The notes beneath the pieces were generated by a model that made no database searches, had not been told where the DNA came from, and worked only from the letters and a program-made list of their open reading frames with translations. A stretch of 64,000 bases of DNA, from positions 7,254,001-7,318,000 of the forward strand of contig NC_135240.1 of assembly GCF_947623445.1 (NCBI RefSeq). The letters run 5' to 3'. A program made the translations under genes and the position numbers. Below are positions 1 to 64,000 of the stretch, piece by piece; within the stretch, counting starts at the first letter, position 1; each line of letters starts with the position of its first letter. The stretch is from Clavelina lepadiformis. Lineage: Eukaryota; Chordata; Ascidiacea; Aplousobranchia; Clavelinidae.

Positions 1-885
1 ATGACACTGGCGTTGTGAAATGATATGTCACTTAAATTACCAGATAAGAAGAAGGTGCGAAGTTGATGGTTTAAAGCATATTTATCAGGTTTGTTGTTGA
101 AATGAACGCAGTCAGTCAGTAACCGTTTTCGAAATAGGAAAGTTTTACCCATGAGCGAAACTGACTCTCTGTAGGCCGTACGGAAAACCACGGCGTGTTA
201 TTTTTCGGATTAAGTTGTATGATAAGGAACACTTCACAAGGTGAAACTTGAAGAGTAAAAGACAAGTGTTTCGAGGTGTTCTTTGTTAGCGGACAGAATT
301 TTACATGTTCTCGTATAGCCTAGTTAAATGCACTATAGCTATCCAGCTGCAGGGCAATTAGAGACCCTTCGTTTAAATCAAACTTTACAATATGACAGCA
401 ATCATTATAAGCACTATATAATGAGATGTACGGAAAAGAAATCATGTAATTAATTCATCACCATAAAAGCGAAGAAATTTTGTAAACTTTGTAAACTTTT
501 GTAAACATCTCTTTAACTATGCACTTAGTGTTTGTAATAAGGGTGATATTTAAACGATAATTATACGCTTTAAACAAATTACTTAGTACGAACGAAATTC
601 ACCAGTCAAGTTGGTTTCGTTGCTGCATTGAACTTTACTGATCCTATTATCTGCCTCTATTTTACTAAAACCATTGGGTTATCAGTAGCTTATGTAATAG
701 GCTGAATAGGTTAATGCGATAACTGAGCACGCCAGTAAACAAGAACAAAGTGATTGATGCTTTAGCATGGTTTATACTATAGTATCCGTCCGTAAATAGT
801 CACTAGACCAGACAATAACACTCTCTATGTTTATCCAGAAAGCAAATTTTCACTAACATTCTCAATAAACAGTTTTTTGATATAA
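1..885. other. 5' flank, no gene seen
   Basis: AT-rich sequence upstream of the FAM167-like gene. I see no open reading frame that splices into the gene downstream and no RNA gene. A short direct repeat of the type tttgtaaac occurs three times at about 479-510. The promoter and any untranslated first exon of the FAM167-like gene probably lie here but cannot be placed by eye. Confidence 0.5.
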
Positions 886-3023
886 ATGATCATGATGATG
901 ACGCAAAACCTACAAGCCGTCCATACGCTGATGAGAACACCGGTAAGCAAAATGGGCAACGCCACCTCAAAGCCATCTACACCGAACGATTTCCGCAAAT
1001 TGAAAGAAATATCTGACAAATTAAACCTTCCAACACGACGACCTTCAGTGGTGCAATGGAAGCAGGTATGCCTGTGACGTCGTGTTTTGAAATATGATAG
1101 GGGTGTGATATGCTTACCTATCCACTGCGCAAGACAATTAATCCTCATTAACGTGATTACCTGCGTCTACAGATCATCGAGAACAGGAAGTCGCGCGGGC
1201 AATACGCAACGTCCGGTGAGCCACAATATTTAGATGCAATTGCTGCTCAAGGGCTTAGTGATAGCGACTCGGCTGATGAATTAAACAACTGTGATACTAA
1301 GGTAAAAGGGTTGTAAGATTTCGTTTAAATATTTTAAGCGTTTTTCTGTTGACATAAAACTTTATGTGCATTAGTGTTATCGGGTACTGTAGGTCAATAC
1401 TGCTCCTGTAAAAAGAGGGTCTGTTGTGTGAGATAGTGAGTTATCATGAACTATGTTAACAAAAGTTGTTCTAATCTCAGTGCCGCGTTGACAACTACCC
1501 ATTCTCGATCATACAAGAACAGCAAGAAACTCCGACCAAAATGTCAACCATGAATCCGCTGGCAGCTTCTGTGCCCACACCAATTCGGCGACTGCGACGT
1601 ATCGCACGAAACGTTATTCCCGAAATCCAAGCAGAAGATTGTTCAAGAAAAACACGGGAATCGAACAGTGAAGGTATCACCAATGATGACGTATCATTGA
1701 GCTCGACTATATCGTCACACTCAACGATATCCGATATTAATATGGAAGACGTGTCAAAAGCATCACTGTCAAGTGACACGAGCCCGTCCAATGAAGACCT
1801 CAATGCTCGATACCGGAACGTGACCCAGGCTTTCGAGAAAATTCGACGGGATTTGGTAAGCGATAAGGCTGCTAGTAACGTTTCATAATCTGGCGTATCA
1901 AAGTTCAATATATCGAAGAATGCGGGTAAGATATGGGCAAATATCTAACCGCCGTGCACCTGACAAAACATTAATAAATGCAAGAATAAGCCTTTTTGAA
2001 AAAATCAAGATTGCAAAGAGCACTATTGCAAAACCAACAATGGTTTTTTGTTGACTTAACACAACAGACGGACGCCTGAGTAGTTAAGTGGGTCAGAAGC
2101 CTTTTATGTTGCCGGCTTTTCATAATTGTTACTTGGTCTGATCACAAACATACACGTTCGACATATCAATGAATCGGTTTACCTCTCGTCTACACAAGTA
2201 TGCATTGGCCCTTCTGAATGCGTGGAGAGACTTCAAGTGTCACGGTGTGTTGGCCCAGGATGATCTATTACTTTCCCGCCCAAAACGTTTCAATTTAAAA
2301 TCACATGTTCAGATATTTGTTTGCTGGATGCACGTTAATGATCAACTAGAGACCAACACAAACAACTACGGGCGCCTTTTAAACTTTTAAAACGAAATAA
2401 GTTAAGGAACAATTGAAATTCGGTTTAAATCATAATCGAAAGGCAAACATTTTACTTTTGTTCGGTTGATTTGGCACGAGAGTAAAGTTATTTATATTAA
2501 CGTGAAGGATATAACAAATATCCTGTTTAAATAACAAACCATTCACAGCTTATCAGTTCATCAAAATCAAACTCAATAAAATTACGTTTATTTCAACAGG
2601 TAATAATGCGAATAGAAGACAATAAGTTGGCTCGAAAGCTACTCGATGTTCGAGGTAAGATGAACCTCTTGAGGGCGCAAAAGAGCTGCGAGGAACATGC
2701 GGAAATGCTTGATGACATCACATACGAGTTGGAAGAAGAGGAAGAACTGACAGGATTGATAAAAGGTAAAACAAACCATTGAGCCTTTAAAAATACCTCA
2801 TTTTGCTAACAAATGGGAAGCAATTCACGCCCGCAAAAACCTTGAACGAGAATTAAGTGGTACGCTTTTGGTCTTGCTCATAAATGCAGTAACTCATATG
2901 TCTTTTTCAGCATGCGATCTCTCTGATCGAAAGCCAGCCTTTTTGCTATCAGAGTTTTCTCCATTGCGAAACATCGGCGTTAGTAGAATGAATTTGAACC
3001 GCCGACGATTTTCAATCCGTTGA
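886..3023 (+). CDS. FAM167: FAM167 family protein (DIORA-like), 5 exons
   Basis: Exons 886-1065, 1173-1301, 1481-1855, 2600-2765, 2911-3023; phases close, giving about 320 aa. Three blocks match the remembered human FAM167A/B pattern. An N-terminal LKEISDKLNLPTRRPS..W block (about residues 38-58) corresponds to LKALTEKLRLETRRPS..W. A coiled-coil-like block near 230-285 ends ITYELEEEEELTGL, against the human ATYELEERDELADL. The C-terminus IGVSRMNLNRRRFSIR corresponds to IGVTKMNINSRRFSLC. The middle (about 105-225) is Ser/Thr-rich and poorly conserved. In vertebrates FAM167A is linked to autoimmunity and non-canonical NF-kappaB activation; its role here is unknown. The protein is longer than human FAM167A (about 214 aa), mostly in the central exon. 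The start at 886 is the first in-frame Met; a few residues downstream is possible. Confidence 0.85.
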
Positions 3024-3170
3024 TATGCTGGTCTTCAGCGACGGACCTAAAGCTGTACCCTGCGATGCAAGTACTCCGAGTGATAGAGACACCAGGGGCA
3101 GTGCTCGACCCAAACTGCGTTGAGTTATGTTTCTTGGTTTTTACCGTTGTTTGCTTATATATATGTTTGT

Positions 3171-3176
3171 AATAAA
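3171..3176 (+). promoter_or_regulatory. polyadenylation signal AATAAA
   Basis: Canonical hexamer about 150 bp after the FAM167-like stop codon, in a T-rich stretch. It is the likely 3' end signal of that gene. Confidence 0.55.
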
Positions 3177-3189
3177 ATACTTTTACTGA

Positions 3190-4732
3190 ACAATTTGTCC
3201 TATGGATTGTTTAATCGTAAAGTCATTTATTCCGCTATATTCACAATAAGCACTAGTTTACCTGCTCAAACCAGTAACAAGGTGTCGAATCACCGTTGAA
3301 ATCGGTTTATGTGCGGTTTAGGTTATAGCCCTTAGTTGGCATGTAACTTCATTAAATGCTGACAAAATCAAACGTCTTTTTAGATATAAATACCACTTTT
3401 CACCAACCCTCAAGCACATTTTAACTTAATTCATTAATGCGGCCTAGATTGAAGGAGCCGTCCAATACCAAAAATGCCATAAAAGTCTTGTTTGTTATAT
3501 TATACAGCGAATTTACTAAAAAAACTGATAACTCCAAAAATCCTCAGATATTCTGCATGTCGCTTTAGTATGTTTTGGACTAATATTCCATAAAATGCCA
3601 TCGAAAATCCTTGATTCAAAATATTTTAACAGAGGCGCAAAATCAACATCAGAATATTTGGCCTAAAAACCACAATTTTAGCTTCTTTCATGACAATTTG
3701 TAACCTAAACCTGCACGTGACTTTGGACATTTAAGCATGCCAACTGGTAGGGTAAGTCCCAGGCTCAAGAACAACACTAACCATACCACCCTCTGACTGG
3801 TCTAGCAGTTATTTATATGATTTCGTAAGGGTCCAACAAAATCATAGAGACCTTAGTTTTACGAAGTTTAACGGTAGATTAACAAGGCATCTGCAAGGGT
3901 GATTACTAATTACCATGCTAAAAAATAACATCGCCATACTACTAGCCTCTAATTGCTTTAACAGAGTTTTTAACTGAACGAAATCACTCGGTGCTTAGCA
4001 CTTATCAACCTATAACAGGAGTAGGAAACCTTTCATATGAAGCGTGCCAGTTTACTAATAATGTCAAAATATCAACAACTCGCCTGCCAAACATTTTTTT
4101 AAGGCATTTATTTGCATTTTCTTAAGTTGATGCGCGTCAAATTATCTCGCGGGCCAGGAGTTGCCGACCCCTGCCCTATAACCACGATTTTATTTGGCAC
4201 GTTTATTGAATCACAATTTTATTGAAAAGCCTACCACAACGATTATATCAAATTGCACACCTTTAAGTATGAGTAGTTAACAGCAGAAAATAATCCCGAT
4301 ATTTGCATAAGATAATGGGACTGTAAAAACCACTTGGAACACCCATGGAATACAAATTACGAATGTCACAGTTGGCATATGAACAAAAAATTCGCAACTA
4401 ATGCGACAATATAGTCAAATGCTTCCCTGTAAAACGCTTCTGGAGTCGCTGACACAAACTACTTTCTGTAAAATATCATGGAATTGCTGAAATTACCTAA
4501 AATGCAACCTTCCAAAGCACAGGCAAGAAAGATTTGTAGAATATCTAACGTAAATGAAAGTCAATACAAGCAAATAACGGCACATATAGCACATGAGTTT
4601 CTTCGAAAAACGCCCCTGAAATTATTTAACGATTATATATAATGGTTGTAGAATTTTTACAATACGCAAAAGAAACGAGTACATTTAAATTTTTCCACAA
4701 CCCGCTGCCAAGAATCTTTTTTTCAAAAGTGA
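3190..4732. other. intergenic, convergent 3' ends
   Basis: Gap between the 3' ends of the FAM167-like gene (+) and UPB1 (-). It holds one short hAT-type MITE (4016-4173). Otherwise I see only AT-rich sequence without long frames. Confidence 0.5.
4016..4173. mobile_element. hAT-type MITE, 158 bp
   Basis: Left end caggagtaggaaacc and right end gttgccgacccctg form imperfect terminal inverted repeats of the hAT type (consensus like CAGGGGTCGGCAACC). The flanks acctataa (4008-4015) and ccctataa (4174-4181) are a 7/8 match 8-bp target duplication, the hAT length. The interior has no coding capacity. The diverged ends and mismatched duplication suggest an older insertion. Confidence 0.75.
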
Positions 4733-7700
4733 TCACTTTTCCTTGATGATGTCTTGCTTAAACTCAAGTTGTGTTGATTCTTTCAGTGATTCAGCATACA
4801 TTTCATGACGAGCTGTTGCCTGATTGCATGGAGAGCAAAGTGTGATGATGAATAAACAATAAAAATATCCTTAGTTGAGCAAGAAACTATGTAAGATGAA
4901 ACAAAACGTTTCTGTAATCTCCTCTTGAATATTCTTTGGTATTCCTTAATGATAGTTTCTTTCCTTTTTTGTCAGTGGACGAACACGCAAAACAACTATG
5001 TCGTTGTCCATCTTCCATTGCCTTTAATATGCTTTATTTAGTTTAACTTTTAGTATGCTGTTTAGAACATCGTTCTTATTTCTGACCTAATCAAAATCGA
5101 CTGCCCTACACTCAAATGCTCATTGAAGCTGGCAGGTTGAAGTAATTTTAACTTGGTGAACAGGTCAGACTGAAACTTGTAATTCACTTAAAATTACCGT
5201 AAGCTATCATCCATCATTTAATTAATACCTGTTCCCTTTCAGTTTAACTATGTACGGTAGTACCTGTAACTTCAAACTGCATATTACAGTACAGTACTGT
5301 ACATGTATTATTTGTAAATAACTCACAATTAACTTTTACTCTCTCTCACAATACTCATTAAGTCCAGTCGAAAAACTTGTATGATATTGTCTAACTTGTA
5401 AATATCAGTGTACTCCTATACGAATTACCTTTGACTCAGGCTTTGAGACTAAACTTAACTTCCCTTTTCCTGGTGAAAAGACACAGTTGCTTCATACTTG
5501 TATGCGTACAACCATACTGTATGCTGTATGCACACTTCAAATTGATTACAAAGAGAGCTGTCTAAACGCCAGGATATCGCGAATTCTTCTAATAGGACAT
5601 TTTTGTACCGGAGACAATTGCAGTTGTATTGACTATAACCCATCTTATCTCAAAGACCATTTCAATCATTATGTTGTTATCATTATCTGCTTGATATTCT
5701 TTTCACACCTTGTTATTCCACTACACAAGAACCTCCCTTTCGGCTGTGCATATGTATTATGTATGCTTTCTGATTACGCCTATGTTTCACAGGATAACAT
5801 GCAATATATCAATGTCAAACGAATCTATTAGGACTTACTCTAAACATCCACTTATCAGATATTTCTTGGCATAAATTTAAATCCACTGATGTCACCAGAA
5901 GACCATCCTGTGTTCGTGATAAGCCAGGAGTTCTTGTACCATCAGGAGCAGCAACATAACTTGAGCCTGTCACATTTGGTCATGGCATCAATTAGTAGAA
6001 AAAAGTGATACTTGAGTTGGTGTGTAAATAATATACAGGTGCAGCAAACAAAGCATAAATAAATTTGATTATCACTATGTAACAAAAAAAAAAAAATTCT
6101 TTGTCCTTGGGAAATAATTGCTATATTCTGTTTGCTTATGCCGAAAAAACATGAAAAATCTTAGTTATACCACCATAACTTCGGTTGTTGAATCTTTACA
6201 GATTTTTTAATTCTATCGCCATTATTAAAAGTGTGGTATGGCTCGCCGTGGTTGCAAGTACTCAGCAGATTCCTTCTGCTATGTGTGTGGTGAGTTCTTT
6301 GCAAAAAAAGCAAAAAAGCACTGTCTGGAGAGTTGCAGGCATGCGAAAGAAGCCTATCATGCATACTTTCGCATGCCAGTCGGTGACCAAGATAAACATT
6401 GGGCACCACACGTCATGTGCGAATACTGCCGTCGTACTCTAGAAGGTTGGTTTAGGGGAGAGAAGAGGGCAATGCGTTTTGCTATCCCCTGTGTCTGGCG
6501 TGAGCCCACAAACCATCTCACAGATTGTTACTTCTGTATGGTGGATCCAAGCAAACGACGGAAGGGAAAGAATGCACCTTCCATCAATTACCCTGACATT
6601 CCATCATCTATTGCACCTGTACCCCATAACACGACTGACATGCCTGTGCCATAACCACCCTTGAGAGATGAACATTTTGTAGCAGATGCACTCTCTACAG
6701 ATTCAGAAACGGATGCATCAGTTGCTTATCTTCAACACCGAGTTGGCAGTGAAAGGTGTCCCTACTACCCCAACCAAGAAGACATGAACGATCTTGTCAG
6801 GGAACTGTCATTGACAAAGTCGAATGCTGAGCTACTCATTTCCAGACTAAAGCAATGGGACTTACTGGATGAAGAAGATGAAGTGAAGCGACTGATAAAT
6901 TCCATAAATTTTCCAGAGATGCTGTCTGAGGTTGAACGGAGAGCTTGGACTTCTTTCGTTTCTGTAGTTAACGGGTTCCTGGGCAATCACAAGGCAGAGA
7001 ATTACAGGGAACTTGTCGATGAACTTGTGGATGCGTATTGGAAGATGGGATGCAGGATGTCGCTGAAACTACACGTACTACATGCTCATCTTGATGAATT
7101 TAAGGATAACATGGGGGACTACTCAGAAGAACAAGGTGAAAGATTTCATCAAGATATCAGGTATTTTGAGGAACGCTATCAAGGACAGTACAACGAAAAT
7201 ATGATGGGGGACTATATATGGAACTTTTTACGTGAAAGTGAACTCACATATCGTCGCCAATCTCGAAAAAATGTTTCTTTGTGATTAAGTTATAAGTTTT
7301 GAGTGCTTTAAGTGACAGCGTAGGTTTGCTCTGTAATAGTTTTGAATAAATACCTATAGCACCAGACCTTAAGGCTTTTGTCTCGTGTTTGTGTAGCAAA
7401 ATCGCCTTGCATACATGTGTTTTTCTTCTTTATGTAATTTTTTAGAAATAGATTCTGGAAACAACATTTTCCGTTATTATTTCATTATGACAAAGCCAAC
7501 AACAACAACTAAAATTAGATTTAACTCCATTCTATTGATTCAAAAAATATAGTGGGAGCAAAGGCATTAAAAAAGCAAAACTAGTCAAAAAATTCCAATA
7601 AATTAATTTCATAAAGTCAGAACCAAAGTTTTAACTTTTTGAATGCTCATTTTTATTGATTTAGACCATACTAAATCAGAAAATAATAGTTTTAACCCAT

Positions 7701-9757
7701 GGACAAATTTTGTGTTACATGGTAATTATATAACAAACGCAATTGGTTTACCGTAAAAGTGTCCAAAGTCTTTGTGAGCGGGCTTTCCATCACCAGAAGT
7801 GAATTCATTTGGAAACGTTTCCTGTAAGTTGTAACATTATTTCCTCTTTCAATCAGTAGTAGTGAAAATGGTATAGCACAACAAAACTAATCCCAAGTAG
7901 CACCCACTGTTCCAACTCGATTGATAGCACAGGAGTAGTAATGATTGGCAATAGCAGCACATCGAGCTTCAATTGGCCACATAGGCTCAGATAACGCACC
8001 AACAGTTGCAGAAGGGTTGAAAACAATTTCAGCACCATTGACTCCATACATCATCCTTCATCGAAATGAAGCACTTGGTAGTGAGTTTACACAGTTCAAT
8101 TTTACTTTAAGAAATTAGAACCAAAACACTAACCAATTTAGTGGGTGATGTCGGCCATAGCATATATTTATCGCAATTTTTCCATACACAGTCTGAAATA
8201 CTCTGTGTCCTGTATTTCCTTCCATGTAATAAGTGGACTGTAAATCAGAAGTTACCCAACTTTCTTTAAATTTATCTAATGTAAACAATGCATTGAAAAT
8301 GTGAAAAACAAAAAAATTGAGTGATTTATGTGGTACATGAAACCGCTATTAACAAAAAAATTCTAATCGTCCAACAAGTTATACCTCGTTAAAGTCACCA
8401 ACACGGGGAATGTGATTTTTACGGGTTTTTCCGAGAACAACACCAGTATTGGAAATTACAACTGCGGTGTTCCATAAAGTTCCCCCATGAGCTCCATCTC
8501 GTTCCAAAATTGGTGATATAATTACCATGTTATACCGTTTCGCCATCTTACAAAAGAGAAACATTTTTCAAAGAATTGAAAATAAATAACCAATCAATAA
8601 TAATTCAAATTGTATACAATAGGAGCCAAACATGTCTATGATGGCATATTAAACATTACAAAACAATCATGAAACAGTAGTCAGCAACCTAATAAGATGA
8701 CTTTTGCAAGCCTTTAAAAAGATATCTGATGCATGATGTTTTATCAGGTATTGTCAACTTTCAACAGTTCATTGTTATTTCCTCATTCATACCTCTTGAC
8801 AGTATTTAGTAGTTGGACCATCTTCTGCAGATTCAGCAAAATCAGTCCAAGGTACTTTCTCGCGAGTGCAGAATGCAAAGGGCATTGCTAAAAGAGAAAA
8901 CAACATCATAATATTATTATCAATACCTAGAACCAGAAGTTTAGCAAAAAACAACCATAAGTATTAACAAAAAATACCAAACATTAATACATTTTATGAA
9001 TAACGGTTTTACCAACCATTGCAAACTACAACTACCTGTAGGTAGACGTAATATGAAAAAGTTTAAGAAAATAACATACTCCAAGCTTCCTGAAAGCATA
9101 GAATGTTTACACCACAATGAGAAGCAACATCAGCTATATCTCCAATTCTTTTATGGAATGCATCAACCTGTTTTGGTACGCCAGCACTTCAGTATTTACC
9201 AGTAAATGCTCAGTAAAATGATAAGGAGCCTTTCGCAAACACGTAAGACTCACCTGATCCTTTACAGGAGCGTTTGTGGGCAAGACAATTTTATTTTGTA
9301 TGAGTCCGATTCTTATTCTTCTGGGCTTTGATGTTGTGCCTGGCATTTCATATCCTGCAAGCTCAAATCCCAAATTTTCATTTCGTTCTTTTGCATTTTC
9401 AGAAAATTCAAGCTTTCTATAAAACAGCAGCTAAATAAAACATGAGTTTAATATCATGCATTGTAGATTAAAAATCACATATAGTATAAAAGTTAGCAAC
9501 AGAATAAAAAGGATAAGTCTTTTAAAAATCTAGAAAGTTTAGGCTAACAAAGAATTGGTATAACAGCATGCGGTTTAACAACAAATTATACAAAATCATG
9601 GAAGCCAGAAAATATATCATATTGTTTTTATATTCCACAAAAAATTAAATTTGAAAACCCACTTGCACTGCTTGCCATACAAAATCCGTTGTACTTCAGC
9701 TAGCTCTTCACTTGGAATATATTTTTCCAGACATTTTTCGATGTTCTCAAACTCCAT
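4733..9757 (-). CDS. UPB1: beta-ureidopropionase, 10 exons
   Basis: Hydrolyses N-carbamoyl-beta-alanine and N-carbamoyl-beta-aminoisobutyrate, the last step of pyrimidine catabolism; cytosolic nitrilase-superfamily homo-oligomer. Exons, 5' to 3': 9663-9757, 9254-9416, 9080-9167, 8793-8887, 8385-8546, 8134-8237, 7908-8055, 7752-7821, 5839-5966, 4733-4819; about 379 aa against 384 in human, all phases closing. The catalytic triad is intact and lies at a constant offset of 6 from human numbering: Glu113 in CFQEAW, Lys190 in [13 protein letters not shown], Cys227 in NICYGRHHP. The N-terminal [15 protein letters not shown] and C-terminal [12 protein letters not shown] blocks also match. Intron 8 (5967-7751) is enlarged by a transposon-derived sequence in the opposite orientation. 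Start chosen as the Met aligned with the human N-terminal helix. Confidence 0.95.
6238..7284 (+). mobile_element. DNA-transposon-type ORF remnant (copy 1) in UPB1 intron 8
   Basis: A frame of 138 codons starts [18 protein letters not shown]. After one in-frame stop it continues for about 207 more codons. Visible motifs are several Cys pairs in the N-terminal part ([29 protein letters not shown]) and a C-terminal block [21 protein letters not shown] recognise this as a protein family common in invertebrate genomes as multi-copy uncharacterised proteins, most likely of transposon origin. The central part of the family protein (SLKAVLLHN / TKYPCFLCLWDSR region) is missing, apparently by internal deletion near residues 190-195 of the joined frame. 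That same central part is what survives in copy 2 at 49935-50522. No terminal inverted repeats were recognised here. It lies antisense in a host intron and is probably non-functional. Confidence 0.65.
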
Positions 9758-10601
9758 ATTATTAACTAATATAAACTGTAATAACTTATCAAATTATTTT
9801 GTTCAAACACTTCTTTTATAAATCTGCAAACACAAATCACTGAGAAATAATTAATCAATACATACATATTTCTATTATTTTATTTAAGTCTTAACTGTAT
9901 AGTCTTTGCTAAAATACTAGTAGTTAAATTGCATTTTGTATTGTTTTCATTAAGTCATTCAAAGTATGCATTTTCGTTTTGAGAGTGATTATTTCAAAAA
10001 ACAAGGATTATTGTACATCAAAAAAATTTTATGCGTATAACAACTTTTAAGCTGTAAAACTTAGAAAATACGTAAGCATTTAATGATGGTTTACTGTTTA
10101 AGCAAGTTTTGCTTCCTCTCTTCAGTGACCAAATACAATCTTCCAAAGTTCAATTATGGAATTGGTGTTACCAGACAAAAAATTGCTTTCAAGTCCATTT
10201 GCTTTAAATTAAGCTTGCTATTTAAGCTCAGTAACTTGAAAGAACCAACTGAGTTACTTCAGGTTATGCAAGGTAGGTTACATTAAATAAATATTCACTG
10301 AGATCGATGAAGTTGCTTCACTTTAACTGAAATTTCCAGTAGTCTTGCTTCTTAAAATGTCTGATTGTGCTATTGAACCAGCAGAAACCGAGTGCTAGTT
10401 TAGTTAGAATATTGAATATTAAACAGTGGCATGTTGAATATCGAGCTCAATTGAAAACGGAAATTTAAAGTTTGGATATCATGTTCGTAATACAGTACTG
10501 CGTAAGCATTTAAGCTTACACTCAATCTCTGTCAAACAAAAATAATCAACCATAAATAAATAAACTTTAAAAAACAAACAAACAAACAACAATACTTTAC
10601 T
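9758..10601. other. upstream region of UPB1, no gene seen
   Basis: AT-rich. A 67-codon frame at 10083-10286 ends in a plausible splice donor, but I found no partner exon or family resemblance. The UPB1 promoter should lie just above 9757. Confidence 0.4.
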
Positions 10602-10745
10602 TAACAGTCAAACGCATTTACACATACGCATCACAACTCTTGTCCTGTTAGGAAGAACTGTCGAGAATCGAGCCCTTTGATGGAATGAAGGACAAAGTAT
10701 TCAATATCCCAGACTGCCAGTTCGGCCAACTGCGCTAGCCACTAA
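10602..10745 (-). mobile_element. tRNA-derived SINE candidate
   Basis: Read on the minus strand, 10744-10726 resembles a tRNA A box (tagtggctagcgcagttgg) and 10674-10662 a B box (ggctcgattctcg), with tRNA-like spacing. Beyond the tRNA-like head the sequence runs to a flanking tttg-repeat tract at about 10570-10590. Similar flanks, aatactttact (10591-10601) and aatactgctttact (10746-10759), could be target duplications. No cloverleaf is clean enough to call a functional tRNA. Confidence 0.4.
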
Positions 10746-10865
10746 AATACTGCTTTACTACTACTACTTCTATGCAAAGTCAAAACCATTATCAGATTTG
10801 AACGTATGACATCACAACGCAGCAATGCAAGAACAGGTATTGGCACCACACCAGTAGGCCTAGGC

Positions 10866-11184
10866 CAGGGATGGCGAACCACTGACCCGCGGGTCACGAA
10901 GTGACCCATCACAGATTTTCAGTGACCCACTTGTATTTTTTAAAATAATGAAATTTAAACAAATATTTAAGCAAAGAATAAATGTTTCACTAAATATTTG
11001 TAATAAGGCCCCAACCTATTTTAATCTAGTACCGTACCGAATTGCAGAGAAGATGCAGCAGCAAGTTTCGCATTAACATGTAGTTTCGCATTAACATGTA
11101 ATTAAATGTATGACCCACTTTTGCTTTTTCAAGGATTAAGGTCTCTTTTGTGACCCATGCACTAAAAAAGGTTCGCCATCCCTG
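10866..11184. mobile_element. hAT-type MITE, 319 bp
   Basis: Perfect 15-bp terminal inverted repeats, cagggatggcgaacc at the left and ggttcgccatccctg at the right. They are flanked by an exact 8-bp duplication gcctaggc (10858-10865 and 11185-11192). The interior repeats GTGACCCA-like words on both arms, as in non-autonomous hAT elements. The intact ends suggest a fairly young insertion. There is no transposase. Confidence 0.88.
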
Positions 11185-11459
11185 GCCTAGGCAATAGACT
11201 ATTTTTGTTATTTTCAAATATTATCAAATAAATTCCATTTTGGCATTTTTCATGCAGCAAATTGAGGGGCCCATCAAATGCTTGGGGTATATTAATAATA
11301 GAGTTCAGACCTCAGGGTGTTTGTAAATGTAAAAGAAACACTGGTGTAGAAGTTCGTAAGGACTGCAGGACTGCAACGATTTAGTGCAGCCGTGCACAAA
11401 GCAAATCCGTATAGAAGTGATAGTGACGTCACAATTTACTAGCAGGGCTTTCAGACACC

Positions 11460-11493
11460 AAAGTTAATAGAAAAACTTTTTTCTATTAACTTT
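11460..11493. repeat. perfect 16-bp inverted repeat
   Basis: aaagttaatagaaaaa is followed, after a 2-base spacer, by its exact reverse complement. It can form a strong hairpin or cruciform. It lies between two MITEs and may be a relic of a palindromic element; function unknown. Confidence 0.6.
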
Positions 11494-11605
11494 GTAATGC
11501 ACAAGTGCATCAAGCGGCTGTGTTACTTACCTTTTTTCTGCATGAGCCCCGAAACCTATTGCTGCATCCTTGATCTTATTCTAATCTAAGCGCAACGCCA
11601 TAGAG

Positions 11606-11988
11606 CATAGGTGTCAAACTCCCGGCCCGCGGGCCACATCCGGCCCGCTTTACAATAAAACTTGGCCCGCAATGCTATTTTATACATTGAACTATTTCCG
11701 GCCCGCGAGATCATTGTGCAGTATAACTTACTTTTTTCAAGCAAAAACAAGATTATAACAAATCGCACAATACAGCAGCACAACAGTTGCCTCATCATAC
11801 GATAGAATAAATCGATTTATTCCCAGCCAAAACCGTCAAAAAAAACAAAAATTTGGTGCTCTTTCGCTGACTGTTCCAATTCATATACTCGTGTCACGAA
11901 ACGTTCTATCAAGTTTTATCCTTACGGCCCGCGGCGTTAAATAAGTTTTGAGTTTTGGCCCCTGGTGCGATTGAGTTTGACACCCCTG
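11606..11988. mobile_element. hAT-type MITE, 383 bp
   Basis: Left end cataggtgtcaaactc and right end gagtttgacacccctg are hAT-type inverted ends (GTGTCAAACTC with GGCCCGCGG-type subterminal words on both arms). Flanked by an exact 8-bp target duplication ccatagag (11598-11605, 11989-11996). It is non-coding. Its ends differ from the 10866-11184 element, so it is a different family. Confidence 0.9.
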
Positions 11989-11996
11989 CCATAGAG

Positions 11997-14290
11997 CCAT
12001 GCTTCCAATGCAGCACCAGTTAGCAGTTTTATGTTTGTGCGTGGTTGCGTTCGTGCAAACATATTTCGCTGATACAAAGCATAGAAATCTCACATTTTTC
12101 ATCGAATGCCATTTTACATACCGAGGTAGTACCAAAGATAATAAAACAAACAAGGTTAAATACATGTATTTATCGCTAGATTAAGATTAACTCGAGTTGG
12201 GGTTATTTTTACAGTATTTGATTTGATCGTTAATGTGTTTGGTGTAATACCTATTGCCCACCATTTGTTGCAACTGGTTATGCACGTTTGCCCTTTAAAG
12301 CAATTTAACTTGGACAACTTCGTTTCAAGTAGCTTGCCTTGGGATATTCTGTAGGTTATCTACTAAAGCCTTCATTAACCAAGATGCCAGATACTGGCTG
12401 AAGGGCATGAAATTGCGAGCTCAGTGAATAAGCTCTGTGAAGGAAGGCAATCCAAAAAAGATTTTTTTGTTTGATATTTATAAGAATAATAGAGAAGTGT
12501 TCATTACAATTACAAATAACATAACAGACATAGAGCTGGGGTGTGTCAGCTGAGGATGAAACGGCAAAATTTTGAATTGAGATAACTTTGTTAAATTGCA
12601 TGTTTCAATTAGAAGGAAACATACTTATATACCTTAAACAGATTGCGTTGGAATATATAAATTCTTTTGGTAATCTTTAACATCTCCTCTTTGGGGCAGA
12701 ATGTTTATTGACTACTGCTGTATTATTTAAGTTTTTGCATCAAATAATTTTACCAATTGCATTTGAAAAAATTTTGTAATTTTTGATTCATAAGATCACA
12801 CATTTTCAGTATACTTACAACCATTGCCAGACTGCAGCACTGCCAGGAAAGAAAGTTAAACAAAAAGTTTCCTAAACACTGCAAGCATATGTGCTTGGTT
12901 GTGCTGGTGCTCAAAGCAGGCATGCCCATTGCCCAGAACTATACAAAAAGATTGGTTTGGTGAGCAAGTCTGAGTTGTATTCTTAGATGCACTCGTCATG
13001 TTTCAGAAAACTTCAAAAAGAAATAACATTTTTTGTTTTCTTTTAAACTCAACTTCAAGAATAAATACTTTGTATTCTGCATACTGATGCCTTGTTTGTC
13101 TTGCTAGCTATTTGAGGCATTGATGTATATATCAATGTGGAATATGCTTCTTTTTCAAATGATGGCAGTACCGGTAGGCTGTAACAAGTATAGTTGCTGT
13201 GGTTGTGGCTATGGTTGCAGTCAAACTATACGATGATCAAACATTGAGTGAGCTTATGAAACTATTGATAACGTGTTTGTCAGAAATTGATTGAACTTTA
13301 TTGAAATTTGTCATAAAATTCTTTTGAGTTTAGTGGCCGTGCGAACCACTGTTCATTTTTATTATGTAGTTGTAATATTTTTGCACATTTTAAGCCCTTG
13401 CATTTTCCCACTTATTGTTTGCTGGTAGAGTTGTTATTTTATCTTTATAAAGGTTAGCATTTTATTTTCGAAGTGACTATTTCACCGTATGTAGGTCGCA
13501 CCACCTGTTGTTAAAGATAGGCGGCTAGGTTAGGAAAATGGGTATGCGAAAAGTTTACTTTAACCATTTAAGGTTTTATTGGAGTTAGATTTACATTAGA
13601 AGGTAGATTTAGGTTAGGTTTTGGTTACTATGATATAACATTTAAATTACGTTAACGAAAAGCTGTAAAAATAGCTTTTTAACAATTTTTCCAGTGAAAA
13701 CAGTTTGCAACATTTTGTTTTTCGTTACCCCACAGATAATGACAAATAAATATGCAATACTATAAAGCCACCAACAAACATAAAATGCTCTTGCTTCTTT
13801 TCTGCTGTTTATATTTAATTCTTTAGATAGTATCATTCCGTCGATAACAAACAATAACGGTAGATTTTGTATATTAAACTTTTTTATTTCTGCATTTTTA
13901 TCAAATTTATCATTATTTTTACAATTTCCAGCACCCACAAACCCCCTAGGTTTCCACTCAACTTGGCTACCTACACAGTTTCTGCTTTCATGTATTTTAG
14001 AAAACAAGTTTCATGTCAGAAATACCTGTTTGAAAAAAAAATTAAATGCACTCTATGCCATTTTCTTTGCCTGGGTTATTAATTCGAAGCAGTAACCCAA
14101 TCCTTGATGTGCTCAAAATTCTTACATTCCATGTATCTGTTAATTTTAGGCTAATCGTTCATTTAGACTTACTGTTAGACTAGTGAAACATGCAGTAAAG
14201 CATGTAATATTTTCGTTGCTAAAAGTACACAGGTTTATACGTTTTGTTAATTTTGAGAAAAAATTATTTTCATTTCATCTCTTCATAAAA
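11997..14290. other. intergenic, upstream of BCL2L13-like gene
   Basis: No supported gene. A 121-codon minus-strand frame at 13642-14007 has no recognisable motif and no matching splice partners. Several TTTT/AATA tracts occur. The BCL2L13 promoter and 5' UTR should be in the last few hundred bases. Confidence 0.4.
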
Positions 14291-16047
14291 ATGGCTTCAC
14301 CTGTGAAAGATGTTTCCTTCATGGACCAGTGCACAGTTACCTGCCTCAGTTTCCTCAAAACTGTAAGTTCAAGAGATTCTAAAATAGATGCTGATGTTTT
14401 GTCTCAATTTCAAACAATTACTGAGAGGGAAATAGAAGCATTCAATTTTCCTCTTTCAGGTATTTTACATTTTGATTTACTTTAGTATGACATTGCTTTA
14501 AACTTTGGAATGGGAATTTTGCTTGCAATGGTGAAATGTGAAATAATTTTGTTGTAACTTACGTCATACTTGGTTTACCGATATACTGTTTACTGTATGT
14601 CTTACAAGTGTAGAAGATTAGCATGTTATTTCTTTACTATTACTGCCAATAGAGCAACCTCATTTTTCACGTTTTAGGTTATGAGTCTAGTGCTCAAAAT
14701 CTTGTTGAGATATCTTTGCAATTTGACATATCACTGGTTGGAAGAATTGCTACTTCTGTGGAAAGCATTGAACAAAGGTAAATAACTAATTAATTTATTC
14801 ATCAAAAACTTTCTCAACAAATATTGTTCCTTGTATTTTCTAATATGTTTTTGCAGTGAATTAACTCAGCAAACATTTCAAGATGCCACAAAAAGGCTGA
14901 TAGGAAGATCGAATATAAAATCTTGGGAACAGGTTGGAACACGTAAATTTGACATATGTATTCCATTGCTATTTCCTTGCTTTGTGAATGTGTAAAAATA
15001 ATTAAAGCAACTTCTACCCATTATTTTTCTAGGTTTCCTTGATACTGCATTTAATGTATTTCACTTGCACGACTCTCGGAGTTTCAAGGCTTGAAGAAAT
15101 TGTTAATTTAACTGTAAGATGCTTGCATGATGTTGCAAAAGAGTTCATCATTGAAGAAGGTGGTTGGGTAAGTAGAACAATATTATCTTTGCTTTAGTCT
15201 TGAAGTCTTAGAAATCACTGACCAAATGATATGACCATGGTTGATGCTAATGTTTTGCGTCAATAATCTATAGAATTTCTTTTATGCTTATTAGGAGTCT
15301 GTACCTAAAACTGCTTTTGAGTCTGAAGAAATTCTTTCCAGTATCGTGATGGTGCAAAAGGACGAGGTATAAAAACAATTGCAATTCTACAAAAAAGATT
15401 GTCATTTTTTCAAGCAGTTGCTTTTAGTTATTTGTGCCCTATTGATAAACTTTAGTTATCAGTCTTATATTAATATTAATAACCAATCTATGCAGCAGCA
15501 ACCTACACTTGACTCTCCCCCATTCTCAATGCTACAATCATTGAATGACGAAGAGGAGAGAGAAAGCCTAAGCTCTGCCACGCCTCCAGAAATACTGGAC
15601 CGACCTCAGATGACGGCATCTCTCATACAGATGATGGGAGGCGGAGACGCTACTTCTAATATCAATTCCAACGGCAATACAGGTGAAACGATTCACTGCT
15701 GTTGTATTAAAAGCTTACATCAGTTATTTTGCAACAATAGTTCGTTACTTGTAGGTACAAGCAGCGATAGCAATGAATTTGAAATGGTGGGGTCCATTGG
15801 AAGTACTTCTGCGTCAAAATCCACATCGCCACCACCCTCCCATACATCGCCTGAACCAGAAAATGAACCTGTTTCAAGTCTTACTTCACGGCTGAAGTCG
15901 TTTGCCGTCAGCGAAGATGCAATTGCTAAGCCGACCGAACTGCCGTCAGATGGCGGTGGTGTGTCAGATTACTTGCCGCACATCTCAATCGGCGTCGCTG
16001 CGGCTGCGGCCTGTATCGGGATCTTTATGTTAAAAAAAGCATCGTAA
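14291..16047 (+). CDS. BCL2L13: BCL2L13 (Bcl-rambo) homologue, 8 exons
   Basis: Exons 14291-14459, 14678-14777, 14857-14932, 15033-15167, 15295-15366, 15496-15682, 15755-16047 (seven coding exons, or eight counting a possible split 5' leader); 343 aa. Residues 1-160 form a BCL-2-like helical domain. The BH1-like segment is around SNIKSWEQVSLILHLM (about 107-123). The BH2-like KEFIIEEGGW (151-160) matches the remembered human AEYIIQQGGW, and ESVPKTAFESEE then parallels GTVFSLESEEE. A Ser/Pro-rich linker follows, then a C-terminal hydrophobic anchor GVAAAAACIGIFMLKK (about 325-341), typical of outer mitochondrial membrane insertion. Human BCL2L13 is a mitochondrial apoptosis/mitophagy factor. 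A candidate LC3-interacting motif, FEMV preceded by acidic residues, lies at 255-258. Intron 15683-15754 is 72 nt, stop-free and in frame, and the acceptor at 15495 is a tandem CAGCAG, so variant isoforms are possible. Confidence 0.85.
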
Positions 16048-17428
16048 CGATCAATGATATGACTTGTGGCTCCTCCTAAGAAATGCGTGCTTTTTGTTAT
16101 GACGTTTAGGATACCAGGAATTAAACTTTAAAAAGTTCATAATTCAAAGCTCCGAGCTAACTCATTATCGCTACTGGCCGTGCTGCATCCTTGAAAATTA
16201 TTTATTTTTTTTATTTTCTTTCTTCTGCTTAACTTTCTCCTGCCCTTCAGGCTGTTTCGCAAGTTTCGCTTTGCTTGAATCGATGCGATCTGTATAATCA
16301 ATGTCGTTCGAAAATCGGATTGTTCTGTGCAATTTACCCATCTCACCGTCTTTACTGTGACTGCCGCGTTTTCTATCAGATATTTTGCTTTAAAAAGATT
16401 CATCAGAATGACTATTATCAGGTGTTTGATTGAGAAGGTTACCTATGCTTACATTAGGTTGGGGAAGGCTACGAACATTATGTTAAGATTGTGACCGTAA
16501 CAACTTATCATCAAGTGACAAGGTGCAGATAATGAAATGAATGAAGAGTGTCGCCTTGGAAGTGCATCCAAGTGAATTTTGATAATAAATTGTACTCTGC
16601 TTTATAGGATAACAATTAAACTTATTAAGGAAACTAGTTGAAAAGAACTACTGCACAATACATTACAGCCATCACTGGTGCAATATGGTGGTTACACAGC
16701 CGAAACTTTTTACTGAGCGATACGATGAAGACAATATGAGAGTGCAGAGCGGATAACAGTTTGTGAATGGTTGATCTTCCATTTCTAAGTCAAGCCGTCT
16801 TTAATTCAAACACGAATTCTTTTGTTTTTCTATGCATCATTTGTCTGTTTTAATCTCCGCATGGAGCTTGATAAAGGATTGAGGCCACATTGCACACAAT
16901 TGCAGGCTCAGCGAAAAACCTTTCTGCTAATATTTACCAATGCGTATAACTTGACTAAAGGGAGCGGAAAGTTTTACGCAAACCTCAAATATGAAGCCTG
17001 GGCTATTGTGTAGGCACTTCAATAAACCATAAAGTGATTAAATATACGTTTCCGGAGTTTTTCAGCAATTGAGATTATTATTATGAAAGACGAGCGGTAA
17101 AAGAAGGTTACCGGTTGTGCGATATACGGTTATACAGTATGGAAGGCATACGTTTAGGGGCATATTAATTAATAGGCCTATAACGATAACTAAGACAATT
17201 TTCGATTTTACAAGAATGAAAGTGATTTGCAAAATATAGCAAAGATGTTCTTGTGTTTTGCCGGTTATTGTTAATATTACTTTTGTTGTTTGCAAGTTAG
17301 TTGGAAGTTTAAAGTCGAACTCTGACGTTTCATATTGCTATATTTAGATCACTTCAAAATTCCCAGGTAGTCTACTTTTTCTCAAAAGAACAAGCTAAAA
17401 TCGACACTGTGCTCTAAAAACTAAAACT
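16048..17428. other. intergenic between BCL2L13 and SLC22 genes
   Basis: A variant poly(A) signal attaaa at about 16120 may serve BCL2L13. Apart from a hydrophilic minus-strand frame (16198-16389, listed separately) no gene is supported. The SLC22 promoter must lie near 17429. Confidence 0.4.
16198..16389 (-). other. possible coding exon, unrecognised
   Basis: A 63-codon stop-free minus-strand frame reads ISDRKRGSHSKDGEMG, then HRTIRFSNDIDYTDRID, and ends in a Lys/Glu/Asn-rich tail before TAA at 16198-16200. Composition (charged, hydrophilic) looks more coding-like than the intergenic sequence around it. A possible acceptor ends at the AG just 5' of the frame. No upstream exon was found and I do not recognise the family. 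It would be convergent with BCL2L13, with only 150 bp between stop codons. Confidence 0.25.
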
Positions 17429-20400
17429 ATGATTGAATTTGATCGAATATTGGATAAAATAGGACACCTTGGCCGTTACCAAATGGTCTTGATTTTAATG
17501 CTCTACTGGTTAGGCGTACCAACAGGGCTTCATAATATTTCGTCGGTGTTTTATGCAGCCGATGTGCCCTTCAGGTAAAATAATGTATCTTCTTTTCATT
17601 TGTTTCAATATGAGGTCGACTGGTATGATTTTGAACGAATTTTGAAATAAAATATTTATTTGCATATTGTTTAACGCCACTGTGTCTTATTAGATATGAA
17701 TAGCAATAGCTTTTTCATTAAGCTATATAATTTCGAGTTTAGATGCAACGTACCACCTTTGGACAATAGCACTGCCTATCCTAACTTGACCGAAACTGAT
17801 ATTCTCAATTACACCGCTGGTGGTGAATACGATACCTGCCAGAGGTAAGCTATCCGGCAGTTACAGATTTTCCCTAAACTGTATCATGTTCCAAGTGCTA
17901 TGCGTAATCAAGCAAAACTAATCGGAATTGATTTGGCTGTAGGTATGGTTACAACCTGAGCAGTTGTGAACCACCGAGCCTGGCGTGTGTGAACATGTCT
18001 GCCGCCCCAATAGATTGTGACATGGGTTACCAATTTGACACAAGCACCTTCACCTCGACCGTGAAATCCGAAGTGGGTTTTGCAGACTTTCTTCCTTGCA
18101 ATAACCAAGTTACAGTAATGGCATTCCAACCTCTGGGGCAACCTCCAACTTCCAGGCAACTTGTTCTGTATAACTGGGGTAAACTCGGTTACTGATTCCC
18201 TGGTCACTTACTCACTGTAGGTGAATAACTCTTACAGCTTACCACGAAGTAAAGAAATCGTTAAGTATAAGCAACCAACTTCCTGTGTGAATAACTTATG
18301 AAGAACCACTTCATTTAGCAGAGATTTTAAGAGCAGTGCAGCGACACACAATTGTACCTTGAAATGTCCCAAGGGGTCCCCAGATATATTTTGCAATAGG
18401 TTAAAAAGTTAATTAAGATTCTTTCATGATAATTTTTGATCGGTTCTCTTAAACCGTTGCAAACCAGTTGGATGCCATCACTGCTGAGATGTAACTATAT
18501 TTTGTTTTAGTGTCGTATGTAGTAAAATTTTTTTGGATTTCATAGTCAGTCGTTAAGTTCAACACACACCCATCTATTTCAGTGGAATTTGGTCTGCGAT
18601 CGAAATATCTTGGACACAGTGGCGACTTCGATCTTTTTTGCCGGAATGTGGACAGGAGCTATTGTCTTCGGAAATTTAGCCGACTAGTAAGTAAACTTTT
18701 TCAAAATGGCAATGAGTATGAATCAAGATCTCTTATTTTGATGCAAGGGCGTTTTTGTTAAGCGTTTTCCTCTCAAACTGGGGTGTTGTTGCCCAAACAA
18801 TGCAAACTTAGTTATGGACCGTTTGTCCCTGTACACGGCATTACTGGTTTTATTTACTATAAAACAACAAATTAAACTTTACAAAACGTGCATTCAGTTG
18901 ACATAATACAAAAGTGTTTGCTGTCATCGCTTTACTGATTAACGCAGCATAGGAAGACGTAATACAATGCTGGTCACTTGCATCGGTTGTTTGATATCAG
19001 GAGTGGCTACCGCTTTTACGCCGTGGTTTGAATTATTTGTCGTGCTAAGGTTCTTTTCCGCGGCTTTCTCACACGGAGCATATCTGAACATGTTTGTCTA
19101 CGGTAAGCCAATATTAGCCCCTTTACCCCATACTTGCATAAGGTACATTGTAATCAATTTACCGCTTGTTTAGCTATAACAGCAAATTGACCTTTGGCAT
19201 AAAATATGTTTTATCGCTCTGAAAAAACTTTACGATGTTTTTAGAGGTGTTACGAGTGTACTATCTCTAACTGCTTTACCTTATTTATTCGTCTATGGTC
19301 TAAATATGCCTTGAAATGTGATGTGGCGGGTTTCAGTGATTGAAATCTCTGGAAAGAAGAGAACATCAACAGGCGTGCACGCTCACACAGCCTTTGCAGT
19401 TGGTTACACTCTCAACTCGCTGGTTTCTTACTTCTTGCGGGACTGGAGGGCGTTTTACCTCGTCATATCCCTGTCACCCATTCCGTTTTTCATAATTTAC
19501 TTCATAGTAAGAAGTACCACTCTTTTAAAATCAAGTAGAAAAAAGACATATTGCGATTTTCACACAACAACTTATAATGTGAACATTTGCGAAGATGTAG
19601 TATTGTGTGATATACTTTAAGGACTATATAAATTAATTTTACGCCAATGTTGCTCTGTAGCTTCCCGATTCTCCAAGGTGGCATTTTTCCAACGGGCGTG
19701 ATGAAAAAGGCAGGAAATTGACCGAAATATTCGCCAAGCACAACCGAAAAATTTTGACTGAAAAAGATTGGGAAGAAGCTGAAGTAGCTCAGGTGCTTGA
19801 ACGCTTTAGAACAATTTAAGTCATATCTTTTTTGACGTAAAAGATTTTATGTGGTTTATCAATACGTGTCCCTGGGCAAAGCTAGGCGTGTACTGGCAAG
19901 TGTAGGTCTGTATGTTGTCATTTATCTTGCTTGCTTGCTTTGCATGGGTTACGGCTTGCGTGTTTGTTTTTTTTTCATTTTAATTAAAAATTATTCCAAA
20001 GTATTCATCATATGGTGACAGCCAACTCAATTTTTTTAAATCGGCTTCAATTTTTCGTTGACTCGTTTGGAAGCACATCGCCTTCTGGAAGATATATGGT
20101 CTTATTACACATCTCAAACAGGGCACATGTCGTTTATCCATTATCCACTAAGTCAACTATCGTTGAACAACGAGGCAAAACAAGTTTGCAGTATTTCCAT
20201 ATTTGCTCACGTTGGATCATTACAATATTGTCTGAAGAGTATCTTCATCTTAGTTAGCTTACAGCCTTACATCTGTGCTGAGTCGGTCACTGAACGTTGT
20301 TGTTTTGTTTTGTTTTTGACATTTATGTCAGTAATCGCAAGTACCGTTTATTTCTCGGTAAAAGCATCTAACAATTGTTCAGACCGATCCAGAGTTAATG

Positions 20401-21966
20401 AACAAAACGTACACCTCATTCGATCTCTTTAAGACAAAGCGGATGAGACTCATTACCTTGAATAACATGTTCAGCTGGTAAGTATGGTTGAGGGTAGATT
20501 GCTGCACAAAGTAAGATACATCAGAATGTGAGTAATAGACCCATAACCGTGCGAAACATACAATACTTTGTTACGGTACTCATAACCTCTATCAATTTAG
20601 CACTGTTCTATATGCACGCGGCATTAGAATAATATAGGTCAAAGTAAAGTTCTCCCGTTTGTTCACATTTAATCTACTTGAAAATGTGTTTGAGATTTAT
20701 CCATTCGCCTCACACTGATACAACTCTTTAAAACAATTAAGTTTTTCTACTTGCTTTGGTAATGACGAAACTAAATCTATGAAGAGCCTGTTTCTATATT
20801 TCGCTGGTTTTTCCTAACATTTCTTTTTCTGGGCAGGTTGGTAATATCAATGGTATACTATGGCCTGTCCTTAAATGCCGGATCTTTGGCTGGGGACATT
20901 TTTGTAAACAATGCCATAAACGGGGCAATGGAACTCATTGGATATTTCTTTGTACAATTTACTATGGATAGGTATGTATAAAGGCCAAGAACGCGACAAT
21001 AGCTTTGAAGTCACAAAGTAATTATGATTGACATGTTTTAAGATGGGGACGGAGAGTTCTCCTGGTTCTCTGCATGGTTCTTCAAGGCGTAGCTTGTCTG
21101 GTTAGCACAGCCTTCACTGAACTCGCAAACGGCAACCAAGGTGGGCAAAGTTGCACAGCCAGTAATAACTTATTTCTCATTTATCTTCAACGTTGTCAAA
21201 TTTCAAAGTGATCTCAGGAAACTTTTTAAAACCTTTCTAGAAAGTAAACGAGTAGCAAATCCGTTAGTTATTGTAAACAAATTTGTTGCTGTCGACATAT
21301 TTTAGCTTCTCGATAATCTGCTCTAAAAATGTATGCAATGTTTTGTTTCAGCACTAATAACGACCGGGGTTGTGTTTGCATTTGTCGGGAAAGTTGGGGT
21401 TTCAGGATCATTTGCTGTTATTTACAATTACACGGCCGAGCTCTATCCGACCGTGGTGAGGTAAGTTTGTGAACTTTGAAAAATCGGCGAAAAAAATTCT
21501 ATCGTATGAAAACTAAATTGTACAATGATAGGAAATACAACGCTTACTCCACCTTCTATATGACATCTTACTTCTTTCAAGGGGTAACGCTTTGGGTATA
21601 GGTTCAATGGCTGCTAGGATCGGGAGCATTGCCTCTCCGTACATAATTTTTCTGCAAGACTATGTGTCCTGGCTTCCTACGACAGTATTTGGTTCGTTGT
21701 CGGTTATTGCCGGGATACTGGGTATTTTTTTCCCGGAAACAATGAACAAAACGATGCCACAAACCATTCCAGAAGCCGAACTCTTTTACCAGGGGAAATA
21801 TGTGGAGTAAGACAGTATTTTTGTAAAACATCTGTTTATTAATTATTCATTGTTTCACTTCTTATGTTTGACGGCCACTAAAATTCTTCACCATTCATTA
21901 AATAGGGAAAAGACAACAATAGAAGGGAAGGACAACCCAGCATGTGACCAGCAGACGCAATTTTAG
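17429..21966 (+). CDS. SLC22-type organic ion transporter, 13 exons
   Basis: Exons 17429-17574, 17743-17844, 17943-18072, 18583-18686, 18948-19102, 19337-19506, 19661-19792, 20383-20477, 20837-20971, 21043-21140, 21352-21460, 21582-21806, 21906-21966; about 553 aa, the usual SLC22 length. Major facilitator superfamily, 12 predicted membrane segments, plasma membrane. SLC22 marks: TM1 after a short MIEFDRILDKIGHLGRYQ leader; a large Cys-containing extracellular loop with N-glycosylation sites (NST, NLT, NYT, NLS, NMS); the WNLVCDR motif before TM2 (about 127-133); the MFS signature ADYIGRRNT after TM2; LPDSPRW in the central cytoplasmic loop; DRWGRR between TM8 and TM9; and AELYPTVVRGNALG before TM11. 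Substrate (organic cation, zwitterion or anion) cannot be told from sequence by eye. It is convergent with ADCY8, with 777 bp between stop codons. Confidence 0.93.
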
Positions 21967-22743
21967 CTCTCGTTCAAGGTTCAGTGGTGTCAGTTGATTG
22001 GGTCAAACTAGCAGTGAACAGCATTCGCAATTGCTTTTTACGTCTTCGTAAAAAACTTTCGAAAAAAAATTTCGAAACTTCGCTTTGGATTAGAATCACT
22101 ATAACAATGACAACCTTATTTAAAATTAGTGAAAAAGTGGAACGTTTTTTGTACGCGTATATCGTTGTTGATGTTGTGAGTGATGATTGTAGACCATAAA
22201 CTCGTATTGCTTGTTTAATTGTAGTCGTTATTAGATATATCTTTGCCCCCTTAATTGGGCATTTGCTTTCTAAAAAGTTCAAAACAATATACCGAAGTTT
22301 TGAATGGCATGAAATCACCAATATACTACACATGTGGCTATTTGATGACTGATTAGTTGCAAAACAAACATGGCATATTCGACTCCGTTAGCCGTGGAAA
22401 AACTGTCTCATTTGCTCTTTTGATTTATGGTAAACACTGTTTAGCCTATCTGGTCAAACTGTACTCGCATCTTCAACAAATCAGGCTAAAAAGTATTTCA
22501 AATTACACAGTGAACAGTTTATTGCACCTTAGATAAGAAACGGTAATAGCAACAGTTACATTTGGAAGACGAAATATATATGTTTAACAGTATATGATTG
22601 ATTGAAACAGTTTGAAAGTACCTTTCGAGTTAACAACTTTGACCGTCGTATCATGTTACTCAATGCACATGTTCTGATGTAAACATTGCATCGAACATAT
22701 TTCGTGAGATCTATTATACCCATGAAAAAGGCAAGAGCTCGAT
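21967..22743. other. shared 3' region of SLC22 (+) and ADCY8 (-)
   Basis: Convergent 3' ends. A minus-strand AATAAA (plus-strand tttatt, 22518-22523) lies about 220 bp beyond the ADCY8 stop and is its likely poly(A) signal. Several overlapping frames on both strands have no family resemblance. Confidence 0.45.
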
Positions 22744-25700
22744 CTACGCTACGTGTTCATCCTCTTGGGTCGCGTTACCGTAGCGTTTCTGCCTGTTGTT
22801 AGCTTGCACAAGGCTATACACCACGTGAGCCAACGAATGGTGACCTTGTTTCGAAGGTGCTTCCCCTAATACGAGATTGCCATCAGCCCCAAACACAGTT
22901 CCCAAAGCGGACATTGCTCGGTCTATTCCTGCTCTTCTAGCCGCTTCCTCTGTACAGCCAGTGAGGAAGTAAGTGCGAATTTTTCCGATGCCCTTCACCC
23001 AAGTCTCGTCTCGGTATTTAAACGTAAAGCCTCGGCCCTTTAGGACCTGATAAAGATCTTCTGGAACCTTAGAATCGAATCGTATGATAACGACCTTCAA
23101 GTATCTTCGTAATTACGGCAAGTGAGAAGCATACAGCAGACTGCACATTACATTTGGCTTGGGTTGCTTACCTGTATCGTTTCCGGCAGGCCTGTGCTGT
23201 CCATACGACTTGCCAGGTTTACTGCTCGACCCCAAATGTCGTACTGAGGTTTCTTAGCACCTATCACACCAGCAACAACCGGTCCGTACGCGATCCCTAC
23301 CAAAAGCATAACTTTTAAACATGCAAATAAAACAACGTTTTCCACACGAACCTTTACGCTACCGAAAACAAAAGCGACAACACAGGAGCGCGAAATAACA
23401 GAACGATATCAATAAAAGAACTAAGGTAACAACCTATTCTGATTCTAAAATTTTGCGAAGAGTGGACGTTGATGTCGTCTATGACGCGTTTCAGTAGCAA
23501 AGCCAAATGAGCGAGCATGCACAGATGGCTGACGTCACGACGAGGAAGCGACTCGGGACTTGTGGAGAATCTGCCTGAGCGCCTTTTGAGGAAAAGGAAC
23601 AAAATTATTCTTCAACAAAAGTGATTTGTATTTTTCAATATCAGGCATAAAAAGCGGTTCTACGGACACTGACTTAGAATCCATGGGCGTCTCTTTTTCT
23701 GGGGTGGCGTCGATCTGTTTGCAGCCTTGACCGCTTGCTTGCTGTGAGTCTTCCTTCGACACAGGATGAGGAGCTTTGTGAGGAGTGAGTCCGGATGCAG
23801 CCATGTAAGTGCTTCCGATTGTCTTTATTTTTTCCAGACAGAGAAACCGCTCTTGACTGATTAACTACATGTAATTGATCACAAGTTAATTTGAATCCAC
23901 GTTTTTAGCAACCGATATGCTGTCGTAGTTTCATAATAGCTCCACATACGTTATCAATGTCGAAGATGATCTCGTTAAGAAGTTTCAAACATTGCTCGCC
24001 CTGTTCAGTTTCCTCCATGCGAGAGAAGTAGTCCGAAAAGTTTACGATCGACGCAAACATAATTCCGGCGCACGAGTGCGCTTGTGAGTACAACTCCTTG
24101 GAAAGAAAAAGCTCAACGTAAAATGGTCATTGATCATTGCCAATCGTCGCTACAACCCCACCAGCATGCAAACCTTTTTTTCTCAATATCCTGATATATT
24201 ACTAACCTCGTGTCTTTTGTGCTTGCCCAAGAAGTGACGTGCTACATGTTCAGGCAAGATGTTACGTAACAACTGGTAGTTGTGACCTTGAAGACTCTTC
24301 ATGCCTGACACTTCTTCTTTTGCCTTATTATAAACACAGAGACAGCCGTTGTACAATTATGTCGGTTAGACATGAAATCTTGCCGGGAAGCGTTTCAAGA
24401 TGTTGCAATAAAATATCAGGAAAACACAAAGAAAAAGCAACCAAAAGCCTATAGATGAGAATATTCAGAAAAGCTTGAAAACCGCGTCATTCTGACCTGA
24501 ATCTTTCGAAGAAAGTCGAGTTTGGTTGTGTATTCCACGCGCCTCCCTTGATAGTAAAGTATGCCGGCAAACATGTATAGGAAGACCAACTCAATAACAG
24601 TTCGAAGCCATAAATTGTTTGTATCTCTGTGAACAGTTTTCCATAAACAAAAGTATGTTTGCCGAAACGCTTATAGATTCAATCGCATAATTTGAAAACT
24701 TTTCATACACTTTGTAAAGCTGTATGTGAAGATTGCCGTTACGGATATTAAACAGCTTTGTTTGGAAAGACTTTGCTGAATGTAGTGTGCTTAACAGTAA
24801 ATCAACAAGACATGTAAATAGTTAACAGATGATGACAATATTACGATCCAAGAAATATGTTAAATAGCTTGGTTCTTCCGCGAGCAAAAATGTAAAACAT
24901 TCGCCACAGAGTTGAGCAAAGATATCATTGTTTATAAAAATATAGAAATCACAGTTTGAGAACTAAACTCACGCGCAAGGGTCTTCTTGCAGGAGAACTT
25001 TCTTCTCGTGGTTAACGAATAAGAACATGAAGTTGCTCGCCATTAACACCGCGTAGGTGATACACACCAGCAGAAGTGTGATCAACTTGAGCAGGTTGTG
25101 GACTCTCAAGAAAACAGCACAGGAAACGACAGCCATGACACCGTTTAAATAAAAGAACTAGAAAACACCAAACAGCCAACATTAATTTGCATTTCCAACG
25201 CAAAATATCTATTACAGAGAGGTGGAAACATTATGTATGTTTGGTGAATAGATTGTGCATTGCCATAGAAACTTTGTGACCTTTCTTAATCTGTTAAAGA
25301 TCTTCCTTGTCAACGTACCGAAGGGTAATTGCAAGCCGCATTTCCGGGCAAACTGTAGTAGCTGATTTGTGACGTAACTGATACGTCATCTTGAACGCAA
25401 GTCACGTTTCGAACAGTGAAATGAGATGGGGATTGCGCACTTTTGGCACAAGCCGCCTGACCAACAGAAAAAAAGAAAACTATTTTAATATTAAAACAAT
25501 AAAACACTCATCTATACAAACAAGAGTCTTGAACATTTGAGCACCATATAATTGGCCTTTTGAAAGCGAAGCAAACAAAACAAATCTTTATTATTGTTAC
25601 GTAGTAATACCATTGAAGCGACGGCTGAGCCGAGGTTAATAACGACGACGATAACCATTATACTGTAGCGCAGGAGCTGAGTTTCGTGGATATAGAGACT

Positions 25701-28700
25701 CATAGCTCGGAGGATTCGTGGCAGCTTTGCGTATTCTTCAGCAACCGTCAACAGTCCGAGGATTGCGAAAATGAAAAGGTTAACGCCCACCAAATAATAA
25801 CTGGAAAAAATATCACTTTTCTGCTCTTTAATTCTCATATTTTGTAGGTTTAACAAATATAATGCACAATAACGCAAGAAAACAGAGAAAAACCAATACC
25901 GATAAATCGTGTAATAAAGTGCACATAAGATGAAAGTATACTTTACTTACACTGTGGGCGGCACCAGAAATTGCACGATTAAAATGGAGATCATAATAAT
26001 AAAAGCTAGAAGGAGGTTGGATTTGAAGACTTCGTCGCGTAGAATAGAGTACTGACGTTCCAAACGATCTTCCCGAAATTTAACCGTGACATCTAACAAA
26101 CGTAGCCACGTTGCTGATACAATGTTCATAATTCTTTGAAAACCCTTTACTTTTTATTACGTTACGTTACGTTACTTTTTATTACGTTACAAAACTCACC
26201 ATTAATATGCTTCTGACGTAGCATGTTTCCACTATGTGAAATAATGTCTTGTTCGAGCCTTGCATTTATTTCGTCATAATCGTTTCGTCGAGAGGGCGCT
26301 ATTGTTAACTTACGAGGCAGCAAGGAAAATGAAGAACGGATCTGATTTGCCTAGAAAAACGTAAAGACAACTCTGAAGTGATAATAATCATTGTAATGAT
26401 GATAACCAATGAGTCTGCAGTTGCAATTTGGTATTACTGTGTGTTCATTACTGGTTTAAAATCTCATTTACTCTGACCTTAGCCTTATTTCTATGCATGT
26501 TTGGTGTGTGCAAAATGTTTTCGAATGGCATTTCGGGTCTCCAGCCGCTGTCGGACAAAAACAATCGTTTCGGCCGCCGTCGGTGGCCTTTCGAGGGGCC
26601 GACTTCGCTCGAAACTTCCGATACTTCGACTACTGGAGTGGGACAGTTTAAACGGTTTGGAAGTGGCGTGCTACGACCTGATGCAGATATTGGGGTAAAG
26701 ACATCACTGTCGTTGTAGAGATCAGACTCGCTGTATGGTTCTTCTACGGATTTGGTTGCACTGATTCGATCTATACAAATATTTCGTAAAAGTACTGTGC
26801 AAGTGTGCATATAGTTTATTGCATCATTTACTAATCTTTTAAAATTCGAAAGGTTAGTTTAAGAGACAAGTAACGAACACTCTTTCATGCTTTGACAAAT
26901 AGCCTGATGTAACGACCTAAATTCAAATTTTAACAAACAAAGTGAATTCTTACTTGTCGTGGTACAATCATTTTTTACGCGATTTTTTTCAAAAACGGTG
27001 ACAGTATCTTTCATAGTTTTAGCAGCCAACCATCGTCGAAACCGGTCAGCCGGGGATGGTTTGGAAACTGATTCCAGGATCGTTGATGTTTTGTTGTTTT
27101 CATCGAAATGAGCTTGGTAATGACCTGATTAAAAAACGATTTTGTTGTAAATTTTGATAAGCATTTTTTCGTAATACTCAAGTTTATAGTGGACTAAAAT
27201 GCTTTCCATTTGTCTTTTTGTTAAACTTGATTTACAGAAGCGCCATCTTAATCGCACTTTTCAGCCTTAAGACACAATTATTTCACAAACAATTGATTTT
27301 CTAGAATAACACAACTTATCAAACAAAAAAATTATCTGGTTACTATAAAGTTGTTACTGGAGGTGAAATTGCTATTCTGTTATTTGACGATTGAATTTGG
27401 TTTCCTTTTCATCGCCATAACACAAAAATAAAATACAAATAATCACCATTTCCACGAAGAGTGCAGACGTAATTGGGATGAGTGACATCACTACCATTGT
27501 CTGTTTGTGACTTCACAGCTACGTCATGTGGCGATGCAGTAAAAAAGTCGTTCTGTGTTACATGTTTGTGGATTTTAGAATATGGATTATTACAACGTAT
27601 TTAAATAAAATAGTTATTTGTCTTAGATTCTTAAGACATTAAATCCTTAATCCATAAAAATAAATATGATGTATGCCATGATTATGCTTCTATGCGATAA
27701 AGTTTCATTCTTTAGTTAGCAAGTAGGCTTACAAGTAACAAGGGCAACAAGCAGTAATTCAAATTCAAAATACCTTTTACAAAGGCCAACGCGCTCAACA
27801 TAATATTTCAAAATAAGTTAGTGACAAAACCTTTACTTTGCACCATGACATCACTGGACTGAAAACTTAACTCACCGTGCTATTGCTTGGGTGAAGTAAA
27901 TCACGATTAGAAGCTGTTTTGGGGCCGGTTCTTGCAGAAATCGGTCTCGATATTTCGTAATCAGCAGTCGAAATCTCTTCAGATCGTCTCGCACTGGTGA
28001 CCCCGACGCTTGAAAATCTCTTAATACGATCAACAATCAAATACGTCGTAACGTTCTTCTCTTTCAGATACTGATTACGGGTGCTGCCCAAACCGGGTTC
28101 AACCTTGACACGAAAACAGTTTTTATGACGTTAAATATACCAATAACTACACCTATTATGACTTTCTGTAACGTTGAAAATTATTTCACTGCACTTATCC
28201 CAAAATAAAAATGTCTATGTAATGATTAATTACTTCAGCAATCATGTAAAAGTCATTAATTTGGCGTTAATTTAGTAACTGGATATATAATAGGAGTTAA
28301 AGTTCTTCTACACGTCACTGAGCATATCCATTTTTACCTCATAGTCGCTGCCTAGACACCTATAAGTGGCATCTGTGATGTGTACCCTTCCTGGTATTCC
28401 GCCTGCTTCCATGTGATTGGCCAGATCCACGTCGCTTGACCATATGTCAAATTGCCATTTGTGGTGGCCTATGACACCGCACAAAACTGAACCCGTATGA
28501 ATGCCTGTCGTTTTAACATAGATCACTGTTTTCAAGGTGATAAAACACTAATAAAAAACCTCATTTTACAATATGTGACATCTTTAATGAGCTACCATGG
28601 CTGGTGCAGGTGGCAATTTAAAAATAAAATGCAATAGCTCCTGCGTAAGCAAAGAAGTGTTTCGAAGGGCTTGTTTGAACTAGAATGATCGTTGCCAAAG

Positions 28701-31700
28701 ACAAGTTTCAATGCTTGATTTCACATTCATGAAATCAATCATAAGCAAATTAAAAACTGCCCACCTATTCTCATATCGATGTTCCTGTTATAAAGTGATC
28801 TGACATGTCTAATACTGTCAATCATTTCTAAAGCCATTTCGACGCACGAATGGGCGTGATCGGAGCGCGGTTCGGGCAGTCCGGCAACGCAGTAGTAGCA
28901 GTCTCCGAGTATCTTGATGCGAAGGCAGTTATGTCGTTGTGCCGACCTGAAATCAGTGGATTTCAGTGGAGTCAAAATCAATCAAAATTGGGCTTCATGA
29001 ATCAAAGAGTCGGCTTAAACCGAAATGTGTCAACACATGGGCCCAAAAGGCTTCTCCACTTCACGAATACATACATGACGAGGTCAGGAGCGTAACTCAC
29101 CCATCAAACCGAGCGAACAATTCGTTCAATGTCGAAACAAGTTCTTGTGGAGACAGTACGGTCGAAAGTTCTGTAAATCCTTTCACGTCGGCGAATAGAA
29201 TGCTAATGTATAAGACGATAAGTAACAAACACATGGTTAAAGCTAACAATAGTTGGTGCAAAACTATATCCAACAGTATACAAATGATGCAGAGTTAACA
29301 TGTTTACCTTACGTTGTCGTATTTTTGTATATAAATTCGATTATTTCGACTTCGTCTAAGATTTGACACGAAGCCTCCGGCTCGATAGACCTGAGACGAA
29401 CTTGCATCGTCGCTGGAAATGTCGTTAATCATTTGCAGAGCGATAAAGCGCGGAATTACAGAAAGTATAAGTCGTTCCTATAACGTAACGTCATCATTGA
29501 TTAGTCATAGTCGTTGAGGATATAGAGAATTAACCCACATAAAAAAGTTACAACAGAGTTCGACAAAAAACCGATGTTTACTAGATTAGTTGCCCAGCGA
29601 CTAACACTGTTTTCTATTTGTGATGACTTAGCCATTAAACTATCGTCGTCCAAACAACGATTGTTGAAGTGTCGATCAAGTCTGTTAACGTCACACATAC
29701 TAACCTGGTTGTGATTTTCCCGTTCGAGACGAATCCGAGCCTGAATGCATTGTCGGGTTTCGGCGAAGGTGTCCCTTCTTGACCTGTCCATCAAAAAACT
29801 GGTCCATACCCCTATCACGTGGATACACAGCATGATCAATATCAGAGCCGCCAGTTGACTGCCGAGCATTGATGTGTCAGAATAGTCATTTGTTACGTCA
29901 CTAGTGTTCGTTCTTCCGCTTACTGGATCTTCGGCGGATACACTCCGCGCAACAAGTTTAACGGAAGCGGATATGTCATTTCCGTTTGGTAGTGACGTTT
30001 CCGTGGGGCCATCGGCGTACCGGCTTGATGACTTAGTTGGTGACGTCGAGTTGAGTTCAAGGGTCACGGCACGGCTGATGATGTGAGCAATTGTCGTTAC
30101 GATTGAGCAGAGGGCAGCCTGCGGTTATTGTTCAAGTATTGAAATATTTTTCCAATAATAACCTTAAAATATTACACCTGTATCTACAGCGCTCTCTCAT
30201 ACGAACCCAGGCCAGTGGCAAAGTCAGCATTGTGTAAGTTGTGTAGACGATAAATATCAAGTAGGCGATGCCTTCGCTCAAATGGGCAACGCTTGAGCGT
30301 TCCGCTTGTGACGTAACAAAAACAGCAGCTTGATCGTAACCGGTCATGCATAACCATATAATAATACCATAAACTCTGTAAAACATTTTAAGCTTGGTTT
30401 AGATAAAGTTTATGCGGTATCATTACAGTAGCCATCTACATAAGTAAAACCATAAATTGTTGCATCTATCGACGTTTAAATCGCTGGGAACATGAGAAAG
30501 GATAAAGTTCAATGAATGTTTCGACAAAATGCACTTGGGTTTTACGTATACGATATGCCCAGAAGCAATATTCAGTTTCGGTGATTGTATAACAAGGGAA
30601 CAAACAAGATCTTGTTATTATTATGCCTAAGGAAAATTGTCAGCATACCAGGTTACGCAAAGAACATGCCACAACCTACCTGAGGTAAATATAAGACTTC
30701 TTGTTGTAAGAAGAAGTTGTAAAAATAATAGCAAAGACGACAAATAGATAAATTAAAGTCGGAATCCCGTACATGAGGCCAGCCCCCAACGACAAGCGAC
30801 CAACGGAGGCAGTGAGTACAAGTATAAAAGCCTAAACATGAGTCTTTATTAAGCGAATCGTCCAAAAGAAGATGTAAGTTATAGACGAAATAAAAGACCG
30901 AGCGGTGCAAAGAAATCGGTGTTTGATTTGTTTTTTACGATCATACACTTACTTTTATCATAATGGAAATGCACGTAAAGGAGATTTGCAAACTCTTTTT
31001 TTCGCCCAAGAAATACCGGTGGTAAAGTTCGTCGAGCGCCTTTGGCTTGAATTCGTTGAAAAGTGTCGGAAAAATTATTCCCCTCGATATTCTTCCAAGT
31101 CTATGGTGACGGCAATAAAGGTAACGGCTCAATAAGGTAATTTAATGTTTTATAACTTTGACCCCCAGCAACAGACGTAACATTAAATCGTGTAGTAAAA
31201 TGATTTCAAGTTAGAATTGCATCTGTAAATGTAGGCCGAAGGTGAATTTCCTTTCTTCGCGCTTCTCCCCGTTTGCTACACTCCTGCATGCTTTTGTTAA
31301 CTAGGTAATTATGCTCGACTTACTTGTGTTGCTTTTCGTCGTTCGCTTCGTCACTTAATGGAAATTTAGACCAAGTGTTGTCATTGGAAGACTCAAGTTT
31401 GGGGGAAACTCTTACCCGCGCGTCCACTGACAGGGTATTGGGACTCTGCTGGGCAGGCACTGGATGACCCGGGGATGGCGAATCCGTTTCTGTCTTCCGG
31501 CGTCGAAAAATGTCTCTAAATATTTGCTTTTGTTTAATATCGAGACCAAGTTTAACATCGGACCAAACCAAGAAATGCAAACGTCAATCGATCCTCAACT
31601 GACTTTAACGAAGTCATGTAGTCTAGTTCAGCCATTCAATGAAACTGACGCATTTCCAGTGTACAAAGTTACAGTACCTGTTTACTTTCTTATGTGTGTC

Positions 31701-32355
31701 GGAATGCACCGCAACTTTCTCCGGTTCAAGTGCTGGGAGAATTTGTTGACTGGTGGCTAGTAGGCGCATCTATACGTTAAAAGAAATTTTTTTTTATTAA
31801 ATCGAACTTCAAATCCGATCTCTCGGTGCAGGAGTTTAAAACCAGCACAAAGCAAGCTGGGCGTGTTAAGATTACCGCGTTCTGCCATCTGTTTGGGCTC
31901 TGGTTTTCCGAAGCTTTTATCATGCTTTTAAATCTATTTCTATTGATGCTCTGTCTCTTCTGCTTATATTCATCAGCGTTTGCCGTGGAAGAATGAATGC
32001 TTTCGTGGATCCCTTTTTCAACGTTCTTGCTTCCATCCTCTGGCGGTGTTGGGGTGGTGTTCTCCGATGGTTTGGAGTTCTCAAACGTTTCAGAGCCTAC
32101 GCCGCTGTCCGCGCCGCTCCGTTGATGTTGATCTGAAGAGGAGCGACTACCATCATCCACACTTGATCTTTCCGCGTAAAATTGGAGCCCACCTTCACTG
32201 GAAGTTTGAAAATCGTCTTTTTTCGGAATCTGTGAAGATCTTTTGATCGGAAGGTTAACGGAGGAATATTTTCTTGCTGTTTCTGTTATGTCAGTAAGCT
32301 CGATCGAGGCCGGTTCTTGATGTTCGGAATCCTCCGGCACCGAACTCTCTTCCAT
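22744..32355 (-). CDS. ADCY8: type 8 adenylyl cyclase (Ca2+/calmodulin-type), about 26 exons
   Basis: Makes cAMP from ATP; polytopic plasma-membrane enzyme. Exons 5' to 3': 31876-32355, 31324-31526, 30953-31100, 30680-30831, 30207-30375, 29705-30118, 29308-29477, 29101-29202, 28765-28946, 28314-28504, 27876-28103, 27447-27552, 26954-27124, 26478-26770, 26200-26350, 25951-26113, 25611-25800, 25319-25456, 24973-25157, 24497-24626, 24207-24323, 23950-24096, 23674-23864, 23434-23582, 23172-23296, 22744-23067; about 1672 aa (human about 1251). ADCY8 identity: [20 protein letters not shown] before the first membrane block, and the C-terminal [18 protein letters not shown]1a (about 575-740) has both metal Asp motifs, ILFADVKGF and ILGDCYYC. 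C2a (about 1362-1605) has [34 protein letters not shown] and [11 protein letters not shown]. Extra length sits in the Ser-rich N-terminus, the C1b linker and an insert within C2a. The ends of exons 30207 and 23674 rest on weaker donors. Confidence 0.92.
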
Positions 32356-35300
32356 ATCTAAATAAAATTACACCATAATCGGGGACTTGCAAGTTATTAC
32401 GAACGTTTTCAAATGCAAATATGAATATGAATTTAATGTCTTCGAATATGAATTAAAATCTTCCACTATTTAATACTTAGGCGGAAGAACGATAGAAATC
32501 GCCATGCACAGAGAACCAATAAAACGGCTAACATATTTATTCAACGTTAATCTGTGGTTCCGCTTAAGAACACATTAAACATTGTAAAGTTATGACATGT
32601 CAATGCTGTTTGCTGACGTATATACACAACACCGCTATACAATTACTTTACCAAAATCTCTGCAGAAATATAAGTGATATATGCTCGGGCAAACTGCTGC
32701 AAACTTGCAAAAACAAAAAAAATTAGACACTAAATTTGAGCACAGGAACACATTAATATGCCTGTACACAAGCATAATTCCACTAGGCTGGTGATGGCAG
32801 TGCAACAATTAAGATTTGTTGGTAATTCGGACTTGGTTGAAGAATTTAAAGATTTTGGACTAGCTCAAGTGAATAAACTTGAAGAATTTTCTTAATCATT
32901 TTAGTTCGAATTTTCGTTACAGATTTTTGATCATTCGTAGGGATACTGGTATTCTTGTTAAAGCAACAGGTTGAAAGCGGAACACACACCATAATTTCCA
33001 AGCTAAAATTGAAATATAACAGTAGCTGGCGTTTATCACACGGAAAGTGTTACGAAAGACAAGCGTTCGATTCCTTGTCCAAAACGGATATTGTATTACT
33101 TCTGCTTATCAGTATCACATGCTAACGTTTGCCAATTGCTTTTAAATTTTACCAGTTAATTTCACGGGTTGCAAATTGTTTATCAGTTAAATTTGTAAGT
33201 TGTTCATGTTTCGTATCATCTAAGCCGAATCACTTACTAAGCAACTTCCATACATTAGGTGATAATTGTCTAAGGTGCTTTATTGTGCGCTAAAAAAAAC
33301 TAATCAATAACCATTCCCTACACCCAAACTTTAGAAATGCTGCGTAACAGTAAATGAAAATTACCTGCACCGAGCAAAGACAGGAAACTCTCTCCATTGC
33401 CATTTCGCTTTTGTTCATTGTAGAAAAATCGAGATAACATGATGTCATTAACACTTGGGTGTCATACACAAAACTATTACGCCTACCTACAAATGCGTGG
33501 CAGTGAAATATTACTTATGCATAATATGCCTAAAATGCTTCGTACAGTATAGCCTGTATACAGATACAAAACTGTTAGAAGCTTGTGGCACTCACATCTA
33601 GGTCTAAGTGAGAATTTCTGCTGACATGAAGAAACAGGCTATTCTGTGTTTAAAAGCTGCTTCCGAAAACTATCACTTATTAGAAGTACCTAGAATTACC
33701 CTCTAACTGATACCTTTCAACAAAAGCCGTAGGCTCATATAAATATTATCACTTATCAGTGCAACGGTAGTACATCCTACTGACAAATGTTAGCAATAGC
33801 ATGACGTCACAATAGCAACTAACTCGCCAAGCGCTCGGAATATTGGTTAGGTAGAAGTTTAGGCGAACAGCGTATCTGAGTCAGTATTTGAAATAAATTG
33901 ACGCTAGATACGCCCATATCTCTAAGGTTAAATATTTGTGGAGCAATAAAACGCTCCGAACTTTATCTGGAAGCACAGCCAAGCATTCCGAGTACAGCAG
34001 TGCTTTCTTTCGGAATACAATCAATTCGAATATCATTAAATTTGACTGTTTATCTGCTGCATGTCACTGTAACAAAATGCTATACAAATAATTAAACGAT
34101 GACGACGAACACTTGTGTTGCATGCCACAATGGCTGAGTAATGGGTAGAGAAGAAATTTACCTGGTTATTTACAGTTTTCTATCTCTACGGAAATACGCT
34201 TGTTAGTCGCCGATATCTGGTAAGCTGTCAGGTCTATTTTTGTCTATTCTTTCTTAACAATTACGTACAGCAAAGAAGCAATAAGCTGACGTCCAAATAT
34301 TTCACTAATAAAAGGTGCTGAAAGTTAAATCTGCGGTTACAGGCGAGTTTGAGCTGTATTCGTGCTTTTCATTGGAGGTATATTCTCCTTTTAGGCCAAA
34401 GTGAGTTATGCGATAAAATTCCCAATTTCACAACTTTTTACAACTATTTGACCAACTGCGCAAAACATTGCCCTCTCTTTTTGAACACAACTTTGTAGAT
34501 ATATTTTATATAGTTGTCTGTTATGTAGAAATTAGAACATTTTATGAATTACTAGCAGACATCGAGCGACAGCAAATTCAAATTCAGAAACTTTCATTTT
34601 ATTGCTTCTGTAACAGCCATGATTCACCAAGTGCTTCTAAATGAGACAAGCATAAATGGTTTGTGCGTTTAGTTTACTTTGTTTTTCGAAATCGTATCTT
34701 AATTGTGGTCATTATTTTACCTGGAAAGGAGGAGAAAATTCCAAACGGTTCAAAAAACGTTTATGTTTCAAGTAATAACAAGTACATTTCATTAAAAAAT
34801 CTATAACAAACGTTTCTTACAGCAAATGTGCCTCTTGGCCTGCTGTATTGAAATTTTATTTACACATAAAAATGAAATTATATGCTGTAAGACGGGATTA
34901 ATTGATTCGGTTATGTGCGGTTATCATTGACAGTTAATGAAAGAGATGATTCCGTCACTTCGGACGACAATCGGAAAACGACTCTAAGTATGTAGTTAGG
35001 TCAACGCAAAGGGAAACCAAATGTTGTATGAACAAACCACAACTTTAGATTCAGTTCTAAGGTTGGTATGACAACAACAGGTTTTAAAGTTGAACATTCC
35101 GATAACGAATGCAATCGACGGGTCAATTGACCGGTATTGACTATAAATTAGGTACCCATTGTGCAGCATTTTCTTATTATTATTCTTAACTTATATGACT
35201 ACATTCGTGAAAGCGATATATTGCGTCGATTAAATATACTTTCAAAAACAGCTTGAATTCGTCCGCTTCCTCGACCGTTACTAACAAAAATTACCGTCAC

Positions 35301-38300
35301 AATAGCTGTCATGATGCATAGCCTACATGGCACAGTGTAATATATTGCTTCAGCCTATACTTTGAAAAATGCATGAAATTAGTAACTGCTCCCGGCTGCT
35401 AAGATTCGGTTCCATCAATCAAATCTCTATGCGTACTTAATGTTCTATCAGCTCGATTTGAGGTTTTTTCTCGAAATGCTTTTTGTCTTTATGCAATATT
35501 TATCGCAGTAATGCCAATGTTTTCGAAAACGGGTTTACCCTAACTCTTTCTGACGTCACGCTTAACTGATAATAGTTTGCGTATTGCATCGTTAATGTTG
35601 TAAATTATTTTAAAAGAGTAACAAGGAGTGCCAATACCATATATATTTTATAAAACTACACATCTCCATTCAAAACGGATAACATTATTTATTTTGTGCT
35701 AAATAATTTGTTCACGTAATTTCAAAGCAAACGAAGCTACCAGTAAAAATCCAATGAATAAAAGTAATATGTCCAAGTAACTTATACTTAATTCGTGATT
35801 GGTGGCAAGTATTTTTCCAATTAAGAAATTTTGTTTATTCCATTTAATTGGAACCCAAAATACTTAACTTCTATTAGTCGGAAGTTGGATTTCATGGAAG
35901 CAAGGGGTGCGACAACACATCTAAAGTTATCTAGACATGTGAGGAAAAAAAAGGCTGAGAACTCTTAGTCTAAACGAAGACCGTGCCATAGACACAATAC
36001 GCTTTAACTTTTCCCCTCCATGCCACCAAGGAGTGCGTGTGTATAATGTACATGCGTACCAACGCGTTAACACGCGTTCTCGCGTGCCAAAATGTGCACA
36101 CAAACGCCTGATTAGAAATGATAGCAAATCACAGTCAAATATCATCCTGCCTTGATGGTCGAAATAAATCGATATATCACTTACCATTGATCGCTAAACC
36201 GTGATAATGACGTCATAAATAGATTTAATTTTCTCCTTTGGTGCCCGGTTTGATAAATCAAGATTCCGGATGCGATTGGGAATGTTGACAAAAGTGCAAC
36301 TGCCTCAGTCCCTTTTCCTATAGCTTGTTTCAGTGCCTTTGATAAAGCATATTGTATTTAATTTCATAGAAAAGGGTTTCAAAACTCTGGAATTAAGAAA
36401 AAGTGTTCCTTACCTTTTGTTACTGTACGGTGTGAATTACGGTCCAAAAAAATGAAGTTCAGATTATGTCCCATTTCATCATATCGGTGTACTGGTACAA
36501 GGCACGTTAATCCGTATTTCTATATTTTATTACTGTAACAAAATTAAGCCGAAGTATTGAAATGTATAGATAAAAGTCATTTAAACAACGTTAACCCTGT
36601 TGCTCCCAACCTGCAAGCGGTTGGCGAAATTTTCCGCTGAAAGGAAGCCGAAAGCCCTATTTGATTAAGCTAAAACTTTTGAGATTGCCCAAAGTATACA
36701 AAAAACATGTGCAATTGAATTAAGCAAGCAGCTTTTGTTCTGAATCCAGAAAAATACAATTTTCTCTGCCTTAGTAAGCAACAAAAGCAATAACATGGCC
36801 TGGCATCAGCTGAGAGACTTTCCAAAACAATCAACGAAGCGTAGATGATTGCTTAAATAACAACCTATAGTTAATTGCTTTCTTCTTCACTTGAAGTCTT
36901 CGTATTGTTATTCCATGGCATGCGTCACAGAGAAATCAATTTGTTGCTCAAATCGACAAAACGTTAAGCTGTGTATATGATATTTTTTTGAATATTCGCC
37001 GCTTTTATCATTCTTTCATTCTAAATACTTTTTAACACTTTAGCGAGAAATTATTTTGATATCTTTGCATTGCCCTATCAGTAAATCAACCACTTTTTAT
37101 AAATAGTTGAATTTTGATAACGTTTTCTGTATAAGACAAAGTCCTAATACCATAATGTCTTTCTGGCGACCCGTTCCATCTTTGTTGGTGACAACAAATA
37201 GATCTCGACGCCACATACGAAGTTGACCATTCATTTTTCAAGTTTGTGATTTATTGCTTGATTTATTCTTGGACGGGTAAACCGAACTGGACAAATATTG
37301 ATCTACTCTTAAGGGATCCGATATCTATCCAAGATTAGTCAAAGTTATTAATTACCCTCTTGCTGTCCCGTCGGCCCATTAAGCACACACCATCTTTGTC
37401 TGTCGGCATATTAAGGAAAATTAATGGACAAATATTTTGCTGTCAAGCGCATATTCAAGAAAATTCTTAAGAAAACTTTACAACAAGTCAGCAATCCGTA
37501 AGAAAACCCTGGAAACTGAAACCAACACACGATGTGATGTGGCGCAAGTTGAGTTCGCTTGAACAGCGCGCTGATAAAAGCGAGTTACATTTCTTGCATC
37601 CTGTAATCCATGTAATGATAAAAACGCAAGAAATCCACAGGTTGGATATATAGCTTCAGCAGCAGCTACACATAGGCCTATGTTATTAATCGTGGAGACA
37701 ATAAATTTTTAGCACACGCTTCAGGAAAAGAAAATTTGTAAGGAACTTATAAAAGTACAAACGAAAACCCTTAAATTCGCTTTTGCTTTTATGTAATGTT
37801 TGATATCTCCTGGTGGGTTGCTTCAACCTCTTTTACATCGCCTATTGCATGCTTCTGAAGTTATAGTTTCATTTAATTTCGTTTAAATATTACGATTTAT
37901 TTCTAGTTACTAAAGTTACGTCAGTATATATACTAAACTCGTAATTGCGCTCAATCTTGGTCTGTTAAACACACAGATCCATGTACTACAAAACTTTGAA
38001 TTTGCTTTGTCACCATTTGCATCTTTCAGTCATTTCGATATGATGCTTTGGTTAAAATGGAATTTCTTTACCAACTGATTGTGAAGTTTTGCTTAGAACT
38101 GTTAAACTGAGTTGCGCGATATGGAAGATGTTATTACTTAGGTTCAGTGTTTCACTTTTATGAGAAAAGCGATTGAGTTTTGTCCAAACTTATATGATTC
38201 ATTCAATTTGCTGTCAAACTTTACTATTATCATATTACGCTTACGTCTACATCAAACATTACCAGCTTAATAGGTATATTTAATAACTTTAGTCCGTTTA

Positions 38301-41300
38301 GTCAAAGTTATAATAATTCACGTTTCTTTTCCATGCATGCAACGTTTTTCCCAGTTCCCTCTGACTTTTAATACCTTAATACCAAATTAAAAATGAATCT
38401 AACGAGAGTTCCTGATAAAGTTTGTTCCTTGAGCGCAGAAAACTTTCACTTATTATCCTCAACAATGTATAAATCTGAACCACCACAGCTTTTCTGATGC
38501 TGACCGTTTTCGGTTAGTTTATTTGCCACCTACAGTTCTGAATGCCTGATTTTAAATCACGTAGTTCCATAAATAACGTCTATGTGCCACCGTCGTTTGA
38601 CAAATATTCCGAAAAACGCTTAAACACGACAGCAGTATAGAATGATTGCCACCTATGCTGGTAAATCGACGTCTCAAATTGTCTATCGTCTTTTGTATTG
38701 GAACACTAAAGGAATCTATAGATATCTCACTGGTCTTCTTTCTTATGTTATTTGACTATTTCTCTTTGTAAACATCCCGACTTATTGTCTCTGTCCGTAA
38801 CCACTCATTTAAGCATACGATACCGCGATTGTTTTGTTACGTCATGCTTCCTATCAGTGACGTTAGAGATTCATTGTAAAGTCACTAAAGCTAAGCTTAA
38901 GTCGTGGATTGAGTTGGCAAGATGTAATGAAAGCGATAAGGCAATATCCCAGACAAAATAATGGCACAATATACGAAAAGGTTCTCACAAATAGTGCAAA
39001 TTTATAGGCCTATGAACATAGAAATAGTTTCATACGATAAATGGAACAATATATGGTCTTTCGATAGTGAAGATTACACCTTACGTTATTGTAATGACAC
39101 TGCTCTAACGTGTGGATGAATTTTTCAGCAAAGCCAATCACAAAGCGAATAGATTATTTTTTGTAACAGTCTTTCTTCTTCTATGCTAGTGTGGGTTTTG
39201 TTGTGATCATTTGTATACGTCATTAGTGCCTCTTTTCGCCGAAAAAGAATTTATAACGCGTTTCTTTCAGCGGACGTGAGATACAAATTATGAAAAGAAA
39301 CAATTAATGATAAAGTATGGATGATATAGGCTATACTTTCAGAAAGGCCTACATCAATATATCAATATCAATGTATCAATACCAACAGCAATTGGTTAGG
39401 TTGAACTTGACATTTCCCTAAGGAGCTAGTAGGTTATTACAAATTTTCGCTCAGAAGTAGCCTACTGCTGCTTCCCACCAGAACAATTCACTGCGGATAT
39501 CCGGACAGATTAGTTTGAAGCGCAAGTCTGGCCAGGTGGATCTACTCTGTGGTATATCAATTATTTATCAACCTCATTTGCTCCCGTATGGTTCCAGAAC
39601 AAATTTACCATGAAGCAAGCTTTAATTTCGTTAATATGGTGGCATATACAAGCTATCTCCACAAATAACCAATTGAGTATTCTAACTGGGTCTCTGGCTT
39701 GGCTGATACAGTACTTACGAAATACGGTACTTTTGAAAATAACTCAAGAACCATAAATGAGAATAGACTGAAAAATCGTATTCTATTAGTGAGGGTATAT
39801 GACTACAACATATTAAAACCACAATACCTGACAACCCCCCAAAACATTTTTATAAAGAAATTAAAAATTTCAAAAAATGGGCCTTATTAGGAGCATAGGC
39901 TCCTAATAAGACCCACCAATTTTGTGAGTATTTTGATTCAAAACATAGTAATAGACAACATATAACATTATTAGAAATTTCACATTTTAAGTTGTACAAA
40001 CATTTAAAAAGATTCCACTAGGCGCATCAAAGTAACTGCAACAATTTGCCAACTGATGACTGGAACCACTCTTGAAGTCTGGATAGCCAGTCTTGAAGTC
40101 AATTAGCCAAGCATCTTGTGTGGGCCTTATTAGGCGCATGTGGCATCCACGAAAAAAATGTCACATTTTTATCATCAGAAAAATTTTAGCAAAAAAAAGT
40201 GCATTATCCTTTTCAATACTAAGTTGGTTGTTACATGAAAACTTCAGCCGGCTGACAACAGTTCATTTAACCGGCCAAATTCTCAAATACTTTTTTTCTA
40301 AATTAACAAAACCACCTTAACTGCAAATATCAAATTTTTGTTGTGCTCTAGCGAATCGGTTGATCACGTGACAAGGATGAAATCTGGTAAACCATCATGA
40401 ATTTATATTAGTTTTTATGTAGGGACAAAATCTTTCATTTATTTGCACGGGTTTGCGAAATATGAGCAATGGGCCTTATTAGGGACCGGGCCTTATTCGG
40501 TACAGGTACCTTATATATGATAGCACAAGTACGTATGATAGCAGTAGTACGTAATAGATACAATAATTTTAAATTTTAAGTGAATGGTGAACACTTAAAT
40601 TGAAGTCAAGACGAATTTTGCACAAATAAACGCAGCTTACCGTCAGCATTCCACCACCCACGACATATCTTTATCATCATCATCATCAATTAAGTGACTT
40701 CTTCTGAAATCTTTGCTCCTCGATAGTAGCTTATATGGTGACCACGCAATTGCACACATGCGGGATTGCGCCCCTTCAAGATGCCACCCACAAAAGATTG
40801 CACTCACACGGAATCAGAAGCGTACCTAGGATTTTCGGTGTCCGGGCAACCGGGACAGAGGCAGTATTTGCTCTCCCATTATACCAAAATACTGTATATG
40901 AGAAAAACGAACATCGAACTATAATGAAATTTGCTCAATTCTCGCGTTTGTCTATCCCGTCGAAACTGTTCGAAGCTCTTAATTTTTCCTTTTTTTGTCC
41001 TCAACCCCAGGAAAAAGATTTTGATAACTTAGCGTATACTGTAGTTGCTTCAGTACACGTAGGTCTCGTCTGTGTTGTGTTCTTATCACACATAGCGACC
41101 CTATAAGTAGGTCATACTTGTTGGCCGTGGTTTCGCCGTTGGGGTTAATTGCAGGTCACAGCTGCAGTGATAAGTTTGACCAATCTTGAACAAGGTTGAC
41201 ACGATTATGAATGAAAGATACGTTCAACTAAAATGGTTTCTTCGATTTCAACTTGGAGTTTGTAGTCTATTGTTATAAATAAATTGAATAATTATGCAAT

Positions 41301-42635
41301 CATTCATGCATACAATAAAATAATCGTTTTTTTATTTTGTGCATTGTAGTCAGATTTGTCGCATTCGGATAAATTATATTTTTTTGGTCAAATAAACCGA
41401 CTATTTTTCATGCACGTACCAAATCATAAAGCCATAGATGTTAGATGATTACCTTTAAAAAGTAATTAAGATGTAGTTCAGTATAGCGTTATTCCCAACT
41501 TCAAGGCAACTGCTAAAACTGCTACATTAGCTTTGAAATAACATGAAAATTAATCAGGTTTAGACTTCAATAGACTTTACATTTATCAAGACTGGCAAAC
41601 CACTGGGCATCACTTTAACGATATTGTAACTTTTGCATCCACAAATTGTACCCCTTCTATCGTTTTTGCCGTTTTTATTTATCATTATGCATTGCACGTT
41701 GTTCTGCATTTACCTCTTTATTACGTATCAAGGAATCGTTCGTAAAAATAAATGATGCTTGATTGATAACATTAACCGGGCAGTTTGTCATAAAGTGATG
41801 AAATTTTATTGTTTAATACCGATAGGAATAGATTCGAGATTGGCCATGCGTGGTATTCGTGTTCACACGAGCCCATATAGTTTTCCTTACAAACATTTCA
41901 TTTGATGAATAAGTCAACATATAAAGTAAGCCTACATTTAAAAATGTCAACGTATTTTACAAAAGTAAGGTTTGTTAGCAAAACATTTTTCGTCTTTTAT
42001 CATTATCGCCAGTCGTACTACACAAACCAAAGACGTTTACACAAATCTAAAAAAATAGATCGACAGAACGACAACTAAAATTAACCATATCTTTTCTAAA
42101 CATTACGCAAAGTATCAACTTTGAAATACAAGGGAACAAAAAATTTTTCAAAGTAAATTACTACAAACATTGAAAGAAAATACTCCGTAAATCCTCATTT
42201 TCCGTAAATTCGTATTGGTATTTTTCCGTAATTCTTTACTTTCCGTAAATTGGCGTTGTCCAAATCTAAAGAAGGAAATTCGTAAATTTTATCGCCAAAG
42301 CTGAACACTAAGCATAGTGAATATTGTAATTCGTCTGGTTGTTTTTTCATGGGCAAAAGTTACAGATAAGCTACTAGGCCAAGATGCCTTACAATTAGAA
42401 TCGTTTGTTAATTTTGTAGGTTATAGCGTATTTTAATGTTAGGGAGCTAAAAGGCATTTTTTATAAATCCTAGCCTAGGTTGTAAGGTATAATACTGAGT
42501 TTGAACTATTGACCTGGCTCTGACTACTTACGTTTTTAACATTCTGTCATTGTCAGTTCACCTGGTTGTGAGAATTGCAGAGTTCAAAGTTAAAGTACTG
42601 TACACCAAAAATTTTGAAGTAGAGCTTAGTAGAAA
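32356..42635. other. 10.3-kb gene-poor region
   Basis: No convincing exon on either strand. The longest frames (123 codons at 40735-41106; 86 codons at 35927-36187) have no motif, no consistent splice partners and look like chance. It holds a cluster of GGGCCTTATTAGG words (39878-40500, listed separately) and AT-rich low-complexity tracts. Part is presumably upstream regulatory sequence of ADCY8 (minus) and of the sorting nexin (plus), which diverge from it. Confidence 0.5.
39878..40500. repeat. GGGCCTTATTAGG palindrome and dispersed copies
   Basis: At 39878-39915 tgggccttattaggagc is followed, after atag, by its near-exact reverse complement (one mismatch). Further same-strand copies start at 40122 (gggccttattaggcgc), 40471 (gggccttattaggg) and 40488 (gggccttattcgg). 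This suggests the ends and decayed interior of a foldback or MITE-like element, or a short interspersed motif; no target duplication was found. Confidence 0.45.
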
Positions 42636-45600
42636 ATGGTAAGTTGCTTAACAATTTTGGTACTGTTGTAATACAGTTACTAGAAAATGTTAAAGCCCAT
42701 TTTTCTGTTTTTGTTTAATTTCTTTCAACTTAAACATTAGCCTATCATGGCCTATACTTATTTTGCATTGCTAGGAATCAAATGGAGTCATTCCTCAATT
42801 TCGACCACTTTATTCTGTGAAAGTTCCAAATGCGGCTAAAAATGGAGAAGTTGTGGAATTCTTTGTAGAAACTTTAAAGGTCTTCCAGAACATGTTATTG
42901 TTGGTGTATAAGACCATTCAACCAGTGGTTCCCAACCTTTTTTAAAACGTGAAAACTGGATCTGCTGGGCTAAACTGCCAAATAAATAGCTCAACTTTGT
43001 TAACTCGGTAGTGTAGCGATTGAAATGGTGTCAGACTTATATACAATTCAATCCAAGTGCAACATGGTGGTGCTACATTGCCAGACTGTTTTTGTATTGC
43101 TCTTGAGCAAGTATTAATGTATGAATGTTGCTTGCTTCTGGTCAATTCTTTTGGTAAACATTAACGAATTTGGGTAAAATTGCAAAAAAATAAAAAATAT
43201 AGAAAATACATCTATCAGAAGATGTTCATTGACCAACATAGTAACAGAGGCTTGAGCAGTAAGGTATCAATCAATTTTGCCTTGTTGTTTATTCTAAATC
43301 CGTGTGAACATGAAAGGGTTTGGCTTGCATTTTAATAAGTCTTGTGCATGCATGTGCGGAAGCTGAAACTTATCCAGCAAATTGGCACCTTTTTCTGTTT
43401 CTATATGTGGTACCTATACAGGTTTATCTGAACACCCATCTCATATCAATGTTTCTTGGAGTTGTGTTTATAAGTGAATGAACGATTAAAAGCAAGTTCA
43501 GTTAAGAACAAGTTCTGATATTTGTAGGATTTTATTTTGGGATTTTATTACTTCTGAAAACGCATCTTAAGGAATTTTTAAATTATTCGATTAATTTTTT
43601 TAAAAACAATGGATGGCAACAGAAAAGATGTTTTTGGTTTGGGGAATGTGGTTAAAAATAGTTACTGTAGTCAATTTGACAAATTTTATATCTTCTAAGT
43701 GGTAATAAAAGGGTCATTCCATGTCAAATCACCCAATGGGTTTAACCCCTACCTCTTCGATTTTGCTGAAATTTGGTATGTAGGGAGGTCTTAGCATAAT
43801 TAGCACAAATCTAAAATATTAGCTCAATCGGACCAGTGGTTTTAGAGATACAGGCCTTCGAATTTTCGAATTTTTGCAAAAACGGACGCGGCCGCCAAAT
43901 TTTAGGCCCTGATATTTTGGTAACCGGTGGACCAATTTTGATGAAACTGTTGTCATTGGAAAGGTAATTTCACAAGGAATCCAAATCTGTCATTCTTTTC
44001 TTGATAGGAGCAAGTTAAATGTGTGTGACCTTTTGACCTATTGTTTGACCTTGAATTTGACCTTGTGGATCACGTGACCTTGAAATTAAATTAAGTGCAA
44101 ATTATACCCTAAGATGTTACCTACAACATATAAAAAATCCAGAGATGTAATATTTTTGGTTTAATAATAAAATACACTTTAGTGGGCATGCCTGACCATA
44201 AAATGACCATTTTGAACCTTCTAATGCATTAATGTACACAAATACACTACAGGAGATATGCCATAGTTTAGTACAAATCCAAAACTTATAATCCTTATTC
44301 AAAGTATGATGTCATATTGTATTAACACTATAACAGGCTTTGCTCATATTAATTGACATATTTTAATTAATTAATCAGGCCTTCACGATGCTTTTCATTA
44401 AAATAATGCAAATTTACATAGGCTATACAAATCAATGTAAAAGTAGGCTATTAACAATATGATAATACTCCTGAAGTTAACATTTCCATTTTTTGCATAG
44501 TCCAGTTATTTTAACATTGTCAGGCTTGCCGATGCTGTACATCTGAGTGGAAAGTGTAAGAGATGGTGTGTTGATAACACAAAGGATGCTCTTCTTGTCA
44601 AACCAACATTTGTCTTCATCTCTAGGCCAATGAAAGAGCTTGGCGGGTCCATGGGGATGCATGAACTTTATACTGTAGTCCCCATGCTCGTCTGAAATAT
44701 CCTCCACCAGGCCAATCCATGGTTCGTTGTCATAAAGACAGCAGACATAGTTCTGTTCGGCAATCTCAATGTCAATCAGCACTTCCGATATTCTGTCATG
44801 TTCGGCATCCGCTGTGGCGGCTACCACAACAGGAGGATCCACTTGTGTACTCAATTTATACACCGAAAGATGCGTTTGCGAAAGTGGTACAAATCTGTGA
44901 AACTGAAGAGTTCCTTTAATAGTTGTAGCAATATCGAATCGATTTCTTAAGTCTGTGTCAACTTTTGTCACTTCTTCGGGTGGGACATTGAAGAATTTGA
45001 TTCCTGGAATCCTTTCAACACAGAATTCCATGATGGCTTCTATTGTCAGAATCGGATCCGTGTAGGGTCTCTGGAGACTTGCTTTGGTCAGGAGTCTCTT
45101 TACAGTTCCGCCAATACCATCACAAGCACTTTTGCCATGGGATGTGGCAAAGAAGTTCCATTCGGCGTCCAGGCCAAAGTCCTTCTGGTGGTTGCAAAGA
45201 TTGATGAAGTTATGTTTGTTCTTATATTGCCCAGCACAGCCATCCGTGAAGTAGTGGACTTTCTTTACTACTGGGAACTCCTTCTTAATGTACTCAATCA
45301 CCACTTGCTGGAAAGCATACACAGTCGAGGTTGAATGTTCCTTTACGTCACTTACTACACAAATGTTCCGGTGTTCTAACGTACTATCTTCATCATTGAG
45401 TTTGCAGTAGGCAACGAATGGATGCAGTGTGGCTTGTTTATTTTCCCAATGAAAACTTTGGATCTCATCCTGAACAACATATGAGTAATTTTCAGCGAAA
45501 TCCCCCTGTAGAATAATCTCTTCCAATGGTTTCATTGATGATTTAAGGTCCTTCATGTATGTACTTTGAGATTTTGCGGGGAAACTGTGGCGGGTGAGTT

Positions 45601-48600
45601 TTAATAGCTGCGAGGAAAAGTTATCTATGAAGTCTTCTTTTGATTCCGTAATAGTGGTAAGTTTCGTGCGATCGGTGCTAATCCATTGCTGGTATGTCAC
45701 GTCCTCAACATCGTTCAGTTCTTCACAGTTTTTAAGGTGATCGATGAGCCCTTCACGACCAAGGCAGTCCTTACAGTGACCCATCATACACTTTTCGTTC
45801 TCTGTAGAGCACACACAGAATTTCATAAGGTCACGAACAGAAGATTTCAAACACCCTTCTGCCATCAACTTAGGGTTCTGGTGGTACTTGCAGACACAGA
45901 CAGAGTGAGTTCCTGATGATCCAGCAAGTACACACCACTTGGGACGCAAAGCCGCGAAAGACGAGAATCCAATCTTCTTTTCGGGATAAGTTTCTTTCCA
46001 GGAAGAATGCAGTTCCTTAAGATTGGATAATACCAGTCGCTTCTGATGTTGAACTTTCTCACCATTCTTATTTCGAACACTAACCGAATCTTTCATTCCA
46101 GGACACATTCGACTATTTTCATCACATTCATAAAAACCACAGACATCATTTTTAAGTTCTTCTGACAGCGTTTTGCCCTTGTTCTTATCACATATTCCCA
46201 AAATCCCCTTTTGCTTCTTCACATCACGACTTTTCTTCACTAGGTAGTTAGTGGCTCCAAATTCCTTCATAGTTCTATCTATTGTAAATGGTGACAATGT
46301 TAGTATCTGTACTCGTTCTTGGTAGCTCTGAGACTGTACAAACTTTTCTTTTAACTGTGTCATTATGCTTTGGTAACGTTGGTAATCCTTTGCGCATTTT
46401 TCATCATCAGAATCTGAACTGTATAACGGAACTTTGTACGAAAGTTCTAGCTTCCTCTTCAATGTCCGGATTGCTGATGCAAGTTTTTGTTTACCTTTAG
46501 TTATTTTAGTGGAGGTTGGCATGTGAGCGGTTTTAATTGGGGTTTCATCAAGATCAACTAATGTTATATTGAGATTGACAAACGAGCTATTCACATTTTC
46601 AGGTGAACTATTGTCGACATCCATGTGCATTGCACGCGTTTCTTCGGTTTCATCTTGTTTTGATTGAACCTTTTTCCTTTGAAGAATCATTAAACACTCT
46701 AAACACACTTTAACACCAGGTACTACAACACATGGAGGATCACTTAGTTTCTCAAACATATCCAAACTAACGACACGTAATGATTTAGTCCTAGATTTCC
46801 CCGGATGTTTATTCGTCGGATCGCAACAACGCAACGCAGCAACCTCACAAACAAAGCTGGCTTCTTTTAGACTAACTAGTCTGCTAGTGATCCACTCCGC
46901 TCGCAAGCTGTTAAGGTCTGGATAAACTCTCACATATCTCCTGTACTGTTTAAGTGTAAACATATTGTGTATATTATGCATTAGAACGTTCAAAATGGTC
47001 ATTTTATGGTCAGGCATGCCCACTAAAGTGTATTTTATTAATAAACCAAAAATATTACATCTCTGGATTTTTTATATGTTGTAGGTAACATCTTGGGGTA
47101 TAATTTGCACTTAATTTAATTTCAAGGTCACGTGATCCACAAGGTCAAATTCAAGGTCAAACAATAGGTCAAAAGGTCACACACATTTAACTTGCTCCTA
47201 TCAAGAAAAGAATGACAGATTTGGATTCCTTGTGAAATTACCTTTCCAATGTAACCAGTTTCATCAAAATTGGTCCACCGGTTACCAAAATATCAGGGCC
47301 TAAAATTTGGCGACCGCGTCCGTTTTTGCAAAAATTCGAAAATTCGAAGGCCTATATCTCTAAAACCACTGGTCCGATTGAGCTAATATTTTGGATTTGT
47401 ACTAATTATGCTAAGACCTCCCTCTATACCAAATTTAAGCAAAATCGAAGAGGTAGGGGTTAAGATTTCACTTTTTTTTGGGTGATTTGACATGGAATGA
47501 CCCAAAAGTCAAATGATAATTTCATCCCAATTTATTTTGAGAAATGTGTAGAAAATGTTGGGAAGAGAATTATTATTAGCATGAGGTGAACCCATATACA
47601 ATTCATACAGTTTGCTACTTCTGGTCAGTTTATAGAAGTTCTTTATGTCAATTTTTGTAGGACGGAGATGAAAGAGCATTAGTGGTTATTCGTGTTCATG
47701 ATGACTTTGTGTGGCTTTTGCATTGCTTGAAGACCCAAGACAACGTTACCGGAATAATTGTAGGTTTTCACAGAAGTTGGCCGTTGGAATTGTAATTAGT
47801 TGAACCAGTTGTTATTCAACATTAGTATATTTAATAAAATTTATTGTCTCTAAATAATTATCAGTTTCCTCCGCTACCATCAGCACCGAGTACAAGTGTG
47901 CAAGCCGCTGAAAAGCGTACCAAGAAGCAAATGGGGGTTAACTCTAATGTACTGGTCGGTGACGATTATGGAGAGAACTTTCGGGCGTACGAAAAGTTCT
48001 TGACTCTCTGCATCACACATCCACGTCTTGGACACTCAAATGTTTTACAAAGATTTTTATTGGAAAAAGAGGTGACGCATTTAAAAAAAATCATCATGCC
48101 AATTTTGAGATTTGTTTTTTATTAGATTTGTGATTTCTGACTTGTATAACTTGCATAATGCATACATATAAGTTTTGAAATTTTATTTCTAGGCTCCGGC
48201 CAAGGTAAAAATACGTCAGGGAATCCTTGGAACGTTAACAAAAGCTGTTGACGATATACGTACCATGAACTTCAAAGACAGCGACAATGATTTTCATAAC
48301 GCAAGGATAAACAATAATGAGAATGTGAAACATATGAAAGAAGCGGCTTCAGCATACCAGAAATACATTGACTGCGAACACAGTAAGTTCACGGTTTTTT
48401 GAATATGATAACAATATTATTAAAACGTTGTAAATACACTTGGCAATTTGTTTGAAAATATCAACTCTTCAAGTTTATGTCTAAAATATCCACAATTCAT
48501 AATTCTTCTTCATCTGTTTATTTAAGGATTATCTAGTGCATATTCCGAAATCCAAAAAGCGTTAACTCAAATTGTGTCTGATCAAGGAAATAAAATGAAA

Positions 48601-51600
48601 ATGGAAGAGTAAGAGAAAACTATGATATTAATTTATTAGTAAATCTGTTACACTTTTAGACTTAATCTTGCATTTCCAATGACAAAGAATGACAGTTTAC
48701 TATATTGAAATAGTGAATACTTTAAAACATAAATCAATCATATCAACGTACAGAGATAGTAGTGGTGCATGCTTACTTCAAGACATTCTTGTCTGTTGCC
48801 TGTAGACCTTATGATGATGTCATTTGTTGCTGCTGTAGCAATGAAATTAATTGGTGGGTAATAGCAGCTTAATTGCTTGCAGGTTGTGTGAAGTCATGTG
48901 GCGCGCCGCCGAGCATGCCAGTGAAATGAGTCACGTCAATGCAACTAATCGTCAAAGAACGATGGGTGCAACATTGAAACTCTATGCTGGGTACACCCAG
49001 TCCCAGCAGGAAATGCTAAATAAACGTGTTTTTAAACTTATGGAACTAGAAAAGGCCAAGAAGAACTATGAAAAGGCTAAACCTCAGAAAAAGCAGCAGG
49101 TAAATTTCTTAATTTTATATTGAACGGTGCATAAAAATTTGCATTGTGAAGACCATGCTGAAACCCTGAATCATTATAACAACTGTACTTTGGTTGTAGT
49201 ATAGTAGTAGATAATAACTTAAACACTTTATAATTTCTTTTATTCATGTAATTTTCTGTTTCTACTTTTGTAGAAACTGATAACACTGGTCAACACGATT
49301 TTTTGCGCCAAGGATTTGACAACGATTTTAGGCTAATTTGGGGTCGCTGATTTCGAAAATGACAATCATTTTTCTCAATTGGCTCTAGTTTTTGAGATAT
49401 TTAGATTTTTCACTTTCGGAAATTCCACTCATGTCACACATAACGCAATACTAGGTTTCAGGTCTCAGCCAACTGTAATACACTTGGACAATAGTCAGTA
49501 ATATAGTCAAATGCTTAAATATCACAATACTAAATCAATCAGTGCGTAATAAGTCTGTTTTTATATATAATTGATGGTGAATCGCTTTTTGTATGACTTT
49601 ATTTTATGGCGGACGTCAGTACAATCGTGCTGAAAACACCAACATTAGTCTGCCATCAAGTTTTTCTCCCATCTGCCCTGGTATCATTCTTCCATCACCT
49701 TTATGTCCTGATGAAATCTCTCCCCTTGTTCTTCAGAAAAATTACTAAATTTGTCAGGAAATTTTTCCAAATGGGTATGGAGATAGTGCACTTAAATGCT
49801 CATATTTGCCCCTACCTGTTGGTAGGTCTCGAGCATATTTTCTACCAGCTCTGCATAGTTTTCTGCCTTGTGGTTTCCAAAAAAGTTCTTCACCACAGAC
49901 AGAAAACAAGACCAAGCTTGGAATTCCACATTGTTCATGCTTGTTCCAAATTTGAGTCATTGATTAATTTGCGAATTTGAGGCCCATCAAAAAGGCCTGC
50001 TTTCAAATTTTCGGTTGTCAGTTTTGGAAAACATCTACAAAAACATTTAAAACAATCACCATCTTTATATAAAGCCTTTACAAATTGTTTCATGAGCCCC
50101 AGCCTGACATAGAGAGGTGGTAAAATGATCTTCTTTCTTTGAAACAAAGGTTCTTTAATCACATTTGCTTTGCCTACTTCCACATTATCTCTTGTGAACC
50201 ATACCTTTTTTACCCTGTGCTGGGTCTTTGCCCTGCTGTCCCACAAGCACATAAAGCAGGGATACTTAGTGTATCCACTTTGCTGTCCAAGCAAAAAGTT
50301 CACCATCTTTAAGTCAACACAAATTGACCACTGGTGCTCGGCATAGCAGATCTTCCGTAAAACTAATTTCACATTTTCATACTCTTCTTTCAGTTTTGTT
50401 GAATGAGCAATTGGCAGAGATGAATAGCAGTTGCCATTATGCAACAGAATGCATTTTAAACTTCTGGTAGAGCTGTCTATAAACAATCGCCAGTCTTCTT
50501 GTTTGTAGTCTCGGACTTTCATTTTGAGGAGAAATCCAGTTATATCATTTCAATATTCAAGGTCTGCATCTTGACTGAAGAAGGGAAAGAGTTCCTCTTC
50601 TCCAGTCCGGTAAGCTGTTATCTTTGCATCCGCCTTTAGACAGTTCTTCTCCTTCAGTCTGGAAGCTAAAACCTCAGATGCTTCTTTTGATAAGTTAAAG
50701 TCTCTGATAAGATCATTAAGCTCCTTTTGTGTGAACTGTTCGGGAGTGAAAGAGCTTTCTTCGTAAATGTTTCATTTCATGCTTTTCCTCAATATCTGTT
50801 TCTTGCAAATCTGGTACTGATGTAAACGCAGGTAAGGGAATGCTTTTGCAGTGCTCAACCGGTCGCCTTACTAACTAGTTTTAAGAAAAGTAACGTTTTA
50901 TTCACCTGCAACTCGAAAGAAGCAAACTTGATCAAGGTCAGCGATTCTTTCCTTCAGTGCATTAAATATTTCAAGAAATCATGAGTAATTAACGCATTTT
51001 TATCAGTACATCGACAAATAAGGCAGGTCTATTTAATGAGAATCACAATTGAGTCTATTCTGAGGTTTCAACCTAAACACAAACGATGACGTGATAGCTA
51101 AAACACTGTCACTAATGCCAGAAATAGTGAAAAATGCTGAAATAAAGAAAATAACCATATCTCGAAAACTAGAACCAATTCAGCAAAACCAATGCCAAAT
51201 TCGGAATCAGCGACCTCAAATTACCCTAAATCCGTTGAAACATCGCTGGCACCTCAAAAAAAAATTTTTTTTGTTGGGCAGTGTAATGCTTTGTGAGCAT
51301 TTTTTACAGCAGTAATACACAAGAATCAAGACAAGTATAATATTTAACTTATACTTCATGCGATTAGGCTGAAAATATCATGAGGAACATTGAAAAAGAA
51401 TTGTCAGATATGACAGCGTTGGCGAAGCCTGAAATGGAGAGACACAATCGTCAGCGCATCCTTGCAATGCAGTCTGCTTTGACTCAAGTTGCTGATTCAG
51501 AGGTAACGTTTAGCATGTTTTTTTTCTTTATTGTTGTTGTGTCATAGTTTCTAGCCTGTTTTTTGTGTAAATGAGCAAAGAAGAACCGCGTTACAGTCAA

Positions 51601-51742
51601 TGCACCACAATACCAGCTGACTGATTTAAAATCTGTCTAACTGTCTAATAACTGTAATTTGTGTATTCAGATTAAAAACGCTCGTGATGGATTAGCAGTC
51701 TTCACCAAATCATACTCCGAAGCGCAGAAGATGCAGATATAA
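42636..51742 (+). CDS. PX-BAR sorting nexin, SNX5/SNX6/SNX32 type, 9 exons
   Basis: Membrane-tubulating subunit of the retromer-associated/ESCPE-1 sorting complex on endosomes. Exons 42636-42638 (only the ATG), 42775-42879, 47661-47759, 47865-48071, 48193-48382, 48527-48608, 48883-49099, 51368-51502, 51671-51742; phases close; about 369 aa (human SNX5 404). The PX part (about 8-135) shows VKVPNAAKNGEVVEFFVET, then HDDFVWLH and GIIFPPLPSAPS, matching SNX5 VKFTVHT.., HEDFVWLH and GLIIPPAPTKP. A charged helical insert follows, as in SNX5/6/32. The BAR coiled coil (about 150-369) ends SEIKNARDGLAVFTKSY, like SEIKHARNNVSLLQSC. The sequence is clearly diverged, so exact orthology (SNX5, 6 or 32) is open. 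Intron 2 (42880-47660) carries a 3.8-kb transposon; intron 7 (49100-51367) carries a 2.0-kb one. The donor of exon 2 (AAG|GTCTTC) is weak. Confidence 0.85.
42923..42945. mobile_element. hAT-type terminal sequence, fragment
   Basis: cagtggttcccaacctttttt is the widespread 5' terminus of hAT-derived repeats. I found no matching inverted end downstream within the intron, so only one end is supported. Confidence 0.4.
43711..47503 (-). mobile_element. DNA transposon with ~525-bp terminal inverted repeats, 3793 bp
   Basis: The ends are gggtcattccatgtcaaat and atttgacatggaatgaccc. The two arms, about 43711-44235 and 46980-47503, are inverted copies with only scattered differences, an indication of recent insertion. 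The flanks on both sides read aaaa (43707-43710, 47504-47507), a possible 4-bp target duplication that low complexity makes uncertain. Inside is one long minus-strand ORF (44477-47017). It sits in intron 2 of the sorting-nexin gene, opposite in orientation to the host gene. Superfamily not assigned: the arms are too long for typical hAT or mariner. A repeat with such ends is expected elsewhere in the genome. Confidence 0.9.
44477..47017 (-). CDS. putative transposase of the long-TIR element, 846 aa
   Basis: Uninterrupted ORF; the first ATG is at 47017 (MPDHKMTILN), and one GTG codon pair lies upstream. The start lies inside the right terminal inverted repeat. Features in order: a Cys-containing N-terminal region (FVCEVAALRCC about 54-66, VCLECL about 104-109); an acidic/low-complexity linker; basic coiled stretches; a mid-protein Cys/His cluster (VCVCKYHQNPKL, CVCSTENEKCMMGHCKDC); then a probable catalytic region with DFAENYSYVVQDEIQSFHW, VHYFTDGCAGQYKNK and FFATSHGKSACDGIGGTVKRL. 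The conserved acidic residues in the GDFAENY and FTDG motifs would suit a DDE/D-type RNase H fold nuclease, but the third acidic residue was not assigned. I recognise the pattern from uncharacterised multi-copy invertebrate proteins. Intactness suggests a recently active element. Confidence 0.8.
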   Translation of the reverse strand: MPDHKMTILNVLMHNIHNMFTLKQYRRYVRVYPDLNSLRAEWITSRLVSLKEASFVCEVAALRCCDPTNKHPGKSRTKSLRVVSLDMFEKLSDPPCVVVPGVKVCLECLMILQRKKVQSKQDETEETRAMHMDVDNSSPENVNSSFVNLNITLVDLDETPIKTAHMPTSTKITKGKQKLASAIRTLKRKLELSYKVPLYSSDSDDEKCAKDYQRYQSIMTQLKEKFVQSQSYQERVQILTLSPFTIDRTMKEFGATNYLVKKSRDVKKQKGILGICDKNKGKTLSEELKNDVCGFYECDENSRMCPGMKDSVSVRNKNGEKVQHQKRLVLSNLKELHSSWKETYPEKKIGFSSFAALRPKWCVLAGSSGTHSVCVCKYHQNPKLMAEGCLKSSVRDLMKFCVCSTENEKCMMGHCKDCLGREGLIDHLKNCEELNDVEDVTYQQWISTDRTKLTTITESKEDFIDNFSSQLLKLTRHSFPAKSQSTYMKDLKSSMKPLEEIILQGDFAENYSYVVQDEIQSFHWENKQATLHPFVAYCKLNDEDSTLEHRNICVVSDVKEHSTSTVYAFQQVVIEYIKKEFPVVKKVHYFTDGCAGQYKNKHNFINLCNHQKDFGLDAEWNFFATSHGKSACDGIGGTVKRLLTKASLQRPYTDPILTIEAIMEFCVERIPGIKFFNVPPEEVTKVDTDLRNRFDIATTIKGTLQFHRFVPLSQTHLSVYKLSTQVDPPVVVAATADAEHDRISEVLIDIEIAEQNYVCCLYDNEPWIGLVEDISDEHGDYSIKFMHPHGPAKLFHWPRDEDKCWFDKKSILCVINTPSLTLSTQMYSIGKPDNVKITGLCKKWKC
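49284..51283 (-). mobile_element. CACTG-ended DNA transposon relic, 2000 bp
   Basis: Left end cactggtcaacacgatt; the right end, read inverted, is cactgcccaacaaaaaa. Both arms continue as recognisably similar inverted sequence for about 150 bp (shared words such as gaggtcgctgatt/ggggtcgctgatt and tctagtttttgagatat). Both flanks read taa (49281-49283, 51284-51286), a possible 3-bp target duplication; CACTR ends with 2-4 bp duplications recall CACTA/Chapaev-like elements, but the encoded protein is not one I can assign. The interior encodes, on the minus strand, a broken member of the same protein family as copy 1 (6238-7284). Located in intron 7 of the sorting-nexin gene. Confidence 0.75.
49935..50522 (-). 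pseudogene. transposon protein fragment (copy 2)
   Basis: A 195-codon open stretch with LFIDSSTRSLKCILLHNGN, TKYPCFMCLWDSRAKTQH, PPLYVRLGLMKQFVKALYKDGDCFK and FDGPQIRKLI, the central region missing from copy 1. Recognisable family sequence continues on both sides in the minus strand (upstream to about 50780, downstream to about 49580, including [11 protein letters not shown]), but in several frames and with stops, so the protein is inactive. Cys residues in YPCFMCLW and CFKCFC could bind metal. Confidence 0.75.
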
Positions 51743-52559
51743 CCGCATTCCAAATCAATTCCATGAGAAAAAGCGAGATTCTTATCGTCTTGTGCCTTAA
51801 TTGCAGTATTATGAGGACTACAACTATCTTATGCAGATGCGTTGCAGTTAAATGATTGAGTTAAAACAAGTTTCATTGTTCTGTTCCATTCCTCGTTTCA
51901 GCTGTGGTGCAAAGTGTTTTATCCACCGGTGCATTACGCTGGTAGCAGTGGTAGCCTTGCCTGAGTAAGCAGAAAACTATTGTACCACAAATACTGCTTT
52001 CAGATTGGTACCTTGTCAAAATTTGCATTTGTTTCAGCTTTTCATAATTATATTTCTTGTAATTGAACGAAATATGTTTCATGCATTCCAAAATTGAATA
52101 TATCCTGCAAACTGTTCTAATGCTGAGACTATCTCTGGTGTTACCCCGTCTATGTATTATCACTTATACCATTCGCTACACTGTATATATCAACTTTTTT
52201 TCATTTGCGGACAATGTCATGTTTATTCTCTGATTTATAGATTGAAAAAAGTTCAATCATTTTCAAATTTACCTTCTAACAGTGATCATAGTAGCGAAGT
52301 GTTAGTCGGTATGTTTGGAGCATTGTTATCTGGAGATTTGCTATCAATGAATTCAGTGAAGTGTTTAATCGACCGTTAGTGTGCAATATATTATTAATTT
52401 TTTTTTGATTTTTTCACAATACAAAGTCAACATTTGACATGTTTGAAGCAGCAGCCGTGTATTTTCAACCCGCCGTATAAAGCCAATTTACAATAGAAGC
52501 ACAGATAAAAGAAAATGTTACACAGATACTAGTGGAAGCACGAAACCGTTGTAAACTCC
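51743..52559. other. 3' region between sorting nexin (+) and acidic ORF (-)
   Basis: Convergent gene ends. Short overlapping frames (96 codons at 51873-52163, 75 codons at 52152-52379) have no recognisable content. It probably contains both 3' UTRs. Confidence 0.4.
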
Positions 52560-54416
52560 TCACTGAGGTTGCGAGAAATACGAACCCGGTGAGGCATTAA
52601 TGCAAAAGAAACACATGCCAAAAAGACGCAGGATATAATCCCGTATAGGGTGAGATTCTTGAGTTTGATTCTGCCTTGCCGAGATGAAGTTGCTCTTCGA
52701 AGTTGATTTCTTGATAGGTTGATCTTTGACGATTGCCCCAATCCTGCTTTCATATGTTGATGAGAAGGAAAAGTCAAAGTTATTCTCCGAAGTGTCCAAA
52801 TTTACTGCTGTGCTGCTTTCTTCCCAGTCCTTTACGTCATCTTTTTCAGCCGTGTTAGCAGTGACTACCGTATTAGCAGAATTCGTCAGGTCTACGTTTA
52901 GATCAGGTTTTGTTTCATCGTGCTTGAAGTCGAGCCTGCTTTGAATAGAGTTGTTGTGGTCTATCCCAAATTCTTTGGTTTCTGTCGATGTGATAAGATT
53001 TTCTTCATTTGCCGTTGAAAACAGACTTCCCTTTGAAACATAATCTTCTTCATTCCATCCATCATCAAATGCAGCAATCTTTTTCTCACTATTATCATCA
53101 CTTGCAAAGTTATCATCTAAAACGACATCCCATTGCCTTAATGATTCTGAGTACCGAGGTCTTGTGTCTTCTTTCACAGATAGATGCCTTTCACTTAATG
53201 GAACGTCAGCAGAAACATCTTGAGTTACTTCACGTTTTGTGATGTTTAAAGCCACAAGGTCTTCAGGAGTATCGTTCAAATCATGGCAACCATCTTTTTT
53301 TGGGGGGGTTGTGCCTTGAGATTTGTCAGCATTAAGATAACCTTTATTAAGGTCTTTTTTATCGTTTCCATCTGGAATTGTAATCTCCGTTACAATATCA
53401 AGCGAAGGCCGTTTCTTTACCGGTTTTCTCAATTTCATGAAAAAGTTTTCAAGTTCTTCTTGGTTACAGCTCAGATGTTTCTTCATTCGTTTAGAAACTT
53501 TTGGTTTCGGCATTGTCGCCATGGATGCTTCTTCTAATTCTACACCAACGTATGCATCGTCAGGTAAGCGATCATGTTCCAGTTTGCTGTCATTTGCTTC
53601 GGTCAATTCAGCATTGGTTTGGGCATCGGCGTCAGCACTTTGATTTCCGGCGCTTGTATTAGGACCTATGTCGTTTTCACAGTCACTTGAATTCTCGGTG
53701 TTAAGTTCTTCACTGTATGTGATATTATCAAGTTCGTCAAAAACATCCTGCAACGTGTACTCTTCGGATAGACTTTCCTCTTCGGATTCTTCGGAAGAAT
53801 AACTTTGATACTCCTCGGAAGAAGTGCTGATATTTTCCTGAAGCTGGTGTGGCATTCCATCCTGGAAAAAAGAGCGCTTCTCGCTAATGGGGTCCCGGAA
53901 GCTGACCTTGTTTTTTTTACGCGGAGGATGTTGCGAAGATCCACTGCTCCTCCGGGAGTGCTTCCTGCAAGGTTTCATAGGCGATGGAGGAAATTTTTCC
54001 AAGCTATATTCTGTTACTGATAGCCGGCCTGCTGATTGGTTGGGAATTTCTTCATCTTGACAAGAATTGTTACCGTTAAAAGCGCCGTTGGAAGCGCTAA
54101 AATCTGTAATTTTATCAAAGTTTGAATCGTTTGATCCGATACTTTCAATAGATTCTTCCAAAAACTTATCAAAGTCGATGTCCGATTCTGGTGACGAACT
54201 AACGTCAGAGTTTCCTTCGGTTTGTATCACGTCATCCATTTCCCTCCCGGCAGCTTCAAGCATGTTACCATTCAAATCTTCGCTCCAAGGGACTGCCTCC
54301 GACCCATTAAAGTTTGTCGGGCTGCTCGATAACTCTATTTCGACACACCACGGCCTCAGATCCTTTCGTCTACTCATCATGTTTCTAAATAATTTTGCCT
54401 GCAGTTCGCATAACAC
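52560..54416 (-). CDS. unrecognised acidic, Ser-rich protein, 618 aa
   Basis: A single long open frame, start MLCELQAKLFRNMMSRRKDLRPW at 54416; a second Met pair about 12 residues in could be the real start. Composition is strongly Asp/Glu/Ser-rich and probably disordered, with acidic runs near residues 205-235. A short basic island HSRRSSGSS..PPRKKNKVSFRDP near 155-180 contains KVSF, the RVxF form of a PP1-docking motif, next to nuclear-localisation-like lysines. No folded domain recognised. An overlapping minus-strand frame (52529-52777) encodes a 22-residue hydrophobic segment flanked by arginines, so the true C-terminus is uncertain. The intronless form contrasts with the neighbours; a missed small intron is possible. 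The VDE-like gene lies upstream on the same strand, its stop codon about 340 bp away. Confidence 0.65.
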   Translation of the reverse strand: MLCELQAKLFRNMMSRRKDLRPWCVEIELSSSPTNFNGSEAVPWSEDLNGNMLEAAGREMDDVIQTEGNSDVSSSPESDIDFDKFLEESIESIGSNDSNFDKITDFSASNGAFNGNNSCQDEEIPNQSAGRLSVTEYSLEKFPPSPMKPCRKHSRRSSGSSQHPPRKKNKVSFRDPISEKRSFFQDGMPHQLQENISTSSEEYQSYSSEESEEESLSEEYTLQDVFDELDNITYSEELNTENSSDCENDIGPNTSAGNQSADADAQTNAELTEANDSKLEHDRLPDDAYVGVELEEASMATMPKPKVSKRMKKHLSCNQEELENFFMKLRKPVKKRPSLDIVTEITIPDGNDKKDLNKGYLNADKSQGTTPPKKDGCHDLNDTPEDLVALNITKREVTQDVSADVPLSERHLSVKEDTRPRYSESLRQWDVVLDDNFASDDNSEKKIAAFDDGWNEEDYVSKGSLFSTANEENLITSTETKEFGIDHNNSIQSRLDFKHDETKPDLNVDLTNSANTVVTANTAEKDDVKDWEESSTAVNLDTSENNFDFSFSSTYESRIGAIVKDQPIKKSTSKSNFISARQNQTQESHPIRDYILRLFGMCFFCINASPGSYFSQPQ

Positions 54417-54693
54417 CTCATCAGGTTATTTCGACATTCTACAGAGAAAAGGCGTTTTTTCGCCTGGTCGGTTTTTATCGCAATATAAAATATATGGTTA
54501 TCGCTGTGCCGCATATTCATATAGTACCAAAAACAAACGGAAGCGTTGACATAAAATTACGTCGTTTCCTTTTCTCTGTAATATTATCCGATTTAGCTTG
54601 TAAAAGGGCCATTCGCAGGCTGTAAACGTCATGAGACGTCATGTTGAATAAATTATATGACAAGCAAGAATCGTTCATTAAAGGTCGGTTGTT

Positions 54694-54699
54694 TTTATT
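54694..54699 (-). promoter_or_regulatory. polyadenylation signal AATAAA (minus strand)
   Basis: Plus-strand tttatt about 55 bp beyond the VDE-like stop codon; likely 3' end signal of that gene, leaving under 300 bp to the start of the next same-strand gene. Confidence 0.5.
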
Positions 54700-54751
54700 A
54701 AATGAATCATTGTAACAACTTTTAGCGCCGGTACAATATCTCAAAATACAA

Positions 54752-56429
54752 CTAGGCCAAGCAGTTGCCGTGATCGACTGGACACCACTCCTTTAAATTT
54801 AAGCCAGCGTTTGTCGCAGATTGACTGATGCGGTCGTAGTCAAGTTGATTGAGTGACTTGGTCTTTGAGTACAGAACTCCACCTTCATAAAACCAGTAAT
54901 CACCTCCCCCAGTTGGCATTTTTCCGCAGTAGTACACCAACGTAAATTTGTTCTCTTCCTGAAGGCACATTTTGTCGGATAAGTAAGTAGAAATCTTCAC
55001 AATTGAAGGGTTCGAATTGGATTATTATTTGTGAGGTTAAATTCAGCGTAATCATGCTCACGTGATCAATGATCAACCAGTCGTCTTCCAGAGTGCTTCC
55101 GTAGTCGTAAGACGAAAGATGGATTAAGCTGGGGTCATCACCATCGGGAACAAGAGTTGATTCTTGTTGCTTAATGAATAAATAAATGAATAAGAATCAG
55201 TAGAAGTCAAATTTTATATACAAAGACATAACGGTAGCTATAAACAGTTGGACGAGTAACCCAACTTACAAGCTTCTTCATAACACCCTTGTCGGTCATG
55301 GCTTGATACGACATGACGGCATCTATACTTCCGTCCTGATTTACAGCTCCAAATGAAGTCACTTGGCACGGGAAGCAATCGTAGGTGGGGTTAAGTCCTA
55401 GCAGGACATTCCATTCCCCCTATTAATGTGTCAAAGGCAAATAAACTAAACTAGATTGTATAAACCCACCTCTTAGGTGCCTAATGTTGTGTAGCCTATC
55501 TATAGCTTGAACTTTTAACGTGAATAACAAGAAATAAATTGATATAACTTACAACATGTTATAAGAAGATGTTGTACACATATAAGTAGTATGGGATAAT
55601 GAGTACGTTCGATATACGCTATAGAAATCAAACTCAATCATCTGTGTAAAATAATCCAACTTGTACGCAACTGTTAAGGACTTAAACTGAAATGTTGAAT
55701 CCGTTTGATCCGGAATCGAACACTGAACGGGAGGATCCTGTGACGGCATAATGATACAGGCATGCTCAGTGGACGCACAGTTCAAAAAGTCATCAAGGAT
55801 ATCATTGCCTTTATAGGTTATTATACAAAACACATTTTACATTATTTTGACTTCATTAACACAAATGTTTGTGTAAATGAATTAGTTCTACTTAATTTAG
55901 TATAGGTTACAGTAAAAGGTTTCCTGGATAAAATGTCGGTTAATACGTCAGAACAGCCAAGGCTTAGCTGTTACGTTTTCTCTGTGCTCTCCCGCCTATC
56001 AGATACACTTTAAGTCGCTAAAATTGTATTATCTTTCAAAGTATTGTATCAGGATATACCGTAATTAATCATGCAATGCATTATGCACGATTGATCCTTG
56101 CAAGGGGCCACACACAATGATGCTCTCATGCAGTCCATGTCGGCCATGCAAGCACCGAGTTCATTTGTGCAGTGTTCAAACAGACAAGTAATATCACTGC
56201 TTCCTGGGTGACTTTCCATTAACTAATAATTTATGAAAGTTGATGAAATATGCATTTATTTACTAACTATTAACAATTTCTACCAGGTAAAGTGTTGTAG
56301 TGGAGATTACCGTGCTATCATCTATAGGTTATGACTTACCGCGGTTAGTAGAAATTTTTCTGAAGAGGCGTGCACATGGTCGAAGAGAGCAGCCATTATA
56401 GCGATTGAAATAACTCGCAATATAACCAT
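54752..56429 (-). CDS. secreted violaxanthin-de-epoxidase-like protein, 6 exons
   Basis: Exons 56340-56429, 56060-56223, 55618-55808, 55270-55419, 55062-55169, 54752-54994; about 314 aa. Residues 1-22 (MVILRVISIAIMAALFDHVHAS) look like a cleaved signal peptide. Next is a Cys-rich domain with the VDE spacing (CLFEHCTNE, LGACMADMDCM, LCVAPC, CIMHCM, FLNCASTEHAC), then a lipocalin-type domain opening GEWNVLLGLNPTYDCFPCQ, cf. plant GKWYITSGLNPTFDTFDCQ. Later come LEDDWLIIDH and FTLVYYCGKMPTGGGDYWFYEGGVLYSKT, cf. plant QDDWYII and [23 protein letters not shown]. The Asp of DDW and the Tyr pair of VYY, which lie where plant active-site residues have been proposed, are kept. The Glu-rich plant C-terminal tail is absent. 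In plants VDE reduces epoxy-carotenoids using ascorbate; the substrate here is unknown. Exon 2 carries an apparent one-base frame slip near 56160, since both sides match the family in different frames. Confidence 0.82.
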
Positions 56430-56551
56430 TTTTTTGTTACATTAACGACTTGCTGGAAAGAATTTTCGCCAAGTACCAAGATTACTGCGTTAAAGGCTGT
56501 CCAATTTCGACACTTAAAATATTACTAAGACGCGTTAAGCGTTTTGTAACG

Positions 56552-56603
56552 TATTTATAGGTTATATAACGATCGCCTATTTATAGTTTATATAACGATC
56601 GCT
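56552..56603. repeat. 26-bp tandem duplication upstream of VDE-like gene
   Basis: tatttataggttatataacgatcgcc-type unit at 56552-56577 is repeated at 56578-56603 with two mismatches. Each unit carries a TATAA-like core and the palindromic word cgatcg. It lies 123-174 bp upstream of the VDE-like start codon, in the expected promoter. Confidence 0.75.
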
Positions 56604-57179
56604 TATGCAAAGACAAAAACAGCTGTCATTTTTCCCATTGCGCTGTCTCGCAACTGTTTTTTTGTTCAACTCATTTTTATCAAATAAGTATTAAGGTTAT
56701 GACCATAGCTAAATGTTTCATTCATTTGATTGGTAGCCTTACATCTTGAAAAATAAAGCTAACGAGCATAAATGGCGGAAAACGTTGAAAAAACAGCAAA
56801 AAGAAAAGCTGAAAAGTCTAAAATAACTTTTGCTGTAAATATATGGTTTACTGGCAAATTTTTGCTAAGATATCCCAGCTTTGTCATTTGGGTGATAAAT
56901 AATACCATGCCCTATCCATTAATATCGCTTGGTCAAACACAATTAATATTTCGTTAATGTTGGTGACTTGAAATGCATTCTATTGATGCACAAAAACAGG
57001 TCGAGAACAGAAGTTGATTTCTTTTTTATTGTAAACTTGTGTTATAAGAATTTTTTTGATTCTTTGCCTTTCTTCGATTTATTACAGTTATTACAGCAAA
57101 CGCAATTGCTGCGACCTCTATAAAACAAGGTAGGGCAAAAAAAGTTACGTTGATTCAAACATTGAAGAAATCCGGGTCA
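56604..57179. other. spacer between two minus-strand genes
   Basis: AT-rich. A 61-codon plus-strand frame at 56772-56957 has no motif. Probably holds the 3' UTR of the membrane-protein gene and the rest of the VDE-like promoter. Confidence 0.4.
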
Positions 57180-57821
57180 TCAGTTCAAATCTGGAGTCAA
57201 AGTAGTCAAACCCCTGCCAAAGAAGATGTCGGTTTTGCCATGTGGGTCATAACCTGCGGTATCCTTTCCGTTGATTTCGCACGTTACATCAATGTCAGTG
57301 ACTTGAAAGTCGTCTAACAGTTGCATTGATCTGGGACGAACAAATGTTGATTCCTTTTGATACTGCACGCCCGTATTTAATGACTGTTTCTTAACCTTCA
57401 CCTTCCGTCGACGTATTGCAATCATCACAGAAATAGCAATGATTGCTGCCGCCACAAAGCAAGCTATTGCAAAAAGGATTATGTTGCCACTATGACTAAA
57501 GAAATTTGTCCCCAAAGTCGAAGTACTCATTTCGCCGCCCTTTTCTGTGAGAGATGTTGCCATGTTGACAGTGTTGGATTGGCGGAATGGAGAGCTTAAC
57601 GTTCCACCGCCATCAGTGAGCCTATATGTCTTAAGCCCTGGTTTCAACGTCGTTTGCTCACCCGTGTGAGGTGGGCTGCTACTGGATGAAGAAATCTGGG
57701 CAACGGACGAGAAGGACGAAACCTCTGTTTCAGGGGCGGTAACATCCACCGTTGTAGACCTAATTTTCGCTGTGCTTTCCAGCCACAGCCGCACTGTTGC
57801 GGTTTTCATTTGTACCGTCAT
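57180..57821 (-). CDS. single-pass membrane protein, 213-aa ORF (possibly a 3' exon)
   Basis: An uninterrupted frame with three parts. About 110 residues are rich in Ser, Thr and Pro (SSFSSVAQISSSSSSPP and similar), mucin-like. A clear membrane segment follows, NIILFAIACFVAAAIIAISVMIA (about 113-135), with a basic stop-transfer IRRRKVKVKK. A 70-residue cytoplasmic tail contains STFVRPRSMQLLDDF and ends TTLTPDLN. No signal peptide is seen at the Met used (57821), so either this is a type III protein or an upstream signal-bearing exon was not found; the frame stays open a further 16 codons upstream. No homologue recognised. Same strand as the VDE-like gene, 750 bp upstream of it. Confidence 0.6.
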   Translation of the reverse strand: MTVQMKTATVRLWLESTAKIRSTTVDVTAPETEVSSFSSVAQISSSSSSPPHTGEQTTLKPGLKTYRLTDGGGTLSSPFRQSNTVNMATSLTEKGGEMSTSTLGTNFFSHSGNIILFAIACFVAAAIIAISVMIAIRRRKVKVKKQSLNTGVQYQKESTFVRPRSMQLLDDFQVTDIDVTCEINGKDTAGYDPHGKTDIFFGRGLTTLTPDLN

Positions 57822-58865
57822 AATTACTGGTTTAATTCCTCTTTCCGTTATAGGATGTCCGCTTACAAGTTACAACTGACTTTATCAGATAAGAACTTTT
57901 ATATTATTCTACTTTTCAAACCATAAACTTTCCAATAACCTGAGTATATTGTTATTAGTTTTTGCCTTCACATTATCGCCAACCCATTACCAGTTGCGTT
58001 TCAGCAGTTTCAAAACTCCGGAAACTTAAAATCGCCCACATTAGTGTTACGTCACGCTGACGTTAAGTGTGATATATCGAGCCCCGGTGGAAGGCCATCT
58101 TTAAGAATTTAACCATTGTTAGAATGGGCTTAAATCAACAGATTTGTGCTATGCGTATCGCTGTTGGTTTTAATTCAATAAATTATACGCCGATTCAATT
58201 GTTACGTTTGCTGTTTACTCGCCCAGACTTCAGTCTGATGTGTAAGATCTTTATGTGTGATTGTATTTTGCTATTCTGTACTCCATGAAAAATTGATCAT
58301 GATCAATCAATGTATTGCAAATATAACTTATAGATCTTATTTCACGCATTTTAGGCAAAATATTGTTATCAAAGCCCCCAGGGGAAAAAGTAAGTTACTT
58401 CACGTCATTTCTCCATCAAAATAAAAGTAACCAAGGGTTTTCGTTAATGTCAACTTTAATGACATTTCCAATTATCGATTATTCTATTCTACAATTCTAC
58501 TATTCTACAAATTAGTTTCTTTGAAACATGTTTTAAATCAGTTTTGTTCACAAGAATAACAGCTAACGTAAAAAGTTTTTCTTTTGTACTTGTGTAGTTA
58601 TGTCATAAACACTTTTCATTGATTTCTTACATCGAATTATTACTGCACAACCCCTGAGGAATAAGTACGCACTTTTGCAGATAACCCAAGAGAGCGTCAT
58701 ATATACTCCTCATGTATTCTTTTTGCTTTCTGCATGTCCAATGTCAAGTTGATGGGCATTCACCGTATATATAAAGGTCTGCATATGTGCAGCGAGCTCA
58801 GGGTGCACAGGTATTTGTTTGCGTCATACGTGCTGCAGGTTTACAAGCAGAGGTCTACTACCATC
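57822..58865. other. divergent intergenic region
   Basis: Between the minus-strand membrane-protein frame and the plus-strand GABA-A-type gene. No gene recognised. An in-frame Met at 58734 precedes the chosen GABA-A start by 44 codons, but the added residues would bury the signal peptide. Confidence 0.4.
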
Positions 58866-61800
58866 ATGACAAGGTTTAGAATATTAGTTCGACTCTTTCG
58901 GGCAATTCTGTTGTTTGGATTTGCTATAAAGTTTTCGAGGTGGGTATGGAAATGTTGACAAATGTTTTTTCAATTATGCGTTGATAAATACGTGAACGTT
59001 TCATTCGATTTGCATAAGTAGTAGTAGTAAGTATGTGAAGTATGCGTGAAGATTAATACTAAATATTAAATGAAAGCAAAATATCAATTTTTGCAGCACA
59101 AAATTGATTGTTACTGTTCGTTTTTATTTCCTTCAGCTGCAATCATGTGCTTTGCCTTTGCAGAAAACATTTTTTTCCAATGACGTAGTATTAATAAAAG
59201 GCTTTAACAGATCAGTTAAAGCAAGAATACAACGATGTTTGAGCGATGTAGAAATTTACTGACGTTTCTAGTTGATATTCTTTCGAGATTCTGAGGTTCA
59301 GCTTAACACTAAAAAAATTCGCTGATTATAACGAATATTTTGAAAAAGAAATACTTTGATTCAGATTTTTAAGAGGATTTGCAGCGTATGCAACGAGTGT
59401 TAATCTCTAAGCCTAGTTTGTTTATTAATTTCTATATCAACTCTGAGATGGTCATTTAATTTTGTTTATTAAATGTAAAAAAGTTATTTCTTATTGGTGT
59501 TTACTTGTTTATACGTCAACCGCTTTTAGCGGATGTTTTGACGCAGTAATATATCAAGCACTTTCCTGAAAATTCTGAGGATTTCTACTCTATTTTTTGT
59601 ATGTATAAGATAATTAATTAGCAGATTATAATTTTAAATAACAAAATAGATTTGTTGGTCCTTGTCATTTAAAGTTTAACTTTTTGTCTTCTAGGTGCGC
59701 AGGAGCCCGCTCATGGAAGCAAGCTCAAGGTTCCACGGCGTATGGCTCTATTGTTGGTTCACTCATTAATTCAAAAAGCTATCAGAAATACATTCGGCCT
59801 GATATAGAAAATGGTGAAAAAAGTTTCAGTTTTGATTTGGAGCTATGAAAAAAAATATTTATTCAAATATAATTTCTGTTGAACATTCATAAGTTTTTAT
59901 TTTTATTTGCTCTACACTTTATCCCGGAAATATCGTTTATGATCAAACAATAACCGAACGCAACAAAAAAATGAAGGCAGCGCGTTTTATTCGAAGTATT
60001 ATTTATGCAAAAAAGTATGCTTAAATTTTTAAAAAATGTTTAAAATAAATTTTATTATTGACTTTGTAAAAAAAAGAAAAGAAGTCCTAAGGCCGCCTGT
60101 ATGGCCATTGTAAAGAACCTAAGACAAATAATTTTATTAAACAAACATTCTCCTTATGTCGATAATGTAGTAAAAAATAAATCTTTGGTTCAGAAAGTTG
60201 AATAAATTAAAAAATAGTAAAACAAAATTTTGTTTTATCTTGACATTAAATTTAAAAAAATATGGAAAAAATACTGCAGTTACTTTTTTCAAAAAAGAAG
60301 TAAGAATTTTAATTCTTTTTAATTACTATTTTAAGCCAAGGATTTATTTTTTAATGCAAAATAAAGTATATATTGTTTGCTTATGCAATATGCTTGTGTT
60401 CTGTGTAGAATAATACAATTAACTGAACCGATAAAAACGACTATGCTAAATGTCATTCTATTTAAAGGGTATGGAAAATACACAACAAAATAAAGATTAA
60501 AAAGCGTGTACTAGAATAACTAGATAGAGCTGCAGATGAGATCATTAAAAGTTTTGATACTTTTGCAAGACAAGAACAATTTTGAATGTATTCTTATATT
60601 CCTCTTACGTAGATTGTCTATCAGATAAAAACTATACAGTATTACAAATAGCGCTTAATTGCTTAGAAAAAGATTTGGCTTCGTTTTGTAAATCTGTGCA
60701 TTCATTCATTGCATATAGTTTTATGTATTTTTAGGACCAGTTAATGTAAATGTTGCTCTTTCCGTTACAAGCTTGGACAAAATATCTGACTCTGATATGG
60801 TAAGTCTTAGCAATTTCCTTCATAAACTATAGTTGGAAAATCGAACACGTATTGTATGTACTCAACACTTGGAGTTATTTATTATTATATATATGCATGC
60901 AATATATGTGATTCATTATTTTTTGCCCAAGTTTAAAGGTGCTAAAAATAGCTATACAAAGGCCGAAAATGGACAGAATCAACCGGCATAGCTTACCATT
61001 ATGCTACCATTATATGACGAAGAATGAATCGTTTGTCCAGTTTCGATTTTCGCTTTCTTTAAATTCACCAAATGGTTTATTTAAATTCAAAACGGCGGGA
61101 AAAATATATTTATTACGCTGGAGTTGTCACGTGAAAATTTTTATTTATACAGTGGCCCACGTATAGTAGACATGTATAGTAGACGGTAAATATAACGATA
61201 AGTACATTGGAGTGGTGTTGATGAACTCTTTGTTTTGTTTCAGGTATACACCATCACCTTTACGCTTTATCAGTCGTGGATAGATAGCAGGTTGAACATA
61301 ACAAAACGTTTTGCAAATCTTCCCCTTCCGCAGGTAGAGCAAAACTTTTCTTTCCTATTTTCCTCCGGTTCAATGTTTCTGTGAAGCGTTGGAGCGAGCT
61401 GCATTTGCAAGAATCTTCATTTGTAGCCCGATTGCGTTTTAAACAAGAAGTCACAAGATCTTGCAGATGTTGTTCACAAGATGTTGCAGCGAATGCAATA
61501 ATTGTAGAACAACGTCTACAACTTATAGACCATCTTGTTGAAAAGCATCCAAAAAAGTTTACCCTAAAGATTCTGGTACTGGACTATTGTCCGGCTTTTA
61601 TCCGTAGCACAAACTACATACGAATACATTTTTCTTCTGACACCTGATCTTAACAGGTGCCCAGCATTTATTGGCATAACGTACAACATAACATATTAAA
61701 TACCTTTAAATATGCCAAAAAATACAGAAAAATACCCTTAAACGAACATATTTCACTTGGAACATGAAAGGTTAACGAATCAAGTTGTGCGATAAAAAAC

Positions 61801-63908
61801 TACTAAAGTGAATGCATCTTTTGTTTGTTTTTATCAAATACTTTTGCTATATATTTCTTATGAAGCCATTTCCTGGTCACCGATTATTTTTTGTGTTTTT
61901 TTAAGTTTTTTTCTTCTTTGCAGGTTCTGACAATGGCCGGTTCCTTCTCCGATAAAATTTGGGTGCCAGACACTTACATTGTCAACTCTGAAAAGTCATT
62001 TATACATGACGTCACTTCAAAGAACGGTTTGATACAACTGGACCGACAAGGAACTGTTACATACGTATTAAGGATTACCAGCAAGGTAAGCCAAATAACA
62101 CTTACACTGTTAACTTGGTCTAAATGAGCCCAACATACTTCCAGTATCATTGCCTGTTACTGTAAGTACAACGTATGATAAAGTAAGTCAAATTGTTTAG
62201 CCACGAGCAGTTGAAAATTAACATCTATATTGCAGGTATCGTGTCCAATGAAGCTACGCAAATACCCTCTTGACAAACAAGTTTGCAAATTCCGGCTCGC
62301 GAGCTGTAAGTAAAAGATAGCGGTTTTATTGGTCGTGAAACCGGATTGTACGGACCATTGTGGACTGTGGAGCGATCTTGTGGTTATTGGCTTATAGTTA
62401 AACCACAATTATCGATACCTTTTTTAGAGTATTATTAAGGAGAAGCGTATAAAAATCCTAGTACAGAACATTACCTATAACGAATTTTAGAGAAAAAAAA
62501 ATAACAAAACTAAATTGAACAGCAAAAGTATTAACATTTTGGTCAAATTTGACGATTTAAACTTTTCTTATAGGGTACAGTTTGTTTAAAAGCGTTTTGA
62601 ATGTATTTAATTTAACAAATACTGTTTGGTTATTTTCTGAATGATAAAATATCTTTTTTGATTAAAACTAGTTGACTTTGGTTTATTCTGTTTTGATGTT
62701 TCTTGTACTGAAACATCACAGAATATAAGTACCATTTTTGTAAAGGGTCATTTACTGACAAAGACTTAAAATACAACTTGAACAAGAAGGATAGTTGCGA
62801 CAATGAGGAAGGAGCGGTCGCCGGGATGGAAGACCTAGTCCTACAAATGTTTACAATGGATCGATGCTCGGTCTATCTCTCATCCCACTCCAGTGCACTT
62901 GGTGAGAAACTAGAAATCATTTTGGAGATATTTTTCACATTACATGTTAAAATTGGCTACACCAAAAAGACACGGCGCAAATGTTAAAGTCCACTAGAAC
63001 AAAGCAAAAGAAGCAATCAATAAATCAATTTATCTCTTTTTTTCACGGAACTTCTTATGCTCGTATACATGTTCTACTTTCCATACTTATACTAATATAC
63101 AGTAAACTTATAATACCTATACTTTGTATGCATACAACTTTTAATTTGCAGGAAATTATTCCGAACTAGTTCTCGAATTCAAGTTAAAGCGCAACATTTT
63201 TTTCTTTGGATTACAAACATATATTCCGTCCATCTTTCTCGTTATTTTATCCTGGGTCTCCTTCTGGATAAACCACACTTCAGTTCCGGCCAGAGTATGT
63301 TTGGGGGTTACTAGCATGCTTGCCATGACCACCCTGATGGTTGGGGTTTACAGCACTGGACCCCGTTCCATTTCATACGTCAAGGGTGAGGACAGATTAA
63401 TTTTAAGGGCGCTGTGTCGGTTGCTCTGATGCATTTTACTTTTAAGTTGAAAGTCCGGCATAATGTTAGACATTAATCAATGGCGTAAACTAAAGGATAT
63501 TTTTCAGCATAACTAACATATTTTTTGATTAATTATAAACTTATGACCTGTAAGAAAAAGCTAAACTGTTGTTTAGAAATTAGGTTTTTAGAGTAGTATA
63601 TTTATAAATAAAAGTTTAGGGAAGTTATAAAATAAACTTTTTCTTTTCCAGCAATCGACATTTACGTTTGCAGCTGTTTCATCTTGGTCTTTGCTGCGCT
63701 GTTGCAATATATACTTGTCCACGGCTATTCAAGAAAAGCCGAAAAATTGAAAAAGTAGACTATATTAGCTCAGATATATTTATACTTGATCCAGCAATTT
63801 TAAACTTTGAAATATCAATTCGTTTTTCTTTTCTATAGGACTAGTAGCAAACACCCCATTACAGCCGTTGGTGACTGGGAAAAGACAATTTTGTTAAATG
63901 CAAACAAG
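58866..63908 (+). CDS. GABA-A receptor subunit, pi-like (partial, runs off right edge)
   Basis: Anion-selective Cys-loop ligand-gated channel subunit. Exons 58866-58939, 59695-59813, 60735-60799, 61244-61333, 61924-62085, 62236-62305, 62746-62901, 63152-63385, 63652-63754, 63839-63908; phases close; M4 and the C-terminus lie beyond the window. A signal-type start MTRFRILVRLFRAILLFGFAI is followed by YIRPDIENGPVNVNVALSV and loop-A WVPDTYIVNSEKSF. The Cys-loop CPMKLRKYPLDKQVC has exactly 13 intervening residues. Then M1 YIPSIFLVILSWVSFW, M2 PARVCLGVTSMLAMTTLM and M3 AIDIYVCSCFIFVFAALLQY. PAR before M2 indicates anion selectivity. NYSELVLEFKLKRN, ASWSF and Cys at M2 2' fit human GABRP (NYTRLVLQFELRRN, ESWGY, PARTC) best. 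The loop-B Glu of the beta-subunit site is replaced by Ala. The GABRP assignment is from memory, so orthology is tentative. Confidence 0.9.
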
Positions 63909-64000
63909 GTAAAGTGGTGTTAAGTATTTAGATATAGCCTACGTTGTTACCCCGCACAAATACAACAACTTATAGCCGATAGGCTTTATTGTGGAGCTGG

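Follow-up and report, generated by a model that had tools for sequence, protein, structure and literature searches.

A violaxanthin de-epoxidase-type gene with retained catalytic residues in the genome of the sea squirt Clavelina lepadiformis

Violaxanthin de-epoxidase (VDE) and its relatives VDL and VDR are treated as proteins of photosynthetic eukaryotes in a 2026 review, which calls the origin of the enzyme open (PMC13181403). Mutating D177 or Y198 fully inactivates Arabidopsis VDE (AtVDE). W179 and F123 are proposed violaxanthin contacts, and a hydrogen bond connects D114 with Y198 when the plant enzyme is closed. VDE is fully inhibited by DTT. VDL1 converts violaxanthin to neoxanthin, which is a tautomerization, and the VDRs keep the fold, with their substrate unknown (PMC13181403).

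VDE-type sequences of animals had already been reported before Clavelina. Coesel et al. described one oyster EST in 2008 and suspected algal contamination (PMC2483416). The Manila clam genome paper of 2017 reported a VDE gene family in that clam alone among four molluscs, and an antioxidant role was proposed (PMC5499747). In our full-text search of a literature collection largely outside the subscription journals, none of the listed titles and openings of abstracts concerned a tunicate VDE or a test of the function of an animal VDE. Tunicates and bivalves obtain fucoxanthin by eating diatoms and peridinin by eating dinoflagellates, and in these animals epoxy groups are cleaved and allenic bonds are turned into acetylenic ones (PMC6949322, PMC3093257). 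Fucoxanthin is converted in them to halocynthiaxanthin and mytiloxanthin (PMC3093257), and mytiloxanthin is reportedly made by a pinacol-like rearrangement (PMC4882567). A 2011 review states that the enzymes and genes of animal carotenoid metabolism were not clarified (PMC3093257).

We analysed 64,000 nucleotides of Clavelina lepadiformis DNA, positions 7254001-7318000 of chromosome 1 (the window). A six-exon gene lies on its minus strand at 54752-56429, which is the exact span from ATG to stop in a splice model matched to the public protein. The joined exons make 855 bases and encode 284 residues, equal letter for letter to the protein of LOC143455799. NCBI labels this protein "uncharacterized protein", and its UniRef name is VDE lipocalin domain-containing. 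The exons and the main active-site segments are as follows.

56340..56429, minus strand: exon 1, with the start codon and the likely signal peptide (residues 1-21); donor gtaagt.
56060..56222, minus strand: exon 2, the bulk of the Cys-rich domain (C43, C48, C55, C61, C67, C71, C76, C80).
55672..55808, minus strand: exon 3, which completes the Cys-rich domain (C95, C102) and continues through the linker into the lipocalin domain; weak donor gttgcg.
55270..55419, minus strand: exon 4, with the lipocalin motif GEW and GLNPTYDCFPCQ.
55363..55398, minus strand: GLNPTYDCFPCQ, in which T142, D144, C148 and Q149 correspond to AtVDE T112, D114, C118 and Q119; P147 stands at D117.
55062..55169, minus strand: exon 5, which contains DDW.
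55077..55085, minus strand: DDW, in which D209 corresponds to the catalytic D177 of AtVDE and W211 to W179.
54752..54958, minus strand: exon 6, with VYYC, EGGVLY, the C-terminus carrying C275 and C282, and the stop codon, without a Glu-rich tail.
54929..54931, minus strand: Y226, corresponding to the catalytic Y198 of AtVDE.

The public protein served to place the joint between exon 3 and exon 4. A second and stronger donor, gtaagt, stands at 55552 past the end of exon 3; its use would add 119 bases (55553-55671) and change the frame in which exon 4 is read. We rejected a model in which exon 3 ended at this donor, since the frame broke before exon 4 and the product had 324 residues, about 40 of them extra. 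Alternative splicing at 55552 into a truncated Cys-rich protein is possible.

All five introns are of the GT...AG type, 100-252 bases long, with 29-36% GC versus 45.5% in the coding sequence. Four other open frames in the window have 41-47% GC and 39-49% GC3; the coding GC falls inside the first range, and the GC3 of 49.1% is just over the second. The locus lies at about 7.31 Mb on chromosome 1 (28,789,166 bases) of a Hi-C assembly. The published genome, built from HiFi reads (117-fold) and Hi-C data, totals 210.1 Mb, and its chromosome 1 measures 28.79 Mb (PMC10884593). When the 209-Mb assembly was searched and the best candidates alone were scored, the profile PF07137 gave three matches and the LOC143455799 protein six, all at this locus, indicating one recognisable copy. 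None of 14 control genomes had a PF07137 match. A second public contig (ENA, 1962 bases) carries exon 5 unchanged, and by eye the translation of its intron 5 has three different residues; it may represent natural variation or another haplotype of the locus.

Other open frames of the window, all on the minus strand, were inspected as well. The frame at 29504-30124 matches the N-terminal domain of adenylyl cyclase (PF16214, E 2.8e-11) and belongs to an ordinary animal gene. The frames at 44480-47071 (864 residues) and 49938-50549 (204 residues) look transposon-derived by eye and had no Pfam match at E<=0.1. The VDE-type gene is followed immediately downstream, on its own strand, by an acidic, Ser-rich frame of 621 residues (52563-54425), for which Pfam likewise gave nothing at E<=0.1. 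Directly upstream lies a Ser/Thr-rich frame of 229 residues (57183-57869); by eye it likely has a transmembrane stretch, and it had no Pfam match above the cut-off. Signs of a carotenoid pathway were absent from the eight neighbouring frames scanned, out of nine listed with at least 150 residues each.

The gene had been proposed, from the letters of the DNA, to encode a secreted VDE-like protein, and profile searches bore out the family assignment. Pfam PF07137 (VDE) matched residues 41-278 over profile positions 2-241 of 242, hence over both domains, scoring 161.5 bits where the cut-off is 25.7, with an E value of 3e-47. No other Pfam family, the lipocalin family included, was listed at E<=1. 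In the PDB, the sole significant relative was the lipocalin domain of Arabidopsis VDE (3cqn/3cqr, E 7.5e-11), and the next match had an E value of 0.2. BLASTP against Arabidopsis VDE gave 63 identical residues of 247 (26%, E 6e-24). The Arabidopsis reference was a working copy of 253 residues, compared with the stretch printed for 3cqn and with the residues named in the literature. The local alignment score was 226, which was reached by none of 500 plain shuffles (maximum 56) and by none of 500 shuffles with fixed cysteines (maximum 88). Each domain alone also scored above its own 500 shuffles (lipocalin part 144, maximum 59; Cys-rich part 95, maximum 50). The match to the VDE family exceeds chance. 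An AlphaFold2 model built from the single sequence had a mean pLDDT of 35.6, too low to be used for the fold. Judged by sequence, the LOC143455799 protein is a member of the VDE superfamily and not a canonical chloroplast VDE; the missing Glu-rich tail was the ground for rejecting the canonical label.

The N-terminus, MVILRVISIAIMAALFDHVHA followed by SS, resembles a signal peptide (residues 1-21) by hydropathy. Signal-peptide cleavage sites are located by the -3/-1 rule, and cleavage after HVHA is our guess on that rule. The protein is probably secreted. The Cys-rich domain (residues 43-102) contains ten cysteines with spacings of 5, 7, 6, 6, 4, 5, 4, 15 and 7, versus 5, 7, 6, 6, 4, 9, 4, 15 and 7 for the ten conserved cysteines of the Arabidopsis reference. 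All ten are kept and eight of the nine spacings are identical; the loop between the sixth and seventh cysteine is four residues shorter. The automatic alignment placed this gap later and set nine of the ten against a cysteine. The inhibition of VDE by DTT, together with the kept cysteines, fits an oxidising secretory route.

The motifs quoted in the sequence-only reading were all found in the lipocalin part (GLNPTYDCFPCQ at residues 138-149, DDW at 209-211, VYY at 224-226), as were GEW, VYYC and EGGVLY. Four of the 16 cysteines, C114, C145, C227 and C275, have no Arabidopsis counterpart when C148 is paired with C118 and C282 with the C-terminal cysteine, as in the alignment. C145 directly follows D144, which corresponds to D114, and C227 directly follows Y226, which corresponds to Y198. 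If C145 and C227 formed a disulfide, it would hold both sides of the pocket together. The protein ends with C282-L-A, and its last 60 residues contain 3% Glu; the Glu-rich C-terminal domain, about 100 residues in plant VDE, is absent. The same reading had stated that the gene reproduces the plant and algal VDE architecture. The plan of a Cys-rich and a lipocalin domain behind a secretory-looking N-terminus stood, and "reproduces" overstates the likeness, as the Glu-rich domain and six of seven pH-switch residues are missing.

We then compared residues with roles described in PMC13181403, using lists that were chosen after the alignment was seen and entered by hand. The substrate, ascorbate and catalytic set had nine positions (T112, D114, Q119, F123, Q153, F155, D177, W179, Y198). 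The pH and conformational set had seven (D98, D117, H121, R138, H168, D206, Y214); position 135 was left out, as the Arabidopsis reference does not have the named residue there. Seven of the nine substrate, ascorbate and catalytic residues were identical, against 26% identity overall (binomial P 0.0015, with the lists picked after alignment). D114, Q119, D177, W179 and Y198 are all kept, as D144, Q149, D209, W211 and Y226, and F123 is kept as F153; Q153 and F155 are not conserved. In contrast, only Y214 was identical among the seven pH-switch residues. D98, D117, H121, H168 and D206 are replaced by S128, P147, T151, S199 and G234, and R138 is not conserved either. The contrast of 7/9 with 1/7 gave a Fisher P of 0.04, for lists picked after alignment and with several pH residues varying among species. 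Four of the residues D98, D117, H121, H168 and D206 are not kept in every species (PMC13181403).

These features suggest a secreted, disulfide-stabilised enzyme of the VDE superfamily that would open 5,6-epoxides of dietary xanthophylls. We hold this reading, in which secretion, substrate, reaction and tissue are all inferred, with middling confidence. The barrel would bind a 5,6-epoxy-xanthophyll from eaten microalgae, and candidate ligands are fucoxanthinol or halocynthiaxanthin, peridinin derivatives and diadinoxanthin. D209 would protonate the epoxide oxygen and W211 and F153 would hold the polyene, while Y226, D144 and Q149 would keep the site thought to bind ascorbate in plant VDE. The outcome could be a reductive de-epoxidation with ascorbate, as in VDE. 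It could also be a redox-neutral rearrangement of the opened epoxide, like that of VDL1 or a pinacol-like step towards mytiloxanthin. To our knowledge, VDL1 is the closest enzymatic precedent for a non-reductive opening in the VDE family. Acid-driven opening of the thylakoid-lumen type should be dispensable and the protein should be active without a strong pH drop, because D117, H121, the Glu-rich tail and most of the acid switch are gone and the protein is probably secreted. The gut or digestive gland would be the expected tissue. Points against this reading are the single recognisable copy, the scanned neighbouring frames without signs of a carotenoid pathway, the changes at Q153, F155, R138 and H168, and the Manila clam VDE family, for which a general antioxidant role was proposed rather than pigment metabolism (PMC5499747).

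An exon-by-exon search of the Clavelina genome found nine matches to the carotenoid-oxygenase profile PF03055 on two contigs, and a general carotenoid metabolism is likely present. The same method found no exon of PF04030 (ALO/GULO, gulonolactone-oxidase type), so Clavelina may lack its own ascorbate synthesis by this route. A reductive reaction might therefore need dietary ascorbate; the absence mildly favours either a rearrangement or the use of ascorbate from the diet. A broader proposal is that filter feeders kept, or acquired long ago, their own branch of the VDE superfamily. This branch would be the missing 5,6-epoxide-opening enzyme of tunicates and bivalves, acting for example in a pinacol-like conversion of halocynthiaxanthin to mytiloxanthin, with the acid switch replaced by a fixed site, perhaps through C145-C227. 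We offer it tentatively and consider it doubtful.

Whether the gene belongs to the animal at all has to be considered, because algal contamination was what Coesel et al. suspected for the oyster EST (PMC2483416). The Clavelina locus lies at 7.31 Mb inside a 28.79-Mb Hi-C chromosome covered by 117-fold HiFi reads, the same window contains an adenylyl-cyclase exon, and the 1962-base ENA contig carries the identical exon 5 with a slightly different intron translation. Contamination or an assembly artefact is practically negligible on this evidence, and the view of the sequence-only reading that introns and animal neighbours speak against a contaminant was upheld by the five GT-AG introns, the position on chromosome 1 and the adenylyl-cyclase exon. 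A recent acquisition of the whole gene from an eaten alga, still near its donor, would agree with a family otherwise described from photosynthetic eukaryotes (PMC13181403). The five introns, the GC within and the GC3 just above the range of four frames of the window, and the bivalve VDE-type sequences (PMC2483416, PMC5499747) all argue against it. So do protein searches that needed shared 5-residue words: they showed no close relative of any origin, and their matches were the gene itself and a read-through fragment on the 1962-base ENA contig. One of these searches used the earlier 324-residue model and one used residues 126-250 of the LOC143455799 protein. No relatives were seen among phage records, viral contigs and GTDB genome contigs with short back-translated stretches, a weak test of absence; four viral DNA matches were dismissed, since they lay outside long open frames and did not resemble VDE by eye. 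We regard a recent acquisition as very improbable; an old transfer of a VDE-type gene may have taken place.

Two further explanations accept an animal gene and differ about its role. The protein could be a non-catalytic secreted carrier whose VDE-type barrel transports a dietary carotenoid or another lipophile without chemistry. The central domain of VDE is homologous to lipocalins, which are mostly passive carriers (PMC13181403), and six of the seven pH-switch residues are lost. However, the retention of D177 and Y198 and of the ascorbate-site residues D114 and Q119 at 26% identity is unexpected for a pure carrier, and we think this explanation unlikely. The protein could also be an enzyme whose substrate is not a carotenoid, such as an animal-lipid epoxide or that of a dietary terpenoid. 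The changes at F155 and Q153, the 26% identity to AtVDE and the VDRs, which keep the fold with an unknown substrate (PMC13181403), are consistent with this. But W179 and F123, the proposed violaxanthin contacts, are kept, and epoxy-xanthophylls are regular in the tunicate diet (PMC6949322, PMC3093257); a different substrate thus seems rather improbable to us. The suggestion that the protein acts on dietary carotenoids is plausible, and opening of their epoxides is the reading we prefer.

In conclusion, the Clavelina gene sits on an animal chromosome, has introns and retains the catalytic residues, which weighs against the view of 2008 that an animal VDE match must be algal contamination. It is a concrete candidate for the xanthophyll-epoxide chemistry of animals, which has been known from pigments since at least 1984 (PMC3093257). 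It also offers a natural comparison for the VDE active site in a protein that has lost most of the pH switch.

With plant and algal VDE (PDB 3cqn/3cqr), the Clavelina protein has in common the Cys-rich and lipocalin domains, the ten cysteines, and D177, W179, Y198, D114, Q119, T112 and F123. It differs by a likely secretory signal in place of the plastid transit peptide, by lacking the Glu-rich tail, by Pro for D117 and Thr for H121, by a shorter loop between the sixth and seventh cysteine and by four unmatched cysteines, and the identity is 26%. Crustacyanin-type animal lipocalins bind a carotenoid in a lipocalin barrel and have no Cys-rich domain; the Clavelina protein differs from them in that the Pfam search listed no lipocalin family for it at E<=1. 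VDL1 and VDL2 of stramenopiles, haptophytes and alveolates, compared by description, share the superfamily, Y198 and a Glu-rich tail that is less conserved or absent, but have Glu at the position of D177 where the Clavelina protein has Asp (D209) (PMC13181403). The VDRs, also compared by description, share the Cys-rich and lipocalin plan and Y198, and again have Glu at D177 rather than Asp (PMC13181403). According to Coesel et al. 2008, the VDRs lack the PF07137 signature (PMC2483416), whereas the Clavelina protein matches it strongly. The Crassostrea virginica "VDL" EST and the Ruditapes philippinarum VDE family, known here by description, are likewise VDE-type reports from filter-feeding animals.
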